Assembly (NCBI GenBank): GCA_964019135.1
Contig: OZ025253.1
Span: 32,600,548-32,664,547, forward strand
Direction of reading: 5' to 3'
DNA length: 64,000 nucleotides
DNA from: Arenicola marina
Taxonomy: Eukaryota > Annelida > Polychaeta > Arenicolidae
The notes beneath the pieces were generated by a model. It saw nothing but the letters and a program-made list of their open reading frames with translations. It made no database searches and was not told the origin of the DNA. This document shows positions 1-64,000 of the stretch, piece after piece. How positions within the stretch are numbered: the first letter of the stretch is position 1; each line of letters opens with the position of its first letter. The position numbers and the translations under genes were made by a program.

Positions 1-498
1 GGCATATCTTGGCAAGACAAGGTCACGAATGCTGAAGTGTTAGCCAGGGCCAACCTACCAAGCATTCTTGCTCTTGTGAAGCAAAGTCGTCTACGTTGGC
101 TTGGGAACGTTCATCGTTTGCAAGATGAACGCATTCCCAAGGATGTGATATACGGTGAACTCGTCGACGGAAACAGGCCAACTGGACGGCCAAAGCTTAG
201 GTTTAAGGATGTTTGTAAGCGGGACATGAAGGCTTTCGGCATCGATCCAGATTCTTGGGAGGACTTGGCATCCCAAACGAGTTGATGGGCACGTGTCGTG
301 CGTGACGGAGTGGCCCACCACGACTCGCTATGGTTTGTGAAACTGGGCTTGAAAGGCCAATCTAGGCGTCCACCAGCGAGCACAAACCAAGATCTATCGA
401 CAGGTCACTGTTGCGATGACTGCGGAAAGCTCTGTCAATCACAGATAGGCTTACTCAGTCATCAGCGTAAATGCCGCGTTACGAATCGTATAACTTAA
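1..498 (+). pseudogene. 3' end of a non-LTR retrotransposon ORF2 (endonuclease/reverse transcriptase)
   Basis: The frame is open from base 1 and is cut by the window edge. It reads through a segment typical of the C-terminus of LINE endonuclease-reverse transcriptases: RLRWLGNVHRLQDERIPKD, then GRPKLRFKDVCKRDMKAFGI, then SWEDLA. A TGA at 283-285 breaks the frame exactly where the family usually has Arg before Trp (WR), so a CGA to TGA change by CpG decay is likely. The same frame continues after the stop to a terminal zinc-finger-like motif (CDDC, then H and C; C-x2-C-x12-H-x4-C) and ends at TAA 496-498. The family call comes from remembered motifs. It is a dead copy whose 5' part lies outside the window. 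I could not place its 3' boundary or a target-site duplication. Confidence 0.8.
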
Positions 499-740
499 AC
501 CAAACAAAGCTGCAAATCCATCGTCTTTCGCAGACGGACGGATGCCAACCACTCATCTTCAACAACCTCGTTATCTTTAGACAGGCAATAGTTGCAAAGG
601 CGGAAACTTCTGTGAGTTCGCCATCTCATCCTTTCAATACGTAACGAATGGGCAGAACATCGAAATTTATTTAATGCCATACGGTGCTTTGGAATCGTAA
701 CAAATATGAGATATCGCTCTTTGGCATTTTATTGGCCCAA
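499..740. other. Unassigned sequence, possibly LINE 3' UTR
   Basis: This lies directly downstream of the LINE ORF2 stop. I see no tail, splice site or coding signal. It may be the 3' untranslated part of that element. Confidence 0.3.
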
Positions 741-809
741 CATCAAGCTGTAGCAGCCCGCCAATTGTGAATATCCCTCCGAGGCCGCAAGGGCTGCTAC
801 AGCTTGATG
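741..809. repeat. Perfect 19-bp inverted repeat (stem-loop)
   Basis: The arm at 741-759 (CATCAAGCTGTAGCAGCCC) is the exact reverse complement of 791-809. The loop is 31 bp. On a single strand it would form a perfect 19-bp stem. It could be a small foldback element or a hairpin; no flanking duplication was found. Confidence 0.85.
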
Positions 810-1082
810 AAGGGCTTAACTTTTATCTGCTTGATTCTTTGTTTCATAGTAAAGCATTATGCGACTGACTGCCCACAAAGATTCACAAATCGCAAACCTT
901 TCCACATATAGTTGGACGGTCGCCTTTTTGATACCATATATCGTTGCAAGAAACGCGATGCGTGCAACTAGGGAACTGGTTTGTGTGGAAAAAAAACACT
1001 GTATTGACTTTAAGCCAGCGCGAAATAAGTGCATACCAACTCACGTTTCCTGAGACACACGCAATTAACCCATATCAAATTT

Positions 1083-1219
1083 TACCATGGTGCATTTACT
1101 ATGGTATTTTCGACAGTTGCACCATGGTACGTTACCAAATGAAATTGTATCATATTAAATGTGCTATGATATACCATGGTACATTTACTATGGTATTTTC
1201 GACAGTTGTACCATAGTAT
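1083..1219. repeat. Two direct copies of a ~47-bp ATGGTA-rich sequence
   Basis: Copies at about 1083-1130 and 1172-1219 share CATTTACTATGGTATTTTCG and differ at only a few bases. Both begin and end with palindromic ACCATGGT-like sequence, so each copy can also fold. No coding signal is visible here. Confidence 0.7.
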
Positions 1220-1478
1220 TCTATAGTACATTTTAACATGGTACATGTACTGCGTTAGCTTAGTAATGGTAGATTTATCAGATTGAGGTACTAGCCTCGT
1301 GTCACATTGCTGGTTCCACTAAGTGCTAAATCTCTCAGTCTGTTCCCTTGGCCTGAGGGATCCTGCAAACAGCATTACAACGCTACTAACTCTGACAAGG
1401 TGGTGGTTTTTATGTCAGCGCTACAACGGCACATGCCTAATCTATTAGACCGGATCCAGCGGGTGGGGGGCTACTGCG

Positions 1479-1705
1479 GCTATAGCCCCCCCCCCCCCCC
1501 CCCCCACACACACACGCCCTGGTCAAGCCGCAGAAGCCCCCGCATCGACAGGTTTAGCCCCCGAGATTAAAGAAGCCTATCCCTGTCCACGAGCCGCAAC
1601 CTGATGATAAAGAAGGGCCAGTGCCCCCCACCCCCTCCCCCTCCCCGGTCGCACGTTTTCAGAGAGCAAGTCCCCCTTGGCAAATTCCTAGATCCGCCCC
1701 TGCCC
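1479..1705. repeat. Poly(C)-containing dispersed repeat ending in 'lattcctagatccgcccctg'-type sequence
   Basis: A long poly(C) run near 1487-1505, followed by (CA)n, precedes CCTTGGCAAATTCCTAGATC and CGCCCCTG at about 1677-1703. Close matches to that last phrase, next to poly(C), occur near 23886-23922, 49608-49636 and 57221-57240. I read this as a dispersed repeat family with a homopolymer core. I do not know its name. Confidence 0.5.
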
Positions 1706-2064
1706 TGTACTGTACCGCTCAAACATGCGTGGCGAGAAGCGGTTTGGTGGCGAGAAATTCTTTGAGTGTGGCAGTAGTTTCTGGACGAATAGATCTTACA
1801 ACTTACATTGTTGTGTGGGTTTACGTCTCCGTGTTTACGACGATATCCTCTATTGTTTGGCGAATGAGCAGAGACCTCTGATCCGTTGCTCATCTATAGG
1901 AGACATTGTGCGCATGCGCTTGGTGGCGCTCCGTAAACCCAACCATTGACACGCGATAAGCGAAACGCCGCCTGGCGAAAGCCACCGGTGAAGAATGACC
2001 AAATTCAAAATGGTGCGATGAACGATACGAAAGTATAATTTCCTTCTTTTCTTTTTTATCAATT

Positions 2065-2228
2065 TCGACAAGTTTAAGCCCTGCTGTGACCATTCATGTT
2101 GGTGTGGTCGCAAGACATCATATTTGTTTATAGGCGCAGAGGTTAAATTAGGCCACCACAATAGCTCCACTCTCCTTCGTTTTAAACATTGACGCGATAT
2201 GATCATAATTGTGTAAAGCGTGTCTCAA
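2065..2228 (+). repeat. Decayed copy of the window's tRNA-derived SINE (3' part)
   Basis: The order of blocks matches the four better copies: AAGCCCTGCTGTG, a GTGTGGTCGCA-like block, GGCTCCACTCTCC-like sequence, TTGACGCGATATGA, and GTGTAAAGCG. It has many substitutions and insertions, and the tRNA-like head is missing or unrecognisable. Confidence 0.6.
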
Positions 2229-2230
2229 GA

Positions 2231-2400
2231 GCCATGATCCTGATGGTGAAAGGAGATTTCTGTGGGTCTGAACACATGCTTCTTTTAAGCGCGAGGCTGC
2301 CCTGAAGGAAAAATGTGCCCCCCCCCCCCCTTTATCTTCTTTTCGACAGATGAATTATCCCATTTACCGAATGGGATAACCCATCAACACACACATACAC
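2231..2400. repeat. Copy A of a ~170-bp duplicated block
   Basis: This block closely matches 3499-3665: CATGATCCTGATGGTGAAAGG, then ACACATGCTTCTTTTA, GCGCGAGGCTGCCCTGA, poly(C), TTTATCTTCTTTTCGACAGA and GGGATAACCCATCAACACAC. It contains a small hairpin (TTATCCCATT 2355-2364 with AATGGGATAA 2370-2379). The second copy is about 1.27 kb downstream. Confidence 0.85.
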
Positions 2401-2726
2401 ATTCAGAGCACGTACGGCGCAAGAGCAACTATAGATCATTTTATGACGTGTGTATTAGTTTGATTAGGACATGGCTTCTGATATACTGGATAGGGGGGGG
2501 GGCAGTTATGTTTATGAGTAAATATGAACATGTGTACAAATATGGGGCCAAAGAAGACGTTGCCAGCGCTTACCGCTTGGTTAGCGGGGTATTATCGTTA
2601 AGTGTAATCCACTTTACATATGGAATGTTTGTGTTTGTGGCCAACACAACACTGTTATATCATTTCAATGAATTTGTTGTAAACGTTTAGCGCTTTTGCT
2701 AAATAATCAACATCCTTCAATTGCAG

Positions 2727-2765
2727 AGTCCACCAGTCCGCGAAACAGGAGGAAGATCATTTACC
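2727..2765 (+). CDS. Candidate 39-nt exon of locus 1
   Basis: An acceptor-like sequence (CTTCAATTGCAG, AG at 2725-2726) precedes 39 nt that are open in phase 0 (SPPVRETGGRSFT). A donor GTAGGT starts at 2766. Joined in phase 0 to the exon at 4047, it would give a Pro/Arg/Ser-rich stretch upstream of the catalytic-like domain, as in the stem of a Golgi enzyme. The start of the 4047 exon (SPVRPVRQ) resembles it, and both sit about 500-550 bp after a copy of the same duplicated block, so this may be a duplicated exon or its relic. No upstream exon with a start codon or membrane anchor was found. This is inferred from splice-site pattern and frame only. Confidence 0.3.
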
Positions 2766-2947
2766 GTAGGTGTTATATCATATCTTCATATCACAAGGCT
2801 ACGACAGTTAATATATTTCGAGAGTGATACTATAGAATACCGTTGATGTATACACGTGTGGCTCCGGGAGAGCAAAGATAAATCTAACTACAGCCCACGG
2901 TCTTTTATGTCACTTGATCTCCCTCTCTCATGGGCCATGATCCTGAT

Positions 2948-3499
2948 AGATAGATAGATAGATAGATAGTTTATTGGTAACTTCAGGCACCAGGCCCCTC
3001 GTACAAATACAGCACACAAAAATAACATGCAACCGACTAGAACAAACTTAGTTAATTAGAGAGAATTAGGCTAAACCTTTTTTCATACATAATGAATGCT
3101 TTTTGTATAAACCTTGCTAAGGAGATTAAACATGTTTTTTCCTCGGAAGTCCTAATACATAAAAAAAGTCCTAATATCATATGCCGTTAAATATCTTGTA
3201 GGAAAATAATTTTTGCGGAGATTGTCATACAATGGGCATTTCATTAAAATATGGAACTCGTCAAGAGAAGAAATAGTTTCATGTTGTAGGCAATATTTAC
3301 AGATAGAGTTTTCTCCCCTGCAGTACGAACTTGTCCATAGCACCCTACATCTGAATCTGGTTAAGATCTGCCGAAGTCTAAAATGCTCGAGAAGACACAA
3401 GTATGGTTCGCGTATGAGCAACTTCTTATATTCTTTACAATTCATCAGGTCTTTATTACTCTGCCTTCTCTGGTAAGCGCAGTCAATTACCCTTTTACC
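2948..3499 (-). mobile_element. 5'-truncated LINE (CR1/L2-like) insertion with target-site duplication
   Basis: The insertion is bounded by identical 12-bp sequences CATGATCCTGAT at 2936-2947 and 3500-3511. On the minus strand it starts inside the reverse-transcriptase C-terminus, with LTRFRC, then a C-x2-C zinc-knuckle-like ICKYCLQHE, then DEFHILMKCPLYDNLR, ending at a stop near 3152. The 3' UTR follows and finishes with a GGGCCTGGTGCCTGAAG-type block, AATAAAC and a (TATC)n tail at 2948-2975. The 5' truncation, short-repeat tail and flanking duplication are what target-primed reverse transcription leaves. The reading frame is intact within the fragment, so the insertion may be fairly young. 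It interrupts copy B of the duplicated block. Confidence 0.88.
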
Positions 3500-3670
3500 C
3501 ATGATCCTGATGGTGAAAGGGGATTTCACATTTCTGAACACATGCTTCTTTTAGGCGCGAGGCTGCCCTGATGGAAAAATGTGTGCCCACCCCCCCCCCT
3601 TTATCTTCTTTTCGACAGATGAATTATCCCATTGAGCAAATGGGATAACCCATCAACACACACATACACA
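3500..3670. repeat. Copy B of the duplicated block
   Basis: It matches 2231-2400, including the poly(C) run and the TTCGACAGATGAATTATCCC hairpin arm. Its left end was separated by the LINE insertion (2948-3499). Copy B leads into the confirmed exon at 4047, just as copy A leads into the candidate exon at 2727. Confidence 0.85.
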
Positions 3671-4046
3671 CCCTCCATACTCAAAGTATAAACATGTAAA
3701 CAGAAACACCGGGCTAGGCCGATGTCAATGATTTAGACCTAAGTTTCTATGCCCTTGTAAACTGTGAATGTTACCATTGGTATCATAGGAAATTGTGTAT
3801 CGTAATTACATGTGTTAACTAGCGGCGGCCGAGACGGGAGCATTATGTGCCTGAATACATGTGCCCCACACCCCAGCCGCTCAACAGGTTGTTTACCTAA
3901 CATGCTAAGTCCTACTGTTTCAGTAAACAATTGGTCTGGTGGGTTAATATTCCACACCCTGATATTCGGAAAATACCGGATAGCGAACATTAATCAGAAA
4001 TAGAGAATTTGTTCAACCTTCTAATCTCGCGATATTTTAATTTCAG

Positions 4047-4328
4047 GGCAGCCCGGTTCGTCCAGTCCGCCAAGCAATGAGCTTCCAGTACGATAATCAG
4101 AGTCTACCGATCAAGGTCAAGGCGACGACATTCAAGAACCTAAACCTCCCTCCCAAGACGTTCCGCAAGTTGACCCCGGACAACGTCAAAGAATTTGCCA
4201 TCGTAACCGGCTGTGACACAATTCACTTCCGAGAGAGCATGGACGCCGTGGCCAGCATCCAGCGCCATTTTCCCAACCGCACTGTGTATTACTACGACCT
4301 GGGACTTACAGATGCACAACGACGGCAG
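4047..4328 (+). CDS. Internal exon, DUF1647-like (glycosyltransferase-like) protein, N-terminal half of domain
   Basis: The acceptor is TTAATTTCAG (AG 4045-4046). The exon is 282 nt, exactly 94 codons, and ends in CAG before GTAGGC (GT 4329-4330), so both borders are phase 0. The peptide contains FAIVTGCDTIHFRESMDAVA, then SIQRHFPNRTVYYYDLGLT and DAQRRQ. This order (VTa...HF.Es...I...P.....YDLGL...Q) is what I know of DUF1647-type proteins, which are thought to be Golgi type II membrane proteins; their reaction is not known to me. An ATG at 4077 is in frame, but ten open codons precede it, so it is probably internal. The last ~53 bp of the exon are the parent of the 75-bp minisatellite that follows. 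Missing the 4329 donor would read into a TAG at 4386-4388. No membrane anchor is visible in the window. Confidence 0.72.
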
Positions 4329-7300
4329 GTAGGCGTCAGTCAAACACCAAACCGCACAGTGTGTTACTACGACCTGGGTCTAACATAGGCACATCGACGG
4401 CAGGTAGGCGTCAGGCAAACACCAAACCGCACAGTGTATTACTACGACCTGGGTCTAACATAGACACAACGACGGCAGGTAGGCGTCAGGGTAACACCAA
4501 ACCGCACAGTGTATTACTACGACCTGGGTCTAACACAGACACAACGACGGCAGGTAGGCGTCAGGCAGACACCAAACCGCACAGTGTATTACTACGACCT
4601 GGGTCTAACATAGACACAACGACGGCAGGTAGGCGTCAGGCAGACACCAAACCGCACAGTGTATTACTACGACCTGGGTCTAAAATAGACACAACGACGG
4701 CAGGTAGGCGTCAGGCAAACACCAAACCGCACAGTGTATTACTACGACCTGGGTCTAACATAGACACAACGACGGCAGGTAGGCGTCAGTCAAACACCAA
4801 ACCGCACAGTGTATTACTACGACCTGGGTCTAACATAGACACAACGACGGCAGGTAGGCGTCAGGGTAACACCAAACCGCACAGTGTATTACTACGACCT
4901 GGGTCTAACATAGACACAACGACGGCAGGTAGGCGTCAGGCAAACACCAAACCGCACAGTGTATTACTACGACCTGGGTCTAACATAGACACAACGACGG
5001 CAGGTAGGCGTCAGGCAAACACCAAACCGCACAGTGTATTACTACGACCTGGGTCTAACATAGACACAACGACGGCAGGCAGGCGTCAGGCAAACACCAA
5101 ACCGCACAGTGTATTACTACGACCTGGGTCTAACATAGACACAACGACGGCAGGTAGGCGTCAGGCAAACACCAAACCGCACAGTGTTTTACTACGACCT
5201 GGGTCTAACATAGACACAACGACGGCAGGTAGGCGTCAGGCAAACACCAAACCGCACAGTGTATTACTACGACCTAGGTCTAACACAAACACAACGACGG
5301 CAGGTAGGCGTCAGGCAAACACCAAACCGCACAGTGTATTACTACGACCTGGGTCTAACACAAACACAACGACGGCAGGCAGGCGTCAGGCAAACGTCAA
5401 GCCGCACAGTGTATTACTACGACCTGGGTCTAACACAAACACAACGACGGCAGGTAGGCGTCAGGCAAACACCAAACCGCACAGTGTATTACTACGACCT
5501 GGGTCTAACACAAACACAACGACGGCAGGCAGGCGTCAGGCAAACGTCAAGCCGCACAGTGTATTACTACGACCTGGGTCTAACACAAACACAACGACGG
5601 CAGGCAGGCGTCAGGCAAACATCAAGCCGCACAGTGTATTACTACGACCTGGGTCTAACATAGACACAGCGACGGCAGGTAGGCGTCAGGCAAACACCAA
5701 ACCGCACAGTGTATTACTACGACCTGGGTCTAACACAAACACAACGACGGCAGTCAGGCGTCAGGCAAACACCAAACCGCACAGTGTATTACTACGACCT
5801 GGGTCTAACACAAACACAACGACGGCAGGCAGGCGTCAGGCAAACACCAAACCGCACAGTGTATTACTACGACCTGGGTCTAACATAGACACAACGACGG
5901 CAGGTAGGCGTCAGGCAAACACCAAACCGCACAGTGTATTACTACGACCTGGGTCTAACATAGACACAACGACGGCAGGCAGGCGTCAGGCAAACACCAA
6001 ACCGCACAGTGTATTACTACGACCTGGGTCTAACACAAACACAACGACGGCAGGCAGGCGTCAGGCAAACACCAAACCGCACAGTGTATTACTACGACCT
6101 GGTTCTGACACAGCCATAACGACGGCAGGTAGGCGTCAGGCAAACGTCAAGCCGCACAGTGTATTACTACGACCTAGGTCTAACATACACACAACGACGG
6201 CAGGTAGGCGTCAGGCAAACGTCAAGCCGCACAGTGTATTACTACGACCTGGGTCTAACACAAACACAACGACGGCAGGCAGGCGTCAGGCAAACACCAA
6301 ACCGCACAGTGTGTTACTACGACCTGGGTCTGACACAGCCACAACGACGGCAGGTAGGCGTCAGGCAAACGGCAAGCCGCACAGTGTATTACTACGACCT
6401 GGGTCTAACACAGACACAGCGACGGCAGGCAGGCGTCAGGCAAACACCAAACCGCACAGTGTGTTACTACGACCTGGGTCTAACACAGACACAGCGACGG
6501 CAGGTAGGCGTCAGGCAAACACCAAACCGCACAGTGTATTACTACGACCTGGGTCTAACACAGACACAACGACGGCAGGTAGGCGTCAGGCAAACACCAA
6601 ACCGCACAGTGTGTTACTACGACCTGGGTCTAACACAGACACAGCGACGACAGGCAGACGTCAGGCAAACACCAAACGGCACAGTGTATTACTACGACCT
6701 GGGTCTAACACAGACACAACGACGGCAGGTAGGCGTCAGGCAAACACCAAACCGCACAGTGTATTACTACGACCTGGGTCTAACATAGACACAACGACGG
6801 CAGGTAGGCGTCAGGCAAACACCAAACCGCACAGTGTATTACTACGACCTGGGTCTAACACAGACACAACGACGGCAGGTAGGCGTCAGGCAAACACCAA
6901 ACCGCACAGTGTATTACTACGACCTAGGTCTAACACAGACACAACGACGGCAGGTAGGCGTCAGGCAAACACCAAACCGCACAGTGTATTACTACGACCT
7001 GGGTCTAACATAGACACAACGACGGCAGGTAGGCGTCAGGCAAACACCAAACCGCACAGTGTATTACTACGACCTGGGTCTGACACAAACACAACGACGG
7101 CAGGTAGGCGTCAGGCAAACACCAAACCGCACAGTGTGTTACTACGACCTGGGTCTAACACAGACACAACGACGGCAGGTAGGCGTCAGGCAAACACCAA
7201 ACCGCACAGTGTATTACTACGACCTGGGTCTAACATAGACACAACGACGGCAGGTAGGCGTCAGGCAAACACCAAACCGCACAGTGTATTACTACGACCT

Positions 7301-10300
7301 GGGTCTGACACAGCCACAACGACGGCAGGCAGGCGTCAGGCAAACGTCAAACCGCACAGTGTATTACTACGACCTGGGTCTAACACAAACACAACGACGG
7401 CAGGTAGGCGTCAGGCAAACACCAAACCGCACTGTGTATTACTACGACCTGGGTCTAACACAGACACAACGACGGCAGGTAGGCGTCAGGCAAACACCAA
7501 ACCGCACTGTGTATTACTACGACCTGGGTCTAACACAAACACAACGACGGCAGGTAGGCGTCAGGCAAACACCAAACCGCACAGTGTATTACTACGACCT
7601 GGGTCTAACATAGACACAACGACGGCAGGTAGGCGTCAGGCAAACACCAAACCGCACAGTGTATTACTACGACCTGGGTCTGACACAGCCACAACGACGG
7701 CAGGCAGGCGTCAGGCAAACGTCAAACCGCACAGTGTATTACTACGACCTGGGTCTAACATAGACACAACGACGGCAGGCAGGCGTCAGGCAAACACCAA
7801 ACCGCACAGTGTATTACTACGACCTGGGTCTAACACAAACACAACGACGGCAGGTAGGCGTCAGGCAAACGTCAAGCCGCACAGTGTATTACTACGACCT
7901 AGGTCTAACATAGACACAACGACGGCAGGTAGGCGTCAGGCAAACACCAAACCGCACTGTGTATTACTACGACCTGGGTCTAACATAGACACAACGACGG
8001 CAGGTAGGCGTCAGGCAAACACCAAACCGCACAGTGTATTACTACGACCTGGGTCTAACATAGACACAGCGACGGCAGGTAGGCGTCAGGCAAACACCAA
8101 ACCGCACAGTGTATTACTACGACCTGGGTCTAACATAGACATAACGACGGCAGGTAGGCGTCAGGCAAACACCAAACCGCACAGTGTATTACTACGACCT
8201 GGGTCTGACACAGACACAACGACGGCAGGTAGGCGTCAGGCAAACGTCAAGCCGCACAGTGTATTACTACGACCTAGGTCTAACATAGACACAACGACGG
8301 CAGGTAGGCGTCAGGCAAACACCAAACCGCACAGTGTATTACTACGACCTGGGTCTGACACAGCCACAACGACGGCAGGCAGGCGTCAGGCAAACGTCAA
8401 ACCGCACAGTGTATTACTACGACCTGGATCTAACATAGACACAACGACGGCAGGTAGGCGTCAGGCAAACACCAAACCGCACAGTGTATTACTACGACCT
8501 GGGTCTAACATAGACACAACGACGGCAGGCAGGCGTTAGGCAAACGTCAAACCGCACAGTGTATTACTACGACCTGGGTCTAACATAGACACAACGACGG
8601 CAGGTAGGCGTCAGGCAAACACCAAACCGCACAGTGTATTACTACGACCTGGGTCTAACATAGACACAACGACGGCAGGCAGGCGTCAGGCAAACGTCAA
8701 ACCGCACAGTGTATTACTACGACCTGGATCTAACATAGACACAACGACGGCAGGTAGGCGTCAGGCAAACACCAAACCGCACAGTGTATTACTACGACCT
8801 GGGTCTAACATAGACACAACGACGGCAGGCAGGCGTTAGGCAAACGTCAAACCGCACAGTGTATTACTACGACCTGGATCTAACATAGACACAACGACGG
8901 CAGGTAGGCGTCAGGCAAACACCAAACCGCACAGTGTATTACTACGACCTGGGTCTAACATAGACACAACGACGGCAGGCAGGCGTTAGGCAAACGTCAA
9001 ACCGCACAGTGTATTACTACGACCTGGATCTAACATAGACACAACGACGGCAGGTAGGCGTCAGGCAAACACCAAACCGCACAGTGTATTACTACGACCT
9101 GGGTCTAACATAGACACAACGACGGCAGGCAGGCGTCAGGCAAACGTCAAACCGCACAGTGTATTACTACGACCTGGGTCTAACATAGACACAACGACGG
9201 CAGGCAGGCGTCAGGCAAACGTCAAACCGCACAGTGTATTACTACGACCTGGGTCTAACATAGACACAACGACGGCAGGCAGGCGTCAGGCAAACGTCAA
9301 GCCGCACAGTGTATTACTACGACCTGGGTCTAACACAAACACAACGACGGCAGGTAGGCGTCAGGCAAACACCAAACCGCACAGTGTATTACTACGACCT
9401 GGGTCTAACATAGACACAACGACGGCAGGTAGGCGTCAGGCAAACATCAAACCGCACAGTGTATTACTACGACCTGGGTCTAACATAGACACAACGACGG
9501 CAGGTAGGCGTCAGGCAAACACCAAACCGCACAGTGTATTACTACGACCTGGGTCTAACATAGACACAACGACGGCAGGCAGGCGTCAGGCAAACATCAA
9601 ACCGCACATTGTACTACTACGACCTGGGTCTAACATAGACACAACGACGGCAGGCAGGCGTCAGGCAAACATCAAACCGCACAGTGTATTACTACGACCT
9701 GGGTCTAACATAGACACAACGACGGCAGGCAGGCGTCAGGCAAACACCAAACCGCACAGTGTATTACTACGACCTGGGTCTAACATAGACACAACGACGG
9801 CAGGCAGGCGTCAGGCAAACATCAAACCGCACAGTGTATTACTACGACCTGGGTCTAACATAGACACAACGACGGCAGGCAGGCGTCAGGCAAACGTCAA
9901 GCCGCACAGTGTATTACTACGACCTGGGTCTAACACAAACACAACGACGGCAGGTAGGCGTCAGGCAAACATCAAACCGCACAGTGTATTACTACGACCT
10001 GGGTCTAACACAGCCACAACGACGGCAGGCAGGCGTCAGGCAAACGTCAAACCGCACAGTGTATTACTACGACCTGGGTCTAACATAGACACAACGACGG
10101 CAGGCAGGCGTCAGGCAAACGTCAAACCGCACAGTGTATTACTACGACCTGGGTCTAACATAGACACAACGACGGCAGGTAGGCGTCAGGGTAACACCAA
10201 ACCGCACAGTGTATTACTACGACCTGGGTCTAACATAGACACAACGACGGCAGGTAGGCGTCAGGCAAACACCAAACCGCACAGTGTATTACTACGACCT

Positions 10301-10538
10301 GGGTCTAACATAGACACAACGACGGCAGGCAGGCGTCAGGCAAACACCAAACCGCACAGTGTATTACTACGACCTGGGTCTAACACAAACACAACGACGG
10401 CAGGCAGGCGTCAGGCAAACGTCAAGCCGCACATTGTATTACTACGACCTGGGTCTAACATAGACACAACGACGGCAGGCAGGCGTCAGGCAAACACCAA
10501 ACCGCACAGTGTATTACTACGACCTGGGTCTAACACAA
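4276..10538 (+). repeat. 75-bp minisatellite copied from an exon/5' splice-site junction, about 84 units
   Basis: Units start at 4276 and every 75 bp up to 10501, where the last is partial. I see no net length change over 83 periods. The first unit is the end of the coding exon plus the start of the intron. Each later unit keeps a TATTACTACGACCTGGGTCT-type exon segment, then CGACGGCAG and a donor-like GTAGGC or GCAGGC. By eye, 51 units (including the real donor) have GT, 31 have GC and one (near 5754) has TC. The first ten are all GT, and GC predominates after about 9129. Because 75 is divisible by 3, the parental reading frame is kept, but most units have ACATAG (in-frame TAG). Others have ACACAG, ACACAA or GCC variants and stay open, the longest run being 6159-6788. 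From about 8400 to 9150 units alternate as 150-bp dimers. Confidence 0.97.
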
Positions 10539-11297
10539 AGGTTACAACAGTTACATATAGGTAGTCGCAATTGTATCATCATAACGTACTCAAGATGACC
10601 TATGCAGGTGTAACATATCATACATATGATATATATGACAATATATATTGTAATAATACGAATATGTTCATATATAATGTCTTTCTTCTATTTTTTTTTT
10701 ATTTCTATGAGATATTATCTTCATATCATTCAATGTAGCAATATAATGTAATAGCCCATATATAGTATTTTATATTTTCGGGAGGTTCAGTCTTGGTGCA
10801 ACGTACAATTGAGGAGCTGGCAAGCTAAAAAGTACCCACCGCATGCAGCAACACTGCATACATACGCGTTCAAACCAATGGTTATTAGGGTGAGTATTTG
10901 TGATATCATTCTGCCAGCTGGAGTCTCCTCAATCTGATTTGCTTCCACTGTGCCAAAGCAACTTGGTCCCAACGGCTCTTTGTCGTTTAGTGTCTGCGAC
11001 AGATGTGTCCGCCGATTGCATGATGGGACTCATATGTTTCTCGTTTATATTACATATACCTTAATGGGTTTAATATTTAAGTGAAATTGGTTAGAATGAA
11101 TAATGATCTACCTGTCTTGAGATTATAAAACCACACCACAACAAGTTATTTATTATTCTATTCTTATCTTCGGCGATGTTCCTTTTTTAGAGATAGTTTT
11201 CATGCAGAAACTCTCCACATTCTTATGATTAAATTGTTCTAAACATTTCATTCATTTACGGTTTTTGCGTTTATTAAAAATGTAATTTTTTTCCCAG
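10539..11297 (+). other. Unique remainder of the locus 1 intron
   Basis: This is AT-rich DNA with TATATGATATATATGAC-like stretches and an imperfect inverted pair (ATTGAGGAG near 10808, CTCCTCAAT near 10924). It ends in the acceptor TTTTTTTCCCAG at 11297. No coding sequence was seen. Confidence 0.6.
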
Positions 11298-11831
11298 GAA
11301 GTATTACAGGAACATGGAGCAGCTCTCTGGATCGACGCCTCAATACGGATCAGGAGTGACGACTGGAGCCAGGTGTACGCCAGAGTGCAAGAGACAGGAG
11401 GCATGTTCGGTATGGTCAACTTTGGAATTCCAAATTTCGCCACAACCCATCCAGATGTGTATAACTACTTCCCGCTCAACGTTAACCTCACCAGAGGAAT
11501 ACGCGCAGCGGGAACTGGGGCCTTATTGATTTACAACACGGAAGAGATATACTGGGGCATCCTCCACTGGTGGTACCTCTGCGCTCTCGACCCGAAATGC
11601 ATCGCGCCCACCAGACAACTACGCTGCAACGAGTCGTTCCACGCATCCCGCAGCGGGCCCGCGCACGCGGTGACTTGGGCCAAGTGTCACCGCTTTGACC
11701 AATCTATCGTGAACGTTCTTCTCATGATGCATTTCGGAAGCGGATACAGCTATTTAGCAACCACGAAAGAGCTGACCCCCATTGACGTAATTCGCAAGGT
11801 CAGTTTCATATACAAAATCCACGTTTGTTAG
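11298..11831 (+). CDS. Exon, DUF1647-like protein, C-terminal half of domain
   Basis: The acceptor TTTTTTTCCCAG lies just before 11298, and the frame is open in phase 0, matching the donor of the 4047-4328 exon. The peptide opens EVLQEHGAALWIDASIRI, then has GGMFGMVNFGIPNFATTHPD, a GALLIYNTEEIYW block, LHWWYLCALDPKCIAP, LRCNESFH and AKCHRFDQSIVNVLL. Trp-Ile-Asp-Ala-Ser, the paired Cys in LCALDPKC and the CHRFDQS block fit the same DUF1647-like family as the upstream exon. The exon may end at 11798, where AAG meets GTCAGT (another phase-0 donor), or run to TAG at 11829-11831, adding VSFIYKIHVC. The domain is almost complete at that point, so either is possible. High GC at third positions contrasts with the AT-rich intron and supports real coding. 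Confidence 0.78.
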   Translation, partial: EVLQEHGAALWIDASIRIRSDDWSQVYARVQETGGMFGMVNFGIPNFATTHPDVYNYFPLNVNLTRGIRAAGTGALLIYNTEEIYWGILHWWYLCALDPKCIAPTRQLRCNESFHASRSGPAHAVTWAKCHRFDQSIVNVLLMMHFGSGYSYLATTKELTPIDVIRKVSFIYKIHVC

Positions 11832-12080
11832 AGGTTTCTCCGCTTCGACATTCTTGCCTGTCGCCATTGTTGTTATGACGCATAGTTATGGTTCCACCAT
11901 AGGTAAGTAAATCACGCCTCTGACGTGCTGACAAGGACTTTGTTGGCGGGTCAATGCCGCCAGCGTGTCCTTATGATACCAGTATTACTACAGTAACTCC
12001 CCCCCCCCACCCCCCTCCCGGGGGAGGGGGTGCACTACATTACTGCAGTAGTGGGTGTGTGGCGCCCATACCATAGAGGG
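11832..12080. other. Downstream of the last exon; poly(C)/poly(G) palindrome
   Basis: At about 12000-12031 a run of C, then CCCTCCCGGGGGAGGG, then G forms a near-palindrome. It is flanked by imperfect inverted TTACTACAGTAA / TTACTGCAGTAG sequences near 11986 and 12041. It may be a tiny foldback element. No exon was seen. Confidence 0.45.
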
Positions 12081-12081
12081 C

Positions 12082-12285
12082 ATAATCCAGATCTAAAGGG
12101 TCAAATCCAGATGGGTGGGGGGTCAATCTGTATGATCTGGGTCAATCTGGAGGGGTGAAATCCGGATCTGAGGGGTCAAATCTGGACATTATGGGTCAAA
12201 TCTGGACATGAATGGTCAAATCTGGACCTGAGGGGTCAAATTGGGATCTGAGGGGTCAAATTGTGATCTGAGGGGTCAGTACGGT
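12082..12285. repeat. Degenerate ~21-bp tandem repeat (GAGGGGTCAAATCTGGA)
   Basis: About nine imperfect copies of GGGTCAAATCTGGAC/ATCTGA. A related degenerate set (GAGAGGTCAATCTGGATGC-like) occurs at 13146-13265. Confidence 0.75.
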
Positions 12286-13789
12286 GTGTGCCTGTATGTA
12301 CGTCTCCGTACGTCGCCTCTGCAGGTCGCCAAATATGATATTCCCATCTTCTTCACCATGTGGAATCTTCAATGGCCAGACTAGCATGTTACCCAGCTAT
12401 ATTTAACCAAATTGTAAATTTTGTGTGGAAGATAATTTTATTATAGCATTGCTTGTTCATTTCTTGACACCATATCAGAAGATACTCGTTGCGTATGGTA
12501 TTCGCCAGGTGGCAACACCACTGAGGGTCCCAAGTTCAAGGTCAACGGGAAAAAATGGCTATGCCGTTATTTTCACCAAAGGCAGAGACAGGTCACATAC
12601 TCAATTAATGTACGAAATAGCATGGGCCGTGTCATTCCCCTTTGACCTTGAATTTTTTAATATGTTTACGTATTCACTAGATGGCGTTTTCAATGGTGCA
12701 TTCTATATTACACATCGTGCCAAGAAAGTTTAAATCAATAACCACTATTATTTTGTGCGTGTTTCATTGTTCTACGCAGTGTAACTATGGCAACGATTAT
12801 CTATTTAAGAGCAGGGAAATATATTTCCCCTTTACATCAATTTGTTGCCATGGCATATAACAGAAATATGTTCAAGTGTGTTCACATTGGTAAATATTTT
12901 TATCTAGGTATGGAAGTTTACGGTCAATTTGAACAATGTAAAGGTATGCCGTTAATATATGTTCTATTTTCTGAAGTTATCAACTATCATTCGCATGGAA
13001 TGTATGTATGTGTTTATATAATAGTAGATATGTAACATTGTATCCATTCGAGCCGAACCATATGATTATGGGCACATTGTAGTCATTTCATTGATATCAT
13101 AGCGACATCATCTTATAGACAGCAAGTGCATGTTATTGTGATCCGAGAGGTCCAGTCCGGAGCCTAGAGGTCCGATCATTTCGATTCTTGGGGGTCTAAT
13201 CGATCGGGATACGAGAGGTCAATCTGGATGCAAGTGGTTCAATCGGGATCCGACGGGTCTAGTAATTTCAAACCCGAAGAGAGGGCGCAATCATCAGTGT
13301 TGTAAGTGCCCCTGATAATGATTTGACATTTCTCAAGAAGGGAGTTGCATCATGAGCTAGCTGTGAAATTTTATATTCTGTGTTACCAGCGCTTTTTCCG
13401 TTTATTTGCGGATAAGTCCGTCTCTTGTTTGCTAAGGGCTCTACTACTAAGACGCAAAGTAAGGCCCTGGTTAGGCATCCCTGTCTGATCCCACGTCCAA
13501 TTTGAACAAAAATACTGTTGATATATGCATGTATGTGTAATGTTGTATCCTAAACGGACTGACGTGAAAATAAATCTATTCTCGATTGAATCATTCCGGC
13601 CCTTGTGTTTTACCGTCTGGCGAAGCGCTCAGTGGAAGGGTTACACATTTGCCATGTATTGTAGGTGATAGTAACTGATTTGCGTAGACGATTTGATTTT
13701 CCTTTGTACCCCCGTTTTATCAATTTCAGGGCTATGGCATACATTAGCGTTTCCATCAGTTATGATGGTAGTTCTTCTGTATTCTGTAT
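12286..13789. other. Mostly unique AT-rich DNA
   Basis: Short open frames occur (for example 12425-12733 and 12787-13035) but show no recognisable domain or splice structure. The ~21-bp GGTC repeat recurs at 13146-13265. The stretch from about 13300 may belong to the LINE 3' UTR that ends near 13975. Confidence 0.4.
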
Positions 13790-13978
13790 TAATTTTATTT
13801 TATTTTAACAAAAAGTCAAGACACTTTCCATAAGTTAAGTTGTTATATATACCATGCTCTGCTTCTGCGACAAACGATGTTAACTTTGCGTGACTGATGT
13901 AAATATTTAACTCGTTATTGTTCTTTTTGTTTTGTACCTTGGGCCTGAGGCCATTTGGTTATAAATAAACTAAAACAA
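13790..13978 (+). mobile_element. LINE 3' UTR/tail (CR1/L2-like)
   Basis: It ends with TTGTACCTTGGGCCTGAGGC, then CATTTGGTTATAAATAAACTAAAAC. A related end occurs at 36775-36830 and, inverted, at 2975-3020. The left limit is uncertain. No ORF2 sequence was recognised upstream. Confidence 0.6.
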
Positions 13979-15200
13979 ATTTTATTTTGTTCCGTTGGGT
14001 AAAAAGAGATTACCTTTATGTTCATTTCTCCATTTTCCTCTGAAGGCTCGTGTCTGTATGTGTTTCTTGTAAAAAAACTATACCTTTATGATTATCTTGA
14101 TATGTTTGTGTACACACACTTTTCCTTGTGATTGCATTTCTTAGTCCTATCGTCCTAGTTTTATCGTATCCATTTCTAACTATTTTGCTCCTTGATAAAG
14201 AGTGATCATAATGGGACGTCTCGTTTGCTGAAGGGTTTTGTGAATGAGTGAGTTTCTTGGGAGTACTCATTTCGATACAGTGCGGGTGAGGGGAAAAACA
14301 GCGTTCAAACCCAATGCTTCAAACCGTCACGCGTGAACCAATACTATATAACCTCCCATTAGGTTTGGCTCTGCGAAATAGTGCGTGGTAAAGTAACTAA
14401 AATTAAATTGAATTGTGCTCATATGAGATGGGATTCGTCCTGCCGGGAGACATCACACACATGTGAAGGACTATAAACTAGCTGTAACTGGGCGTACATG
14501 TAGGGTTGACGTAGGCCCTAGACAGTGCGGCAACATACTCAATTAATGTTTAAATGGAATGTATATTGATACACGGGCTTAAATGGGAGCGTAAAGGATA
14601 TCTCTGTCCGAACGTTGCATGACTCCACCATCCACTCCGCCAGATATTATCGATATAACATACAACCACCAAGTACTCCGAAGAGGAAGGATTACAAGAT
14701 GTTCAGAGGGAAAAACGAAACGGGAGGCTCCGGTGGATCTGTTCTTATTGCACACAACCCGATAGGCCATTGTAGATTGGCTAAGTTCAGTGTATGGGGT
14801 ATATGCGGCACAAGTATAGGTAAACAAATAGTTGATTAAACTTGTATATCGAGCTCTTTCCCGCCCAAACTAAGGAAGTCAAATTAAATACAAATAATAA
14901 TCAGTCCTTGAATCATCCAAGAATTGTTTGGTCTTAGATCTTCCACGCATGCCAGACTCCTAAATGGAGTCTCTAAGCCTTGCTCGTAATATCAATTTAC
15001 CACGTGTTTCAACTAAGTGGTAAACGTCATCAGTTTGTGTGCTTCGCGATGCTTTGTTATAAGTAGCAGGGCCGCGACAGAGTTCTGTCCTGCATGTTGT
15101 GATATATATGTTTCCTAGGCTTAGTTAACTGTGGCTGGAAAGAGCTCCATATGCAACTTTAACATAATATTACATAACCGAAGGCAAAGTACACTCAACC
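13979..15200. other. No recognised feature
   Basis: Open frames of 60-82 codons occur on both strands with no family similarity I recognise. No tandem repeat was seen. Confidence 0.4.
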
Positions 15201-15203
15201 AAA

Positions 15204-15450
15204 GGGGCCCGGCGCGATAGCTCTGTGGGGTAGAGCGCTCGCATTGAATGCTCTGATCACCTGAGAGCCTAACGGCACGTGGACCGATGGTTCGAGCCCT
15301 GCTGTGGCCATGTCCGTGTGGTCGCAGGATAAAGATCTCATTTTTTCGTAAAGAGTAGGGGGTTACCCCCGGGGACATGGCTCCACTCTCCCTTCCTTCT
15401 CCCAATGACCAAAAGTGGTTAAAGCGTCCTAAATAACCAACCACTTAACC
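15204..15450 (+). mobile_element. tRNA-derived SINE, copy 1
   Basis: The head GATAGCTCTGTGGGGTAGAG is a box A-like sequence and GGTTCGAGCCC (near 15290) is a box B. These are spaced as in a tRNA with a long variable arm (Leu/Ser-like). The body contains GGCCATGTCCGTGTGGTCGC, GTAGGGGGTTACCCCCGGGG and ACCAAAAGTGGTTAAAGCGT. Four other copies in the window share all of these blocks. Confidence 0.9.
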
Positions 15451-16400
15451 AGGCACGTTTCATATGTAAGATGAAGAGCTAGGGAACTATAATGATTAGA
15501 TTGTCCAATGACCTGATACTGGAACACATGCGCAGCATGTCACTTGTCGAGTCGAATGATATTTGTTGATTTTAGTCTCAACATCAGCACGTTTTACGTT
15601 GCAGCGGTCCTAAACAGCATGGCCCTCAATTTAGCGGGTCCGCATTTTCCCCGGGGCGACTTCGGCTGCAAAATGCTTGAGGACTGTTCCCAATATTGCT
15701 GACCATTTTATTACGGGGGCTCTTTTGGAATTGAGACTTGAAAGGGAACAACCAGAGGGCAACCACGGTATAGTTATATACACGAGCGCTCACCTCCGTT
15801 GACCATGATCATAACGTGTCCGTCCGCACAAGCCGGGGGCCTATGAGCGCGCATGATTCTATGGATCGGCAAAGGCAAACAGGTCTGCGGAACCGCACAA
15901 TTTAGATGGTTTCAGAACAAAATGACGAATTTCAGGTTGACGAAAATAGGAGACCTGTCAGTCAGGTATAGGTGGTATTGTGGGGCCAGTACACACCAGA
16001 ACGTCTTTACCCGTACGTCACACGTAATGAATACCAAAAGAAGCCTACCCACCCGCCCCCCGCTCCACCCCTCCCGTCCACTCTTGCTTTGTGTATCGAA
16101 CTTTTTCGAAGATTATTAGTTCAGTGCATGAAGGTACCACCTTGTGATTTTGGTGATATGAAATTATATGGCGTGTAATTCAACAATTCTACTGGGTCGG
16201 GATCGACCTGTGAGCGATAATAGGAAGATAATCGCAAATTGCTCTTCACACTGTCCACCATTAGCCGCAGTGGGTGCATTTTGTTTGGTAACCCGGACAT
16301 ATCTCCAAGGTAAGCCAAATACGCACATTACGCATCGGTGCGCCTCCTGACACTTCTTTCAGCCGAATTATGGGGGACGCAGCTTTAATTAAAAAAAATA
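15451..16400. other. No recognised feature
   Basis: Mixed-composition DNA. Short overlapping open frames near 15853-16350 lack recognisable motifs. Confidence 0.4.
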
Positions 16401-16545
16401 CATCAGCTAACATTGAAATACATCAGCTAACATTGAAATACATCAGCTAACATTGAAATACATCAGTTAACATTGAAATACATCAGCTAACATTGAAATA
16501 CATCAGCTAACATTGAAATACATCAGCTAACATTGAAATACATCA
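16397..16545. repeat. 20-bp tandem repeat, seven full copies plus a partial one
   Basis: The unit CATCAGCTAACATTGAAATA starts at 16401 and repeats every 20 bp to 16521, with a partial copy at 16541. Only the copy at 16461 differs (CAGTTAA). Near-identity suggests recent expansion. Confidence 0.95.
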
Positions 16546-17370
16546 TTGTTACCACGCCCAGTATCAACATCGCCCCCTTGCGCAACAGGACATTAATTTT
16601 AACAAAGACGTGAAAGATACGTAAAGTATAAACAGGCTTGCATTTGAAACGGGAAACATTTGATACCCTGTACCTACTAGAGGTGACATGGTAAGTAATA
16701 TAACGCGCACAGTCCTACATACAACACGCTATGAAAAACACACTTCTTTAAGGTTAATGCTCTGGGTCAACGAATTACGCCTTTGAGCGACTTTAAACGT
16801 CATTGGCGTGCCCGTAATTGGGTCGGAAGGACGCCAAAGACCACGTGACCGCCGCTAATGTGACCGCCTGATCGACTCAACGGTCGGTGCTGTTTAGCAC
16901 ACAATGGAGATATCAAAGCGGTTCGCCCGGATTTAATGGAGATCCAAGGAATTAATTAGGCATTAAAAAACCCCAAGACCTCGATGAGGGGCGCGAGGCT
17001 GGGGGTGATGGGTTGGTGGGGGGTGGAGCTTGTAAAATACATACGCGCAGTACAGAAGGGACGCCTTTTTGGAGTAGCGGGAGGGAGGTGGGGTGGGTGG
17101 AGGACGGGAAGGGTGCAAGTTATTCCACTGGGAATTAATCAGCGTGTAGAATGGGCCGGCTTAAAGAGAAGATTGCATAAAGTGTTTAGTCTAACAAGGG
17201 TTCAAGTAGGCCTACAACGATATAGGATAACCATCGTTCTCGAGTCGGCCTAAGTTTTTATTCATACAACATTTATTTTTATTCTCAACGTGAATTTCAT
17301 TTCGAACTGAAAATGAAGTATTTATCTTAGATTAGCACTACGCATATATACACATATACACAAGATATTA
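16546..17370. other. No recognised feature; G-rich patch at 16985-17110
   Basis: No exon or transposon end was recognised. The G-rich patch keeps an open frame (16984-17253) only because of its composition. Confidence 0.4.
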
Positions 17371-17375
17371 GACAT

Positions 17376-17862
17376 TAAATCAAATCAAATCAATTGTCTT
17401 GATTAAGGATTCACTAATCGTCAAAATGGCGGGTAGATGAAAATGGCAAAAAAGTTACTACGGACGTTGGCGACGTGTCTTGTGCAGTCGAATGGCGCAG
17501 GTAAAATATACGTTGATCTATTTTTAGAAGCATATACACATTACCGCAAATGATTTACCTTTACAACATATAATGCACATCTACTTTTCATGGACAGTAT
17601 GTCCAGATATTTTTATTAAAAAAAATCGAAAATCATAATGTAGGTGAATTTTTTTGTATGAGCAGCTTTATAACTATAGATCATCAATTACGAGGTCCGT
17701 AACCCATTGGAATGCTGATCTCCCTGGGGCCGGCCTCCTCTTTTCCTCTTACCACGAGATAAAACCTCATCCGCAATGATATTTATTTCCTCGTGGTGCG
17801 ATTGCATAATAAATCGAATCAAATCAATTGTCTACTGATCAAGGATTCACTAATCGTCAAAA
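17376..17862. repeat. ~52-bp direct repeats flanking ~380 bp
   Basis: Positions 17376-17427 and 17811-17862 share AATCAAATCAATTGTCT and CAAGGATTCACTAATCGTC-like sequence with a few differences. The intervening DNA has no recognisable ends. This may be an old duplication or remnants of terminal direct repeats. Confidence 0.6.
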
Positions 17863-18134
17863 TTTAATCCAACTATTCAAAATATCGTATTCGCCCTTGA
17901 AATATATGACCAACCAGAGGCATTATATATATTTCTTTGGGCCTGATATCACATAGCTTAAAGTTGCATGTGGAGTTGTTTCGCAGTTTTTGAATGCCAA
18001 ATTGGCGTATAAGACAAACCTAAGGCCTTAAGGTTCATAACAGACAATAAACACCTACCATATCGCTCACCAATTTTCTGCCAATGAGCAAAACATTTTA
18101 AATTCATGGATTTTCCGCCACAAAAATGAAAAAT

Positions 18135-18400
18135 TTTGCTCATTTGAAACGCCAGGGCGGCGCTGCGCAAGTTGATAGGACAAACGTACCGCGCATTTCT
18201 ACAAATTAGTGGCGGGGACCCACCCAGAAGCATTTTCTCACACTGTATCAGGCGATGAAAAGAAAGAGTTCAGTCACAATTATAACTTTTTCGAAATGGT
18301 ACAAGATGTGTTTTGCTGTATTAAATATGCAGAGCTCGTTAATTTTATGTTTAAATCTTGAAAATTATAATGTTGCAAAAGAATTATCCTGATTTGACCG
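18135..18400 (-). repeat. Dispersed ~400-bp repeat, copy 1 (minus, partial)
   Basis: Read on the minus strand it matches 37590-37860 and 57610-57910. Shared blocks are TTGCAACATTATAATTTTCA, a TGTATTTAATACAGCAAAA-like block, TATAATTGTGACTGAA, GTAGAAATGCGCGG and GCGCAGCGCCGCCCTGG. The repeat is not named here. It has no recognised coding sequence and is probably a non-autonomous element. Confidence 0.8.
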
Positions 18401-18904
18401 GGAAATGGGATGGAGAGGATGGTGTTGCGGGAGAGGGGTGGGAGTGGTGAAAGCGGACAAGGCAGCAGGCGTGTTATCAGATGAGGCAAAACCTGTTAGC
18501 AATAAACGTACCGTGCCCCAAGCGTCATTCCCATGTAAACATGTTTTTGCGGGGAGTTAAAATGCGATACCAATTGTATGGGACAATATATTGCGGAACC
18601 TCTGTGGTCTTTAATCGTTGTGATGGGGTGGCGTTCTCCTATACGGCCACGCCCTGCCGACCTCCACCACAAGTGTTATAGTTTGCTTTATGGCACAGGG
18701 CCGGGCTACACATGCAGCGCCACCCCGCGGCTACTCTAGTGATGAAGCGATAATAGAGTATATAGTAAATCTAATCCACCCGCATTGTTCTACTTGAGAA
18801 ACATCGTCGGTGGAACCGTTTATGGAAACCTTTGTTGCGCAGGGATGGTGCTCGTGTGAATAAGAACTGGTAGTGAGATGCGCGTCCCTATGTACTAAGA
18901 GGGG

Positions 18905-19166
18905 TCTGGTTGGTTGGTTGTATATTCAGGACGCTTTAACCACTTTTGGTCATATCGTGTCAATGAGAAAAGGAAGGGAGAGTGGAGCCATGTCCCCCGG
19001 GGTAACCCCCTACTCTTTGCGAAGAAAGACATGGAATCTATATCCTGCGACCACACAGACATGGCCACAGCGGGGCTCGAACCACCGATTCACGTGCCGT
19101 TAGGCTCTCAGGTGGCCAGAGCGCTGAATGCCAGCGTTCTAACCCACTGAGCTATTAAGGCGGCCG
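18905..19166 (-). mobile_element. tRNA-derived SINE, copy 2 (minus)
   Basis: On the minus strand the tRNA-like head is at about 19166-19060, with box B read from GGGGCTCGAACC near 19074. The body ends with the ACGCTTTAACCACTTTTGGT block on the plus strand at about 18930-18950. The 5' head here is preceded by GCGGCCGCC, unlike the other copies. Confidence 0.9.
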
Positions 19167-19199
19167 CCGAAGGGGGATCCCGTGTCCAATGGCAATTTT

Positions 19200-19360
19200 T
19201 CAAATTCCTCAGTATCGATAGTCGATTTCGTGCTACATTTTGTGTCGCTTTATCCAGTATCGTTTTTTTTCTTCTAAAAAAGTAACTATTTGTATCGATG
19301 TTGCTTTTTTAGATCTTCAATGTCAGAATTTGGGGGTCAATGTCGAATGTTGATTTTTCA
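19200..19360. repeat. Short dispersed repeat shared with 47510-47640
   Basis: GTGTCGCTTT, TCAGTGTCGGAATTTG-like and GGTCAATGTCGAATGT blocks occur in the same order here and at 47516-47625. Both lie within T-rich DNA. The element type is unknown. Confidence 0.6.
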
Positions 19361-19822
19361 AATAAGGGAGCCAACGGTACATGGTGTATACGGATCTATG
19401 GGACCTGGGCCTATGGGCGAAAGTCTTCCCCCGACCGCGGAGCCATTGGTTATTTCTACATAAATCGTGCCCGCGTGCGTTTTTGCGGTAAAACTCAAAT
19501 GCACGACAGACGCCTTGACCTTTGTAGTGAGAAGCACTGGTACGCTCTCTTTGGCGTCTTCTCTACGGACATTTAGTATCTTCTTCGAGCGGGTCTTTAT
19601 CAGGCTTGTGTGAATAAGTTTGACGGGGTACCCCGATTGAATTTTTGACGAAAGAATTTGCTTTAAATAATTACCAATGGTCATATGTATTATGTCGCAC
19701 ATCTCAGGAAGTAGCTCGTGTTGTTTAATATACACGATGGGATTGACCACGCACGTACAGACGTCTGTTATACTATGCATGTGTAAAAATTCGGAAACAA
19801 AGGAAAGCAACCCAACATATCG
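19358..19822 (-). other. Open frame of about 155 codons, function unknown
   Basis: Among the longest non-repetitive open frames in the window. Near its start it reads HSITDVCTCVVNPIVYIKQH. NPxxY after a moderately hydrophobic run recalls transmembrane helix 7 of rhodopsin-like receptors, but the helix is weak and no other receptor segment is visible. Part of the frame lies next to a dispersed repeat. No start ATG, splice sites or family match are established. It could be chance. Confidence 0.12.
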
Positions 19823-20180
19823 GTCTCAGATTTTCCAAGAGTAGCTTTTATTGTTTTTTTTGTTTTTTTTTGGTGGGGGGGGGCGGGGGGCATCGGTGCC
19901 AGGGAACAGAGCGTATCTCGGAACAGCTATCGATATGGTCATATCTAATCTAATCTACGTCATGACGCAATACGAAACTTTATTGTACCTCATGTGTTTC
20001 TCATGCAAGAGTTAGCTATTACCTTCTTGCAGAAAAACTTATGATATAATATGATATGACACGAGATTATTTAGGTAATATGGTTATTTCTTACGACAAA
20101 TATAAGAAGATGTATCAACAACTTACATAATGGACGCTTTGTCACCGATAGCATTCAAAATGTCAAGTTCAGAATGAGAT

Positions 20181-20314
20181 TAAGAATGATATGTTTACTT
20201 ATGAATCAGATCTTACTCTTACTACAAGCATCCACTGTTTGTTGTGTTAAGAATGATATGTTTACTTATGAATCAGATCTTACTCTTACACCAAACACCC
20301 GCTGTTTGTTGTGG
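20181..20314. repeat. 67-bp tandem duplication
   Basis: 20181-20247 and 20248-20314 share AGAATGATATGTTTACTTAT and GAATCAGATCTTACTCTTAC, then diverge slightly before CTGTTTGTTGTG. There are two copies only. Confidence 0.9.
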
Positions 20315-23300
20315 TGATTAGCGGTGTCGGTGACCTGCCAACCGTTGTATTGTTGTACCATGCTAGTGTTTATCTGCGGCTTATGTCTGATGACACCGGG
20401 GTTGGTTTTATTAAATCAGTGCGCAATTGTACGCGTAACAATTTTATTTCATACGCAGGGCGTAATAGCCCCGGGAATGTGTTGTACTGAGAGCACGAAT
20501 GCTACGGTTAAATTGGAATCAGGTAACTCTTACTGAAAGCCCCCCAGCCACTTCATATTCAGGGTGTAAACTAGGTTTTTCTTTGTTTTGACCTCAAGTG
20601 ACAAGTGAACATCGAATAGTAGGTAGTTAATTGCATAACGTGGCAAGACAGATCGGGGAACTTAATCAGCTACTGATCATTTAAACGACTACTTGAAACA
20701 GACCGATACAGCCCTGACGCATCTTTCATTAATTAAAAATCAATTTGTTTTATTATTTCTTTCTTCGGTAAGGACAGATACAAAGCATTAAGTACAAGGT
20801 CTAGTTAGTCTATAGGCTTTGTGACTGCCTAGAAATGTTACACTTGTGATCATGTACCTTGTTTTATAGTTGTTTTATCAGGCAGGATTATGTTATCGGT
20901 AGTGTGGGATGTGTGTGTGTGTGGGTGCTGGTGGTAGGCATTGAATATATAGGGCCAACTTACGGTTTAGAGGCGTAACTAATGCGTATGTGAATATATC
21001 AATTCCCAGTTGAACGATAGCTATCATGCACTAGTAATATTTGCTTCACATTTAGAGTGTTCACCAATTGTAATAAGCCGCTAACCCTGAAATAAGCCAG
21101 GGGGAAACCGCATCATGGACAAAAACACCCAGGCTGGGCTGAACCCCGAAATGAGGAAAATATACACCTAGCTAGGTTGCTGCCATGATCCCAGGTCTAG
21201 CGGTGACGGCCATTGATTCCGCATTTTAGCCGCTCCAAATACTGACAACCAGGGGGATTACGAAAGGAGAGGGTATGTGGGGGGAGGGGGCTGGCACTTA
21301 ACCATAATCTGAGCCTGTCTAGGTCTAGGACACCCCCCCCCCCACTCCCTCATTCATAGATCTTCCCCCCGGTGTATTGGGGAGTACCCACCCCACTCCA
21401 TCGACCCCATGGACAAACGCACGTACTGAATCTAAAGCTTATTGCGTATCACCCTAGAAAACCCACCTGTAGGGAGATTACGTTGGGCAAGTCCCTCAAA
21501 TCAGGAACGAGAGAACAACGCACTTCACCATGCTTGAGTGACGTAATTTCGTTTTAGCAATCTATCATCGGGGTTGTCGAGAGAGAGCGAGAGACGGAGA
21601 GGGTGGGCTGCGAGGCTGGGTGGCTGGGGGGAGGGGGGGGGCGAGTGGTGAGAGCGGGAACCGGAGGGAGGGGAGAAAGTGGGAACTGGAGGGTGGTCGT
21701 GGTGGGGGGGGGGAGGTGGGCGATTTCCTTGTTTTGTGGTTATGTTAGAGGGGGAAATGGGATAAGAGAGAAATCATATCCACACTGCTAAGTGATGTTA
21801 TCCAAGGTCCCCATAACACGGCCTTGTTCGAGATAAGGCGCGCGAGTATCGCCCATGACAGGGAAGGCAATGGGGTTAATCTTTATGGTAAAGGTACCCC
21901 GAGCCCCGGGGTCTCTCGTTCAGCCTGCTGAGGCTCAAGACAGATTTGTCCGGTCGGAATTTTTACCTGTGCTGAATTTGAAGAACACGCCACATACAAG
22001 CGCAACGTGTTGGCAGTTCTTTCGCTATTTCGAAGCGAACAAACTGGTTGTGGATGGGAAACAAACAACTCCCCTTCGCTTTTGTACATGATGCGGAAAG
22101 GGAGTTTTTTTATCCTGAGCTTTGTTTCTGACAAAGTAGAACGCTACACGTGTATTCTCAAGTGCATTGGCGATATACAAAATCTTCATTGTTTACGCTG
22201 GTATGTGCATGTATCAAGCTGGATACCGATCCACTGTGTAAGAAATTGTGTAGAACTTCAACAAAGTAGGCGCAATATTTACAATTGTGGAAAATGTTCC
22301 TTCAAATTTTCCACCGACAGCAGGATCTTGTCGACCAGCCCCTTATTCAACTCCTCACTCTCTCCATACGACCCCTCCCCCTCCCCTCCGCCCCCCCCCC
22401 CCATCTAAATGGCATCTAGTGCCATTGCAATGTCTCCGGGTGATTCTTGGCCTTCATATATATATGGCAATACTCAAAACCGGCATAAAATTCAACATTT
22501 CATTTCATTTTATTTGGTTGTATGGCATTCATTTTGTCGGTCAAGAGTCTCTTGGAATGAACGATTACTCCGTGATCTGAGGGGGTGGCACGGGGGGGGG
22601 GCAAGGGGTATTTGAGTTCCTATTCCTTGGGAATGGGCTTTCCATGTCACCGTGAACTGGGAATGAGGAACATAATTCAAAATTCTACGTGAATTGAAAT
22701 GGATCATTAGCCGACCCGCGTGATCAAACATTTCCATTTATTGTGAACTGGGAACTTACGATATTAAATAATCGGGAATCGGGAAATCGCCCGCGTTATA
22801 ACATGTACCCGCTCTCATTATTGTATGCAGGGAGTTTTACTTTTCTAATTCATCGGGAACTGCCAATAAAGAAATGTATCCTTCGTGAACTGGGAACAAG
22901 ACCCCCCCACCCCCACCTTTGCCCCCCCCCCCGTGAATTATCATGACTACATCATTCAAGTGGGTAGATGATGATCGCGTGACGGTCATGCGGTGGTGGC
23001 TTCCCGCCATCAGGTCAAAATGGCCGAACAGATAGTACTCATGTAGGTTTTCTTATGCGACCGCTTTGCAATGAGAAAAACAATTTGATACGGTTTAAAA
23101 ATCGTTTCCATTCGCAACGATTACCACGTTATCAACACACTTGGTTAAAATCACATGTGCATTGTTCACATCCCAACCTGACACACAGACATCATGGTCA
23201 AAACAGTTCACTAGTGAGACGTGGCTTAGTTAATTTGCTGTATTGTGTTTCGATCTGTAGTGAGCTATTTAGTAACGATGCATCGCCCGGTGCAGACAGA

Positions 23301-23400
23301 GTGTACAAGAAACAAAACGACAGAGTTGCATTTCCTCATTGATAATGGGGCTGTTGAAGTCAGACTGTGTATCTCAGCGTTAGAGCTAACCTTAGCACCA
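20315..23400. other. No gene recognised; several poly(G)/poly(C) tracts
   Basis: Open frames here are short and overlap on both strands. Homopolymer-rich patches occur near 21325-21345, 21600-21720, 22385-22405 and 22900-22935. CGTGAACTGGGAA-like words recur three times between 22650 and 22890, which suggests a decayed repeat. Confidence 0.4.
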
Positions 23401-23411
23401 AGCACGCATTA

Positions 23412-23712
23412 TGCCCTGCTCACATAGACTAAGACTGGTCGGCCGACGTCAGAGCTCGCCCACGCCACTGAGTTCTTCAAGCGGCCACAAATCGGCCGAC
23501 CTCCGCCGACCTAAGGAAATTGGCCGAGCTCGGCCTGGTTTTAATGTCTGCATTAAAACTGGAAAGGCCTCGGCCGAGCACCTGAAATGAGCCACCGAGC
23601 AGCAATGCTCGGCCGAGGTCGGCCGAGGTCACGGCCGATTTGGGGCCGATTTGGGGCCAATTTCCCCCTTTTTAGCTCGGCCGGGCGTCGGTGGGTCTAT
23701 GTGAGCAGGGCA
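23412..23712. mobile_element. 301-bp MITE with Harbinger-type ends
   Basis: The terminal inverted repeats are perfect: TGCCCTGCTCACATAGAC at the left end and its reverse complement GTCTATGTGAGCAGGGCA at 23695-23712. Both sides carry TTA (23409-23411 and 23713-23715). A 3-bp TWA target duplication is the hallmark of PIF/Harbinger elements. The interior has no coding sequence but is filled with GGCCGA/TCGGCC words, which are self-complementary (CGGCCG). Intact ends and duplication suggest a fairly recent insertion. Confidence 0.85.
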
Positions 23713-23739
23713 TTACTCCCATTCCTGATTTCTGGAATG

Positions 23740-25310
23740 GAAAGGGTGGGTAGTGGATGCAAGGGCGAATCTAGGGGTATAGTGTGGGTGGGGGGGGGGG
23801 GGTATGGGAGTTGCAACCCCCGCCCCTTGGGAACTTGAGCATACACTGTAACAGTCGCATTCTCGGAGCACCCCCCCCCCCCCCCCACCGGTCCCTTGGC
23901 AAATTCCTGGATCTGTCCCTGTGACTGACCCTTCACCCTTTGTGCCCCCCCCCCCCTATTCCACGAATTCCTGCAGACGCCCATGGGAGCGGTGGCGATG
24001 AATGCAAGAAGAATGGAACCTGATGAAGCTTTGAATGTGGACGGGGGGGGGGGGTATTAATTACATCGTGATAAGCCGATGCCAAGACACATGGTAGCGT
24101 GGGAATCACAGTAAACCTCAGGTTTTTGACGCCGCGGGGAGGAGATGCAGAGATGGAAAGAAAACTGTGCCGCACAAAAAGAGAGAGGAGAAAATGATAA
24201 GACGCAATGTCACACATCTCGTATAATATTCTGCTGCCGTTGTTGTTGTTTTTCTTTGGTTCGTACTTGATGAAGATAATGTAACAGTTGTTCTAGCGCT
24301 GGCAGCCAGGAGCAAAAACAAGAGATTACGGCATGTAATATAAAATCGGGCGACAGGTGACAACTCGGTCCCTCAACCCAGGATGCGCTATCGTATGTAT
24401 AAGGGGTGGCGGGGGGGGGGGAGAGGGGGGGGGGGCTTGTAGCACTGAACCCACCACGCCCAGCACTGTCCTCACGTACATACAACAGCGCCGCCTGTCG
24501 GTAAATCACCCATCACCGCCACCCGCACCCCCTGCACCAGCAACCCCCCCCCCACCCCACCCCGTAATCTGCCCTCGCCCTCGGGGCGATGTATGCCGCG
24601 ACAACCATTCGCATTACTTCATGTGTTCTTCATGTCCACAAAACTAATTACTGTACTGAGTCGAGAGCCGGAGTGCCCGGTGGTGAGTGGGATCTGTGAT
24701 TCCATGAGACTCGTCCCCACGGTTAACAGGGGACAGCGACGGCGGACCGAGGAACGAGGAGGGGGGTGGGGTGGTGGTGGTGGTGGTGAGGGGGGGGGGG
24801 CAGGGGAGAGGGGGGTGCGAGGGGAATTAGGGGATATCCAGCAACGCTTTGGGACAGACCCCACGAGAGGGATCATCCATCTCCCTGCCCGGGGGGGGGG
24901 GCAGTGGTGGGATACCGGAGGCGGGGAGGTGGGGGGGGGGGGGGGTGAGGCTAGTGAGCGACCGTCAACCTACCTCTTCCCCCGTTCCTTTTTTTCCTTT
25001 CCACGACCACCACGGCACTCCAACCCACTGCACTCCCATCCCACCTCCATCCCACCCCATCCTTCCCCTTTCATCCCGCTCAGCTCTCGTTTCTTAGATC
25101 CTGAGAACATCTTCTAGCCGCCTCCGGAGGTCAGTGCAACCCCAACCCCTCCCATGTCCCATGAACCCCTCACCGTCCTCCCTCTGCCATCTTTCCCTTA
25201 CTCTCTCCCCCAGACGCACTACCCCCCCCCCCCCCCCCGCCGCGCCCCTCTGACGGTCATAACTCTCACTCACTGTGACCTCGCATAGTCTCGTGGCAGA
25301 TATCACGTAG
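23740..25310. other. Cluster of poly(G), poly(C) and G-rich tracts, no gene
   Basis: Runs of ten or more G or C occur near 23785, 23870, 23945, 24043, 24410, 24425, 24790, 24890, 24930 and 25220. The poly(C) plus CCTTGGCAAATTCCTGGATC repeat is at 23868-23922. Long open frames here follow from composition. Confidence 0.6.
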
Positions 25311-25570
25311 ATATCCGTGGAGTTTTTTCGACAAAGAGCTTCGTGTCACGTATAAAAGTCACTCATTGAGGACGTCGGCCTCCTCATACCATTCCCTCTC
25401 CCACCCCGTCTCCTGTCCATCTTTTTTCCATTAAACCCTAAACAGAAGCGTGATTTGATACAGGCGAACAAAATGCAGAGGGGGTGAGATGGGGCACATA
25501 TGCCAAACAAAATTCATTTTTCATTGACTATGCCCAAAGTAATCCAGTTGGTATTTATCGGTTCCGGATT

Positions 25571-25952
25571 ACAGTAGCCTACTTACTACTATGCGCCATC
25601 TTAGATTTGTTACATTTTAGAGTCAAGGCTAAACATATTTAAAAATGATGATGTACATGTTTTATATCTCGTTGAGTCTGTAAAACAACAATTTCAGCAT
25701 AAAACTGCGCGGACTAGTTTATCGCGCACGGACGTCCCAGCGACACAGAATACCGAACAGCGAACCGGTGCGCAGAGTTATAAAGCCAGCCACCAACTTC
25801 TGCTCCGGTGAACAAATTCGCGTCTTTCAGGATAGCCCACAGACCTTCAGGATCAACATTCAATAATATAAATTGATTTAAAATTAAGAATATTCTTGTT
25901 TGACACGGAGAAGAGATTGGTTATATAACAATTACAGAACATATTGCTTTAA
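25571..25952 (+). mobile_element. TTAA-type MITE, copy 1
   Basis: It shares ATGCGCCATCTT, TATATCTCGTTGAGT, GTAAAACAACAATTTC, GAACAGCGAAC, AAAGCCAGCCAC and ACAGAACATATTGCTTTAA with 54888-55243. It ends at a TTAA (25949-25952). The left end is degraded. Confidence 0.8.
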
Positions 25953-26172
25953 GCCTCGCTGATCATTTGAGCCGGTGGCAATATTCGGGGATCAAGTTTT
26001 CTTTACGGCACCGAGTTCGGCGTCGAAACCAATTAGAACTGTGGTGCCACCTGGTGCAATCTGGTGAAGCAATCACCCTCCACAGCGAAAAGTACCATTG
26101 TCGGACGTCTTTGCCTGAACTTGAAATCGCTGACCTTCACTAGAGGGCAGCAGCAAACGGTAGAATGCGGTA

Positions 26173-26240
26173 TACGGAATCGGGCAATGAAATAAGAGGT
26201 AACGATACGGAATCGGGCAATGAAATTAAAGGTAACGATG
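26173..26240. repeat. ~34-bp tandem duplication
   Basis: ACGGAATCGGGCAATGAAAT followed by AAGAGGTAACGAT or TAAAGGTAACGAT occurs twice in a row. Confidence 0.85.
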
Positions 26241-26242
26241 TA

Positions 26243-26320
26243 CAGTGGAACCCCGCTATTAAGACCACATACGGGACTGTGCAAAAGTGGTCTCAATAGC
26301 GGGGTGGTCTCATTGGCGAA
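26243..26320 (+). mobile_element. Solo pogo/Tigger-like terminus
   Basis: ACAGTGGAACCCCGCTATTA, then GACCAC and TGGTCTCAATAGCGGGGTGG, resembles the ends of pogo-like DNA transposons. No opposite end was found, so this looks like a remnant. It can fold, since AGCGGGGT pairs with ACCCCGCT. Confidence 0.45.
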
Positions 26321-26679
26321 ACTTGCCCAATAACAACAGTTAGTGTTATTATCGATGGGATTATGGGATTATCTCGCGCCACCAATGAGGCGGTGAGATG
26401 CAGGGGGGGGGGGGGGAGGGGGGGGGGGGTGTCGGTGATGTAGTACGAAAACAATTGTAGTCTCTGACATTTAGGTTTATTGCAATCCAAAAAACATCAA
26501 TCTCGTTGTTATACTCCAGCGGTTTGCCTGTCATTATGGCTTATGAAGATATTCCGTCATTCACATTTGGGTGGAATTGTATTTCGTTAAGGTTCATTTC
26601 CATTTATATTACTGTCAATGAGCGATGTATTGCCGAAATGCCACACGTGTAGATTACATGTGGCCTATACTGCACATTG

Positions 26680-27050
26680 CGTAGATTGCGTATAAAGTAT
26701 ACTTCACGGAATTTAGATTACGCATTGTGGATTCGAAACATTGCGTATTGCGGATGCTAAGTGTCAAGATTAAGTATCTGTGCGCAGATAACGAAACGCG
26801 TGTACTTCGCGGTGTATAGATTATATATTGTCTATTCCACACGGTGCGTAGATTACGAAGTCTATAGATTACGAAGTGCATAGATTACGAAGTGCGTAGA
26901 GGACTAAGTGCGAAATGCGTAGATGACGAAGTGCGAAGTGCGTAGACGACGAGTGCATAGATTAAGAAGTGCGTAAATTACGAAGTGCGTAGATTACGAA
27001 GTGCGTAGATGACGAAGTGCGTAGATGACAAAGTGCGTAGATGCGTTGTT
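26680..27050. repeat. Degenerate ~16-bp repeat (GTAGATTACGAAGTGC)
   Basis: Copies become regular from about 26845 to 27045 (TAGATTACGAAGTGC, TAGATGACGAAGTGC), with looser copies from about 26680. The period varies between copies. Confidence 0.75.
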
Positions 27051-27760
27051 GTGATTTTTTTTTGGTTTTTCACGTTTCATCTTGTGATCACAAGCCAGAC
27101 GCTAGGAACCACGTGTTACGTCATACGTAGATTACGTATTTACGCCGGATGTGGTGTCACTATTGACCCTTCTATTATCCCCATTAAATTTACAGGTTGA
27201 AGGTCATCCTCAGAGCAAACTAAGCGTTCCCTCATTGATATATCTCACTGTTTATGTAGCGAAAACGACTGACCTGAGTTGCAGTATATGTAATCTGATT
27301 ATAACTAAAAATGAAATGAATAAACTACGTTTCGCAATCGCAATAATGGCAACTGGATTAACAAATGGGAATAGCCGTATTATAATAGTTTATTGAAATA
27401 AATACATGCGTCACACGTTTTCCAAAGCTGCGAGTCTCTCTGCGCTGGCTTCATAGACACATTTGTAATTATAATTTGATCCATGTTACACATAAGATCA
27501 ATTAAGTTAATACCCGATGAGATATTTGATGAGATTTTATGGAATTAATTTTCTTCTGGACACTGAATATAAAATGCTAATTGCTCGTATGAGTGATAAT
27601 GGAACGTAGCCTCGTTCGTGAGACCACGTCACTGGGATGCGTCCCCGGGAGCCGTTGTCGAAGGGGTACAGAGGGCAAATAATGTCTGCGGACGTTAAAG
27701 CTAGGCTGGCTTGCCTAACCCCAAACTAATCAAAGGTATTCAAATAACTAGTCCGTCACT
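27051..27760. other. No recognised feature
   Basis: AT-rich DNA with short open frames and no motif I recognise. Confidence 0.4.
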
Positions 27761-27774
27761 CACGCGATGGAGCC

Positions 27775-29185
27775 ACCGCTCACAGGCCACACAATGACAT
27801 GTAAACGTCCCCCGTAACCCTCCTATCCCATTGAGGCCACACAGTAACATGTAAACGACCCTCCGATCCCATTGAAGCCACAGAATGACATGTAAACTTC
27901 CCCCGTAAACCAACGATCCCATTGAGATCACACTATGACATGTAAACGACTCCCGTAACCCTCTGATCCCATTGAGGTCACACAATGACATGTAAATGTT
28001 CCCCGTAAACCAACGATCCCATTAAGGCCACACAATGACATGTAAACCACCCGCGTAACCCTCCGATAACATTGAGGCCACACAATGACATGTAAACGAC
28101 CCCCGTAACCCTCCCATCCCATTGAGGTCACATAATGACATGTAAACGACCCCCGTAACCGTCCGATCCCATTGAGGCCACACGATGACATGTAAACGAC
28201 CCTCCGATCCCATTGAGGCCATACAATGACATGTAAACGACCCCCGTAACCCTCCCATCCCATTGAGGTCACATAATGACATGTAAACGACCCCCGTAAC
28301 CGTCCGATCCCACTGAGGCCACACGATGACATGTAAACGACCCCCGTAACCCTCCGATCCCATTGAGGCCATACAATGACATGTAAACGACCCCCGTAAC
28401 CCTCCGATCCCACTGAGGCCATACAATGACATGTAAACGACTCCCGTGACCCTCGGATCCCATTGAGGTCACACAATGACATATAAACGACCCCCGTAAC
28501 CCTCCGATCCCATTGAGATCACACTATGACATGTAAACGACCCCCGTGACCCTCGGATCCCATTGAGGTCACACAATGACATATAAACGAGCCCGGGACC
28601 CTCCGATCCCATTGAGGTCACACAAAAACATGTCAACGACCCCCGTAACCCTCCGATCCCATTGAGGCCATACTATGACATGTAAACGACCTCCGTGACT
28701 CTCCGATCCCATTGAGGCCACACGATGACATGTAAACGACCCCCGTAACCCAAAGATCCCATTGAGGTCACATTATGACATGTAAACGACCCCCGTGACC
28801 CTCCGATCCCATTGAGGCCACACGATGATATGTAAACGACTCCGGTAACCCTCCGATCCCATTGAGGTCACACGATGACATGTAAACGACCCCCGTAACC
28901 CTCCGATCCCATTGAGGCCACACTATGACATGTAAATGACCCCCGTAACCCTCCGATCCCATTGAGGTCACACGATGACATGTAAACGACCCCCGTAACC
29001 CTCCGATCCCATTGAGGTCACACGATGACATGTAAACGACCCCCGTAACCCTCCGATCCCATTGAAGCCACACGATGACATGTAAACGACCCTCCGATCC
29101 CATTGAGGCCACACAATGACATGTAAACGACCCCCGTAACCCTCCCATCCCATTGAGGCCACGCTATGACATGTAAACGACCCCT
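27775..29185. repeat. 50-bp minisatellite, about 28 units
   Basis: The unit is GACATGTAAACGACCCCCGT, then AACCCTCCGATCCCATTGAG and GCCACACAAT. Most units are 50 bp; some are ~42 bp, lacking a CCCCGTAA-like piece (for example near 27850, 28191 and 29083). Minus-strand open frames of up to 184 codons are by-products. Confidence 0.95.
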
Positions 29186-29270
29186 GTCTTGAGTCGATAC
29201 ATGAATCGATTGAATGATATCTTAGATCTATAAGTCTGTTCGATGTCCGCTGACGGCTGGTGGGTCCGGA

Positions 29271-29522
29271 CGTGGGGATGGGGGGAGGGGGTAGCCCTTG
29301 CTCTTTGTATGTGAGAGGAGTGGGGATGGGGGGAGTGGGTAGCCCTTGCTCTTTGTGTGTGGGAGGAGTGGGGATGGGGGGAGGGGGTAGCCCTTGCTCT
29401 TTGTATGTGAGAGGAGTGGGGATGGGGGGAGTGGGTAGCCCTTGCTCTTTGTGTGTGGGAGGAGTGGGGATGGGGGGAGCGGGTAGCCCTTGCTCTTTGT
29501 GTGTGGGAGGAGTGGGGATGGG
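29271..29522. repeat. 48-bp minisatellite with 96-bp higher-order pattern
   Basis: Unit starts are at 29273, 29321, 29369, 29417, 29465 and 29513 (partial). Units alternate between GAGGGGGTAG...GTATGTGAGAG and GAGTGGGTAG...GTGTGTGGGAG, so a 96-bp dimer was amplified. The period is a multiple of 3 and keeps frames open on both strands. Confidence 0.93.
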
Positions 29523-30878
29523 CAGGGAAGCTCCAACCGCAGCTGCTCCAACCCCAGCTGGGCGTAGCCACGCGCATTAATACCTAAATCCTTTCCCTTT
29601 GAGTGTTCTCGATTTCCCAAATCGCACTACAGACTATTCCAATGTGATGTGTTACTGTATGTGCAATGCTTCCCTGAGGTAATATTTTACGTAACATCAC
29701 GAGGGCGTCATCACATGACACAAAGATTGCCGTAATTCTGACTACAGTATCATCCATATAAAGAAAAGATATCCCTTTTCGAGATATTGTTAGGGAGGCT
29801 ATTTTTGTCATAATGTTATTCATGCCCCACTCACGCCTTTTTTTCAAGATGGCGGATTTTTACGAAGATTGCAGTTGATGTTGATGTCAGTAAATGTGTG
29901 TGGGGTGCCCTGGCCATTTCAAAATGTAGGTCTTTGCGAAGTGAGGTCTTCAAAAAAGGCTCGGCTTTTGGAAAATATGGAGAAAAATATGAAGGAAGTT
30001 TACGGAGAGAACTAAAGCCCAGCACATGGCTCATGAACCACCGTATATGGCAATACGGGGCACGAACCTTGCTAAGAGCGGTGACTATTATAAGGAAAAT
30101 GGTTCTTCCAGGCATCAGTGTTCAAATGTCACAACAACAGTTATCGCATTAGACATCGTTGGCTTTTCTGAGCTACACAAAGCCTAGTGACTATTACACT
30201 GCACATGGCTCTTCCCTTTTCTCCCTTTCAGAAAAATCGGTGTTTATTCGATGGCAACTGTAATGGATCATACATGTCATAAAGTTGTGATTACTACACC
30301 GCATAAGCTTTTTTTCTGAACACAAGTCCTCCCTTTCATAGAGAGTGATGATTATAGCACAACACATGGCTCTTGAGGGCATAATCCCTCCTTTTCACTA
30401 AGAGGGCTATGGTTGGACCACGTGGCGTAAAGGAAGCTATGACAGCTCGTGAAAAAGAGGAGTGATCGAGCGGGTGCTTGGACGGGTGGGGTTAGGGGGG
30501 GGGGGGGCGATCAAGTGCAGGGCAGGTGGTCTGAGGAAGCGGTATAGTCGTACCAGACATATAGTACATGTGGATATATGGGGACGAGGGTGGGCGGGAA
30601 GGGCAGAGGGTGGGGCAGGATGAATGACAGCAGGAGCTGAAACAGTCAGGCATGTCTCCGATAAATCACCATGGATATGGCCCCTGGGCCCGTTTGCCAC
30701 CCCCCCCCCTCCCTCCCCTCCTCCCACCCACCCCCAACTTTTCCACACACACTGCCTAAATGCGCACCGTCAGTTCCATTTCTTATACGCTTCCCTCAAC
30801 GTCCATCTTAAGAGCGTGAACTGGAGGAAAAAAAAACGGACGTAAGCTAGACACAGGGTATGGGGTGGGAGGATGGAG
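29523..30878. other. No gene recognised
   Basis: Between about 30180 and 30400 there are loose ~60-bp similarities (ACATGGCTCTT, CTCCCTTTCA). A poly(G) tract lies at about 30496-30508 and a poly(C) tract at about 30700. Open frames near 29584-30152 have no recognisable family. Confidence 0.4.
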
Positions 30879-31470
30879 TCACGCTATGGTGACATTGACG
30901 TCATGCCGATATAAAGATGACGTCATACCATGATGACACTGACGTCACACCAATGTGGCACACTGACGTCACACCAAGTTGACACTGACGTCACACCAAG
31001 GTGACACTGACGTCACGCCAAGGTGATACTGACGTCACACCAAGTTGACACTGACGTCACACCAAGGTGACACTGACGTCACGCCAAGGTGATACTGACG
31101 TCATACCAAGGTGACACTGACGTCACACCAAGATGATACTGACGTCATACCAAGGTGACACTGACGTCACACCAATGTGACACTGACGTCATGCAAGTGT
31201 AACACTGGCGTCATACCGAGGTCACACTGACGTCACACCAAGGTGACACTGACTTCACACCAAGGTGACTAACGTCATACCAAGGCGATATTAACGTCAT
31301 GCCTAGGTGACACTGAAGTCACACCAATGTGGCAGACTGACGTCACACCAAGTTAACACGTTATACGAAGGAGGCACACTGATGTCACATCAAGGTGACA
31401 CTGACGTCACACCAAGGCGACTAACGTCATACCAAGGCGATAATAACGTCATGCCAGGGTGACATTTGCC
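30879..31470. repeat. 22-bp satellite carrying CRE-type TGACGTCA sites
   Basis: The unit is CACCAAGGTGACACTGACGT plus CA, about 26 copies with some length variation. By eye, about 17 copies keep the exact palindrome TGACGTCA, the consensus for CREB/ATF dimers; the others have single changes (TAACGTCA, TGATGTCA, TGGCGTCA). Copies degrade toward the right end. Whether the sites act as regulators is not shown. Confidence 0.93.
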
Positions 31471-31957
31471 TAATCTCAACTACTCTTCTTGAAACTTAAA
31501 ACCGAAAACGAGAAAAAAAACTTTGATGAATTCACCAGTTCAAATGTATTTTAAATCGTGTAACGACTTGTAACTACGCAGTGCTACCAGCGCTTCGCAA
31601 TTAAATCAATAAGTAACTACTTTACGCCAATCTTGTGGTAATGTGACATTCATGAGGAAAGGAGCGGATCGTTTTATCCTTTCGGCACAGGTGGTATAAA
31701 TTAGGTGCATAGGGGAGTGGTCGAACCTGTCTGACTGTCGCCTTCTTGTGTTAATACCGACACACGCTCACCGTGACGTATAGATATACGTTTGTTTGTC
31801 GATTGGGTTACGGGTCCGAAGTTTAGCCAGATGAGGGGCAGTGCTGGCAGTCCTCGCTAGGGGCGGGGCCGTCCGTCGTCGGCTGACTGAGGCAGGGATA
31901 AGAGACCTCTCTCAAGTAACCTGTTTATTGGTATCAAACGCTGCCGGAACTGGACGC

Positions 31958-31960
<3 letters not shown>
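31471..31960. other. Unique DNA, no gene recognised
   Basis: A TATAAATT sequence at about 31693 is the only promoter-like word and is not supported by anything else. Confidence 0.35.

Positions 31961-31961
<1 letters not shown>

Positions 31962-31988
<27 letters not shown>
31962..31988. repeat. (TA)n microsatellite
   Basis: About 13 TA units interrupt otherwise GC-containing DNA. Confidence 0.97.
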
Positions 31989-32009
31989 CGGACGCGTGAT
32001 GGAGCAACT

Positions 32010-32690
32010 CCGATACCACCCCCCCCCGCCCCCCCTGCCGCACCCAGCACCCACTACCTCTCGTTCTCACCCCAACACTACCATCCCACAACCACCACCA
32101 CCCCCTTCCCTCGGTTCGACACCACCACCACCACCACGACGACCCCTTTCCCCTCTCACTCCACCACCATCACCACAAATACAACCCGCTCCCCTCAGTC
32201 CACTACAATCACCACCACCACCGCCACCACCAGACCCAGTCGCCATCGCCACCGCCACCGCCACCCGATCCAAAATCAGCAGGTGACTTTCACCACGCGG
32301 TCTGTACACCCCCCACCCCCCACCCCCTCCACCCTCACACTTCTACCTCAAGGTTCTCTCGTCACAACACTAACCCCCCAGTACCCACCCCTACCCACGA
32401 AACCCCGCCCAGCACCTTCAGTCATCTGACTGTAAATATCCTCACCTGCTCGACCCCTCCACCCTCCTACACGTTCACCCTCTCACTCCTCGTTTCTTAA
32501 CCTCCATACATCCTTTCCACCCCCGCACCACCCCCGACCACCCACCCCCTCCAACGCTCTCCAGCCGCCTTCGTTCCAATGCCGACACGTTTCCCCTTCC
32601 AAACTAACCCCTCCCACCCCCCTTACCCCACCCATCCCGCCGCCTTCAGTCATCCACCCCAATGCGCCCCCCACTCATCCCCCCAACTGT
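32010..32690. repeat. C-rich, G-poor low-complexity tract with (CCA)n
   Basis: The plus strand is dominated by C, A and T with few G. It includes CACCACCACCACCACGACG-like trinucleotide runs near 32120-32240. Open frames on both strands are compositional. Confidence 0.85.
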
Positions 32691-33080
32691 ACCCAACCCT
32701 TAATCCTTCTATTGCCGATTTGACGGGTTTCCATTACGAACGTAAACCGTTCTAAAAGCTCCCGAGAAGAGGTCTGGAGTTTGTCAAATGATCTGTGACT
32801 CCGGGAGAAATCTCCCTGGATCTGCACCCCTTGACGGCCAGACGGATACCTTTCCTGATTGCTGAACACACGCACAAAAAAACCAGCAAACAACGCACCA
32901 AGGAAAAACACACAAGACAAGAAAGGTAAACTGGCGGTGAGGGAAAGGTTAATAAGGGAGTCAGGGAGACAAGTGCGGATGGTGGAGGTGGTGAACGCGC
33001 GGGAATGGGTCACCTCGAATGGGTAGTGCCGGAGTAGCAAGGATGGTTGGGTGTGGTTGGGAGGATCCTGGTGGAGGGGG
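32691..33080. other. Unique DNA left of the 31-bp array
   Basis: Open on the minus strand but with no family similarity. The minus-strand open frames of the array run into it. Confidence 0.4.
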
Positions 33081-33089
33081 GGAGGGGCG

Positions 33090-35190
33090 GACACAGAGTG
33101 GGGCATGAATCCAGGAGGCGGACACAGAGCGGGGCATGAATCCAGGAGGCGGACACAGAGCGGGGCATGAATCCAGGAGGCGGACACAGAGCGGGGCATG
33201 AATCCAGTAGGCGGACACAGAGTGGGGCATGAATCCAGGAGGCGGACACAGAGCGGGGCATGAATCCAGGAGGCGGACACAGAGCGGGGCATGAATCCAG
33301 GAGGCGGACACAGACGGGGGCATGAATCCAGGAGGCGGACGCAGAGTGGGGCATGGATCCAGGAGGCGGATACAGAGCGGGGCATGAATCCAGGAGGCGG
33401 ACACAGAGCGGGGCATGAATCCAGGAGGCGGACACAGAGCGGGGCATGAATCCAGGAGGCGGACACAGAGCGGGGCATGAATCCAGGAGGCGGACACAGA
33501 CTGGGGCATGAATCCAGGAGGCGGACGCAGAGTGGGGCATGGATCCAGGAGGCGGACACAGACTGGGGCATGAATCCAGGAGGCGGACGCAGAGTGGGGC
33601 ATGGATCCAGGAGGCGGACACAGACTGGGGCATGAATCCAGGAGGCGGACGCAGAGTGGGGCATGGATCCAGGAGGCGGACACAGACTGGGGCATGAATC
33701 CAGGAGGCGGACGCAGAGAGGGGCATGAATCCAGGAGGCGGACACAGACTGGGGCATGAATCCAGGAGGCGGACGCAGAGTGGGGCATGGATCCAGGAGG
33801 CGGACCCAGAGTGGGACATGGATCCAGGAGGCGGACGCAGAGTGGGGCATTGATCCAGGAGGCGGACGCAGAGTGGGGCATGGATCCAGGAGGCGGATCC
33901 AGAGTGGGGTCTGGATCCAGGAGGCGGACCCAGAGTGGGGCATAGATCAAGGAGGTGGACCCAGAGTGGGACATGGATCCCGGAAGCGGATCCAGAGTGG
34001 GGCATGAATCCAGGAGGCGGACACAGAGTGGGGTATGAATCCAGGAGGCGGACACAGAGAGGGGCATGAATCCAGGAGGCGGACACAGACTGGGGCATGG
34101 ATCCAGGAGGCGGACGCAGAGTGGGGCATGGATCCAGGAGGCGGACCCAGAGTGGGGTCTGGATCCAGAAGGCGCTACCCAGAGTGGGACATGGATCCCG
34201 GAAGCGGATCCAGAGTGGGGCATGAATCCAGGAGGCGGACACAGAGTGGGGTATGAATCCAGGAGGCGGACACAGAGAGGGGCATGAATCCAGGAGGCGG
34301 ACACAGACTGGGGCATAGATCCAGGAGGCGGACACAGAGTGGGACATGGATCCAGGAGGCGGACCCAGAGTGGGACATGGATCCAGGAGGCGGACCCAGA
34401 AATTGACATGGATCCCGGAAGCGGACACAGAGTAGGGCATGGATCTAGGAGGCGGACCCAGAGTGGGACATGGATCCCGGAAGCGGACCCAGAGTGGGGC
34501 ATGAATCCAAGAGGCGGACACAGAGCGGGGCATGAATCCAGGAGGCGGACACAGAGCGAAGCATGGATCCAGGAGGCGGATACAGAGTGGGGCATGGATC
34601 CAGGAGACGGACACAGAGCGGGGCATGGATCCAGGAGGCGGACACAAAGGGGGGCATGAATCCAGGAGGCGGACACAGAGCGGGGCATGGATCCAGGAGG
34701 CGGACACAGAGCGGGGCATGGATCCAGGAGGCGGACACAGAGCGGGGCATGAATCCAGTAGGCGGACACAGAGCGGGGCATGGATCCAGGAGGCGGACAC
34801 AGAGCGGGGCATGAATCCAGTAGGCGGACACAGAGCGGGGCATGAATCCAGGAGGCGGACCCAGAGCGGGGCATGAATCCCGGAAGCGGACACCTAGCGG
34901 GGCATGAATCCAGGAGGCGGACACAGAGCGGGGCATGAATCCAGGAGGCGGACACAGAGCGGGGCATGAATCCAGGAGGCGGACGCAGAGTGGGGCATGA
35001 ATCCAGGAGGCGGACACAGAGCGGGGCATGGATCCAGGAGGCGGACACAGAGCGGGGCATGGATCCAGGAGGCGGACACAGAGCGGGGCATGAATCCAGG
35101 AGGCGGACACAGAGCGGGGCATGAATCCAGGAGGCGGACACAGAGTGGGGCATCAATCCAGGAGCCGGCCCAGACTTGGATATGGATCCA
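33090..35190. repeat. 31-bp minisatellite, about 67 units
   Basis: The unit is GCATGAATCCAGGAGGCGGA followed by CACAGAGCGGG. Variant units (GGATCC, GGACGC, GGACCC, AGACTGGG) are interspersed in local blocks, for example GGACGCAGAGTGGGG with ACAGACTGGGG alternating at 33500-33790. The period is not a multiple of 3, so the three minus-strand frames cycle through one another every 93 bp. All lack stops, giving overlapping open frames of up to 731 codons that encode the same 31-residue Pro/Ser/Cys-rich repeat. I regard them as non-coding. Confidence 0.96.
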
Positions 35191-35199
35191 GGGACCAGT

Positions 35200-36060
35200 C
35201 GTCAGGTGTGTCGACGTCACAATCCTGCCAGGTTATCGTCTATCTCGCCGGGCCTCATTGTAGCTCACATAAAACTCGCATTAAATGGAAGTTGTTTGTT
35301 ATTGATCCAGAGAGGTTCTCGATTGCCTATCCGGATCCACTAACCAGCATCCTGGTGCTTATACGTCAACAGCCACCGTACCACACGGTACGCACACGAG
35401 CGCTCTAACATTATACTCATGGAGAAAAGAAACGCACCAATTGCAAGTTATAGAAGTTATATTAATAACTGGTCATATAACTGACACACATAATAACAAT
35501 AAATAAAGCATCTGTCAAAACAGTCAAACTTGTGCTAAAATGCCATAACTATGCGTAATGAAATTTATCCCCCAAACCGTTCTAGTTATTAAACTGACAA
35601 GTGCGTTACTTTTTTCCGAAAGTATATATATGCAATGGCACGAATTTAAAGCAAATTTCATTGGCTCGTCATCATTCCGTAACATATTGACGGAGGACCT
35701 ACATAATGCCGTTTCACTCTTCCGTACTGTAGGGATCACATGATCTCATCTATAATGCATTGTCTGAACTTTCTTATTCGTTATTTGTCGCAGCCATGTT
35801 TCGACTCGGTTTTCTCACGTTTGGGGATATTTGCTACTCGATAAATCATCTGCAAGTAACATTTACAATAAAACTTGATTCCCGGATACTGTTTGGCCTT
35901 ATCTTCATTTGAAATTGAATAGACTTATGGACAATTCAATAATTGAATTTTTCTATTGATTTGATATCTCGAATTATTACATGTATTACATTTATCTTCA
36001 AATGTTTGACAAATATTGTCCACTTGGGCTGGCATGGTGTAATATCTTACGACGTCTTAT
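35200..36060. other. No gene recognised
   Basis: AT-rich from about 35400. An AATAAA-like word at 35867 has no gene attached to it. Confidence 0.4.
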
Positions 36061-36072
36061 GACGTCAAAGTG

Positions 36073-36132
36073 GGATCGTATGATCCTTTAACTAAGCGAT
36101 AGGGATCGTATGATCCTTTAACTAAGCGATAG
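36073..36132. repeat. 30-bp unit twice, with palindrome
   Basis: GGATCGTATGATCCTTTAAC plus TAAGCGATAG is repeated exactly at 36073 and 36103. GGATCGTATGATCC is an inverted pair with a 4-bp centre. Confidence 0.95.
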
Positions 36133-36384
36133 CTGTCTTAAATAGCGTATGGTAACGTCTCTCACCTGTGACTGATATCAGCAAATTGTCACTGGGTCCC
36201 GACTTGGGAAGTGTTTCGTTAACAGAGCCACGAGTTCGTAACTGTCTTATACACGCTAATTTAAGAACAATAATATTTAACTTCCATGTAACCTATTTAT
36301 GAGCATAATTTTTGATACACGTTTGTGCGGCATAGTACAGGCAAAAGGAACATCTTTCATACTTCAACTTTCGAGCAAACTTTC

Positions 36385-36472
36385 GATTTCATATTTCCAC
36401 TTTCGATGTCATATTTCAGCTTTCGACGTCATATTTCGACTTTCGATGTCATATTTCAACTTTCGATGTAAA
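36385..36472. repeat. 20-bp tandem repeat (TTTCGATGTCATATTTCAAC)
   Basis: About four to five imperfect copies; one contains CGACGTCA. It keeps an open frame without similarity to any family. Confidence 0.85.
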
Positions 36473-36699
36473 TCTGTGATTTTAATAAAACGATCAATCC
36501 GGACCCTGACAATTTCAGGTGACATCTCTGTTGTCCGAATTATTGAAATGATTGAATGCTTCGAGATGATTAACACAATGATTCGGCAAACATATTTACC
36601 CTAGGTCATAAAATATTGCTTCTCAGACCTCATAATCCTAATGAAATTGAGAAATGACGAAATACTATATCAGCTTGTTTAGTTCATATTCTATGCCGA

Positions 36700-36832
36700 A
36701 CGACTAAGAGAAACAATTTAAACTTAAACTGGTATATACAGGGACAAAGAAGAACAATTGCGTTTGTATATATGTTTGTACCATGGTCCTGAGGCCTTTT
36801 AGTGCAATAAATTTATTATTATTTATGCATAT
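36700..36832 (+). mobile_element. LINE 3' tail (CR1/L2-like)
   Basis: TTTGTACCATGGTCCTGAGG, then CCTTTTAGTGCAATAAATTTATTATTATT, matches the end type at 13935-13975. The body is not recognised and the left limit is arbitrary. Confidence 0.55.
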
Positions 36833-37245
36833 TCAAGCATATCACCATGACTTCATATAACAACATCCGCCTCCAATGACACAATCACTGGATCACTAAC
36901 AAACCGGAAGTCATCAGTAAAGTAATCTATCTGCTTACAATATGATGTGATGCACTTGTACATGGGCACAAATCAACTTCCTGTGATCAAAGATGGCGGA
37001 CTCTCATTGTCAATATTACTGCCAGTAGTCATATATATATAGCTTCCCATGAGGCCTCCAAGAACGTTTTAGAATGGGTTAATATATCAGTCATGTTGGG
37101 TAAGTCAGTACCTCTGTTTCATCGAAACACATTTAGAAAGCTATATTTAAGCCACCCATCACTCGCTGTGGTCACAATAGTCATGTTGACAAGGTTAGAG
37201 ACCGCCATGGAGGTCGTGGTTTGCACCGTATTGATATCGCTAAGT

Positions 37246-37480
37246 TATAGCAATATGTTCCGTGATTTGGATATTACCAATCTCTTCTCCGTGTCAAATA
37301 CGTATGCTCTGTCTTGAATTTAAATCCTGAAAGCCGGTGTGCTATCCGGAGAGAAGCAACTTGGCTCGCCGCAGCAGAAGTTGGTGGCCAGCTTTATATA
37401 TGATAATTTTTAGATACATTTAGTCTTAATTTTAAATTGTAAAGCATCTAAGATGGCGCATGTACGTAGGCTGCTTTACA
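37246..37480 (-). mobile_element. TTAA-type MITE, copy 2 (internally deleted)
   Basis: It shares both ends with copy 3 (GCAATATGTTC at the left; AAGATGGCGCATGTA at the right) and TGAATTTAAATCCTGAAAG. The central ~120 bp containing the GAACAGCGAAC/GCGCGCG block is missing, so this copy is about 235 bp. Confidence 0.8.
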
Positions 37481-37534
37481 GGCACCACAGGATCGTACTG
37501 TCTGACCTTGACGTCAAATGACGCAAGCTGCCCG

Positions 37535-37945
37535 CACGGTGGCGCTACGCAAGCTCCGCTTTTACCGCTGCTGTCGGCCGGAGGCAAATTTCAAGATTCT
37601 TGAAAAGTGGTCAAATAAGCTGTAATTTCTTGCAACATTATAATTTTCAAGAATAAAGCATAAAGATAACTAGATCTGTGTATTTAATACAGCAAAATAC
37701 ATCTTGTACCCGTCCGAAAAAGTTATAATTGTGACTGAACCCTTTCTTTTTATCATCTGATACCGTGTGTTATTAGGCTTAGGCTGGGTCCCCGGCACTA
37801 TTTTGTAGAAATGCGCGGCGCAGTTTTCCAATCAATTTGCGCAGCGCCGCCCTGGCTAGCGAGTGTGAAAATGTATTGAGGCAGTAGGCGACAACAGAGA
37901 TAGGCCTATAATGGACCCCTTGCGGAGTGAGTCGAAGACAGAGTG
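37535..37945 (+). repeat. Dispersed ~400-bp repeat, copy 2
   Basis: It runs from GGTGGCGCTACGCAAGCT to GGAGTGAGTCGAAGACAG and is collinear with 57570-57975 over its whole length. A partial inverted copy is at 18135-18400. CGCAGCGCCGCCCTGG near its right end is well conserved in all three. Confidence 0.85.
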
Positions 37946-38039
37946 GTCACGACGGCGTAAAATATTACTATGGCGAGCCAAAGTGGACTTTAAATAGGAT
38001 CCGAGAATCACGTCCCTTGTAAATGTTATTTGCAGACGA

Positions 38040-39760
38040 TAGATCTATTAGCGATGAATGGATGTATGTTTGTGTAAAATATGGATTCCGTTAAATATAT
38101 ATGCCAACGAGTGGGAGGTAAAGAGTTTAGGTTTTAGTTTTGTCAACCATATCAATACCACCATCTACTAACCAGACCTCTCAGAGTTGAATGTTTTTGA
38201 CATCATGGACCGTCGGTCGCTAACAACGCCCCTAGCGGCGATTTGACGGTATATCACGCCCACAAGTTGCACGTGATCCCACCCATACCCCTGTCGTACC
38301 TCTACCAGCCACCTACCCCACACCCATGACCGCTCCCACCCCCAAACCATCCCCCTTGCCCACCGCCACTCCACCCCGACTTCACCCCCATTTCCGCCGC
38401 AACCCCCTCTCCCCACCCTTCACCACCCACCCCCCCCCAACCCTCAAACTCGCCACGTCCAATCGGTGGCCTGCGGAGACCGGGTGGCGATAATAGGGCA
38501 GAGCTAGCCTCCCTGAGGTCCATACCCCCTGGGGTTAGCGATGAGGGGGGGTGCAGCCGCATAAGTCCGCGTGACGGGCGGACGGACCGGCGGCGTGCTA
38601 GCGGCGCCCTCCGGGTCAATGCAAATGATGTGTTGACGGTGGTGCGGGTTGTAGGTGGGGTGGGGTCAGGGGGCGGGGGGGGGGGGATGGGGGGGGGGGG
38701 GCTATGGGGGTGGTTATGGTGGTGGGGAGGTCGATTTGGTGAGTCTCGTGCGGTATCTACCTGGGAGATGTTGGCGTAGATCGGATAACGGGGCGAAAAA
38801 TGTGCGCGCGCAGAGAAGGGGGGGGGGGCTTGGCGGTGGGGGTGGAGGCAAGGGGACAGAATAGAGGTGGGGGGGGGGGGGCAGTGCTTGAATGATGTGT
38901 TTCACAGAGCCCATATATCATATGACACCTCCGGGACATTTTTTCTCCGCAGGGCAAAACCACGGATCTCGGTTGAACGGGGCTTGGGGGTGGGGGTGAG
39001 AGGAGGGGGATGGGGGTGGGGGGGGTTGTAAGCGATCAGGGCGGTGAGGGTTGGGGGTGGCAGGCGGAAATGTGGTGGGAGGGAGGGCGTAGTAGGGCAT
39101 CGGCCTCAGGCACTGCGACACGGAGAGGATGAAACAACCGGCTAGATCCCCCCCCCCTCCACCTCCCCCTCACCCCCTTCCCCATCAGCTACCCACGAAC
39201 ACAGATTCCCCCCTCAAGCGCCCACCCCCCATCTCCTATATACCCCTTCTTATACCCTGCACCCCACACCATCTAGCCCCTATGCAGCGATCGTAGGTTC
39301 CAGTCTCCGGAGTCATTGGTGAGTCGAGGCTGTAGCCCTAAGCGAGCCGAGCCGAGCACCCCACCACACACACACACACACACCCACACCCACACACAGA
39401 GAACCACACACATAGATAGAACGGACACACAAGGCAGACAGGCTCACACGCACCCCGACCCTCTGGACGGGACACACGCCCCTGGACAGAGCTCTCGTAT
39501 CCGGATTAACGGATAACAACTCACTCCTGCATCGATCAGGACATTTGTCTATACCCGGATGCGTAATCTGGATCAAATCAGTAGACGCCTAGCCTTGCCT
39601 TGTCAGGCTGCCCGCTCATCTATTTCTCTCGCTATATCTGGATCACCTCACGCTGTGGGACACCCACTTGAGCACGTGTTTACTGTTTACGTAATAGTTT
39701 GTTGATTGGTGTTACAAACATAGCGGATTATCCCTTTAAGATACCAATCCCGTTATATTG
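38040..39760. other. C-rich and G-rich low-complexity DNA, (CA)n, no gene recognised
   Basis: C-rich at 38270-38450, G-rich with poly(G) tracts at 38650-38900, and (CA)n at about 39364-39382. An octamer word ATGCAAAT is at about 38619. Open frames are compositional. CCAAT-type (ATTGG) words near 39695-39705 could belong to a promoter for the candidate exon ending at 39829. Confidence 0.4.
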
Positions 39761-39779
39761 ATATTTCCACTCCGGAATC

Positions 39780-39829
39780 GAGCGGTATCTGACGGATTGG
39801 TGGCACAACTGCTGCAAGGCAAGATCCAG
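39780..39829 (+). other. Candidate 3' end of a first (untranslated) exon
   Basis: GCAAGATCCAG is followed by GTAAGTC, a nearly ideal 5' splice site (GT 39830-39831). There is no long open frame upstream, so it would be untranslated. The next plausible acceptor followed by a start codon is at 47196. This is inference from one splice-site match; the start of the exon is unknown. Confidence 0.25.
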
Positions 39830-40040
39830 GTAAGTCACAACTAGACAAACCAACTTATGTACACTTGTCTAGATATTAAAATTTAATTAGATTAAATGGT
39901 CAGTGGGGGGGGGGGGGGTGCTGGCGAGTGAATCACAAAAAGCAATTCATTTTTGTAGTATAAGTATCGACTAATTGAAATAATATTGACTCATCATTTC
40001 TGGAGATCCGTTTATTACTAATTTTCAAAATTTCCTTAAT

Positions 40041-40142
40041 CCGAGCTTAGTACACGAATGTGGAAAACCCCTTTAACTATTAACGTTGGGGATTCTGGCG
40101 ATCGACTCGCCATGTGGCATGTAACGCATGGGTGTGTCCACG
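40041..40142. repeat. ~100-bp unique sequence, copy 1, at the edge of the 22-bp array
   Basis: From CCGAGCTTAGTACACGAATG to GGGTGTGTCCACG it is almost identical to 40840-40941 (one clear difference: CTATTAAC versus CTATATAC). The second copy lies inside the array, on the other side of the assembly gap. Confidence 0.95.
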
Positions 40143-40349
40143 GGTGGGGGAGGGGGGGGGGGCGCTCTACCTTGACACTCCCAGTCCTCTACCTTGACAC
40201 TCCATGTACTATACCTTGACACTCCCTGTCCTCTACCTTGACACTCCACGTCCTCTACATTGACACTCCACTCCACGTCCTCTACCTTAACACTTCACGC
40301 CCTCTACCTTAACACTTCACGCCCTCTACCTTGACACTCCATGCCCTCT

Positions 40350-40549
40350 NNNNNNNNNNNNNNNNNNNNNNNNNNNNNNNNNNNNNNNNNNNNNNNNNNN
40401 NNNNNNNNNNNNNNNNNNNNNNNNNNNNNNNNNNNNNNNNNNNNNNNNNNNNNNNNNNNNNNNNNNNNNNNNNNNNNNNNNNNNNNNNNNNNNNNNNNNN
40501 NNNNNNNNNNNNNNNNNNNNNNNNNNNNNNNNNNNNNNNNNNNNNNNNN
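40350..40549. other. Assembly gap (200 N)
   Basis: Exactly 200 N by position, probably a default-size scaffold gap. It lies within the 22-bp array and between the two copies of the 100-bp unique sequence. Confidence 0.99.
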
Positions 40550-40839
40550 ACCTTGACACTCCATGTAGTATACCTTGACACTCCCTGTCCTCTACCTTGA
40601 CACTCCATCCACGTCCTCTAACTTGACACTCCGTGTCCTCTATCTTTACACTTCACGCCCTCTACCTTAACACTCCATGCCCTCTACCTTAACACTCCAT
40701 GCCCTCTACCTTGACACTCCCTGTCCTCTACCTTGACACTCCATGTACTATACCTTGACACTCCCTGTCCTCTACCTTGACACTCCACGTCCTCTACCTT
40801 GACACTCCATCCACGTCCTCTAACTTGACACTCCGTGCT

Positions 40840-40941
40840 CCGAGCTTAGTACACGAATGTGGAAAACCCCTTTAACTATATACGTTGGGGATTCTGGCGA
40901 TCGACTCGCCATGTGGCATGTAACGCATGGGTGTGTCCACG
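40840..40941. repeat. ~100-bp unique sequence, copy 2, inside the array
   Basis: This is a near-identical repeat of 40041-40142, 799 bp downstream. Both are followed by a poly(C) or poly(G) run and then 22-bp units. It may be a real duplication or an unmerged second haplotype at the gap. Confidence 0.95.
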
Positions 40942-43379
40942 CCCCCCCCCCTCCCCATTTTCAGACACTATGCCATCTGTCTTGACACTTTATATCATCT
41001 ACTCTACCGTGACACTCCATGCCCTCTACCTTCACACTTTATGTCCTCTACCCTCCCAATCCGAGTCCTCTATCTTTACACTTCACGTCATCTACAGTGA
41101 CACTCCGAGTCCTCTACCTTGACACTCTACGCCCTCTACATTGACACTTCACTCCACGTCCTCTACCTTGACACTTCACGCCCTCTACCTTAACACTTCA
41201 CGCCCTCTACCTTGACACTCCATGCCCTCTACCTTGACACTCCATGCCCTCTACCTTGATACGTTATGTCCTCTATTCTACCTTGACTCTCCATGTCCTC
41301 TATCGCGACAGTCCACGCCCCCTACCTTGACACTGCACGCCCTATACCCTGACACCCCACGTCTTCTACCTTGACACTTCATGTCCTCTACCTTGACACT
41401 CCGCGGCCTCTACATTGACACTCCACTCCACGTCCTCTACCTTGACACTTCACGCCCTCTACCTTAACACTTCACGCCCTCTACCTTGACACTCCATGCC
41501 CTCTACCTTGACACTCCATGCCCTCTACCTTGACAGTCCCTGTCCTCTACCTTGACACTCCATGTACTATACCTTGACACTCCCTGTCCTCTACCTTGAC
41601 ACTCCACCTCCTCTACCTTGACACTCCATCCATGTCCTCTAACTTGACACTCCGTGTTCTCTATCTTTACACTCTACGCCCTCTACATTGACACTCCACT
41701 CCACGTCCTCTACCTTGATACTTCACGCCCTCTACCTTAACACTCCATGCCCTCTACCTGGACAATCCCTGTCCTCTACCTTGACACTCCATGTACTATA
41801 CCTTGACACTCCCTGTCCTCTACCTTGACACTCCACGTTCTCTACCTTGACACTCCATCCACGTCCTCTAATTTGACATTCCGTGTCCTCTATCTTTACA
41901 CTCTACGCCCTCTACATTGACACTCCACTCCACGTCCTCTACCTTGACACTTCACGCCCTCTACCTTAACACTCCATGCCCTCTACCTTAACACTCCATG
42001 CCTTCTAGCTTGACACTTCACGCCCTCTACCTTGACATTCCATGCCCTCTACCTTGATACCTTATGTCCTCTATTCTACCTTGACTCTCCATGTCCTCTA
42101 TCGCGACAGTCCACGCCCCCTACCTTGACACTGCACGCCCTATACCCTGACACCCCACGTCTTCTACCTTGACACTTCATGTCCTCTACCTTGACACTCC
42201 GCGGCCTCTACATTGACACTCCACTCCACGTCCTCTACCTTGACACTGCACGCCCTATACCCTGACACCCCACGTCTTCTACCTTGACACTTCATGTCCT
42301 CTACCTTGACACTCCGCGGCCTCTACATTGACACTCCACTCCATGCCCTCTACCTTGACACTCCATGCCCTCTACCTTGACAGTCCCTGTCCTCTACCTT
42401 GACACTCCATGTACTATACCTTGACACTCCCTGTCCTCTACCTTGACACTCCACCTCCTCTACCTTGACACTCCATCCATGTCCTCTAACTTGACACTCC
42501 GTGTTCTCTATCTTTACACTCTACGCCCTCTACATTGACACTCCACTCCACGTCCTCTACCTTGATACTTCACGCCCTCTACCTTAACACTCCATGCCCT
42601 CTACCTGGACAATCCCTGTCCTCTACCTTGACACTCCATGTACTATACCTTGACACTCCCTGTCCTCTACCTTGACACTCCACGTTCTCTACCTTGACAC
42701 TCCATCCACGTCCTCTAATTTGACATTCCGTGTCCTCTATCTTTACACTCTACGCCCTCTACATTGACACTCCACTCCACGTCCTCTACCTTGACACTTC
42801 ACGCCCTCTACCTTAACACTCCATGCCCTCTACCTTAACACTCCATGCCTTCTAGCTTGACACTTCACGCCCTCTACCTTGACATTCCATGCCCTCTACC
42901 TTGATACCTTATGTCCTCTATTCTACCTTGACTCTCCATGTCCTCTACCTCGACAGTCCACGTCCCCTACCTTGACACTGCACGCCCTATACCCTGACAC
43001 CCCACGTCTTCTACCTTGACACTTCATGTCCTCTACCTTGACACTCCGCGGCCTCTACCTTGACACTTCATGTTCTCTACCTTGACACTCCACGTCCTCT
43101 ACCTTGACACTTCACGCCCTCTAACCTAACACTCCATGCCCTCTACCTTAACACTCCATGCCCTCTACCTTGACACTCTCTGTCCTCTACCTTGACACTC
43201 CATGTACTATACCTTGACACTCCCTGTCCTCTACTTGACACTCCACCTCCTCTACCTTGACACTCCATCCACGTCCTCTAACTTGACACCCCGTGTCCTC
43301 TTTCTTTACACTCCACGTCCTCTACCTTGACACTCCACGTCCTCTACCTTGACACGTCAAGGTGTGTAAGCTGGCATTG

Positions 43380-44921
43380 TCGTGGAGTGGCCTGCACACC
43401 TCGTCCTCGATGTATTTTCCACGCCTGTAACATCTACCGAAGCATTGACCGTTCCCTGCTTCGTTTTACCACAGGGAGTGCAGACATGTTCTTTAATTGT
43501 TAAGGACTTGGACCACCACCCCTCTTACTCTGTGCGACCCTTTCCGCTGACGCTCAATGTCACTGTGGAAACATTAATGTGTCGCCCGTATCACCAATAT
43601 TCATTTAGCAGTTGACTTGGTTGATATCGGTTGGAGTTTGGCTTTTTTCTGCTGTATTCGGTGGTGATAGCCATAGAGACTGGTGTCTATGTCCAGTCAC
43701 CAAGTCTGAGTGCATTGTTCTTCTCAGTGTTTTATATCATCCGTCACCCTTATCACTTAGAAGCCCTCCTATTACTGACAGTTACACCCACCAATCTGCC
43801 CCGCCCACCCCCTAACCCACTCCCTCCCTCCCTAATTCACCCTAATGCTAAAATGTATCTCACTTATTCGCCATTCGGGTATCCTCCCCACTCTTCTACC
43901 CATCTCCCCAGAATAATGTACGCACATAGTCGCACCCCCCCCCCACCCCCCACATAGTCGCACCCCCCCCCCACCCTCCACCCCCCACATAGTCGCACCC
44001 CCCCCCCCACCCCCCCTCACCCCACACCCAACTCCCATCGAAGTTGCTTGATCACCCCGCCTGACTCCACCCACCCCCTCTTCCCTTCACCCTCCTCCCC
44101 CTTTCACCACCCCCTCCCTTCCCCCCTCCCCCCCCCCTACACCGCCTGTTATCCCAGGATCCTTTAAACGTGGCATTAACCCGTGGAGGCACTGGGAGCC
44201 GGGAGGGGTTGCCACCGGGGGCCGGGCAGAGCCGTAATGACGGGGGAACGCTTTGAAGGTGGGGCGACGATACTGGGGATGCCGAGATGTGAGCGGGCCG
44301 TAAAGGGCGGGATGTCGCTGTGATGCGGGCTTATCTAGCCTCGCCAAGCCTCCCTCGAGGCCCCCATCGGCCTTCGCTCTGCGTGGACGCCGCCCGCGAT
44401 TCCACAACTCTTCTCATGTCACTGCGCAAAACACCCACCCACCCACACACATAAACATACGGACACCATTCCCTATTATCGCCCCCCCCCATACCCTCCT
44501 CGCCTCTATTATCGCCCCCACGTGGTCTTCCATATCAATTTCGTTCGTACCCGACGCCACGTGACTATCGGGTGTCCCTCCGTCCGTCCGTTCCGCTTCG
44601 GTAGCTGCTGACAGGAGCAAGGCGTCACGTGTCACATGTCTGCGTACGGAGTCCCGGCATCACGTGACGTTATCTATTAACTTCCGGGTGCTGCAAAGTG
44701 ATCCGCGTCTGAAATCAGATGCCATGCGTCACTTCTCATTGGCCCGAACTGGTGAATCAATAAAACGCTGACTGTTATTGCGTTACGCGCGTCTCTCCAA
44801 TGTGTCGTTTTCAATATAATTCAATCAATCAGAGAGCGAAGAGTGCATATTCATATTTGAGACCCAGCATAGGTGCTAAAGGTCTTGATGACCCAAGTTT
44901 GAGTACACAGTTCCGGGTCAA
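43380..44921. other. No gene recognised; C-rich block and a GC-rich unique patch
   Basis: At 43800-44140 the plus strand is C-rich with a repeated CATAGTCGCACCCCCC motif (three copies near 43925-44000). At 44160-44410 a GC-rich, CpG-containing patch is non-repetitive and open on the minus strand, but I do not recognise the product. It could be an exon or a promoter-type island. Confidence 0.35.
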
Positions 44922-45178
44922 CCAGGGGGCCGGCGCTATAGCTCAGTGGGTTAGAGCGCTCGCATTGAGTGCTCTGGCCACCTGAGAGCCTAACTAACGG
45001 CCCGCGGTGGTTCGAGCCCTGCTGTGGCCATGTCTGTGTGGTCGCAGGATAAAGATCCCATGTCCTTCTTCGCAAAGAGTAGGGGGTTACCCCCGGGGAC
45101 ATGGCTCCACCCTCCCTACCTTCTCGCATTGACGTGATATGACCAAAAGTGGTTAAAGCGTCCTGAATATACAACCAA
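44922..45178 (+). mobile_element. tRNA-derived SINE, copy 3
   Basis: Best-preserved head: TATAGCTCAGTGGGTTAGAG (box A) and GGTTCGAGCCC (box B). The GTAGGGGGTTACCCCCGGGG and AAAAGTGGTTAAAGCGTCCT body blocks are present. Confidence 0.92.
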
Positions 45179-45539
45179 ACGTGTCAACGGACAAAATATA
45201 TAACCACTCTGCATTTATTTTGCGATAATGCGTGACAGCTGACGTAAGTTGGAAGTATGTGAACTACGTCACAGCTTTGTGTGTAGTTCACTGGTTTATT
45301 GCGCCATTTTAGGGATGCTGGACAGTCTCCAGGCAATACATTTTGGTGATAACTAAGTGATAGTAATACATCATTCTATATTGCACTAATCAGGCCATAA
45401 CATGTAACAATGTTAGATTCTAACAAGCTGTTGGCGAGAAATAACTGGCTTTCAAGCTAATATTACAGTAAATGTTTACAGACACTCAAATAAGCCAGCA
45501 ATCGACGATAGCATCCATCTATTAATCCGTTGATGTGAA

Positions 45540-45580
45540 GCTCTGGGAGCTACCGACTGAGCTACAAAAGCCACGATTGG
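45540..45580 (-). repeat. tRNA-like fragment (box A-like), minus strand
   Basis: The plus strand reads GGGAGCTACCGACTGAGCTA; its complement TAGCTCAGTCGGTAGCTCCC is a box A. No box B or closed tRNA fold was found at the expected distance, so it is a relic of a tRNA-derived repeat. Confidence 0.4.
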
Positions 45581-45885
45581 ACTGGGGACAATTCAGACGT
45601 AACTCACAACGTGACCGCTAGATGGCGGTACCATCTTCCCAGGGGTCCATCTATTACAAAACAACGATCTACGTTTGTCAATACCTGGGAAGTTTGTGTT
45701 TTAGTGCGCGTGCCGCGGACGCCTGCGGCGCAATAAAGACGACACCATAGTGACAATATGATTCTTGGGGACGGGCCACTTCATATCTAGAAGGGGATGT
45801 TGTTTGGCTGGATGCCGACGAATTTGTCTGTGAATTTGTGGGTTCTTGTGATGGCTTGAATTTAAATATTTTGGATCTGCAAAAG

Positions 45886-46286
45886 GCATTCAGTTTAAAC
45901 AATATATTCTGTATTTTTTGTATTACCAAACTCTTCCCCATGTCAAATATGTATATTCTGTCTTGAATTTAAATCCTGAAAGCCTGTGGGCTATCCGGAA
46001 AGTAGCAATTTGGTCACCGGAGCAGAAGTTAATTGCTGGCCGGCTTTATATTCCTGCGCGCCTGTTGAAGCTGTTGGCTGTTCGGTATTTTGTGTGTGAT
46101 TTCGAACGCGACTCGCTATCACGTCCGCGCGCGATATAAATAAACCGTGCAGTTTTATGTTGAAATTGTTGTTTTACAGACTCTCAGAGATATAAAACAT
46201 ATATGCATCATAATTTTTAGATACTTTTAGTCTTGATTCTAAAATGTTAACAATTTAAGATGGCGCATGTAAGTATATTGCTTTAA
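45886..46286 (-). mobile_element. TTAA-type MITE, copy 3 (minus)
   Basis: The right end ATATTGCTTTAA and left end TTTAAACAATAT are inverted copies of each other around a TTAA. The interior matches copies 1 and 4 in reverse: CTGTTCGGTATTTTG, GCCGGCTTTATAT, TGTTGTTTTACAGACTC and AAGATGGCGCATGTAA. This copy has the clearest pair of ends. Confidence 0.82.
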
Positions 46287-46289
46287 TAG

Positions 46290-47190
46290 CAGGATGACAG
46301 GTTTGTTTTTGTTTTTTGTTTAGAAGTAGAGGACTTTTGGGGGTTATTCGGTAACAGGTAAAGCAAGTTTTCTTTTTAATATCTCATGTGATGTTCCCTA
46401 AATATCAAATGATCCGTCCCTTAGTTGACTGAGAGGAGATGCAGCCCCACAAATGTCAGAGACGTAGATCACGATACAGGCTGACTGGAGCAGTGGTGAG
46501 GGATGATGCAGGGTGGTGGGATGGTAGCCGGGTGGGCATAGGTTATTCCCAGTATGAAATCCCAAAATGTGCAAGCAGATAGCTACCGCTAGAGGACGAG
46601 TAAGGAGATATTAGAAAGATTTACGTACGTATCTTAAACAATGGAGTCTGGCTGATGGATATCCATGGATATCGACTGTTTACCGAGATCCCTGGTGTTT
46701 GGAAAATTGTTTTGATATGGATACGCTCTATGTGGTTGAAATCTCATCAATCATTCGCCAGTCCATCCCCTTCGCGGCTCCATGCATGTGCACAAGAAAT
46801 AGATCAAAGTAACGATTGGGTGACTTAAGAAGGTCGCTTTATCCTAGTGATATTCGACCGAGCTAGACTGCCTACAGGTCAAAGGGCGGTCCTTCAAAGC
46901 ACGGATACGATGTTCGCTCGTAGGCATATAACAAGCCAACTCCTAATGATGATTTTGCCCCGTCGATGCTGGATCCATATCCATAATAACCATGATTAAT
47001 TTATTCAGTCAATTGAATAGATATCAATATTGTATTGACCACTTTGTATCGGATTGATATCCATAAATACCATGATAATTATTCCTGACAACGCTTTCAG
47101 ACAATCCTGAATAGATCTCCATATTGACCATTATTTCCCTCTATGCTGGATCGACATCCATAATGACCATGATTTCTGTTGTCTTACTTA
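46290..47190. other. Upstream of the candidate exon; loose ~60-90-bp similarities
   Basis: From about 46960 to 47180 phrases such as GGATCCATATCCATAATAAC and CATCCATAATGACCATGATT recur four times with many differences, as a decayed tandem repeat. No coding sequence was seen. Confidence 0.4.
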
Positions 47191-47196
47191 TTTCAG

Positions 47197-47439
47197 AAAT
47201 TCAAAGAATTCACGTGATAGAATCGCCCGACGCCCTTCAGGATAAGTGTCGAAAGTAAACATCTCCTATCAAGAGACGGGTCTGTCACTGAGCACTGCGA
47301 ATGTGTGGTGTTCTACCTTCTAATAAGCGTTACACTTACACAAACATCGTGAAGCAGCCATGAGCGGCAACAAGCCAACCTTCGTGAACGGAGAACAGCA
47401 GATCGGCAAGGACCAGAAACAGAAGGACGCAGATCTGGG
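47197..47439 (+). CDS. Candidate 5' UTR plus start-codon exon (26 codons)
   Basis: CTTACTTATTTCAG is a good acceptor (AG 47195-47196). The start codon ATG 47360-47362 has a favourable GCAGCC context, and an in-frame TAA at 47324 lies upstream, so translation would begin here. The coding part is MSGNKPTFVNGEQQIGKDQ plus KQKDADL and two bases of the next codon, ending at GG before GTAAGC (GT 47440-47441). Codon choice is GC-rich (GGC, AAC, AAG, GTG, CAG), unlike the flanks. The peptide is hydrophilic and Lys/Gln/Asp-rich, and I recognise no family. No continuing exon was identified before 64000. It is too short for similarity judgement; confidence rests on acceptor, start context, codon use and donor together. 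Confidence 0.45.
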
Positions 47440-47499
47440 GTAAGCCTGTCTTCCTGCCATCGAGTCCATGGCTGCAGCCTCGGGTAATGGGCAGAAGGA

Positions 47500-47760
47500 C
47501 ACTATAATGGGTCGGTGTCGCTTTTTGGTTAAATTCAGTGCCGTTTTTTTTCGCACAAACCTGTGTCGATGTCCTTTTATCCAGATCATCAGTGTCGGAA
47601 TTTGAGGATCAATGTCGAATGTCGATTTTTTTAAAAATATGTCTGTGTCACGTGTCGCCACCTTCTTCAGATAAAGGGGGAGAAGGTGCCTTTTTTGCTT
47701 ATTTTCCAACGGAAGTGGGGACAAGTGCCCCCCCCCCCCCTGCCCCTGGATTTATCCTAT
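47500..47760. repeat. Dispersed repeat shared with 19200-19360, plus poly(C) repeat
   Basis: The first half matches 19220-19360 in block order. The second half has CTTTTTTGCTTATTTTCCAA and a C10-like tract followed by TGGATTTATCC, similar to the poly(C) repeat at 57140-57240. Confidence 0.55.
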
Positions 47761-48880
47761 ATACTCCCTCCATATCCATGTTTTCTCATCCCATCGCTCT
47801 TCGGGGTGTAGCAAAATGACCATTTATGTATTCTTCTTTTTTCATGTATTCTTCGTTTTTTGCCGTTTTATATTTTCGCCGGATTTCTGCAATGTTTGTC
47901 TCTATACAGGGTCGTAGCTAGCTGTACGCACGTGCGTACACATTGGGCTCTGCAGGCACGTGCTATCCTGTTGTTCGGGAGTAATTCTTTTATTTCGTCT
48001 GCAGCGGGTGCGTACACTTGTTCAAGTCCTTGCCTACGCCCCTGCTATATATCTCTCAATTTCACCCCCTCTCTGTCCTTGTCATGCTTCTCCATCTCTA
48101 TTCCCTCTATTATCGCTCGCTCTGCCTCTTTCTCATCCATTCCTCTCCCTCCTGGCCTATCGAACATTCTCGTACTCGACCACCATGGGTCCTTCTCTTT
48201 GTCTGCCTCTCACACCTATTTCCTTTCTCATTCTCTCTCTTTCGCTTTCTCCTGTCTCTTTTCACCTCACCTCACCTCTTTCTCAATTTCCGTATCTCTC
48301 TTTCTCTCCATTTCTCTCTCTATCGCTATCTCCCCATCCTCTGTCTTACTCTTTTTCTTTCTCCCTCTCCCTCCCCCTCCCCGCCTCTTTATCTATCGGT
48401 CTCCCTCTCTCTTTCACACCATGCTTCCCTCCCTTACCCTCTTACCACGTGACCTGCCGGGTGTGCTTCTTTGCCGCGTGGAGTGCTGACTTCTGTGGTC
48501 CATCGCCGCCACCGTCAACCCTACAAAACAACATGTCGGACATATCCCCCCCCCCCCCCCAGCGAATCCACTTGCACCCATCAGGGATTCCCCCATTTTT
48601 TCGCAAGGAAATATGTTGTCTTCTAACAGGAGCCTCGAATCCCCGCATTCACCCTCACCGGGCGACATAGGGTGAGGGTGTTGGGGTGGGGGGGTGGCGA
48701 GATAGCGTGAGGGTGTTGGGTGGGCGGGGGTGATGGGCGGGTAGGTGAAAGAGACCGGGAGCAAAGGTGCTGGGCAGTGTTGGAAGGTACTTTATTTATT
48801 GACCACCGATGGATCGAATCACCGTATTATTATATGCGTCGGCGTAGATTTCATCAGACAACTGTCGATCAAGCTTGGCT
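47761..48880. other. CT-rich low-complexity DNA, no gene
   Basis: From about 48050 to 48430 the plus strand is dominated by CTCTCT/CTTTCT. Open frames of up to 236 codons there contain only Ser/Leu/Phe/Pro-rich residues and are not credible genes. A poly(C) tract is at about 48547-48560 and a GGGTGAGGGTGTTGGG pair at about 48670-48722. Confidence 0.7.
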
Positions 48881-50060
48881 ACGGCCTCCCCACCCGCTGA
48901 AACAGGATACCATTGCCCATCCACCGACCATCGAGTTGCAGTCAGCGCCTCCACGGCTGAGGCTTAACGGCTTAACGGCCATAGAGTATCATATGAAGGC
49001 ATCCCTGCCGTCCGACGTCACTTGTGGGGAGGGAAAACGAGACCCCATCTGGAGCGCGGTGTATTGATTTATCAACCAACCGGCTGATGGGTTTCCTTAG
49101 CTGATGGCTTAATTAGTGACGTCGACGTAAAGTCACGCCAATTATAGGCAGTCGGCGAGTAGGCGGTTTGTTTTTAGGCTTAGCTGTTGCATAATTCATG
49201 CGCAGTCTTTGTGAGGAGGCTCTGATTTCGCAAGAAGTAGGCGTCCCATGCCTCAAGAAGTACCTTCCGTTGCAGACAGTTTAGGCGTCTTGGGGCCGAA
49301 GTCAACGGTATAAATCGAAATTTACATATATATATATATCGTTTCGTTTTGACCAAATTATCACGCCGAGCGGTGCGAAAATGAGAAATAAATAGCTCGT
49401 CCAAAATACAGGATGTCAAGTTGATCAAACGCACATCAGTCAGTTTCAAATCATGGGTTTCCTAGGCGTGGACCCCAATTTTTGAGGAAGAAGGCGCAAA
49501 ACATTCGTGGACCTTCCCCCCACCGTTGGTCAAACATTTGGTGGAGCCCCCAATCGCATTATTTTCAGAGCCCCGACCCCCTACGGCCGCATTTTTTTTA
49601 GTGCCCCTCCAAATTCTTGGATTCGCCTCTGGACGGCGGGCCTGTGCACCCAAGTTAAGCACCCACATCCGACCGTGCAGGATCACCTTCTGGCAAATAA
49701 TAAATCCGGTATTACGGGAATCTTTGCACGCATGCCGTTAATTACCACAATGCAATCTTTCCTTCGTATTCCTCCAAAAAAGCCTCTTTTTTTAGTTAAA
49801 CGACGTTCTTACCGAATGTTACATATAAAGCGACGACTATTCAAAGTTCAGGGTCGTTCAGTCTTTCATGTTGGGGCGAACTATTGTTTCAGCATAGCTC
49901 ACGTATTACTCACACCTACCATTTACAGCAATAATCTCGCGGGCTATTACATCGAAGATGGATCAACTTCACAGTTTTAGTACATTGTTTGTACGGCTTA
50001 ATCCCGTCACTAAACTACGTTAAAAGGCAACTGGGGAACAATTGGCCAATTGGTTCATTT
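48881..50060. other. No gene recognised; decayed poly(C)-family repeat
   Basis: At 49465-49636 a GGACCCCAATTTTTGAGG to CAAATTCTTGGATTCGCCTCT stretch resembles the poly(C)-family repeats. The 157-codon open frame starting at 49507 runs from this repeat into unique DNA without a recognisable domain. Confidence 0.4.
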
Positions 50061-50453
50061 CGCACGCTGTCTTGCTCCCTCTCTCTCTCTCTTCTTTCTT
50101 CCTACGTTTCTCCTCCTCTCTCTTGCTCTGTCGCACTCCCCCCCCCCTCTCCCTCTCTCTCTCTATCTGTCTCGCTCCCTCTCCCTCTCCTTCTCTAAGA
50201 GTAACATCTGTATTTCTCCTGACCCTCGCGGGATGCCAGAATCGTTTATACATAATTCCCGTCACCAAACAGTCTCTCTCTTTTTTTTCTTCCCATCTTG
50301 CTCCCTCTCTCTCTCTCTTTCTACATCTCAAGTGTATCGTTTATTTCTCCCTGACCCTCGCGGGATGCCAGAATCGTTTGTACGTAAATCCCCTCTCCAA
50401 ACTACGCTCAGAAGCAATCTCCCCTCCCCCCCCCCCCCGCCTCCATCTATCTC

Positions 50454-50490
<37 letters not shown>

Positions 50491-50545
50491 CTCTAAGAGT
50501 ATCATTTATTTCCCCCGGAAGCCAGATGTGTTTGTACGTCGTATT
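50060..50545. repeat. CT-rich tandem region, unit ~130-150 bp, three to four decayed copies
   Basis: Each unit has a (CT)n tract, then AAGAGTATCATTTATTTC-like sequence, CCTGACCCTCGCGGGATGCC and AGAATCGTTTGTACGTAA. Copies are near 50198, 50330 and 50493; a relic (TTTGTACGGCTTAATCCCGTC) is near 49986. The longest pure (CT)n is at about 50456-50486. Confidence 0.8.
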
Positions 50546-52420
50546 AAAGTGGCAGCCAAGCCTGTCTAACGTCACCCTTTGCCACCAATTACGGCGTCAG
50601 CCGATACGATGTCACTTGTCACTAAGTCGACATCTCGACGTTGGTCCTGTCGCAGCTAAGTCGCCAGATCGTATTGCAATCCGAGGGCAATTACTGCTAA
50701 AAAACGAATGGTTGGTCCTCGTTCTGTCGGCCCGAACGTACGGTACACTGACACATATCTTACCGCATACTTCAAAACGATCTCCATTTCAGCTTTAACG
50801 AGTGCGGACATGTTTAAACAAGTGTTTTTTTCTGCATCTGAAATCTGAACCATATACACAAGGGTCACCGTAACTGACTGCTAGTAGTGAAGTCACTAGT
50901 AAAACTGGTTGCACTTTTTGTGTATTGTAACCGAATTGTTTGATATGTTGCGGTTCTATACGTCAACGATATGGTGAAGGTTATCGGGTCGGGTGAGAAG
51001 AATGGTGTTGGACTCTTGGACTGAACTGAATACTAGAAACAACAGCCTCAACTTCTCACCGGGTCAGTCCCGGAAGTTTTTATTTTTGATAAAAAACGCA
51101 ATGTGAAACCTGAAATATGTTGGAAACGCAGGCGTGTTAACCCCATGGAAACGCCCAAATGAGACGTATGCGTCTCAGCGCAAAAAGCAGAATGAAAAGT
51201 AATATATGTGAAAAATTCATAGACTAGACCTACTAATATATGATGAATGAATGCATTAAAATCCTGACGCTCTAGTCTTAAAAGCAAGCGCAAGCGATCT
51301 CTTAAGGTTACATGCATGCATATTGAAAGTCCATTTCAAGCATAGGCTTAGGACTTTCCTTTTGCGTAACAGCCCACATGAGACGTTCTCGAATTCGGAG
51401 TAAATATCAGCTGTACATATATATATTCAAGCAACGAGAGGTCAATAATATTGGGTTAAATTTGTTTCAAGTATTGGCATAAATTTGTGAATAATGCCAG
51501 CGTCACGTCAAGTGAAGCTACCGAATTTTAATTTTTTTTGACACGATACCTTGAAGATATATTTTTCTTTGATGTCTCGTTTAGTGTCAAGTTGTTCGGC
51601 CTCATCTTGTCCGATAAGAAATCAGGCGGTCAGCACTACAGAACGTAACACGTAAATACACAATATAACACATGAATATATAAGGTAGCACACGAAAACA
51701 TAAGGTAACAGCTTTAGGCTAGGTAATGTTTGTGACGTGGGTGTCGCTATTCCTACCTTAAGCTGTATGCACTTGTTTTTGTTTGTGATATTGCCTGAAC
51801 TAGGTGGTCACAGCCGCCCCCCCCCCCCCGCCCCTCACGGAGGGGGGGGGGCACTTTTATACAAATCTGTTTAGGGGGGATCCGCTGGTGCCCCTTGATG
51901 CGTGAGTGAGCAGACATTTATGATGAAAAAGGTACCCCTATAGAGTGGATATTGCGACCCCGGGCGGCGGGGGGGTGGGGGGCGGTGTTGGGGCTCTAAA
52001 AATGTGCGTTCATAGAGCGGATTGCCTCGAAAAAATACCAATTCCACCCCGACTGAGTTTGGCGGTGAAAAAGGGAGGGGGGCCTTTACCGCAGAATCCC
52101 CCAACTCAGCAATGTATTAAGTGCCCCCCGCCCCCCCGCCCCCCCGCCCCCACCCGGGGTCTCGGCCGTGTCAACAGAAGTGGTATCAAATGTTGTATAA
52201 GGGTACGTTATGATGGGGAAGTTTTTTGCTCCTCTTCGGTTGGGTAAGCGACGGCGAAGTAATCCGAGTGCGCGGAGTAATACGATTGCCCTCGACTCGT
52301 ATGCCTATAAGGATCAATAAAAGGAAACACCTGGTCATAAAATTATCGGTTTATATAATTTTACATCACAATCATAGACATTTGCCTGGGCTGTCCTAGC
52401 AGAGCACAAGTCGTTCTCGA
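50546..52420. other. No gene recognised; poly(C)/poly(G) pair at 51815-51850
   Basis: A C10 and a G10 tract face each other as a foldback at about 51817-51850. The G/C-rich stretch 51955-52160 has the poly(C)-family look. Loose 20-bp repeats (AACACATGAATATATAAGGT) occur at 51645-51712. Confidence 0.4.
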
Positions 52421-52459
52421 TTGTTCATTGTATCGTCATTCACATGATGTTCGTATTGT

Positions 52460-54075
52460 TGTCAGGTTCCGGCGGTCACTTACTCGCAGTGCTCTCTGGG
52501 AATGTGGATTGTTTCTCCGGCGACTGGCAGTCACTTACTCGCAGTGCTCTCTGAGAATTTGGATTGTTGTTTCAGCGACCGGCGGTCACTTACTCGCAGT
52601 GCTCTCTGAGAATTTGGATTGTTGTTTCAGCGACCGGCGGTCACTTACTCGCAGTGCTCTCTGGGAGTTTGGATTGTTTTTCCATCGACCGGCGGCCACT
52701 TACTCGCAGTGCCCCCTGGGAGTTTGGATTGTTGTTCCGGGGACCGGCGGTCACTTACTCGCTGTGCTCCCTGGGAGTTTGGATTGTTGTTCCGGCGACC
52801 GGCGGTCACTTACTCGCAGTGCTCTGTGGGAATTTGGATTGTTGTTTCAGCGACCGGCGGCCACTTACGCGCAGTGTTCACTGGGAGTTTGGATTGTTTT
52901 CCGGCGACCGGCGGTCACTGACGCGCAGTGCTCTCTGGGAGCTCGGATTGTTGTTCCGGTGACTGGCGGTCACTTACGCGCAGTGCTCTCTGGGAGTTTG
53001 GATTGTTTTCCGGCGAGCGGCGGTCACTTACTCGCAGTGCTCTCTGGGAATGTGGATTGTTTCTCCGGCGACCGGCGGTCACTTACTCGCAGTGCTCTCT
53101 GGGAGTTTGGATTGTTTTTCCATCGACCGGCGGCCACTTACTCGCAGTGCCCCCTGGGAGTTTGGATTGTTGTTCCGGGGACCGGCGGTCACTTACTCGC
53201 TGTGCTCCCTGGGAGTTTGGATTGTTGTTCCGGCGACCGGCGGTCACTTACTCGCAGTGCTCTGTGGGAATTTGGATTGTTGTTTCAGCGACCGGCTGTC
53301 ACTTACACGCAGTGCTCTCTGGGAGCTCGGATTGTTGTTCCGGTGACTGGCGGTCACTTACGCGCAGTGCTCTCTGGGAGTTTGGATTGTTTTCCGGCGA
53401 GCGGCGGTCACTTACTCGCAGTGCTCTCTGGGAATGTGGATTGTTTCTCCGGCGACCGGCGGTCACTTACTCGCAGTGCTCTCTGGGAGTTTGGATTGTT
53501 TTTCCATCGACCGGCGGCCACTTACTCGCAGTGCCCCCTGGGAGTTTGGATTGTTGTTCCGGGGACCGGCGGTCACTTACTCGCTGTGCTCCCTGGGAGT
53601 TTGGATTGTTGTTCCGGCGACCGGCGGTCACTTACTCGCAGTGCTCTGTGGGAATTTGGATTGTTGTTTCAGCGACCGGCTGTCACTTACACGCAGTGCT
53701 CTCTGGGAGCTCGGATTGTTGTTCCGGTGACTGGCGGTCACTTACGCGCAGTGCTCTCTGGGAGTTTGGATTGTTTTCCGGCGACCGGCGGTCACTTACT
53801 CGCAGTGCTCTCTGGGAGTTTAAATTGTTTTTCCGGCGACCGGCGGTCACTTACTCGCAGTGCTCTCTGAGAATTTGGATTGTTGTTTCAGCGACCGGCG
53901 GTCACTTACTCGCAGTGCTCTCTGGGAGTTTGGATTGTTTTCCGGCGACCGGCGGTCACTTACTCGCAGTGCTCTCTGGGAGCTCGGATTGTTGTTCCGG
54001 TGACTGGCGGTCACTTACGCGCAGTGCTCTCTGGGAATTTGGATTGTTGTTCCGGCGACCGGCGGTCACTTACTC
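52460..54075. repeat. 55-bp minisatellite with a 384-bp higher-order repeat, about 29 units
   Basis: The unit is GACCGGCGGTCACTTACTCG, then CAGTGCTCTCTGGGAGTTTG and GATTGTTGTTCCGGC, 54-55 bp long. A seven-unit block (384 bp) starting near 52950 is repeated essentially unchanged from about 53334. ACCGGCGGTCAC contains the near-palindrome GACCGGCGGTC. All three plus frames are free of stops, giving overlapping frames of 466-480 codons with the same repeated Leu/Trp/Ser-rich peptide. Confidence 0.95.
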
Positions 54076-54758
54076 CTGTTGGACATGTATCAAATGGCGA
54101 GATGCCAGCAGTGCCTTCAAGAAGCACCTGCCAACCCCCCTCCCCCACCCCTTCCCCCCACTGGGCCGCGTGCCAATGCCCCGTGGGGTCTGTCCATACA
54201 GGGCGGTGGGGGTGGGGGGGGGGGCGGGGGTGGAGTTGTTGGCGGTGAAACGTCCAGCGCTCCCTTGGCTTGGTTGCCTCTCTCGGAGGGTGGAGGTTGA
54301 CACGAAGGCGGCGGCTAGGGTAAGGTAGGTGTAGGCGTAGAGAGGGGTAAGGGTAAGGGTGCGCGGCCATGGCACTTGACGGCTCCGGGGGTATGGACGA
54401 CATGGAAGGAAGGAGGGGGGAGGGGGAGGGTTAGAGAGCCGGTTTAGAAGGAGATAGGGGCAGGATTAGGGGGTGTGGGACATACTCCGCATGACAGAGA
54501 TATATTTTGGGTGAGAGGGGGTGGGGTGTAGGTGGCGGACGGTAGGGGGTATAGGGGTGCCCATGGTGTGGTGTATCAGTGTGGAAGCATATAGGTGGGG
54601 GGGGGGGGTATGGCTGGAGTAGGAAGAGGCGGGGTGAGTGTGTGGGTAGAGGACGAGCACGGAGTGGTTGGAGAGGCGGTGGGGGTGGGGGTGGGGGGGG
54701 GGGCTGCAATAGCGGGTTGGATGTTCGATCCCTGGCAATGATCTCAGATCACCACGAC

Positions 54759-54760
<2 letters not shown>
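54076..54760. other. G-rich low-complexity DNA, no gene
   Basis: Poly(G) tracts lie near 54215, 54597 and 54690. Open frames on both strands are compositional. Confidence 0.5.

Positions 54761-54761
<1 letters not shown>

Positions 54762-54790
<29 letters not shown>
54762..54790. repeat. (CT)n microsatellite
   Basis: About 14 CT units. Confidence 0.97.
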
Positions 54791-54794
<4 letters not shown>

Positions 54795-54887
54795 TCCCCC
54801 TCTCACTCTCTGCTGCCAAGTCGGCCGCGTCGTGCCGGGCGTGCGCGTTGAACCTACAATATGTGGTCTGATAACGTTCCTTCCTTC

Positions 54888-55243
54888 CGTAAAGCAGCCT
54901 ACTTACATGCGCCATCTTCACATTTTAGAATCAAAACCAAAATTATCTTAAAATTATGATGCATATATGTTTCATATCTCGTTGAGTGTGTAAAACAACA
55001 ATTTCACCATGGAACGCGCGGACTCGTTCATCGCGCGCGGACGTCCTAGCAAGCCGCAGTCCACCGAACAGCGAACAGGCGCGCAGGGATATAAAGCCGG
55101 CCACTAACTTCTGCTTCGGGGAACAAGTTCGCGTCTCTCCGGATAGCCCACAAGTTTTCAGCATTTAAATTCAAGACAGAATATACTTATTTTACATGTA
55201 AAAGAGATTGGTAGTATACAAATTACAGAACATATTGCTTTAA
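54888..55243 (+). mobile_element. TTAA-type MITE, copy 4 (full length)
   Basis: It runs from GTAAAGCAGCCTACTTACAT to ACATATTGCTTTAA. The right end matches the inverted start of copy 3 (TTAAAGCAATAT). About 356 bp, without coding capacity; contains CGCGCGGAC and GCGCGCGGAC pairs in the middle. TTAA at the border suggests TTAA target choice, as in piggyBac-type elements, though the terminal bases AGCAATAT are not typical of that group. Confidence 0.82.
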
Positions 55244-55341
55244 CCGGCACCACAAGCTCACCCCGCCAGCCCGGCCTGTCATACATTAATGGCCCAGCAC
55301 TACAGCGCCACAGTTGCCAATATGGTCCTGGGATCTCTGAG

Positions 55342-55596
55342 GGGCCGCGCGACAGCTCAGTGGGCTAGAGCGCTCGCCTTGAGTGCTCTGGTCACCTGAG
55401 AGCCTAACGGCACGTGGGTCGGTGGTTCGAGCCCCGCTGTGGCCATGTCTGTGTGGTCGCAGGATGAAGATCCCATGTCTTTCTTTCGTAAAGAGTAGGG
55501 GGTTACCCCCGGGGACATGGCTCCACTCTCCCTTCCTTCTCCCATTGACGCGATATGACCAAAAGTGGTTAAAGCGTCCTGAATAACTAACCAACC
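55342..55596 (+). mobile_element. tRNA-derived SINE, copy 4
   Basis: GACAGCTCAGTGGGCTAGAG (box A) and GGTTCGAGCCC (box B near 55424) are followed by the full body to ACCAAAAGTGGTTAAAGCGT and CCTGAATAACTAACCAACC. It is very similar to copy 1. Confidence 0.92.
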
Positions 55597-55834
55597 TGGG
55601 ATATTTGAACCGGAACGCAAGGCCAACCGCTACATATATACATATAGGCGTGTATATGTCATTGACATAACTCAGCCGGTCGATAACTTCAGCCTCAAGT
55701 GGTATCAGAGTTCATGCCATACACTCGAAAAATCGTCCGGGTGGTGCCATCAGTGTGGTTCACATTATATATATACGCAATACCCCATATACGGGACAGA
55801 GAATTAGTCCCAGTGTCAATGCTATGAGAAACAC

Positions 55835-56088
55835 ATGGATATGTCCAGATCATGATTAAATGGTCAATTTAGCGACCTTCATTAGAAAGAATCACAGGCT
55901 GGTAGCAAAACTTTCCATTTTGTAGACTTTGTTATACATGAGACTATGAGACCAAAACAAAACTATGAGAGATATATGGATATTTCCAGAGCATGATTAA
56001 ATGGTCAATTTAACGACCTTCGTTAGCCAATTATCATAGACTGGTAGCAAAGCCTTACCATTTTGTAGACTTTATTATACTTGAGATC
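55835..56088. repeat. ~133-bp tandem duplication
   Basis: ATGATTAAATGGTCAATTTA, GACTGGTAGCAAA-like and CCATTTTGTAGACTTT blocks occur in both halves (first near 55850-55945, second near 55992-56085). The copies have diverged by several percent or more. Confidence 0.85.
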
Positions 56089-56230
56089 AAAAATGGCAGA
56101 ATTTAATATAGTGTCGGGGTACCCAGGAAAGTTTACCAGCCCGTGGTTTCTACTAAATATGCCTAAATCGGACCCATTCACCGCCCAGTATATGTATTCA
56201 GCCGGTATGCTTACTATAACACGCACCCAA

Positions 56231-56253
56231 CTAACTAACTAACTAACTAACTA
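56231..56253. repeat. (CTAA)n microsatellite
   Basis: Five to six CTAA units. Confidence 0.95.
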
Positions 56254-56467
56254 ATTATGTTTATGAAACTCTCAAGTGGTGGACGCGAAGAAAAGATGAG
56301 CGTTTTGTGACCTTGAAATGACCTCTTCTGCTTTTTTCGTTGCATGTAAAACAAGGCCAATTCAATGGTATTCAGTGACCTATGGCGTGTCTATGATGGC
56401 GTGCTAGACGCGCCCGAATGAGCGTCGTCACCTAGAAGGTTCCATAGCTCCCCATCTATCGACCTGG

Positions 56468-56905
56468 TTGGCTAGTCCACTCTGTTATAAGAGTGTATCT
56501 GTATGTGTTTGCGATGTATATAGATCATACAGAGAGACATTGTATAAACAGGGATCAAAGGTCTATCCTACCTTTAACCTCTTGACCAAAGAATATCAAT
56601 TTATATATCTGTTACAATATTGTTGGAAGCTCCTGGCAACTCACCTCTCAGCAGCATGGCATATCAGGAAAAATCGGTTTATCGTTGAGTGATGGTTATA
56701 TGTTCTATATGTTTAATTTGTCGTTCACGGTTAGCATGGCTATTTGTCAATCATAGTTAATTATATTGTTCAATTTGAAGTCACTTATAAGCCATGATGG
56801 CTAGGTGATATGTATATTTATGTTCTTTGTGTTACGTGTATGTTGTATTATTGAACTCACAAATGACGATTATAAACAAATATTTATCTATCCACCTATC
56901 TATAA
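56468..56905 (+). mobile_element. LINE 3' fragment (ORF2 C-terminus plus 3' UTR)
   Basis: The frame to the stop at 56690-56692 reads YRETLYKQGSKVYPTFNLLT, then KEYQFIYLLQ and AAWHIRKNRF. This fits the pattern after the zinc-knuckle of CR1/L2-type ORF2 proteins (R..L......P.F..L...e.f.yLL...a......R). The ~200-bp 3' region ends in TTTATCTATCCACCTATCTAT, a short-repeat tail. It is 5'-truncated, and the left limit is uncertain because the frame start may be flanking DNA. Confidence 0.6.
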
Positions 56906-57009
56906 AGCCGCGTGAGTATGGTGGGCGCCTCATAAATTAACCCCCACCCCCCGATATTTGCACGAGTGGGGTTCGACTCACGCATCTGTCGCTTCTAAGG
57001 CCTGGTCTA

Positions 57010-57245
57010 GCATAGCACGTAACTGACAAAATGCTCAACGCGCTACGCTCCGGGAGGCGGGGTGGGAGGGGGGCGGTAATGTTGGTGAGGTTGTGCAGAC
57101 AGAACAGTGACTTTGTTCCATATGCCGCCTTCTTTAGCGCAAGGGGTGGGGGGGGGGACGTGCCTTTTGTTCGCCTATTTTCGAGCCAAAGGGAGGGGCA
57201 CGTGCCCCCTGTGCCCCCCCCCCCCTGGATCCGCCGCTGTACTAG
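57010..57245. repeat. Poly(G)/poly(C) dispersed repeat
   Basis: GGGGTGGGGGGGG near 57145 and CCCCCCCCCCCTGGATCCGC near 57218 bound sequence containing CCTATTTTCGAGCCAAAGGG. It ends with TGGATCCGCCGCTGTACTAGA, the phrase shared with the repeats at 1690 and 23900. Confidence 0.55.
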
Positions 57246-57564
57246 ATGACCCCCCCTCCGAATCCCCGCTTTACCCACACCCTCCCCTCACCCACCCGTA
57301 AGCACCCAACCACCATAATTTTGCGGTCTCATTTGATAGAGATTCAGAACCGATTCAATAGAAAGTTTGTATTAACATAACCCGGGTCCGGATTAGCTTA
57401 CAATTATGGGAACCAGCGTGATGTAATATTCTTGGTATATGTATACATGTCAATCTCGGGGGTAAGTGATATCGGTGGTGAAAAGATCTATCTTGTCAGT
57501 GACGATGGCTGCCTGGTTTTGCATTCCATGCATGTCAGAAATCGAGCTGTTGTTCCGCCCCCAA

Positions 57565-57980
57565 CAAGGCCCAGCTCCCCGCAAGGTGGCGCTAAGCAAG
57601 CTGGCTTTCATCGCTGCTGTCGGCATTGGGCAAATTTCAAGATTCTTGAAACACGGTCAGATCAGCTGTAATTTCTTGCAACATTATAATTTTCAAGAAT
57701 AAAACATAAAAATAACAAGCTTTGTGTATTTAATACAGCAAAAAACATCTTCTACCCTCTCGTAAAAGTGATAATTGTGACAGAACTCTTTCTTTTCATC
57801 GCCTGATTTCATAGGTCATTAGGCTTAGGCTGGGTCCCAGCACTAATTTGTAGAAATGCGCGACGCATTTTTTCCTATCGATTTGCGCAGCGCCGCCCTG
57901 GCGGGCGAGTGTGAAATGAGGACGTTGGCGACAACAGAGATATTATGGAGCCCTAGCGGAGTGAGTCGAAGGCAGAGAGT
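57565..57980 (+). repeat. Dispersed ~400-bp repeat, copy 3
   Basis: Collinear with copy 2 (37535-37945) from AAGGTGGCGCTAAGCAAGCT to GGAGTGAGTCGAAGGCAGAG. Divergence is modest, so the ends can be placed by comparison. No inverted ends or coding sequence were recognised. Confidence 0.85.
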
Positions 57981-58428
57981 TGCAACAAGGCATTATTGAT
58001 ATCACGTGACATGAAATGCGACATTGGTGGTGTAAGCCCCCGTGGGACACACATGAAGGCTAAATTGGGCCAATAAACTTCAAGGCCCAATGAATGAAAT
58101 GTGCGGGACGCACAGCGTGCGGCAGACGCAGGGGTCAAGGCGCGCACCATGGAAATGTGGCTTACCTGACTACTGTATCGCGCGAATCCTGCGGTCTCTG
58201 CGTGACGTGCTTTGCCTCAGGTTACAGATGCGTGCCCTGCGATGTGCCTAAATTTCAAATGCTATGGCTCCGAACAAAATATGGCAGTTTACATAGTTTT
58301 GGTTGTAATATGAAAACATAAGAATGTGAAAAACGAACTGTATTGACAGTGCATTTATTACTTAGATGCATATGTCGTATGTAAATCACGTGGAAACAAA
58401 CACACACGTGTGTAAGAATGCAGCGTAT
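57981..58428. other. No recognised feature
   Basis: Unique DNA with short open frames only. Confidence 0.4.
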
Positions 58429-58429
58429 A

Positions 58430-59140
58430 CAGTAAAACCTCTCTAAATCGATCGACGATGGGACTGCCACTGATCGATCGACTTAGGGAGGTGGTCGAGT
58501 TACAGAATATGCTTCCAATGCTTTACTCGTGGCCAAAAAACAAACAGAAAAAAATATGTTTTCACAATACCAAGTAGTTTTTGTTTATTTGGAAAGTCTG
58601 ATATTCAAATATACGTGTGCAAGTACTGGTAATCCCTTTTGCAGAAATGTCTTTATCAAAACTTGCTAAGATGGCACATTTCTGTAGTTGTTCTTGAAGA
58701 GAGGCGACAAATGGCAACAAGTCCCCCAGATCTTCCTGAAGACTGATTGTATTTGTTCTAAAGGTGTAGAGTTTTGTGATCAAGATGATCAAAGCTTCAA
58801 TGCATACTCTAACAACCTATAACAACGCGCAAACATGTTTCACACATTTTAAGATTGCTTTCCAGTCCACAGGTGTTATCGCCTGAATGTGTGTATTCTG
58901 CAAATTGCAATCAGCCGGTGACACTAATCCTTCCGCTAGCCGACAACCGATCGACTTAGGGAATATAAAATGGGGCGTTGGGACCAAAATGATCGATCGA
59001 CTTACAGAGTAGGGAGTTGATCGGGTTAGAGAATACTGTTACAATGCTAAAGTATAGGCCGACCGTCGGGACTGGAAAAAATCGATCGAGTTAGGGAGGC
59101 GGTCGGGTTAGGGAGGTGGTCGGGCAGGGAGGTTTTACTG
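58430..59140. mobile_element. 711-bp pogo-like non-autonomous DNA transposon
   Basis: The left end is TA followed by CAGTAAAACCTCTCTAAATC; the right end is GGGAGGTTTTACTG followed by TA (59141-59142). CAGTAAAACCTC is inverted perfectly at the two ends, and TA flanks both, as in Tc1/mariner/pogo elements. Sub-terminal GATCGATCGACTTAGGGA-type words occur near both ends and may be transposase-binding repeats. The minus-strand frame 58562-58792 is short and not recognised as transposase. Confidence 0.8.
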
Positions 59141-59259
59141 TATACGAAGAACGGGTGGACATGTTGTGCTATCAGTGAGGCGGTCGGGTTAGGGAGGTGG
59201 TCGGGCAGGGAGGTTTTACTGTATACGAAGAACAGGTGGACATGTTGTGCTATCAGTGA
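59098..59259. repeat. 81-bp tandem duplication covering the right end of the pogo-like element
   Basis: 59098-59178 and 59179-59259 are nearly identical (AACGGGTGG versus AACAGGTGG). Each includes the terminus GGGAGGTTTTACTGTA plus about 38 bp of flank, so the duplication happened after insertion. Confidence 0.92.
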
Positions 59260-60570
59260 GCGAAAACGTCAAGTAGTTCGACTAAATAAGATCAGTTTGT
59301 CCAGAAACTCGATCGTTGCACTTAGTTCCCCTTTCGAAAAGCAATGGCAGACAACGTGCTTTTGTTGCGCGGTAGCGAGCAGACGACATTTGACAACCGG
59401 AAATGTACCAGATACCGCTCAAACGCTATGTAGGTCAATTCAGCCTGGGTCCCCGAGTTTATGCTGCTATATAGGATATATAACAAATCAAGAAGAAAAA
59501 GAAAAAAAAATCAGGCACTCTCACCGTTGCGGGGTAGGACTTATAGATCACCCCTCACAAACAAACCACACAAAGATACCCACCACTGTGAGACCTATTG
59601 GACCCCAGTCAACTTGACCTCTGACCCTTGGGCTTCGAGTGGGATGACAATACCGTGGAGAGACGAACATGACACTTTACATAAAAGATATATATGTGGA
59701 TAGCTCCGCCGAGACTTGTCGCCAAGATCTCTCGATACAAGGACCGCCAATTAAGAGGAGGAGGGAAGGGGGGGGGGAGGGGTGAGCCCAGGGGGACGGG
59801 TCTAGGTAGGGGGGGTTGGGTTGGGTGGGTAAGTGAGGCTGGTGGGGGGGGCGGGATCTAGGTAGGGGGAATAGCGGTTAGGTGCGTGGATGGGTGAGGT
59901 TAGGGGGGGGGGCGTCAAGGTGGTGGAGACCCTCGGGCATGGGAGGGGGGTGGGGTCTGTGTGTTTTGACAGGGTCGTGCTGTGGGTATCGGTGATCTAT
60001 AGGCCGCCCGGAGGAGGAACTCGAGACGTTTTGTACCCGGGATCAACGTCTCATCTGGTCCGATCGTCAGTTCGTCCTGCTAGCAGGATGGGAGGGAGGG
60101 AGGGTCTGCACGAAGCAATGTGGTTCGGTATATTGGGTCACTGGGTAGGTGGGTAGGTGGGGAGTCGCGGTGAGAGGGGTGGGGTGTGGGGGGGGGCGGG
60201 TACGTATAGCGGGGTCGTAGTTTGGTGGTAGCTAAGGGATAGGAGTGGGGTGAGGGGTGGTGGTGGATGGGCTGGTATGGACCACCTGGGCCTGTTTGCG
60301 GGTTAGCTGTGGAACGCCTACCAGCAGTTGTTTCTTAAACGAAGGTACGGTCTGGCAAAATCATACACGGGGGAGTTGGGGGGGGGGGGGGGTGCATAAC
60401 AAAAATATAGATTGTTACAACTATAGATATAGCTCAACATCGACATTAAAAACATGATTAGGCGACACGGAGGCAAAGTGGGCCCCACGGGGCGTTTTAC
60501 CACGTGTTGCCAATGATCTGATAGGTATTTGAGACCTCTGCTATATCTCTGACAAGTCTGATATATATCT
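59260..60570. other. No gene recognised; G-rich low-complexity 59750-60260
   Basis: Poly(G) tracts lie near 59768, 59845, 59902 and 60378. The frame at 59297-59617 has no recognisable domain. Confidence 0.4.
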
Positions 60571-60583
60571 GAACAGTTTGATA

Positions 60584-60602
60584 AATCAATCAATCAATCA
60601 AT
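60584..60602. repeat. (AATC)n microsatellite
   Basis: About five units of AATC follow TGATAAATC. It could be the tail of a retroposon whose body I do not recognise. Confidence 0.8.
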
Positions 60603-61179
60603 GGAGCCAGCTAACCCAATGGCACTGTCCGGGTCGGGTATCTTGTGCACATAAGTGATCTAAACCCCCAAACATCTCTTTGCATCATATTTCAACAGCA
60701 AAGATTAGGATCGTTTTCAAGAAGATTATCACTGCAATCTTGTCGATAATACACGTGTTGTTGACTCTGAGGGTATTCACTCGTGAGATATTTATCAAAG
60801 CTGTTTAACACACGGTTAATGTACTTACGTTGGTGTCCGTGGTGGTTGTTGGTGTTGGGCTGTCGTTCGGGAGAGGGGAAGGCATACTTTTTCCGATCTT
60901 CTCGATTCGGGTCATCCCGTAATTCTTGGAGATTCGCGATTAGACGTTGGCAATTTTTGGGGATCGTTATCCGTACAATTGGATCATTTTGGGGATTCGA
61001 TATTACTTTGCCAGACCGTACCTCCTAATTCTTGGGGATCCAGCGATTCAGAGGGGGTATTCCCCCGTCCGGTCGCCCCCCACCCACCCCCCCCACTCCC
61101 CACCCCTTTGTAAACCGGAGACCAGATGATCGATCGTTGTCGTTTTACGGATGCGTTTGTGTGTACGCTGCAGTATTTT

Positions 61180-61750
61180 TGTGAAAGCTGTCGTTTTGTG
61201 AAGGATGTTGTTTTGTGAAATCTGACGTTTTGCGAAAGCTGACGTTTTGCGAAAGCTGTGGTTTTGTAAAATCTGACGTTTTGCGAAAGCTGACGTTTTG
61301 TGAAAGCTGTGGTTTTGTGAAAGCTGTGGTTCTGTGAAAGCTGACGTTTTGTGAAAGCTGACGTTTTGTGTAAGCTGTCGTTTTGTAAAACTGACGTTTT
61401 GAGAAACCTGTTTTGTTAAAGCTGTCGTTTTGTGAAAGCTTTCGATTCTAAGCAGGAGTCGCTTTGCGAAAATGGTCGATTCGTGCAAGGTATGTATGGT
61501 TTGTGAGCGGGGTCACTTTGTGCAAGCTTTCACTTGTAAGCAGGTGTGCTTTGGCGGAAGCTGTTGTTTTGTGAGAATTGATTTTTTGTCAAAGCTGTCG
61601 TTTATAAGCGAGGGTCGTTTTGTGAAACTTATCTTTCTGTGGAAGCTGTTGTGTTTTGATCATGGTTGGTTTGTCCAAGCTGTCGTTTGTAAGCAGGTGT
61701 CTTTTTTGTGAAAGCTGTTGTTTTGTGAGAATGAGTGTCTTGTCCAAGCT
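61180..61750. repeat. Degenerate ~19-bp repeat (GTTTTGTGAAAGCTGACGTT)
   Basis: About 25 copies of TTTTGTGAAAGCTGTCG and variants, tight from 61180 to 61440 and looser after that, where spacing grows to ~30-40 bp (TTTGTAAGCAGGTGTC-like inserts). Confidence 0.85.
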
Positions 61751-62540
61751 GCCGTTTGTAAGCGATGGTCGTTTTCAGTCGAAAATCGTGAACGTCATTC
61801 GGAAAGCACAACGAAGCAGCGTAGCAAGTAATTAATCAAATTCCCTGATGTTAAACATCACTGGATAGCCGCCCCCATGCCTGGGAATGGCATTGTATTG
61901 GCTTTCCCTGGTTAACCTGGTTAAAGCAGCAGACCTTTTCGCTAAAACGCCGCGTTCCACCGCGAGACTTTCAGGGACACAGAGATGGGTTTGGCACACA
62001 AGCACTTCGTCGCATCTCATCTTGCGGCTCCCTGGTGGCTGAAAATCCACTGTGGGTCACGTGTCTCGCGTTGCCATGGCAGCCGTGCGCCCCCCTCCCC
62101 CCCCCCCTCCCCACCCCCGCGGGGGCCTTAGACACCCACTCTCCCGTCTTAATCTCCAGTCCGAGGCAGAACTCGCCTTGGGGCTGAGATTCCTGTGGTT
62201 AATAATTCAACCACCGATGTCACGCTAATATATAACGACCCGGGGGAGGTCTTATGGAATATGAGGATGAAAACAGATCGCAGCCCCCGACCACCCCTCC
62301 CCCCCCCCCCCGCCCCGCTCCCAGCCACCTCCACCTACCTACCTCCCCTCGCATCTGCATCATAGGCAATCCCCCCCCCGCCCCCGACCCATCCACCCCA
62401 CACCGAAAGAGATTCTACAGCTCCATGCCAGTTCGCAAGACTTCTGTAGCATACGCACCTCCCCGTCGCCCAGTCCTAATTTTCATTGTGGGTCTCTGGC
62501 ATCGGATATCTCTTGGGTTTTTTTGTGGGGGGTGGAGGGG
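61751..62540. other. No gene recognised
   Basis: Poly(C) tracts lie at about 62090-62107 and 62288-62303. Open frames are compositional. Confidence 0.4.
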
Positions 62541-62549
62541 GGGGGGACT

Positions 62550-62735
62550 CTGCAGCAAAGTGGGTAAACAGGCTGAGCTGCAGGTTCGAATCTTGGTACA
62601 TGACTTATGGTTTGAACCCTGACACCTTCCTATGTTTGGGGTAAGTGTCATTCCAGCTCACCTCATTGTTGCTGGAGGTCAACTTAAGCCTCACGCGCAC
62701 ACCAAGATTGGCCTAAAGGTCCGACATTTCATTTA
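62550..62735 (+). repeat. Possible second tRNA-related SINE family
   Basis: GCAGCAAAGTGGGTAAACAG resembles a box A, and CAGGTTCGAATCTTGG fits box B about 33 bp later. The body (TTGCTGGAGGTCAACTTAAG) is different from the other SINEs here. There is a single copy in this window, so it is uncertain. Confidence 0.4.
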
Positions 62736-62883
62736 ATTCATTTGATCATGAATTTTATCAATTTCCACTATTTTGACCCGAGGAAACCAAGGACCCAACC
62801 GCCCAGACTGGCTGAAGAAACCGTTATACATTGTATTTGGAATTGACAGTAGTTATTTAAGATGGCTACTATGGTGGGTTTCT

Positions 62884-64000
62884 GTGGTAGGGAGTGGCGG
62901 ATGGTGGGAAAGCTGGTATTGGGAGTGGTGGGAAGGCTGATGCTGATGAGGATGGAGGTGAAAGCGAGGGTGGGGGTTGGAGGGGGTGAGGATGGAGGTG
63001 AAAGTGAGGGTGGGGGCTGGAGGGGGTGAGGGTGCAGGCGTAAGTGAGGGTGAGGGTTGGAGGGGGTGAGGGTGGAGGTGAAAGTGAGGGTGGGGGTTGG
63101 AGGGGGTGAGGATGAAGATGAAAGTGAGGGTGGGGGTTGGAGGGGGTGAGGGTGCAGGCGTAAGTGAGGGTGAAGGTTGGAGGGGGTGAGGGTGGAGGCG
63201 AAAGTGAGGGTGTGGGTTGGAGGGGGTGAGGATGGAGGTGAAAGTGAGGGTGAGGGCTGGAGGGGGTGAGGATGGAGGTGAAAGTGAGGGTGGGGGTTGG
63301 AGGGGGTGCGGATGGAGGTGTAAGTGAAGGTGGGGGTTGTAGGGGTTGAGGATGGAGGTGAAAGTGAGAGTGGGGGTTGGAGGGGGTGAGGATGGAGGTG
63401 AAAGTGAGGGTGGGAGTTGGAGAGGGTGAGGGTGAGGGTTGGAGGGGGTGAGGATGGAGGCGTAAGCGAGAGTGGGGGTTGGAGGGGGTGAGGATGGAGG
63501 TGTAAGTGAAGGTGGGGGTTGGAGGGGGTGAGGATGGAGGTGAAAGTGAGGGTGGGGGTTGGAGGGGGTGAGGATGGAGGTGAAAGTGAGGGTGGGAGTT
63601 GGAGGGGGTGAGGGTGCAGGCGTAAGTGAGGGTGAAGGTTGGAGGGGGTGAGGGTGGAGGTGAAAGTGAGGGTGTGGGTTGGAGGGGGTGAGGATGGAGG
63701 TGAAAGTGAGGGTGAGGGCTGGAGGGGGTGAGGATGGAGGTGAAAGTGAGGGTGGGGGTTGGAGGGGGTGAGGATGGAGGTGTAAGTGAAGGTGGGGGTT
63801 GGAGGGGTTGAGGATGGAGGTGAAAGTGAGAGTGGGGGTTGGAGGGGGTGAGGATGGAGGTGAAAGTGAGGGTGGGAGTTGGAGGGGGTGAGGGTGAGGG
63901 TTGGAGGGGGTGAGGATGGAGGGGTAAGCGAGAGTGGGGGTTGGAGGGGGTGAGGATGGAGGTGTAAGTGAAGGTGGGGGTTGGAGGGGGTGAGGATGGA
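62884..64000. repeat. 40-bp G-rich minisatellite, truncated by the window end
   Basis: The unit is GATGGAGGTGAAAGTGAGGG followed by TGGGGGTTGGAGGGGGTGAG, about 27 copies here. Blocks of variant units recur about 462 bp apart (GGTGCAGGCGTAAGTGAGGG at 63151 and 63613), showing a higher-order repeat of about 11-12 units. The G-strand has several runs of three or more G per unit. Confidence 0.95.

What the first reader, a model, noticed from the sequence alone, without database searches (positions are those of the whole stretch)
4276..10538. A 6.3-kb minisatellite made of copies of an exon end plus its own 5' splice site
The first unit is real gene sequence: the last 53 bp of a coding exon (ending RRQ) and 22 bp of intron. 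About 83 further copies follow head-to-tail, so the intron begins with dozens of decoy donors, each preceded by the same exon sequence. The spliceosome must choose the first of ~50 GT donors in near-identical context. Using any later donor would add 25-codon modules in phase, but the first repeat has an in-frame TAG (4386-4388), so such transcripts would truncate. I recall intronic minisatellites at exon junctions being reported in amphioxus; I cannot verify the details or whether this locus is known.
Basis: partly seen in the sequence, partly recalled or inferred. Interest (0 to 1): 0.88.

Follow-up and report, generated by a model that had tools for sequence, protein, structure and literature searches.

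The report
Giant repeat copying a splice site
An intron of an animal gene of unknown function begins with about 83 copies of the exon's last 53 bases plus its own splice signal, a very large example of a repeat type already described in amphioxus, and it is probably spliced out whole because the first copy wins.

Summary
A 75-bp unit (last 53 bp of a coding exon + first 22 bp of its intron) is repeated 83.5 times in perfect register, 4276-10539. Besides the presumed genuine donor at 4329, 50 copies carry the identical donor CAG|GTAGGC; 31 have GC and 1 has TC. Products of later donors run into the in-frame TAG at 4386.

A 105-bp exon (10785-10889; or 99 bp from 10791) lies between the array and 11298. 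Without it the protein falls below the DUF1647 (PF07801) cut-off (17.2 vs 25.7 bits); with it, it scores 48.8. RNA joins should be sought at 10785/10791, not only 11298.

The kind of thing is known: "mirages", tandem repeats of exon/intron borders in amphioxus Adh3 and globin genes. The first-donor choice needs no special device: published minigenes with two identical strong donors used the upstream one exclusively under exon definition. I rate it a new, very large member of a known kind; its use is as a natural test of splice-site position with 51 identical donors.

The parts
4047..4328 (+). coding exon, 94 codons, phase 0 at both ends; its last 53 bp (4276-4328) are copy 1 of the array
   Evidence: acceptor ..tttaatttcag at 4046 and donor CAG|GTAGGC (sequence); tblastn of homologue P0001 4068-4331 E=3e-17
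4276..10539 (+). tandem array, 75-bp unit, 83 full copies and a 39-bp partial copy
   Evidence: TRF, register table, unit statistics
4329..4334 (+). presumed genuine 5' splice site GTAGGC (CAG|GTAGGC)
   Evidence: U1 duplex -10.7 kcal/mol, equal to 50 decoys; no GT/GC site of 4047-10790 outside the array reaches that value; exon end ..AQRRQ matches Capitella P0012
4386..4388 (+). in-frame TAG in copy 2, contained in the exon extension made by any later donor
   Evidence: products of donors 2, 3, 10 and 80 (4 of 4 built) all stop here
10254..10259 (+). last decoy GT donor (copy 80), 531 bp before the 10784 acceptor
   Evidence: 537 bp counted to 10790
   Evidence: tblastn E=2.7e-8 with a segment of P0002 and 7e-7 with one of P0001; real 38.5 and 35.4 bits against best of 500 mononucleotide shuffles 21.9 and 20.4; DUF1647 score rises from 17.2 to 48.8 bits
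11298..11831 (+). last coding exon, ends ..YKIHVC and stop
   Evidence: tblastn P0002 E=7e-38, P0001 E=3.5e-27

Best explanation
It is a very large 'mirage': a minisatellite grown from a tandem duplication that spanned an exon/intron border of a DUF1647 (PF07801) gene. Everything from donor 1 (4329) to the next acceptor (10784, or 10790) is removed as one intron of about 6.46 kb. [quoted passage not shown] Any leak to a later donor meets the TAG at 4386 and should be destroyed by nonsense-mediated decay. Because splicing hides the copies from the protein, the array can grow and mutate freely inside while the exon copy stays under protein selection. Shown: anatomy, identity of the donors, the missed exon (by homology), the stop. 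Inferred: which donor is used, decay of leaks, neutrality, history.
For: Array and register. 51 identical donors, none favoured by U1 pairing (all -10.7), and donor 1 not by local accessibility (rank 36 of 51). Of the features I tested, position is what is left. Published minigenes with two identical strong donors under exon definition used the upstream one exclusively, and human donor pairs of near-equal strength between long introns favour the upstream one (PMC9225289, abstract and Results part 1 of 2 read). Stop met by the later-donor products built (4 of 4), 120 nt or more before the last junction. Copy 1 stands apart (mean 8.57 differences to copies 2-83, minimum 6; among these 3.81), and 3 of its 5 differing codons are synonymous. 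Copies 54-68 form 150-bp dimers (mean difference 1.69 at lag 2, 4.36 at lag 1). PMC3087553 describes interior homogenisation with excluded edges for a globin mirage and says that Adh3 data and its globin RT-PCR suggest regular splicing in spite of mirages (passages).
Against: No RNA evidence of any kind. The species is not established. The same splicing paper finds downstream donors favoured over all human events (about 60%) and in short-intron settings, and with weakened donors its larger exons were skipped; the last decoys here lie near the acceptor. The acceptor best supported by protein homology (gggag|GTT) has a weak G at -3; the two candidate acceptors, 6 nt apart, were not decided by RNA. 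The 5' part of the gene was not found. At the 3' edge of the array the last full copy is not more divergent than the rest. Neutrality was not formally tested: diversity by codon position in the exon-derived part is 0.045/0.028/0.048, only a weak pattern.
Confidence: 0.8

Rival explanations
1. The array is removed piecemeal: each unit is a possible 75-nt mini-intron (GT donor, CTAAC, CAG followed at once by the next GT), so the RNA could be shortened copy by copy and always regenerate the same donor; the final mRNA would be the same.
For: Every GT copy has CAG|GTAG back to back; CTAAC occurs 75 times in 4329-10538, in the consensus about 20 nt before the CAG. Tandem AGGT duplications make introns elsewhere (Rogers model, ATP2A1, fission yeast; passages of PMC4974935).
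Against: The would-be acceptor has no pyrimidine tract: 7 of 20 pyrimidines and 2 T, against 12-13 and 10-11 for the gene's own acceptors. An ATAG lies between CTAAC and CAG.
Confidence: 0.06
2. Later donors are used on purpose as a poison-exon switch: inclusion of one or more copies brings in the TAG and lowers expression.
For: 50 later donors pair with U1 as well as the first, the unit keeps phase and the TAG is in the first repeat.
Against: Donors decay: 32 of 82 copies have lost GT, and +2 is one of the two most variable sites of the unit. 33 of 82 copies lack an in-frame stop. Published identical-donor tests favour the first one.
Confidence: 0.07
3. The locus is a pseudogene or is not transcribed, so no choice is ever made.
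For: No RNA data; the 5' exons were not found.
Against: Three exons open in one frame, all phase 0, with splice sites, ending in a stop where P0002 ends.
Confidence: 0.06
4. The copy number is partly an assembly product.
For: A 200-N gap lies in another array of the window (40350-40549), so repeats troubled this assembly.
Against: 47 distinct unit types among 82 copies, with a dimer pattern, and no N in this array.
Confidence: 0.1

Closest known systems
Amphioxus 'mirages' (Adh3, globins BflGb6 and BflGb9; PMC3087553 passages; the Adh3 paper of Canestro et al. 2002 is not held)
   Same: Tandem repeats whose unit spans an exon/intron border, splice signals in many copies, interior homogenised.
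   Different: BflGb6 has units of 150-160 bp in 6 and 3 copies, BflGb9 a duplicate of 157 bp, and Adh3 units are 10-72 bp; here 75 bp in 83.5 copies with 51 identical GT donors. Adh3 copy numbers were not seen. Species not verified here.
Lancelet PGBD5 60- and 108-bp repeats over splice sites (PMC3902484, one passage)
   Different: Imperfect; 3 x 108 bp for one of them.
Intron gain by tandem duplication of an AGGT segment (Rogers model; potato RdRp, ATP2A1, fission yeast SPOG_01682; PMC4974935 passages)
   Same: Tandem copies each bring AG|GT, so copies become intronic.
   Different: Here the intron's donor is the exon end and its acceptor lies outside the array; whether any intron was gained was not tested.
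Variable internal tandem repeats at human exon/intron borders (PMC2812944 passages)
   Same: Minisatellites that change gene structure at exon borders.
   Different: On average 30-bp units repeated 4 times; for most of its intron modifications (66%) a transcript retaining the repeat is also supported.

Membership tests
mirage (exon/intron-border minisatellite) | head-to-tail tandem repeat | tested here: met
mirage (exon/intron-border minisatellite) | unit spans an exon/intron border | tested here: met
   copy 1 = 4276-4328 exon + 4329-4350 intron; exon supported by homology
mirage (exon/intron-border minisatellite) | splice signal in many copies | tested here: met
   51 of 83 full copies GT, 31 GC, 1 TC
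mirage (exon/intron-border minisatellite) | interior homogenised, edge copies excluded | tested here: inconclusive
   5' edge yes: copy 1 differs by 8.57 on average against 3.81 among copies 2-83; 3' edge no: the last full copy is like the rest and the one after it is cut off
mirage (exon/intron-border minisatellite) | regular mRNA splicing in spite of the copies | not testable with these tools
   no RNA
mirage (exon/intron-border minisatellite) | length polymorphism between alleles | not testable with these tools
   one sequence only
mirage (exon/intron-border minisatellite) | found in amphioxus | not tested
   own genome not searchable: got no answer
PF07801 / DUF1647 gene | Pfam gathering score 25.7 | tested here: met
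   48.8 bits with the 10785-10889 exon, 17.2 without

The most novel reading that the evidence does not exclude
The array is not merely tolerated: its repeated CAG|GTAG borders act in the RNA, either as back-to-back recursive splice points that let the intron be removed in 75-nt steps without trace, or as a row of about 50 identical U1 snRNP sites that protect the long intron from premature cleavage. One locus would then hold a natural series of identical splice sites differing only in position.
Probability: 0.07. Interest if true: 0.75.

Novelty: new member of a known kind. Interest (0 to 1): 0.4.

Why it matters
With one presumed real and 50 decoy donors of identical 9-base sequence at multiples of 75 nt, and a stop codon that marks every misuse, this locus is a ready-made natural test of how far position alone decides the choice of a 5' splice site. 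It also shows how gene models go wrong near such arrays: a conserved exon 245 bp past the array was overlooked. As a phenomenon, minisatellites at exon/intron borders are already in print.

Tried and rejected
Rejected: the splice 4328-to-11298 (below family cut-off). Rejected: donor 4334 (GGC|GTCAGT), which would also restore the two missing residues: U1 pairing -1.8 against -10.7, DUF1647 47.1 against 48.8 bits. The two bit scores are close, so the case for acceptor 10784 over donor 4334 rests mainly on that donor's weakness. Rejected: RNA structure hiding the decoys: donor 1 is not more accessible (rank 36 of 51). Rejected as coding: the 1440-aa open frame 4217-8539 is the same repeat read in another frame and is broken by stops further on (the next pieces are 99 and 524 codons). 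Another mirage in the window: of the 15 other arrays counted, ten consensuses were scanned on both strands for U1 pairing; only the 40-bp array at 62947-64000 comes near (-9.8, GGGGTGAGG), in a G-rich repeat; exons beside these arrays were not searched for beyond the Pfam scan that follows. Pfam scan of ten other ORFs of the window: 0 of 10 gave a family. Rfam: 0 matches in the window at gathering scores. A homology search with the corrected protein alone gave none of 641 candidates, against 4 of 183 for the version without the exon; a profile of 5 sequences gave 40 of 2118. I cannot explain why one search missed P0001. An earlier count said 18 of 18 homologues span the junction; the right count is 17 of 17, since P0016 lacks that part. 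labels exon-side positions one too high and the dimer block 54-67 where it spans copies 54-68; the text here uses the corrected ones.

Full report
What is there. Between 4276 and 10539 a 75-bp unit is repeated head to tail, 83 full copies and one of 39 bp, with no insertion or deletion. Copy 1 is gene sequence: the last 53 bp of a coding exon (4047-4328) and the first 22 bp of the intron. Left of 4276 the likeness to the unit ends (8 of 30 bases). Copies 2-83 differ from each other by 3.81 of 75 bases on average and fall into 47 types; copy 1 differs from them by 8.57 on average and by at least 6. In copies 54-68 neighbours differ by 4.36 but next-but-one neighbours by 1.69, so 150-bp dimers have probably spread there recently. 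The last copy breaks off at base 39 of the unit, inside its exon-derived part, which suggests a later deletion at that edge.

The donors. Copy 1 and 50 of copies 2-83 carry exactly CAG|GTAGGC; 31 carry GC and 1 TC. With the 5' end of U1 snRNA (recalled) all 51 pair equally (-10.7 kcal/mol), GC copies less (-6.0), and no GT or GC site of 4047-10790 outside the array reaches -10.7. Local accessibility does not single out donor 1 (rank 36 of 51). GT is commoner in copies 2-42 (29 of 41) than in copies 43-83 (21 of 41); because copies spread as blocks I draw nothing from this.

The missed exon. Homologue P0001 (Lamellibrachia) has about 35 further residues between the two exons. They are in the window: 10785-10889 reads VQSWCNVQLRSWQAKKYPPHAATLHTYAFKPMVIR, E=7e-7 and 2.7e-8 with segments of two homologues; over 500 mononucleotide shuffles of 10540-11297 the best scores were 20.4 and 21.9 bits against 35.4 and 38.5. 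It is followed by AGG|GTGAGT. With it DUF1647 scores 41.9-48.8 bits, by junction version. Of 18 homologues aligned (of 42 found), 17 span the junction and all 17 have at least two residues more than RRQ|SWC (P0019 and P0022 three), the first of them V, I, L or M. Starting the exon at 10785 adds VQ (48.8 bits), close to IQ in Capitella P0012, which also has AQRRQ before it; using donor 4334 instead adds VG (47.1) but that donor pairs weakly with U1. I take 4328 | 10785 as likeliest; its acceptor gggag is poor at -3, and 10791 (after cag) remains possible. Both keep the frame.

So the array's intron is 4329-10784 (6456 bp) and the array ends 245 bp before its end. The last exon runs to the stop at 11829-11831, where P0002 also ends in VC. 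Members of the family bear names such as nucleotide-diphospho-sugar transferase and a glycosyltransferase (source names, cut off in the table); DUF1647 genes occur in clusters of putative glycosylation genes in Caenorhabditis (PMC7614267, one passage). I did not find the 5' exons.

How it works. The products of later donors that I built (donors 2, 3, 10, 80) all stop at 4386, 120 nt or more before the last junction, which by the usual 50-55-nt rule (recalled) predicts decay; any later donor includes this stop, since it lies before donor 2. Why the first donor should win has an experimental precedent: minigenes with two identical strong donors and 365-nt flanking introns used the upstream one exclusively, and human pairs of near-equal strength flanked by long introns favour the upstream one, while short introns favour the downstream one (PMC9225289, abstract and Results part 1 of 2). 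Here donor 1 makes a 282-nt exon, donor 2 a 357-nt one, donor 80 a 6207-nt one. The same source reports that over all human events the downstream donor is preferred in about 60%, and that with weakened donors its larger exons were skipped. No RNA could be examined, so donor use is a prediction.

Signs of free decay. 32 of 82 copies have lost GT and +2 is one of the two most variable sites (0.476; the other, 0.481, is the first base of the TAG/CAG/CAA codon); 49 of 82 copies have an in-frame stop. Between copy 1 and the consensus five of 17 codons differ, three of them synonymously, as expected if only the exon copy is held by selection. The number is small.

What is known. PMC3087553 (passages of abstract and section 16) describes 'mirages': tandem repeats of intron/exon borders in amphioxus globin genes, earlier in Adh3, with units from 10-72 bp (Adh3) to 150-160 bp (BflGb6), splice signals in many copies, apparently regular splicing and, at Adh3, somatic length instability. 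PMC3902484 (one passage) adds TnC and PGBD5. The Adh3 paper itself is not held. The present array meets three of the four features that could be tested; the fourth (edge copies excluded from homogenisation) holds at the 5' edge only. It has many more copies than the globin example (6 and 3); whether larger arrays are in print I cannot say (searches in the open library). The finding is therefore a new member of a known kind, perhaps in amphioxus, which I could not verify.

Chance. 16 tandem arrays cover 17,343 of 64,000 bases of this window (27%). In such a genome some arrays will cross exon borders without any special cause, and those are the ones that splicing conceals.

Noticed in passing
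window 1-64000: Tandem arrays are dense: 16 arrays, 17,343 bases, 27% of the window (from TRF).
   Followed up: partly
40350-40549: A gap of 200 N inside a 22-bp array (40165-43355), so copy numbers of that array are not known.
   Followed up: no
2236-2400 and 3500-3670: By eye, two nearly alike stretches (..aggctgccctgaaggaaaaatgtg..tttatcttcttttcgacagatgaattatccca..) about 1.27 kb apart, upstream of the exon at 4047.
   Followed up: no
15121-15444, 44851-45183 and 55286-55711, minus strand: Three ORFs with alike peptides (..VRLSGDQS..ERS.. and the like, by eye), probably copies of a dispersed repeat; the third gave no Pfam family, the other two were not scanned.
   Followed up: partly
2727-2765: A possible 39-bp upstream exon (ttgcag | .. 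| gtaggt), phase 0, read by eye; not supported by homology.
   Followed up: no
12145-12278: A 20-bp tandem array (6.7 copies) 314 bp after the gene's stop codon, perhaps in the 3' untranslated region.
   Followed up: no
10784 and 10790: Tandem acceptors 6 nt apart (gggag and ttcag) that would give proteins with or without VQ.
   Followed up: yes
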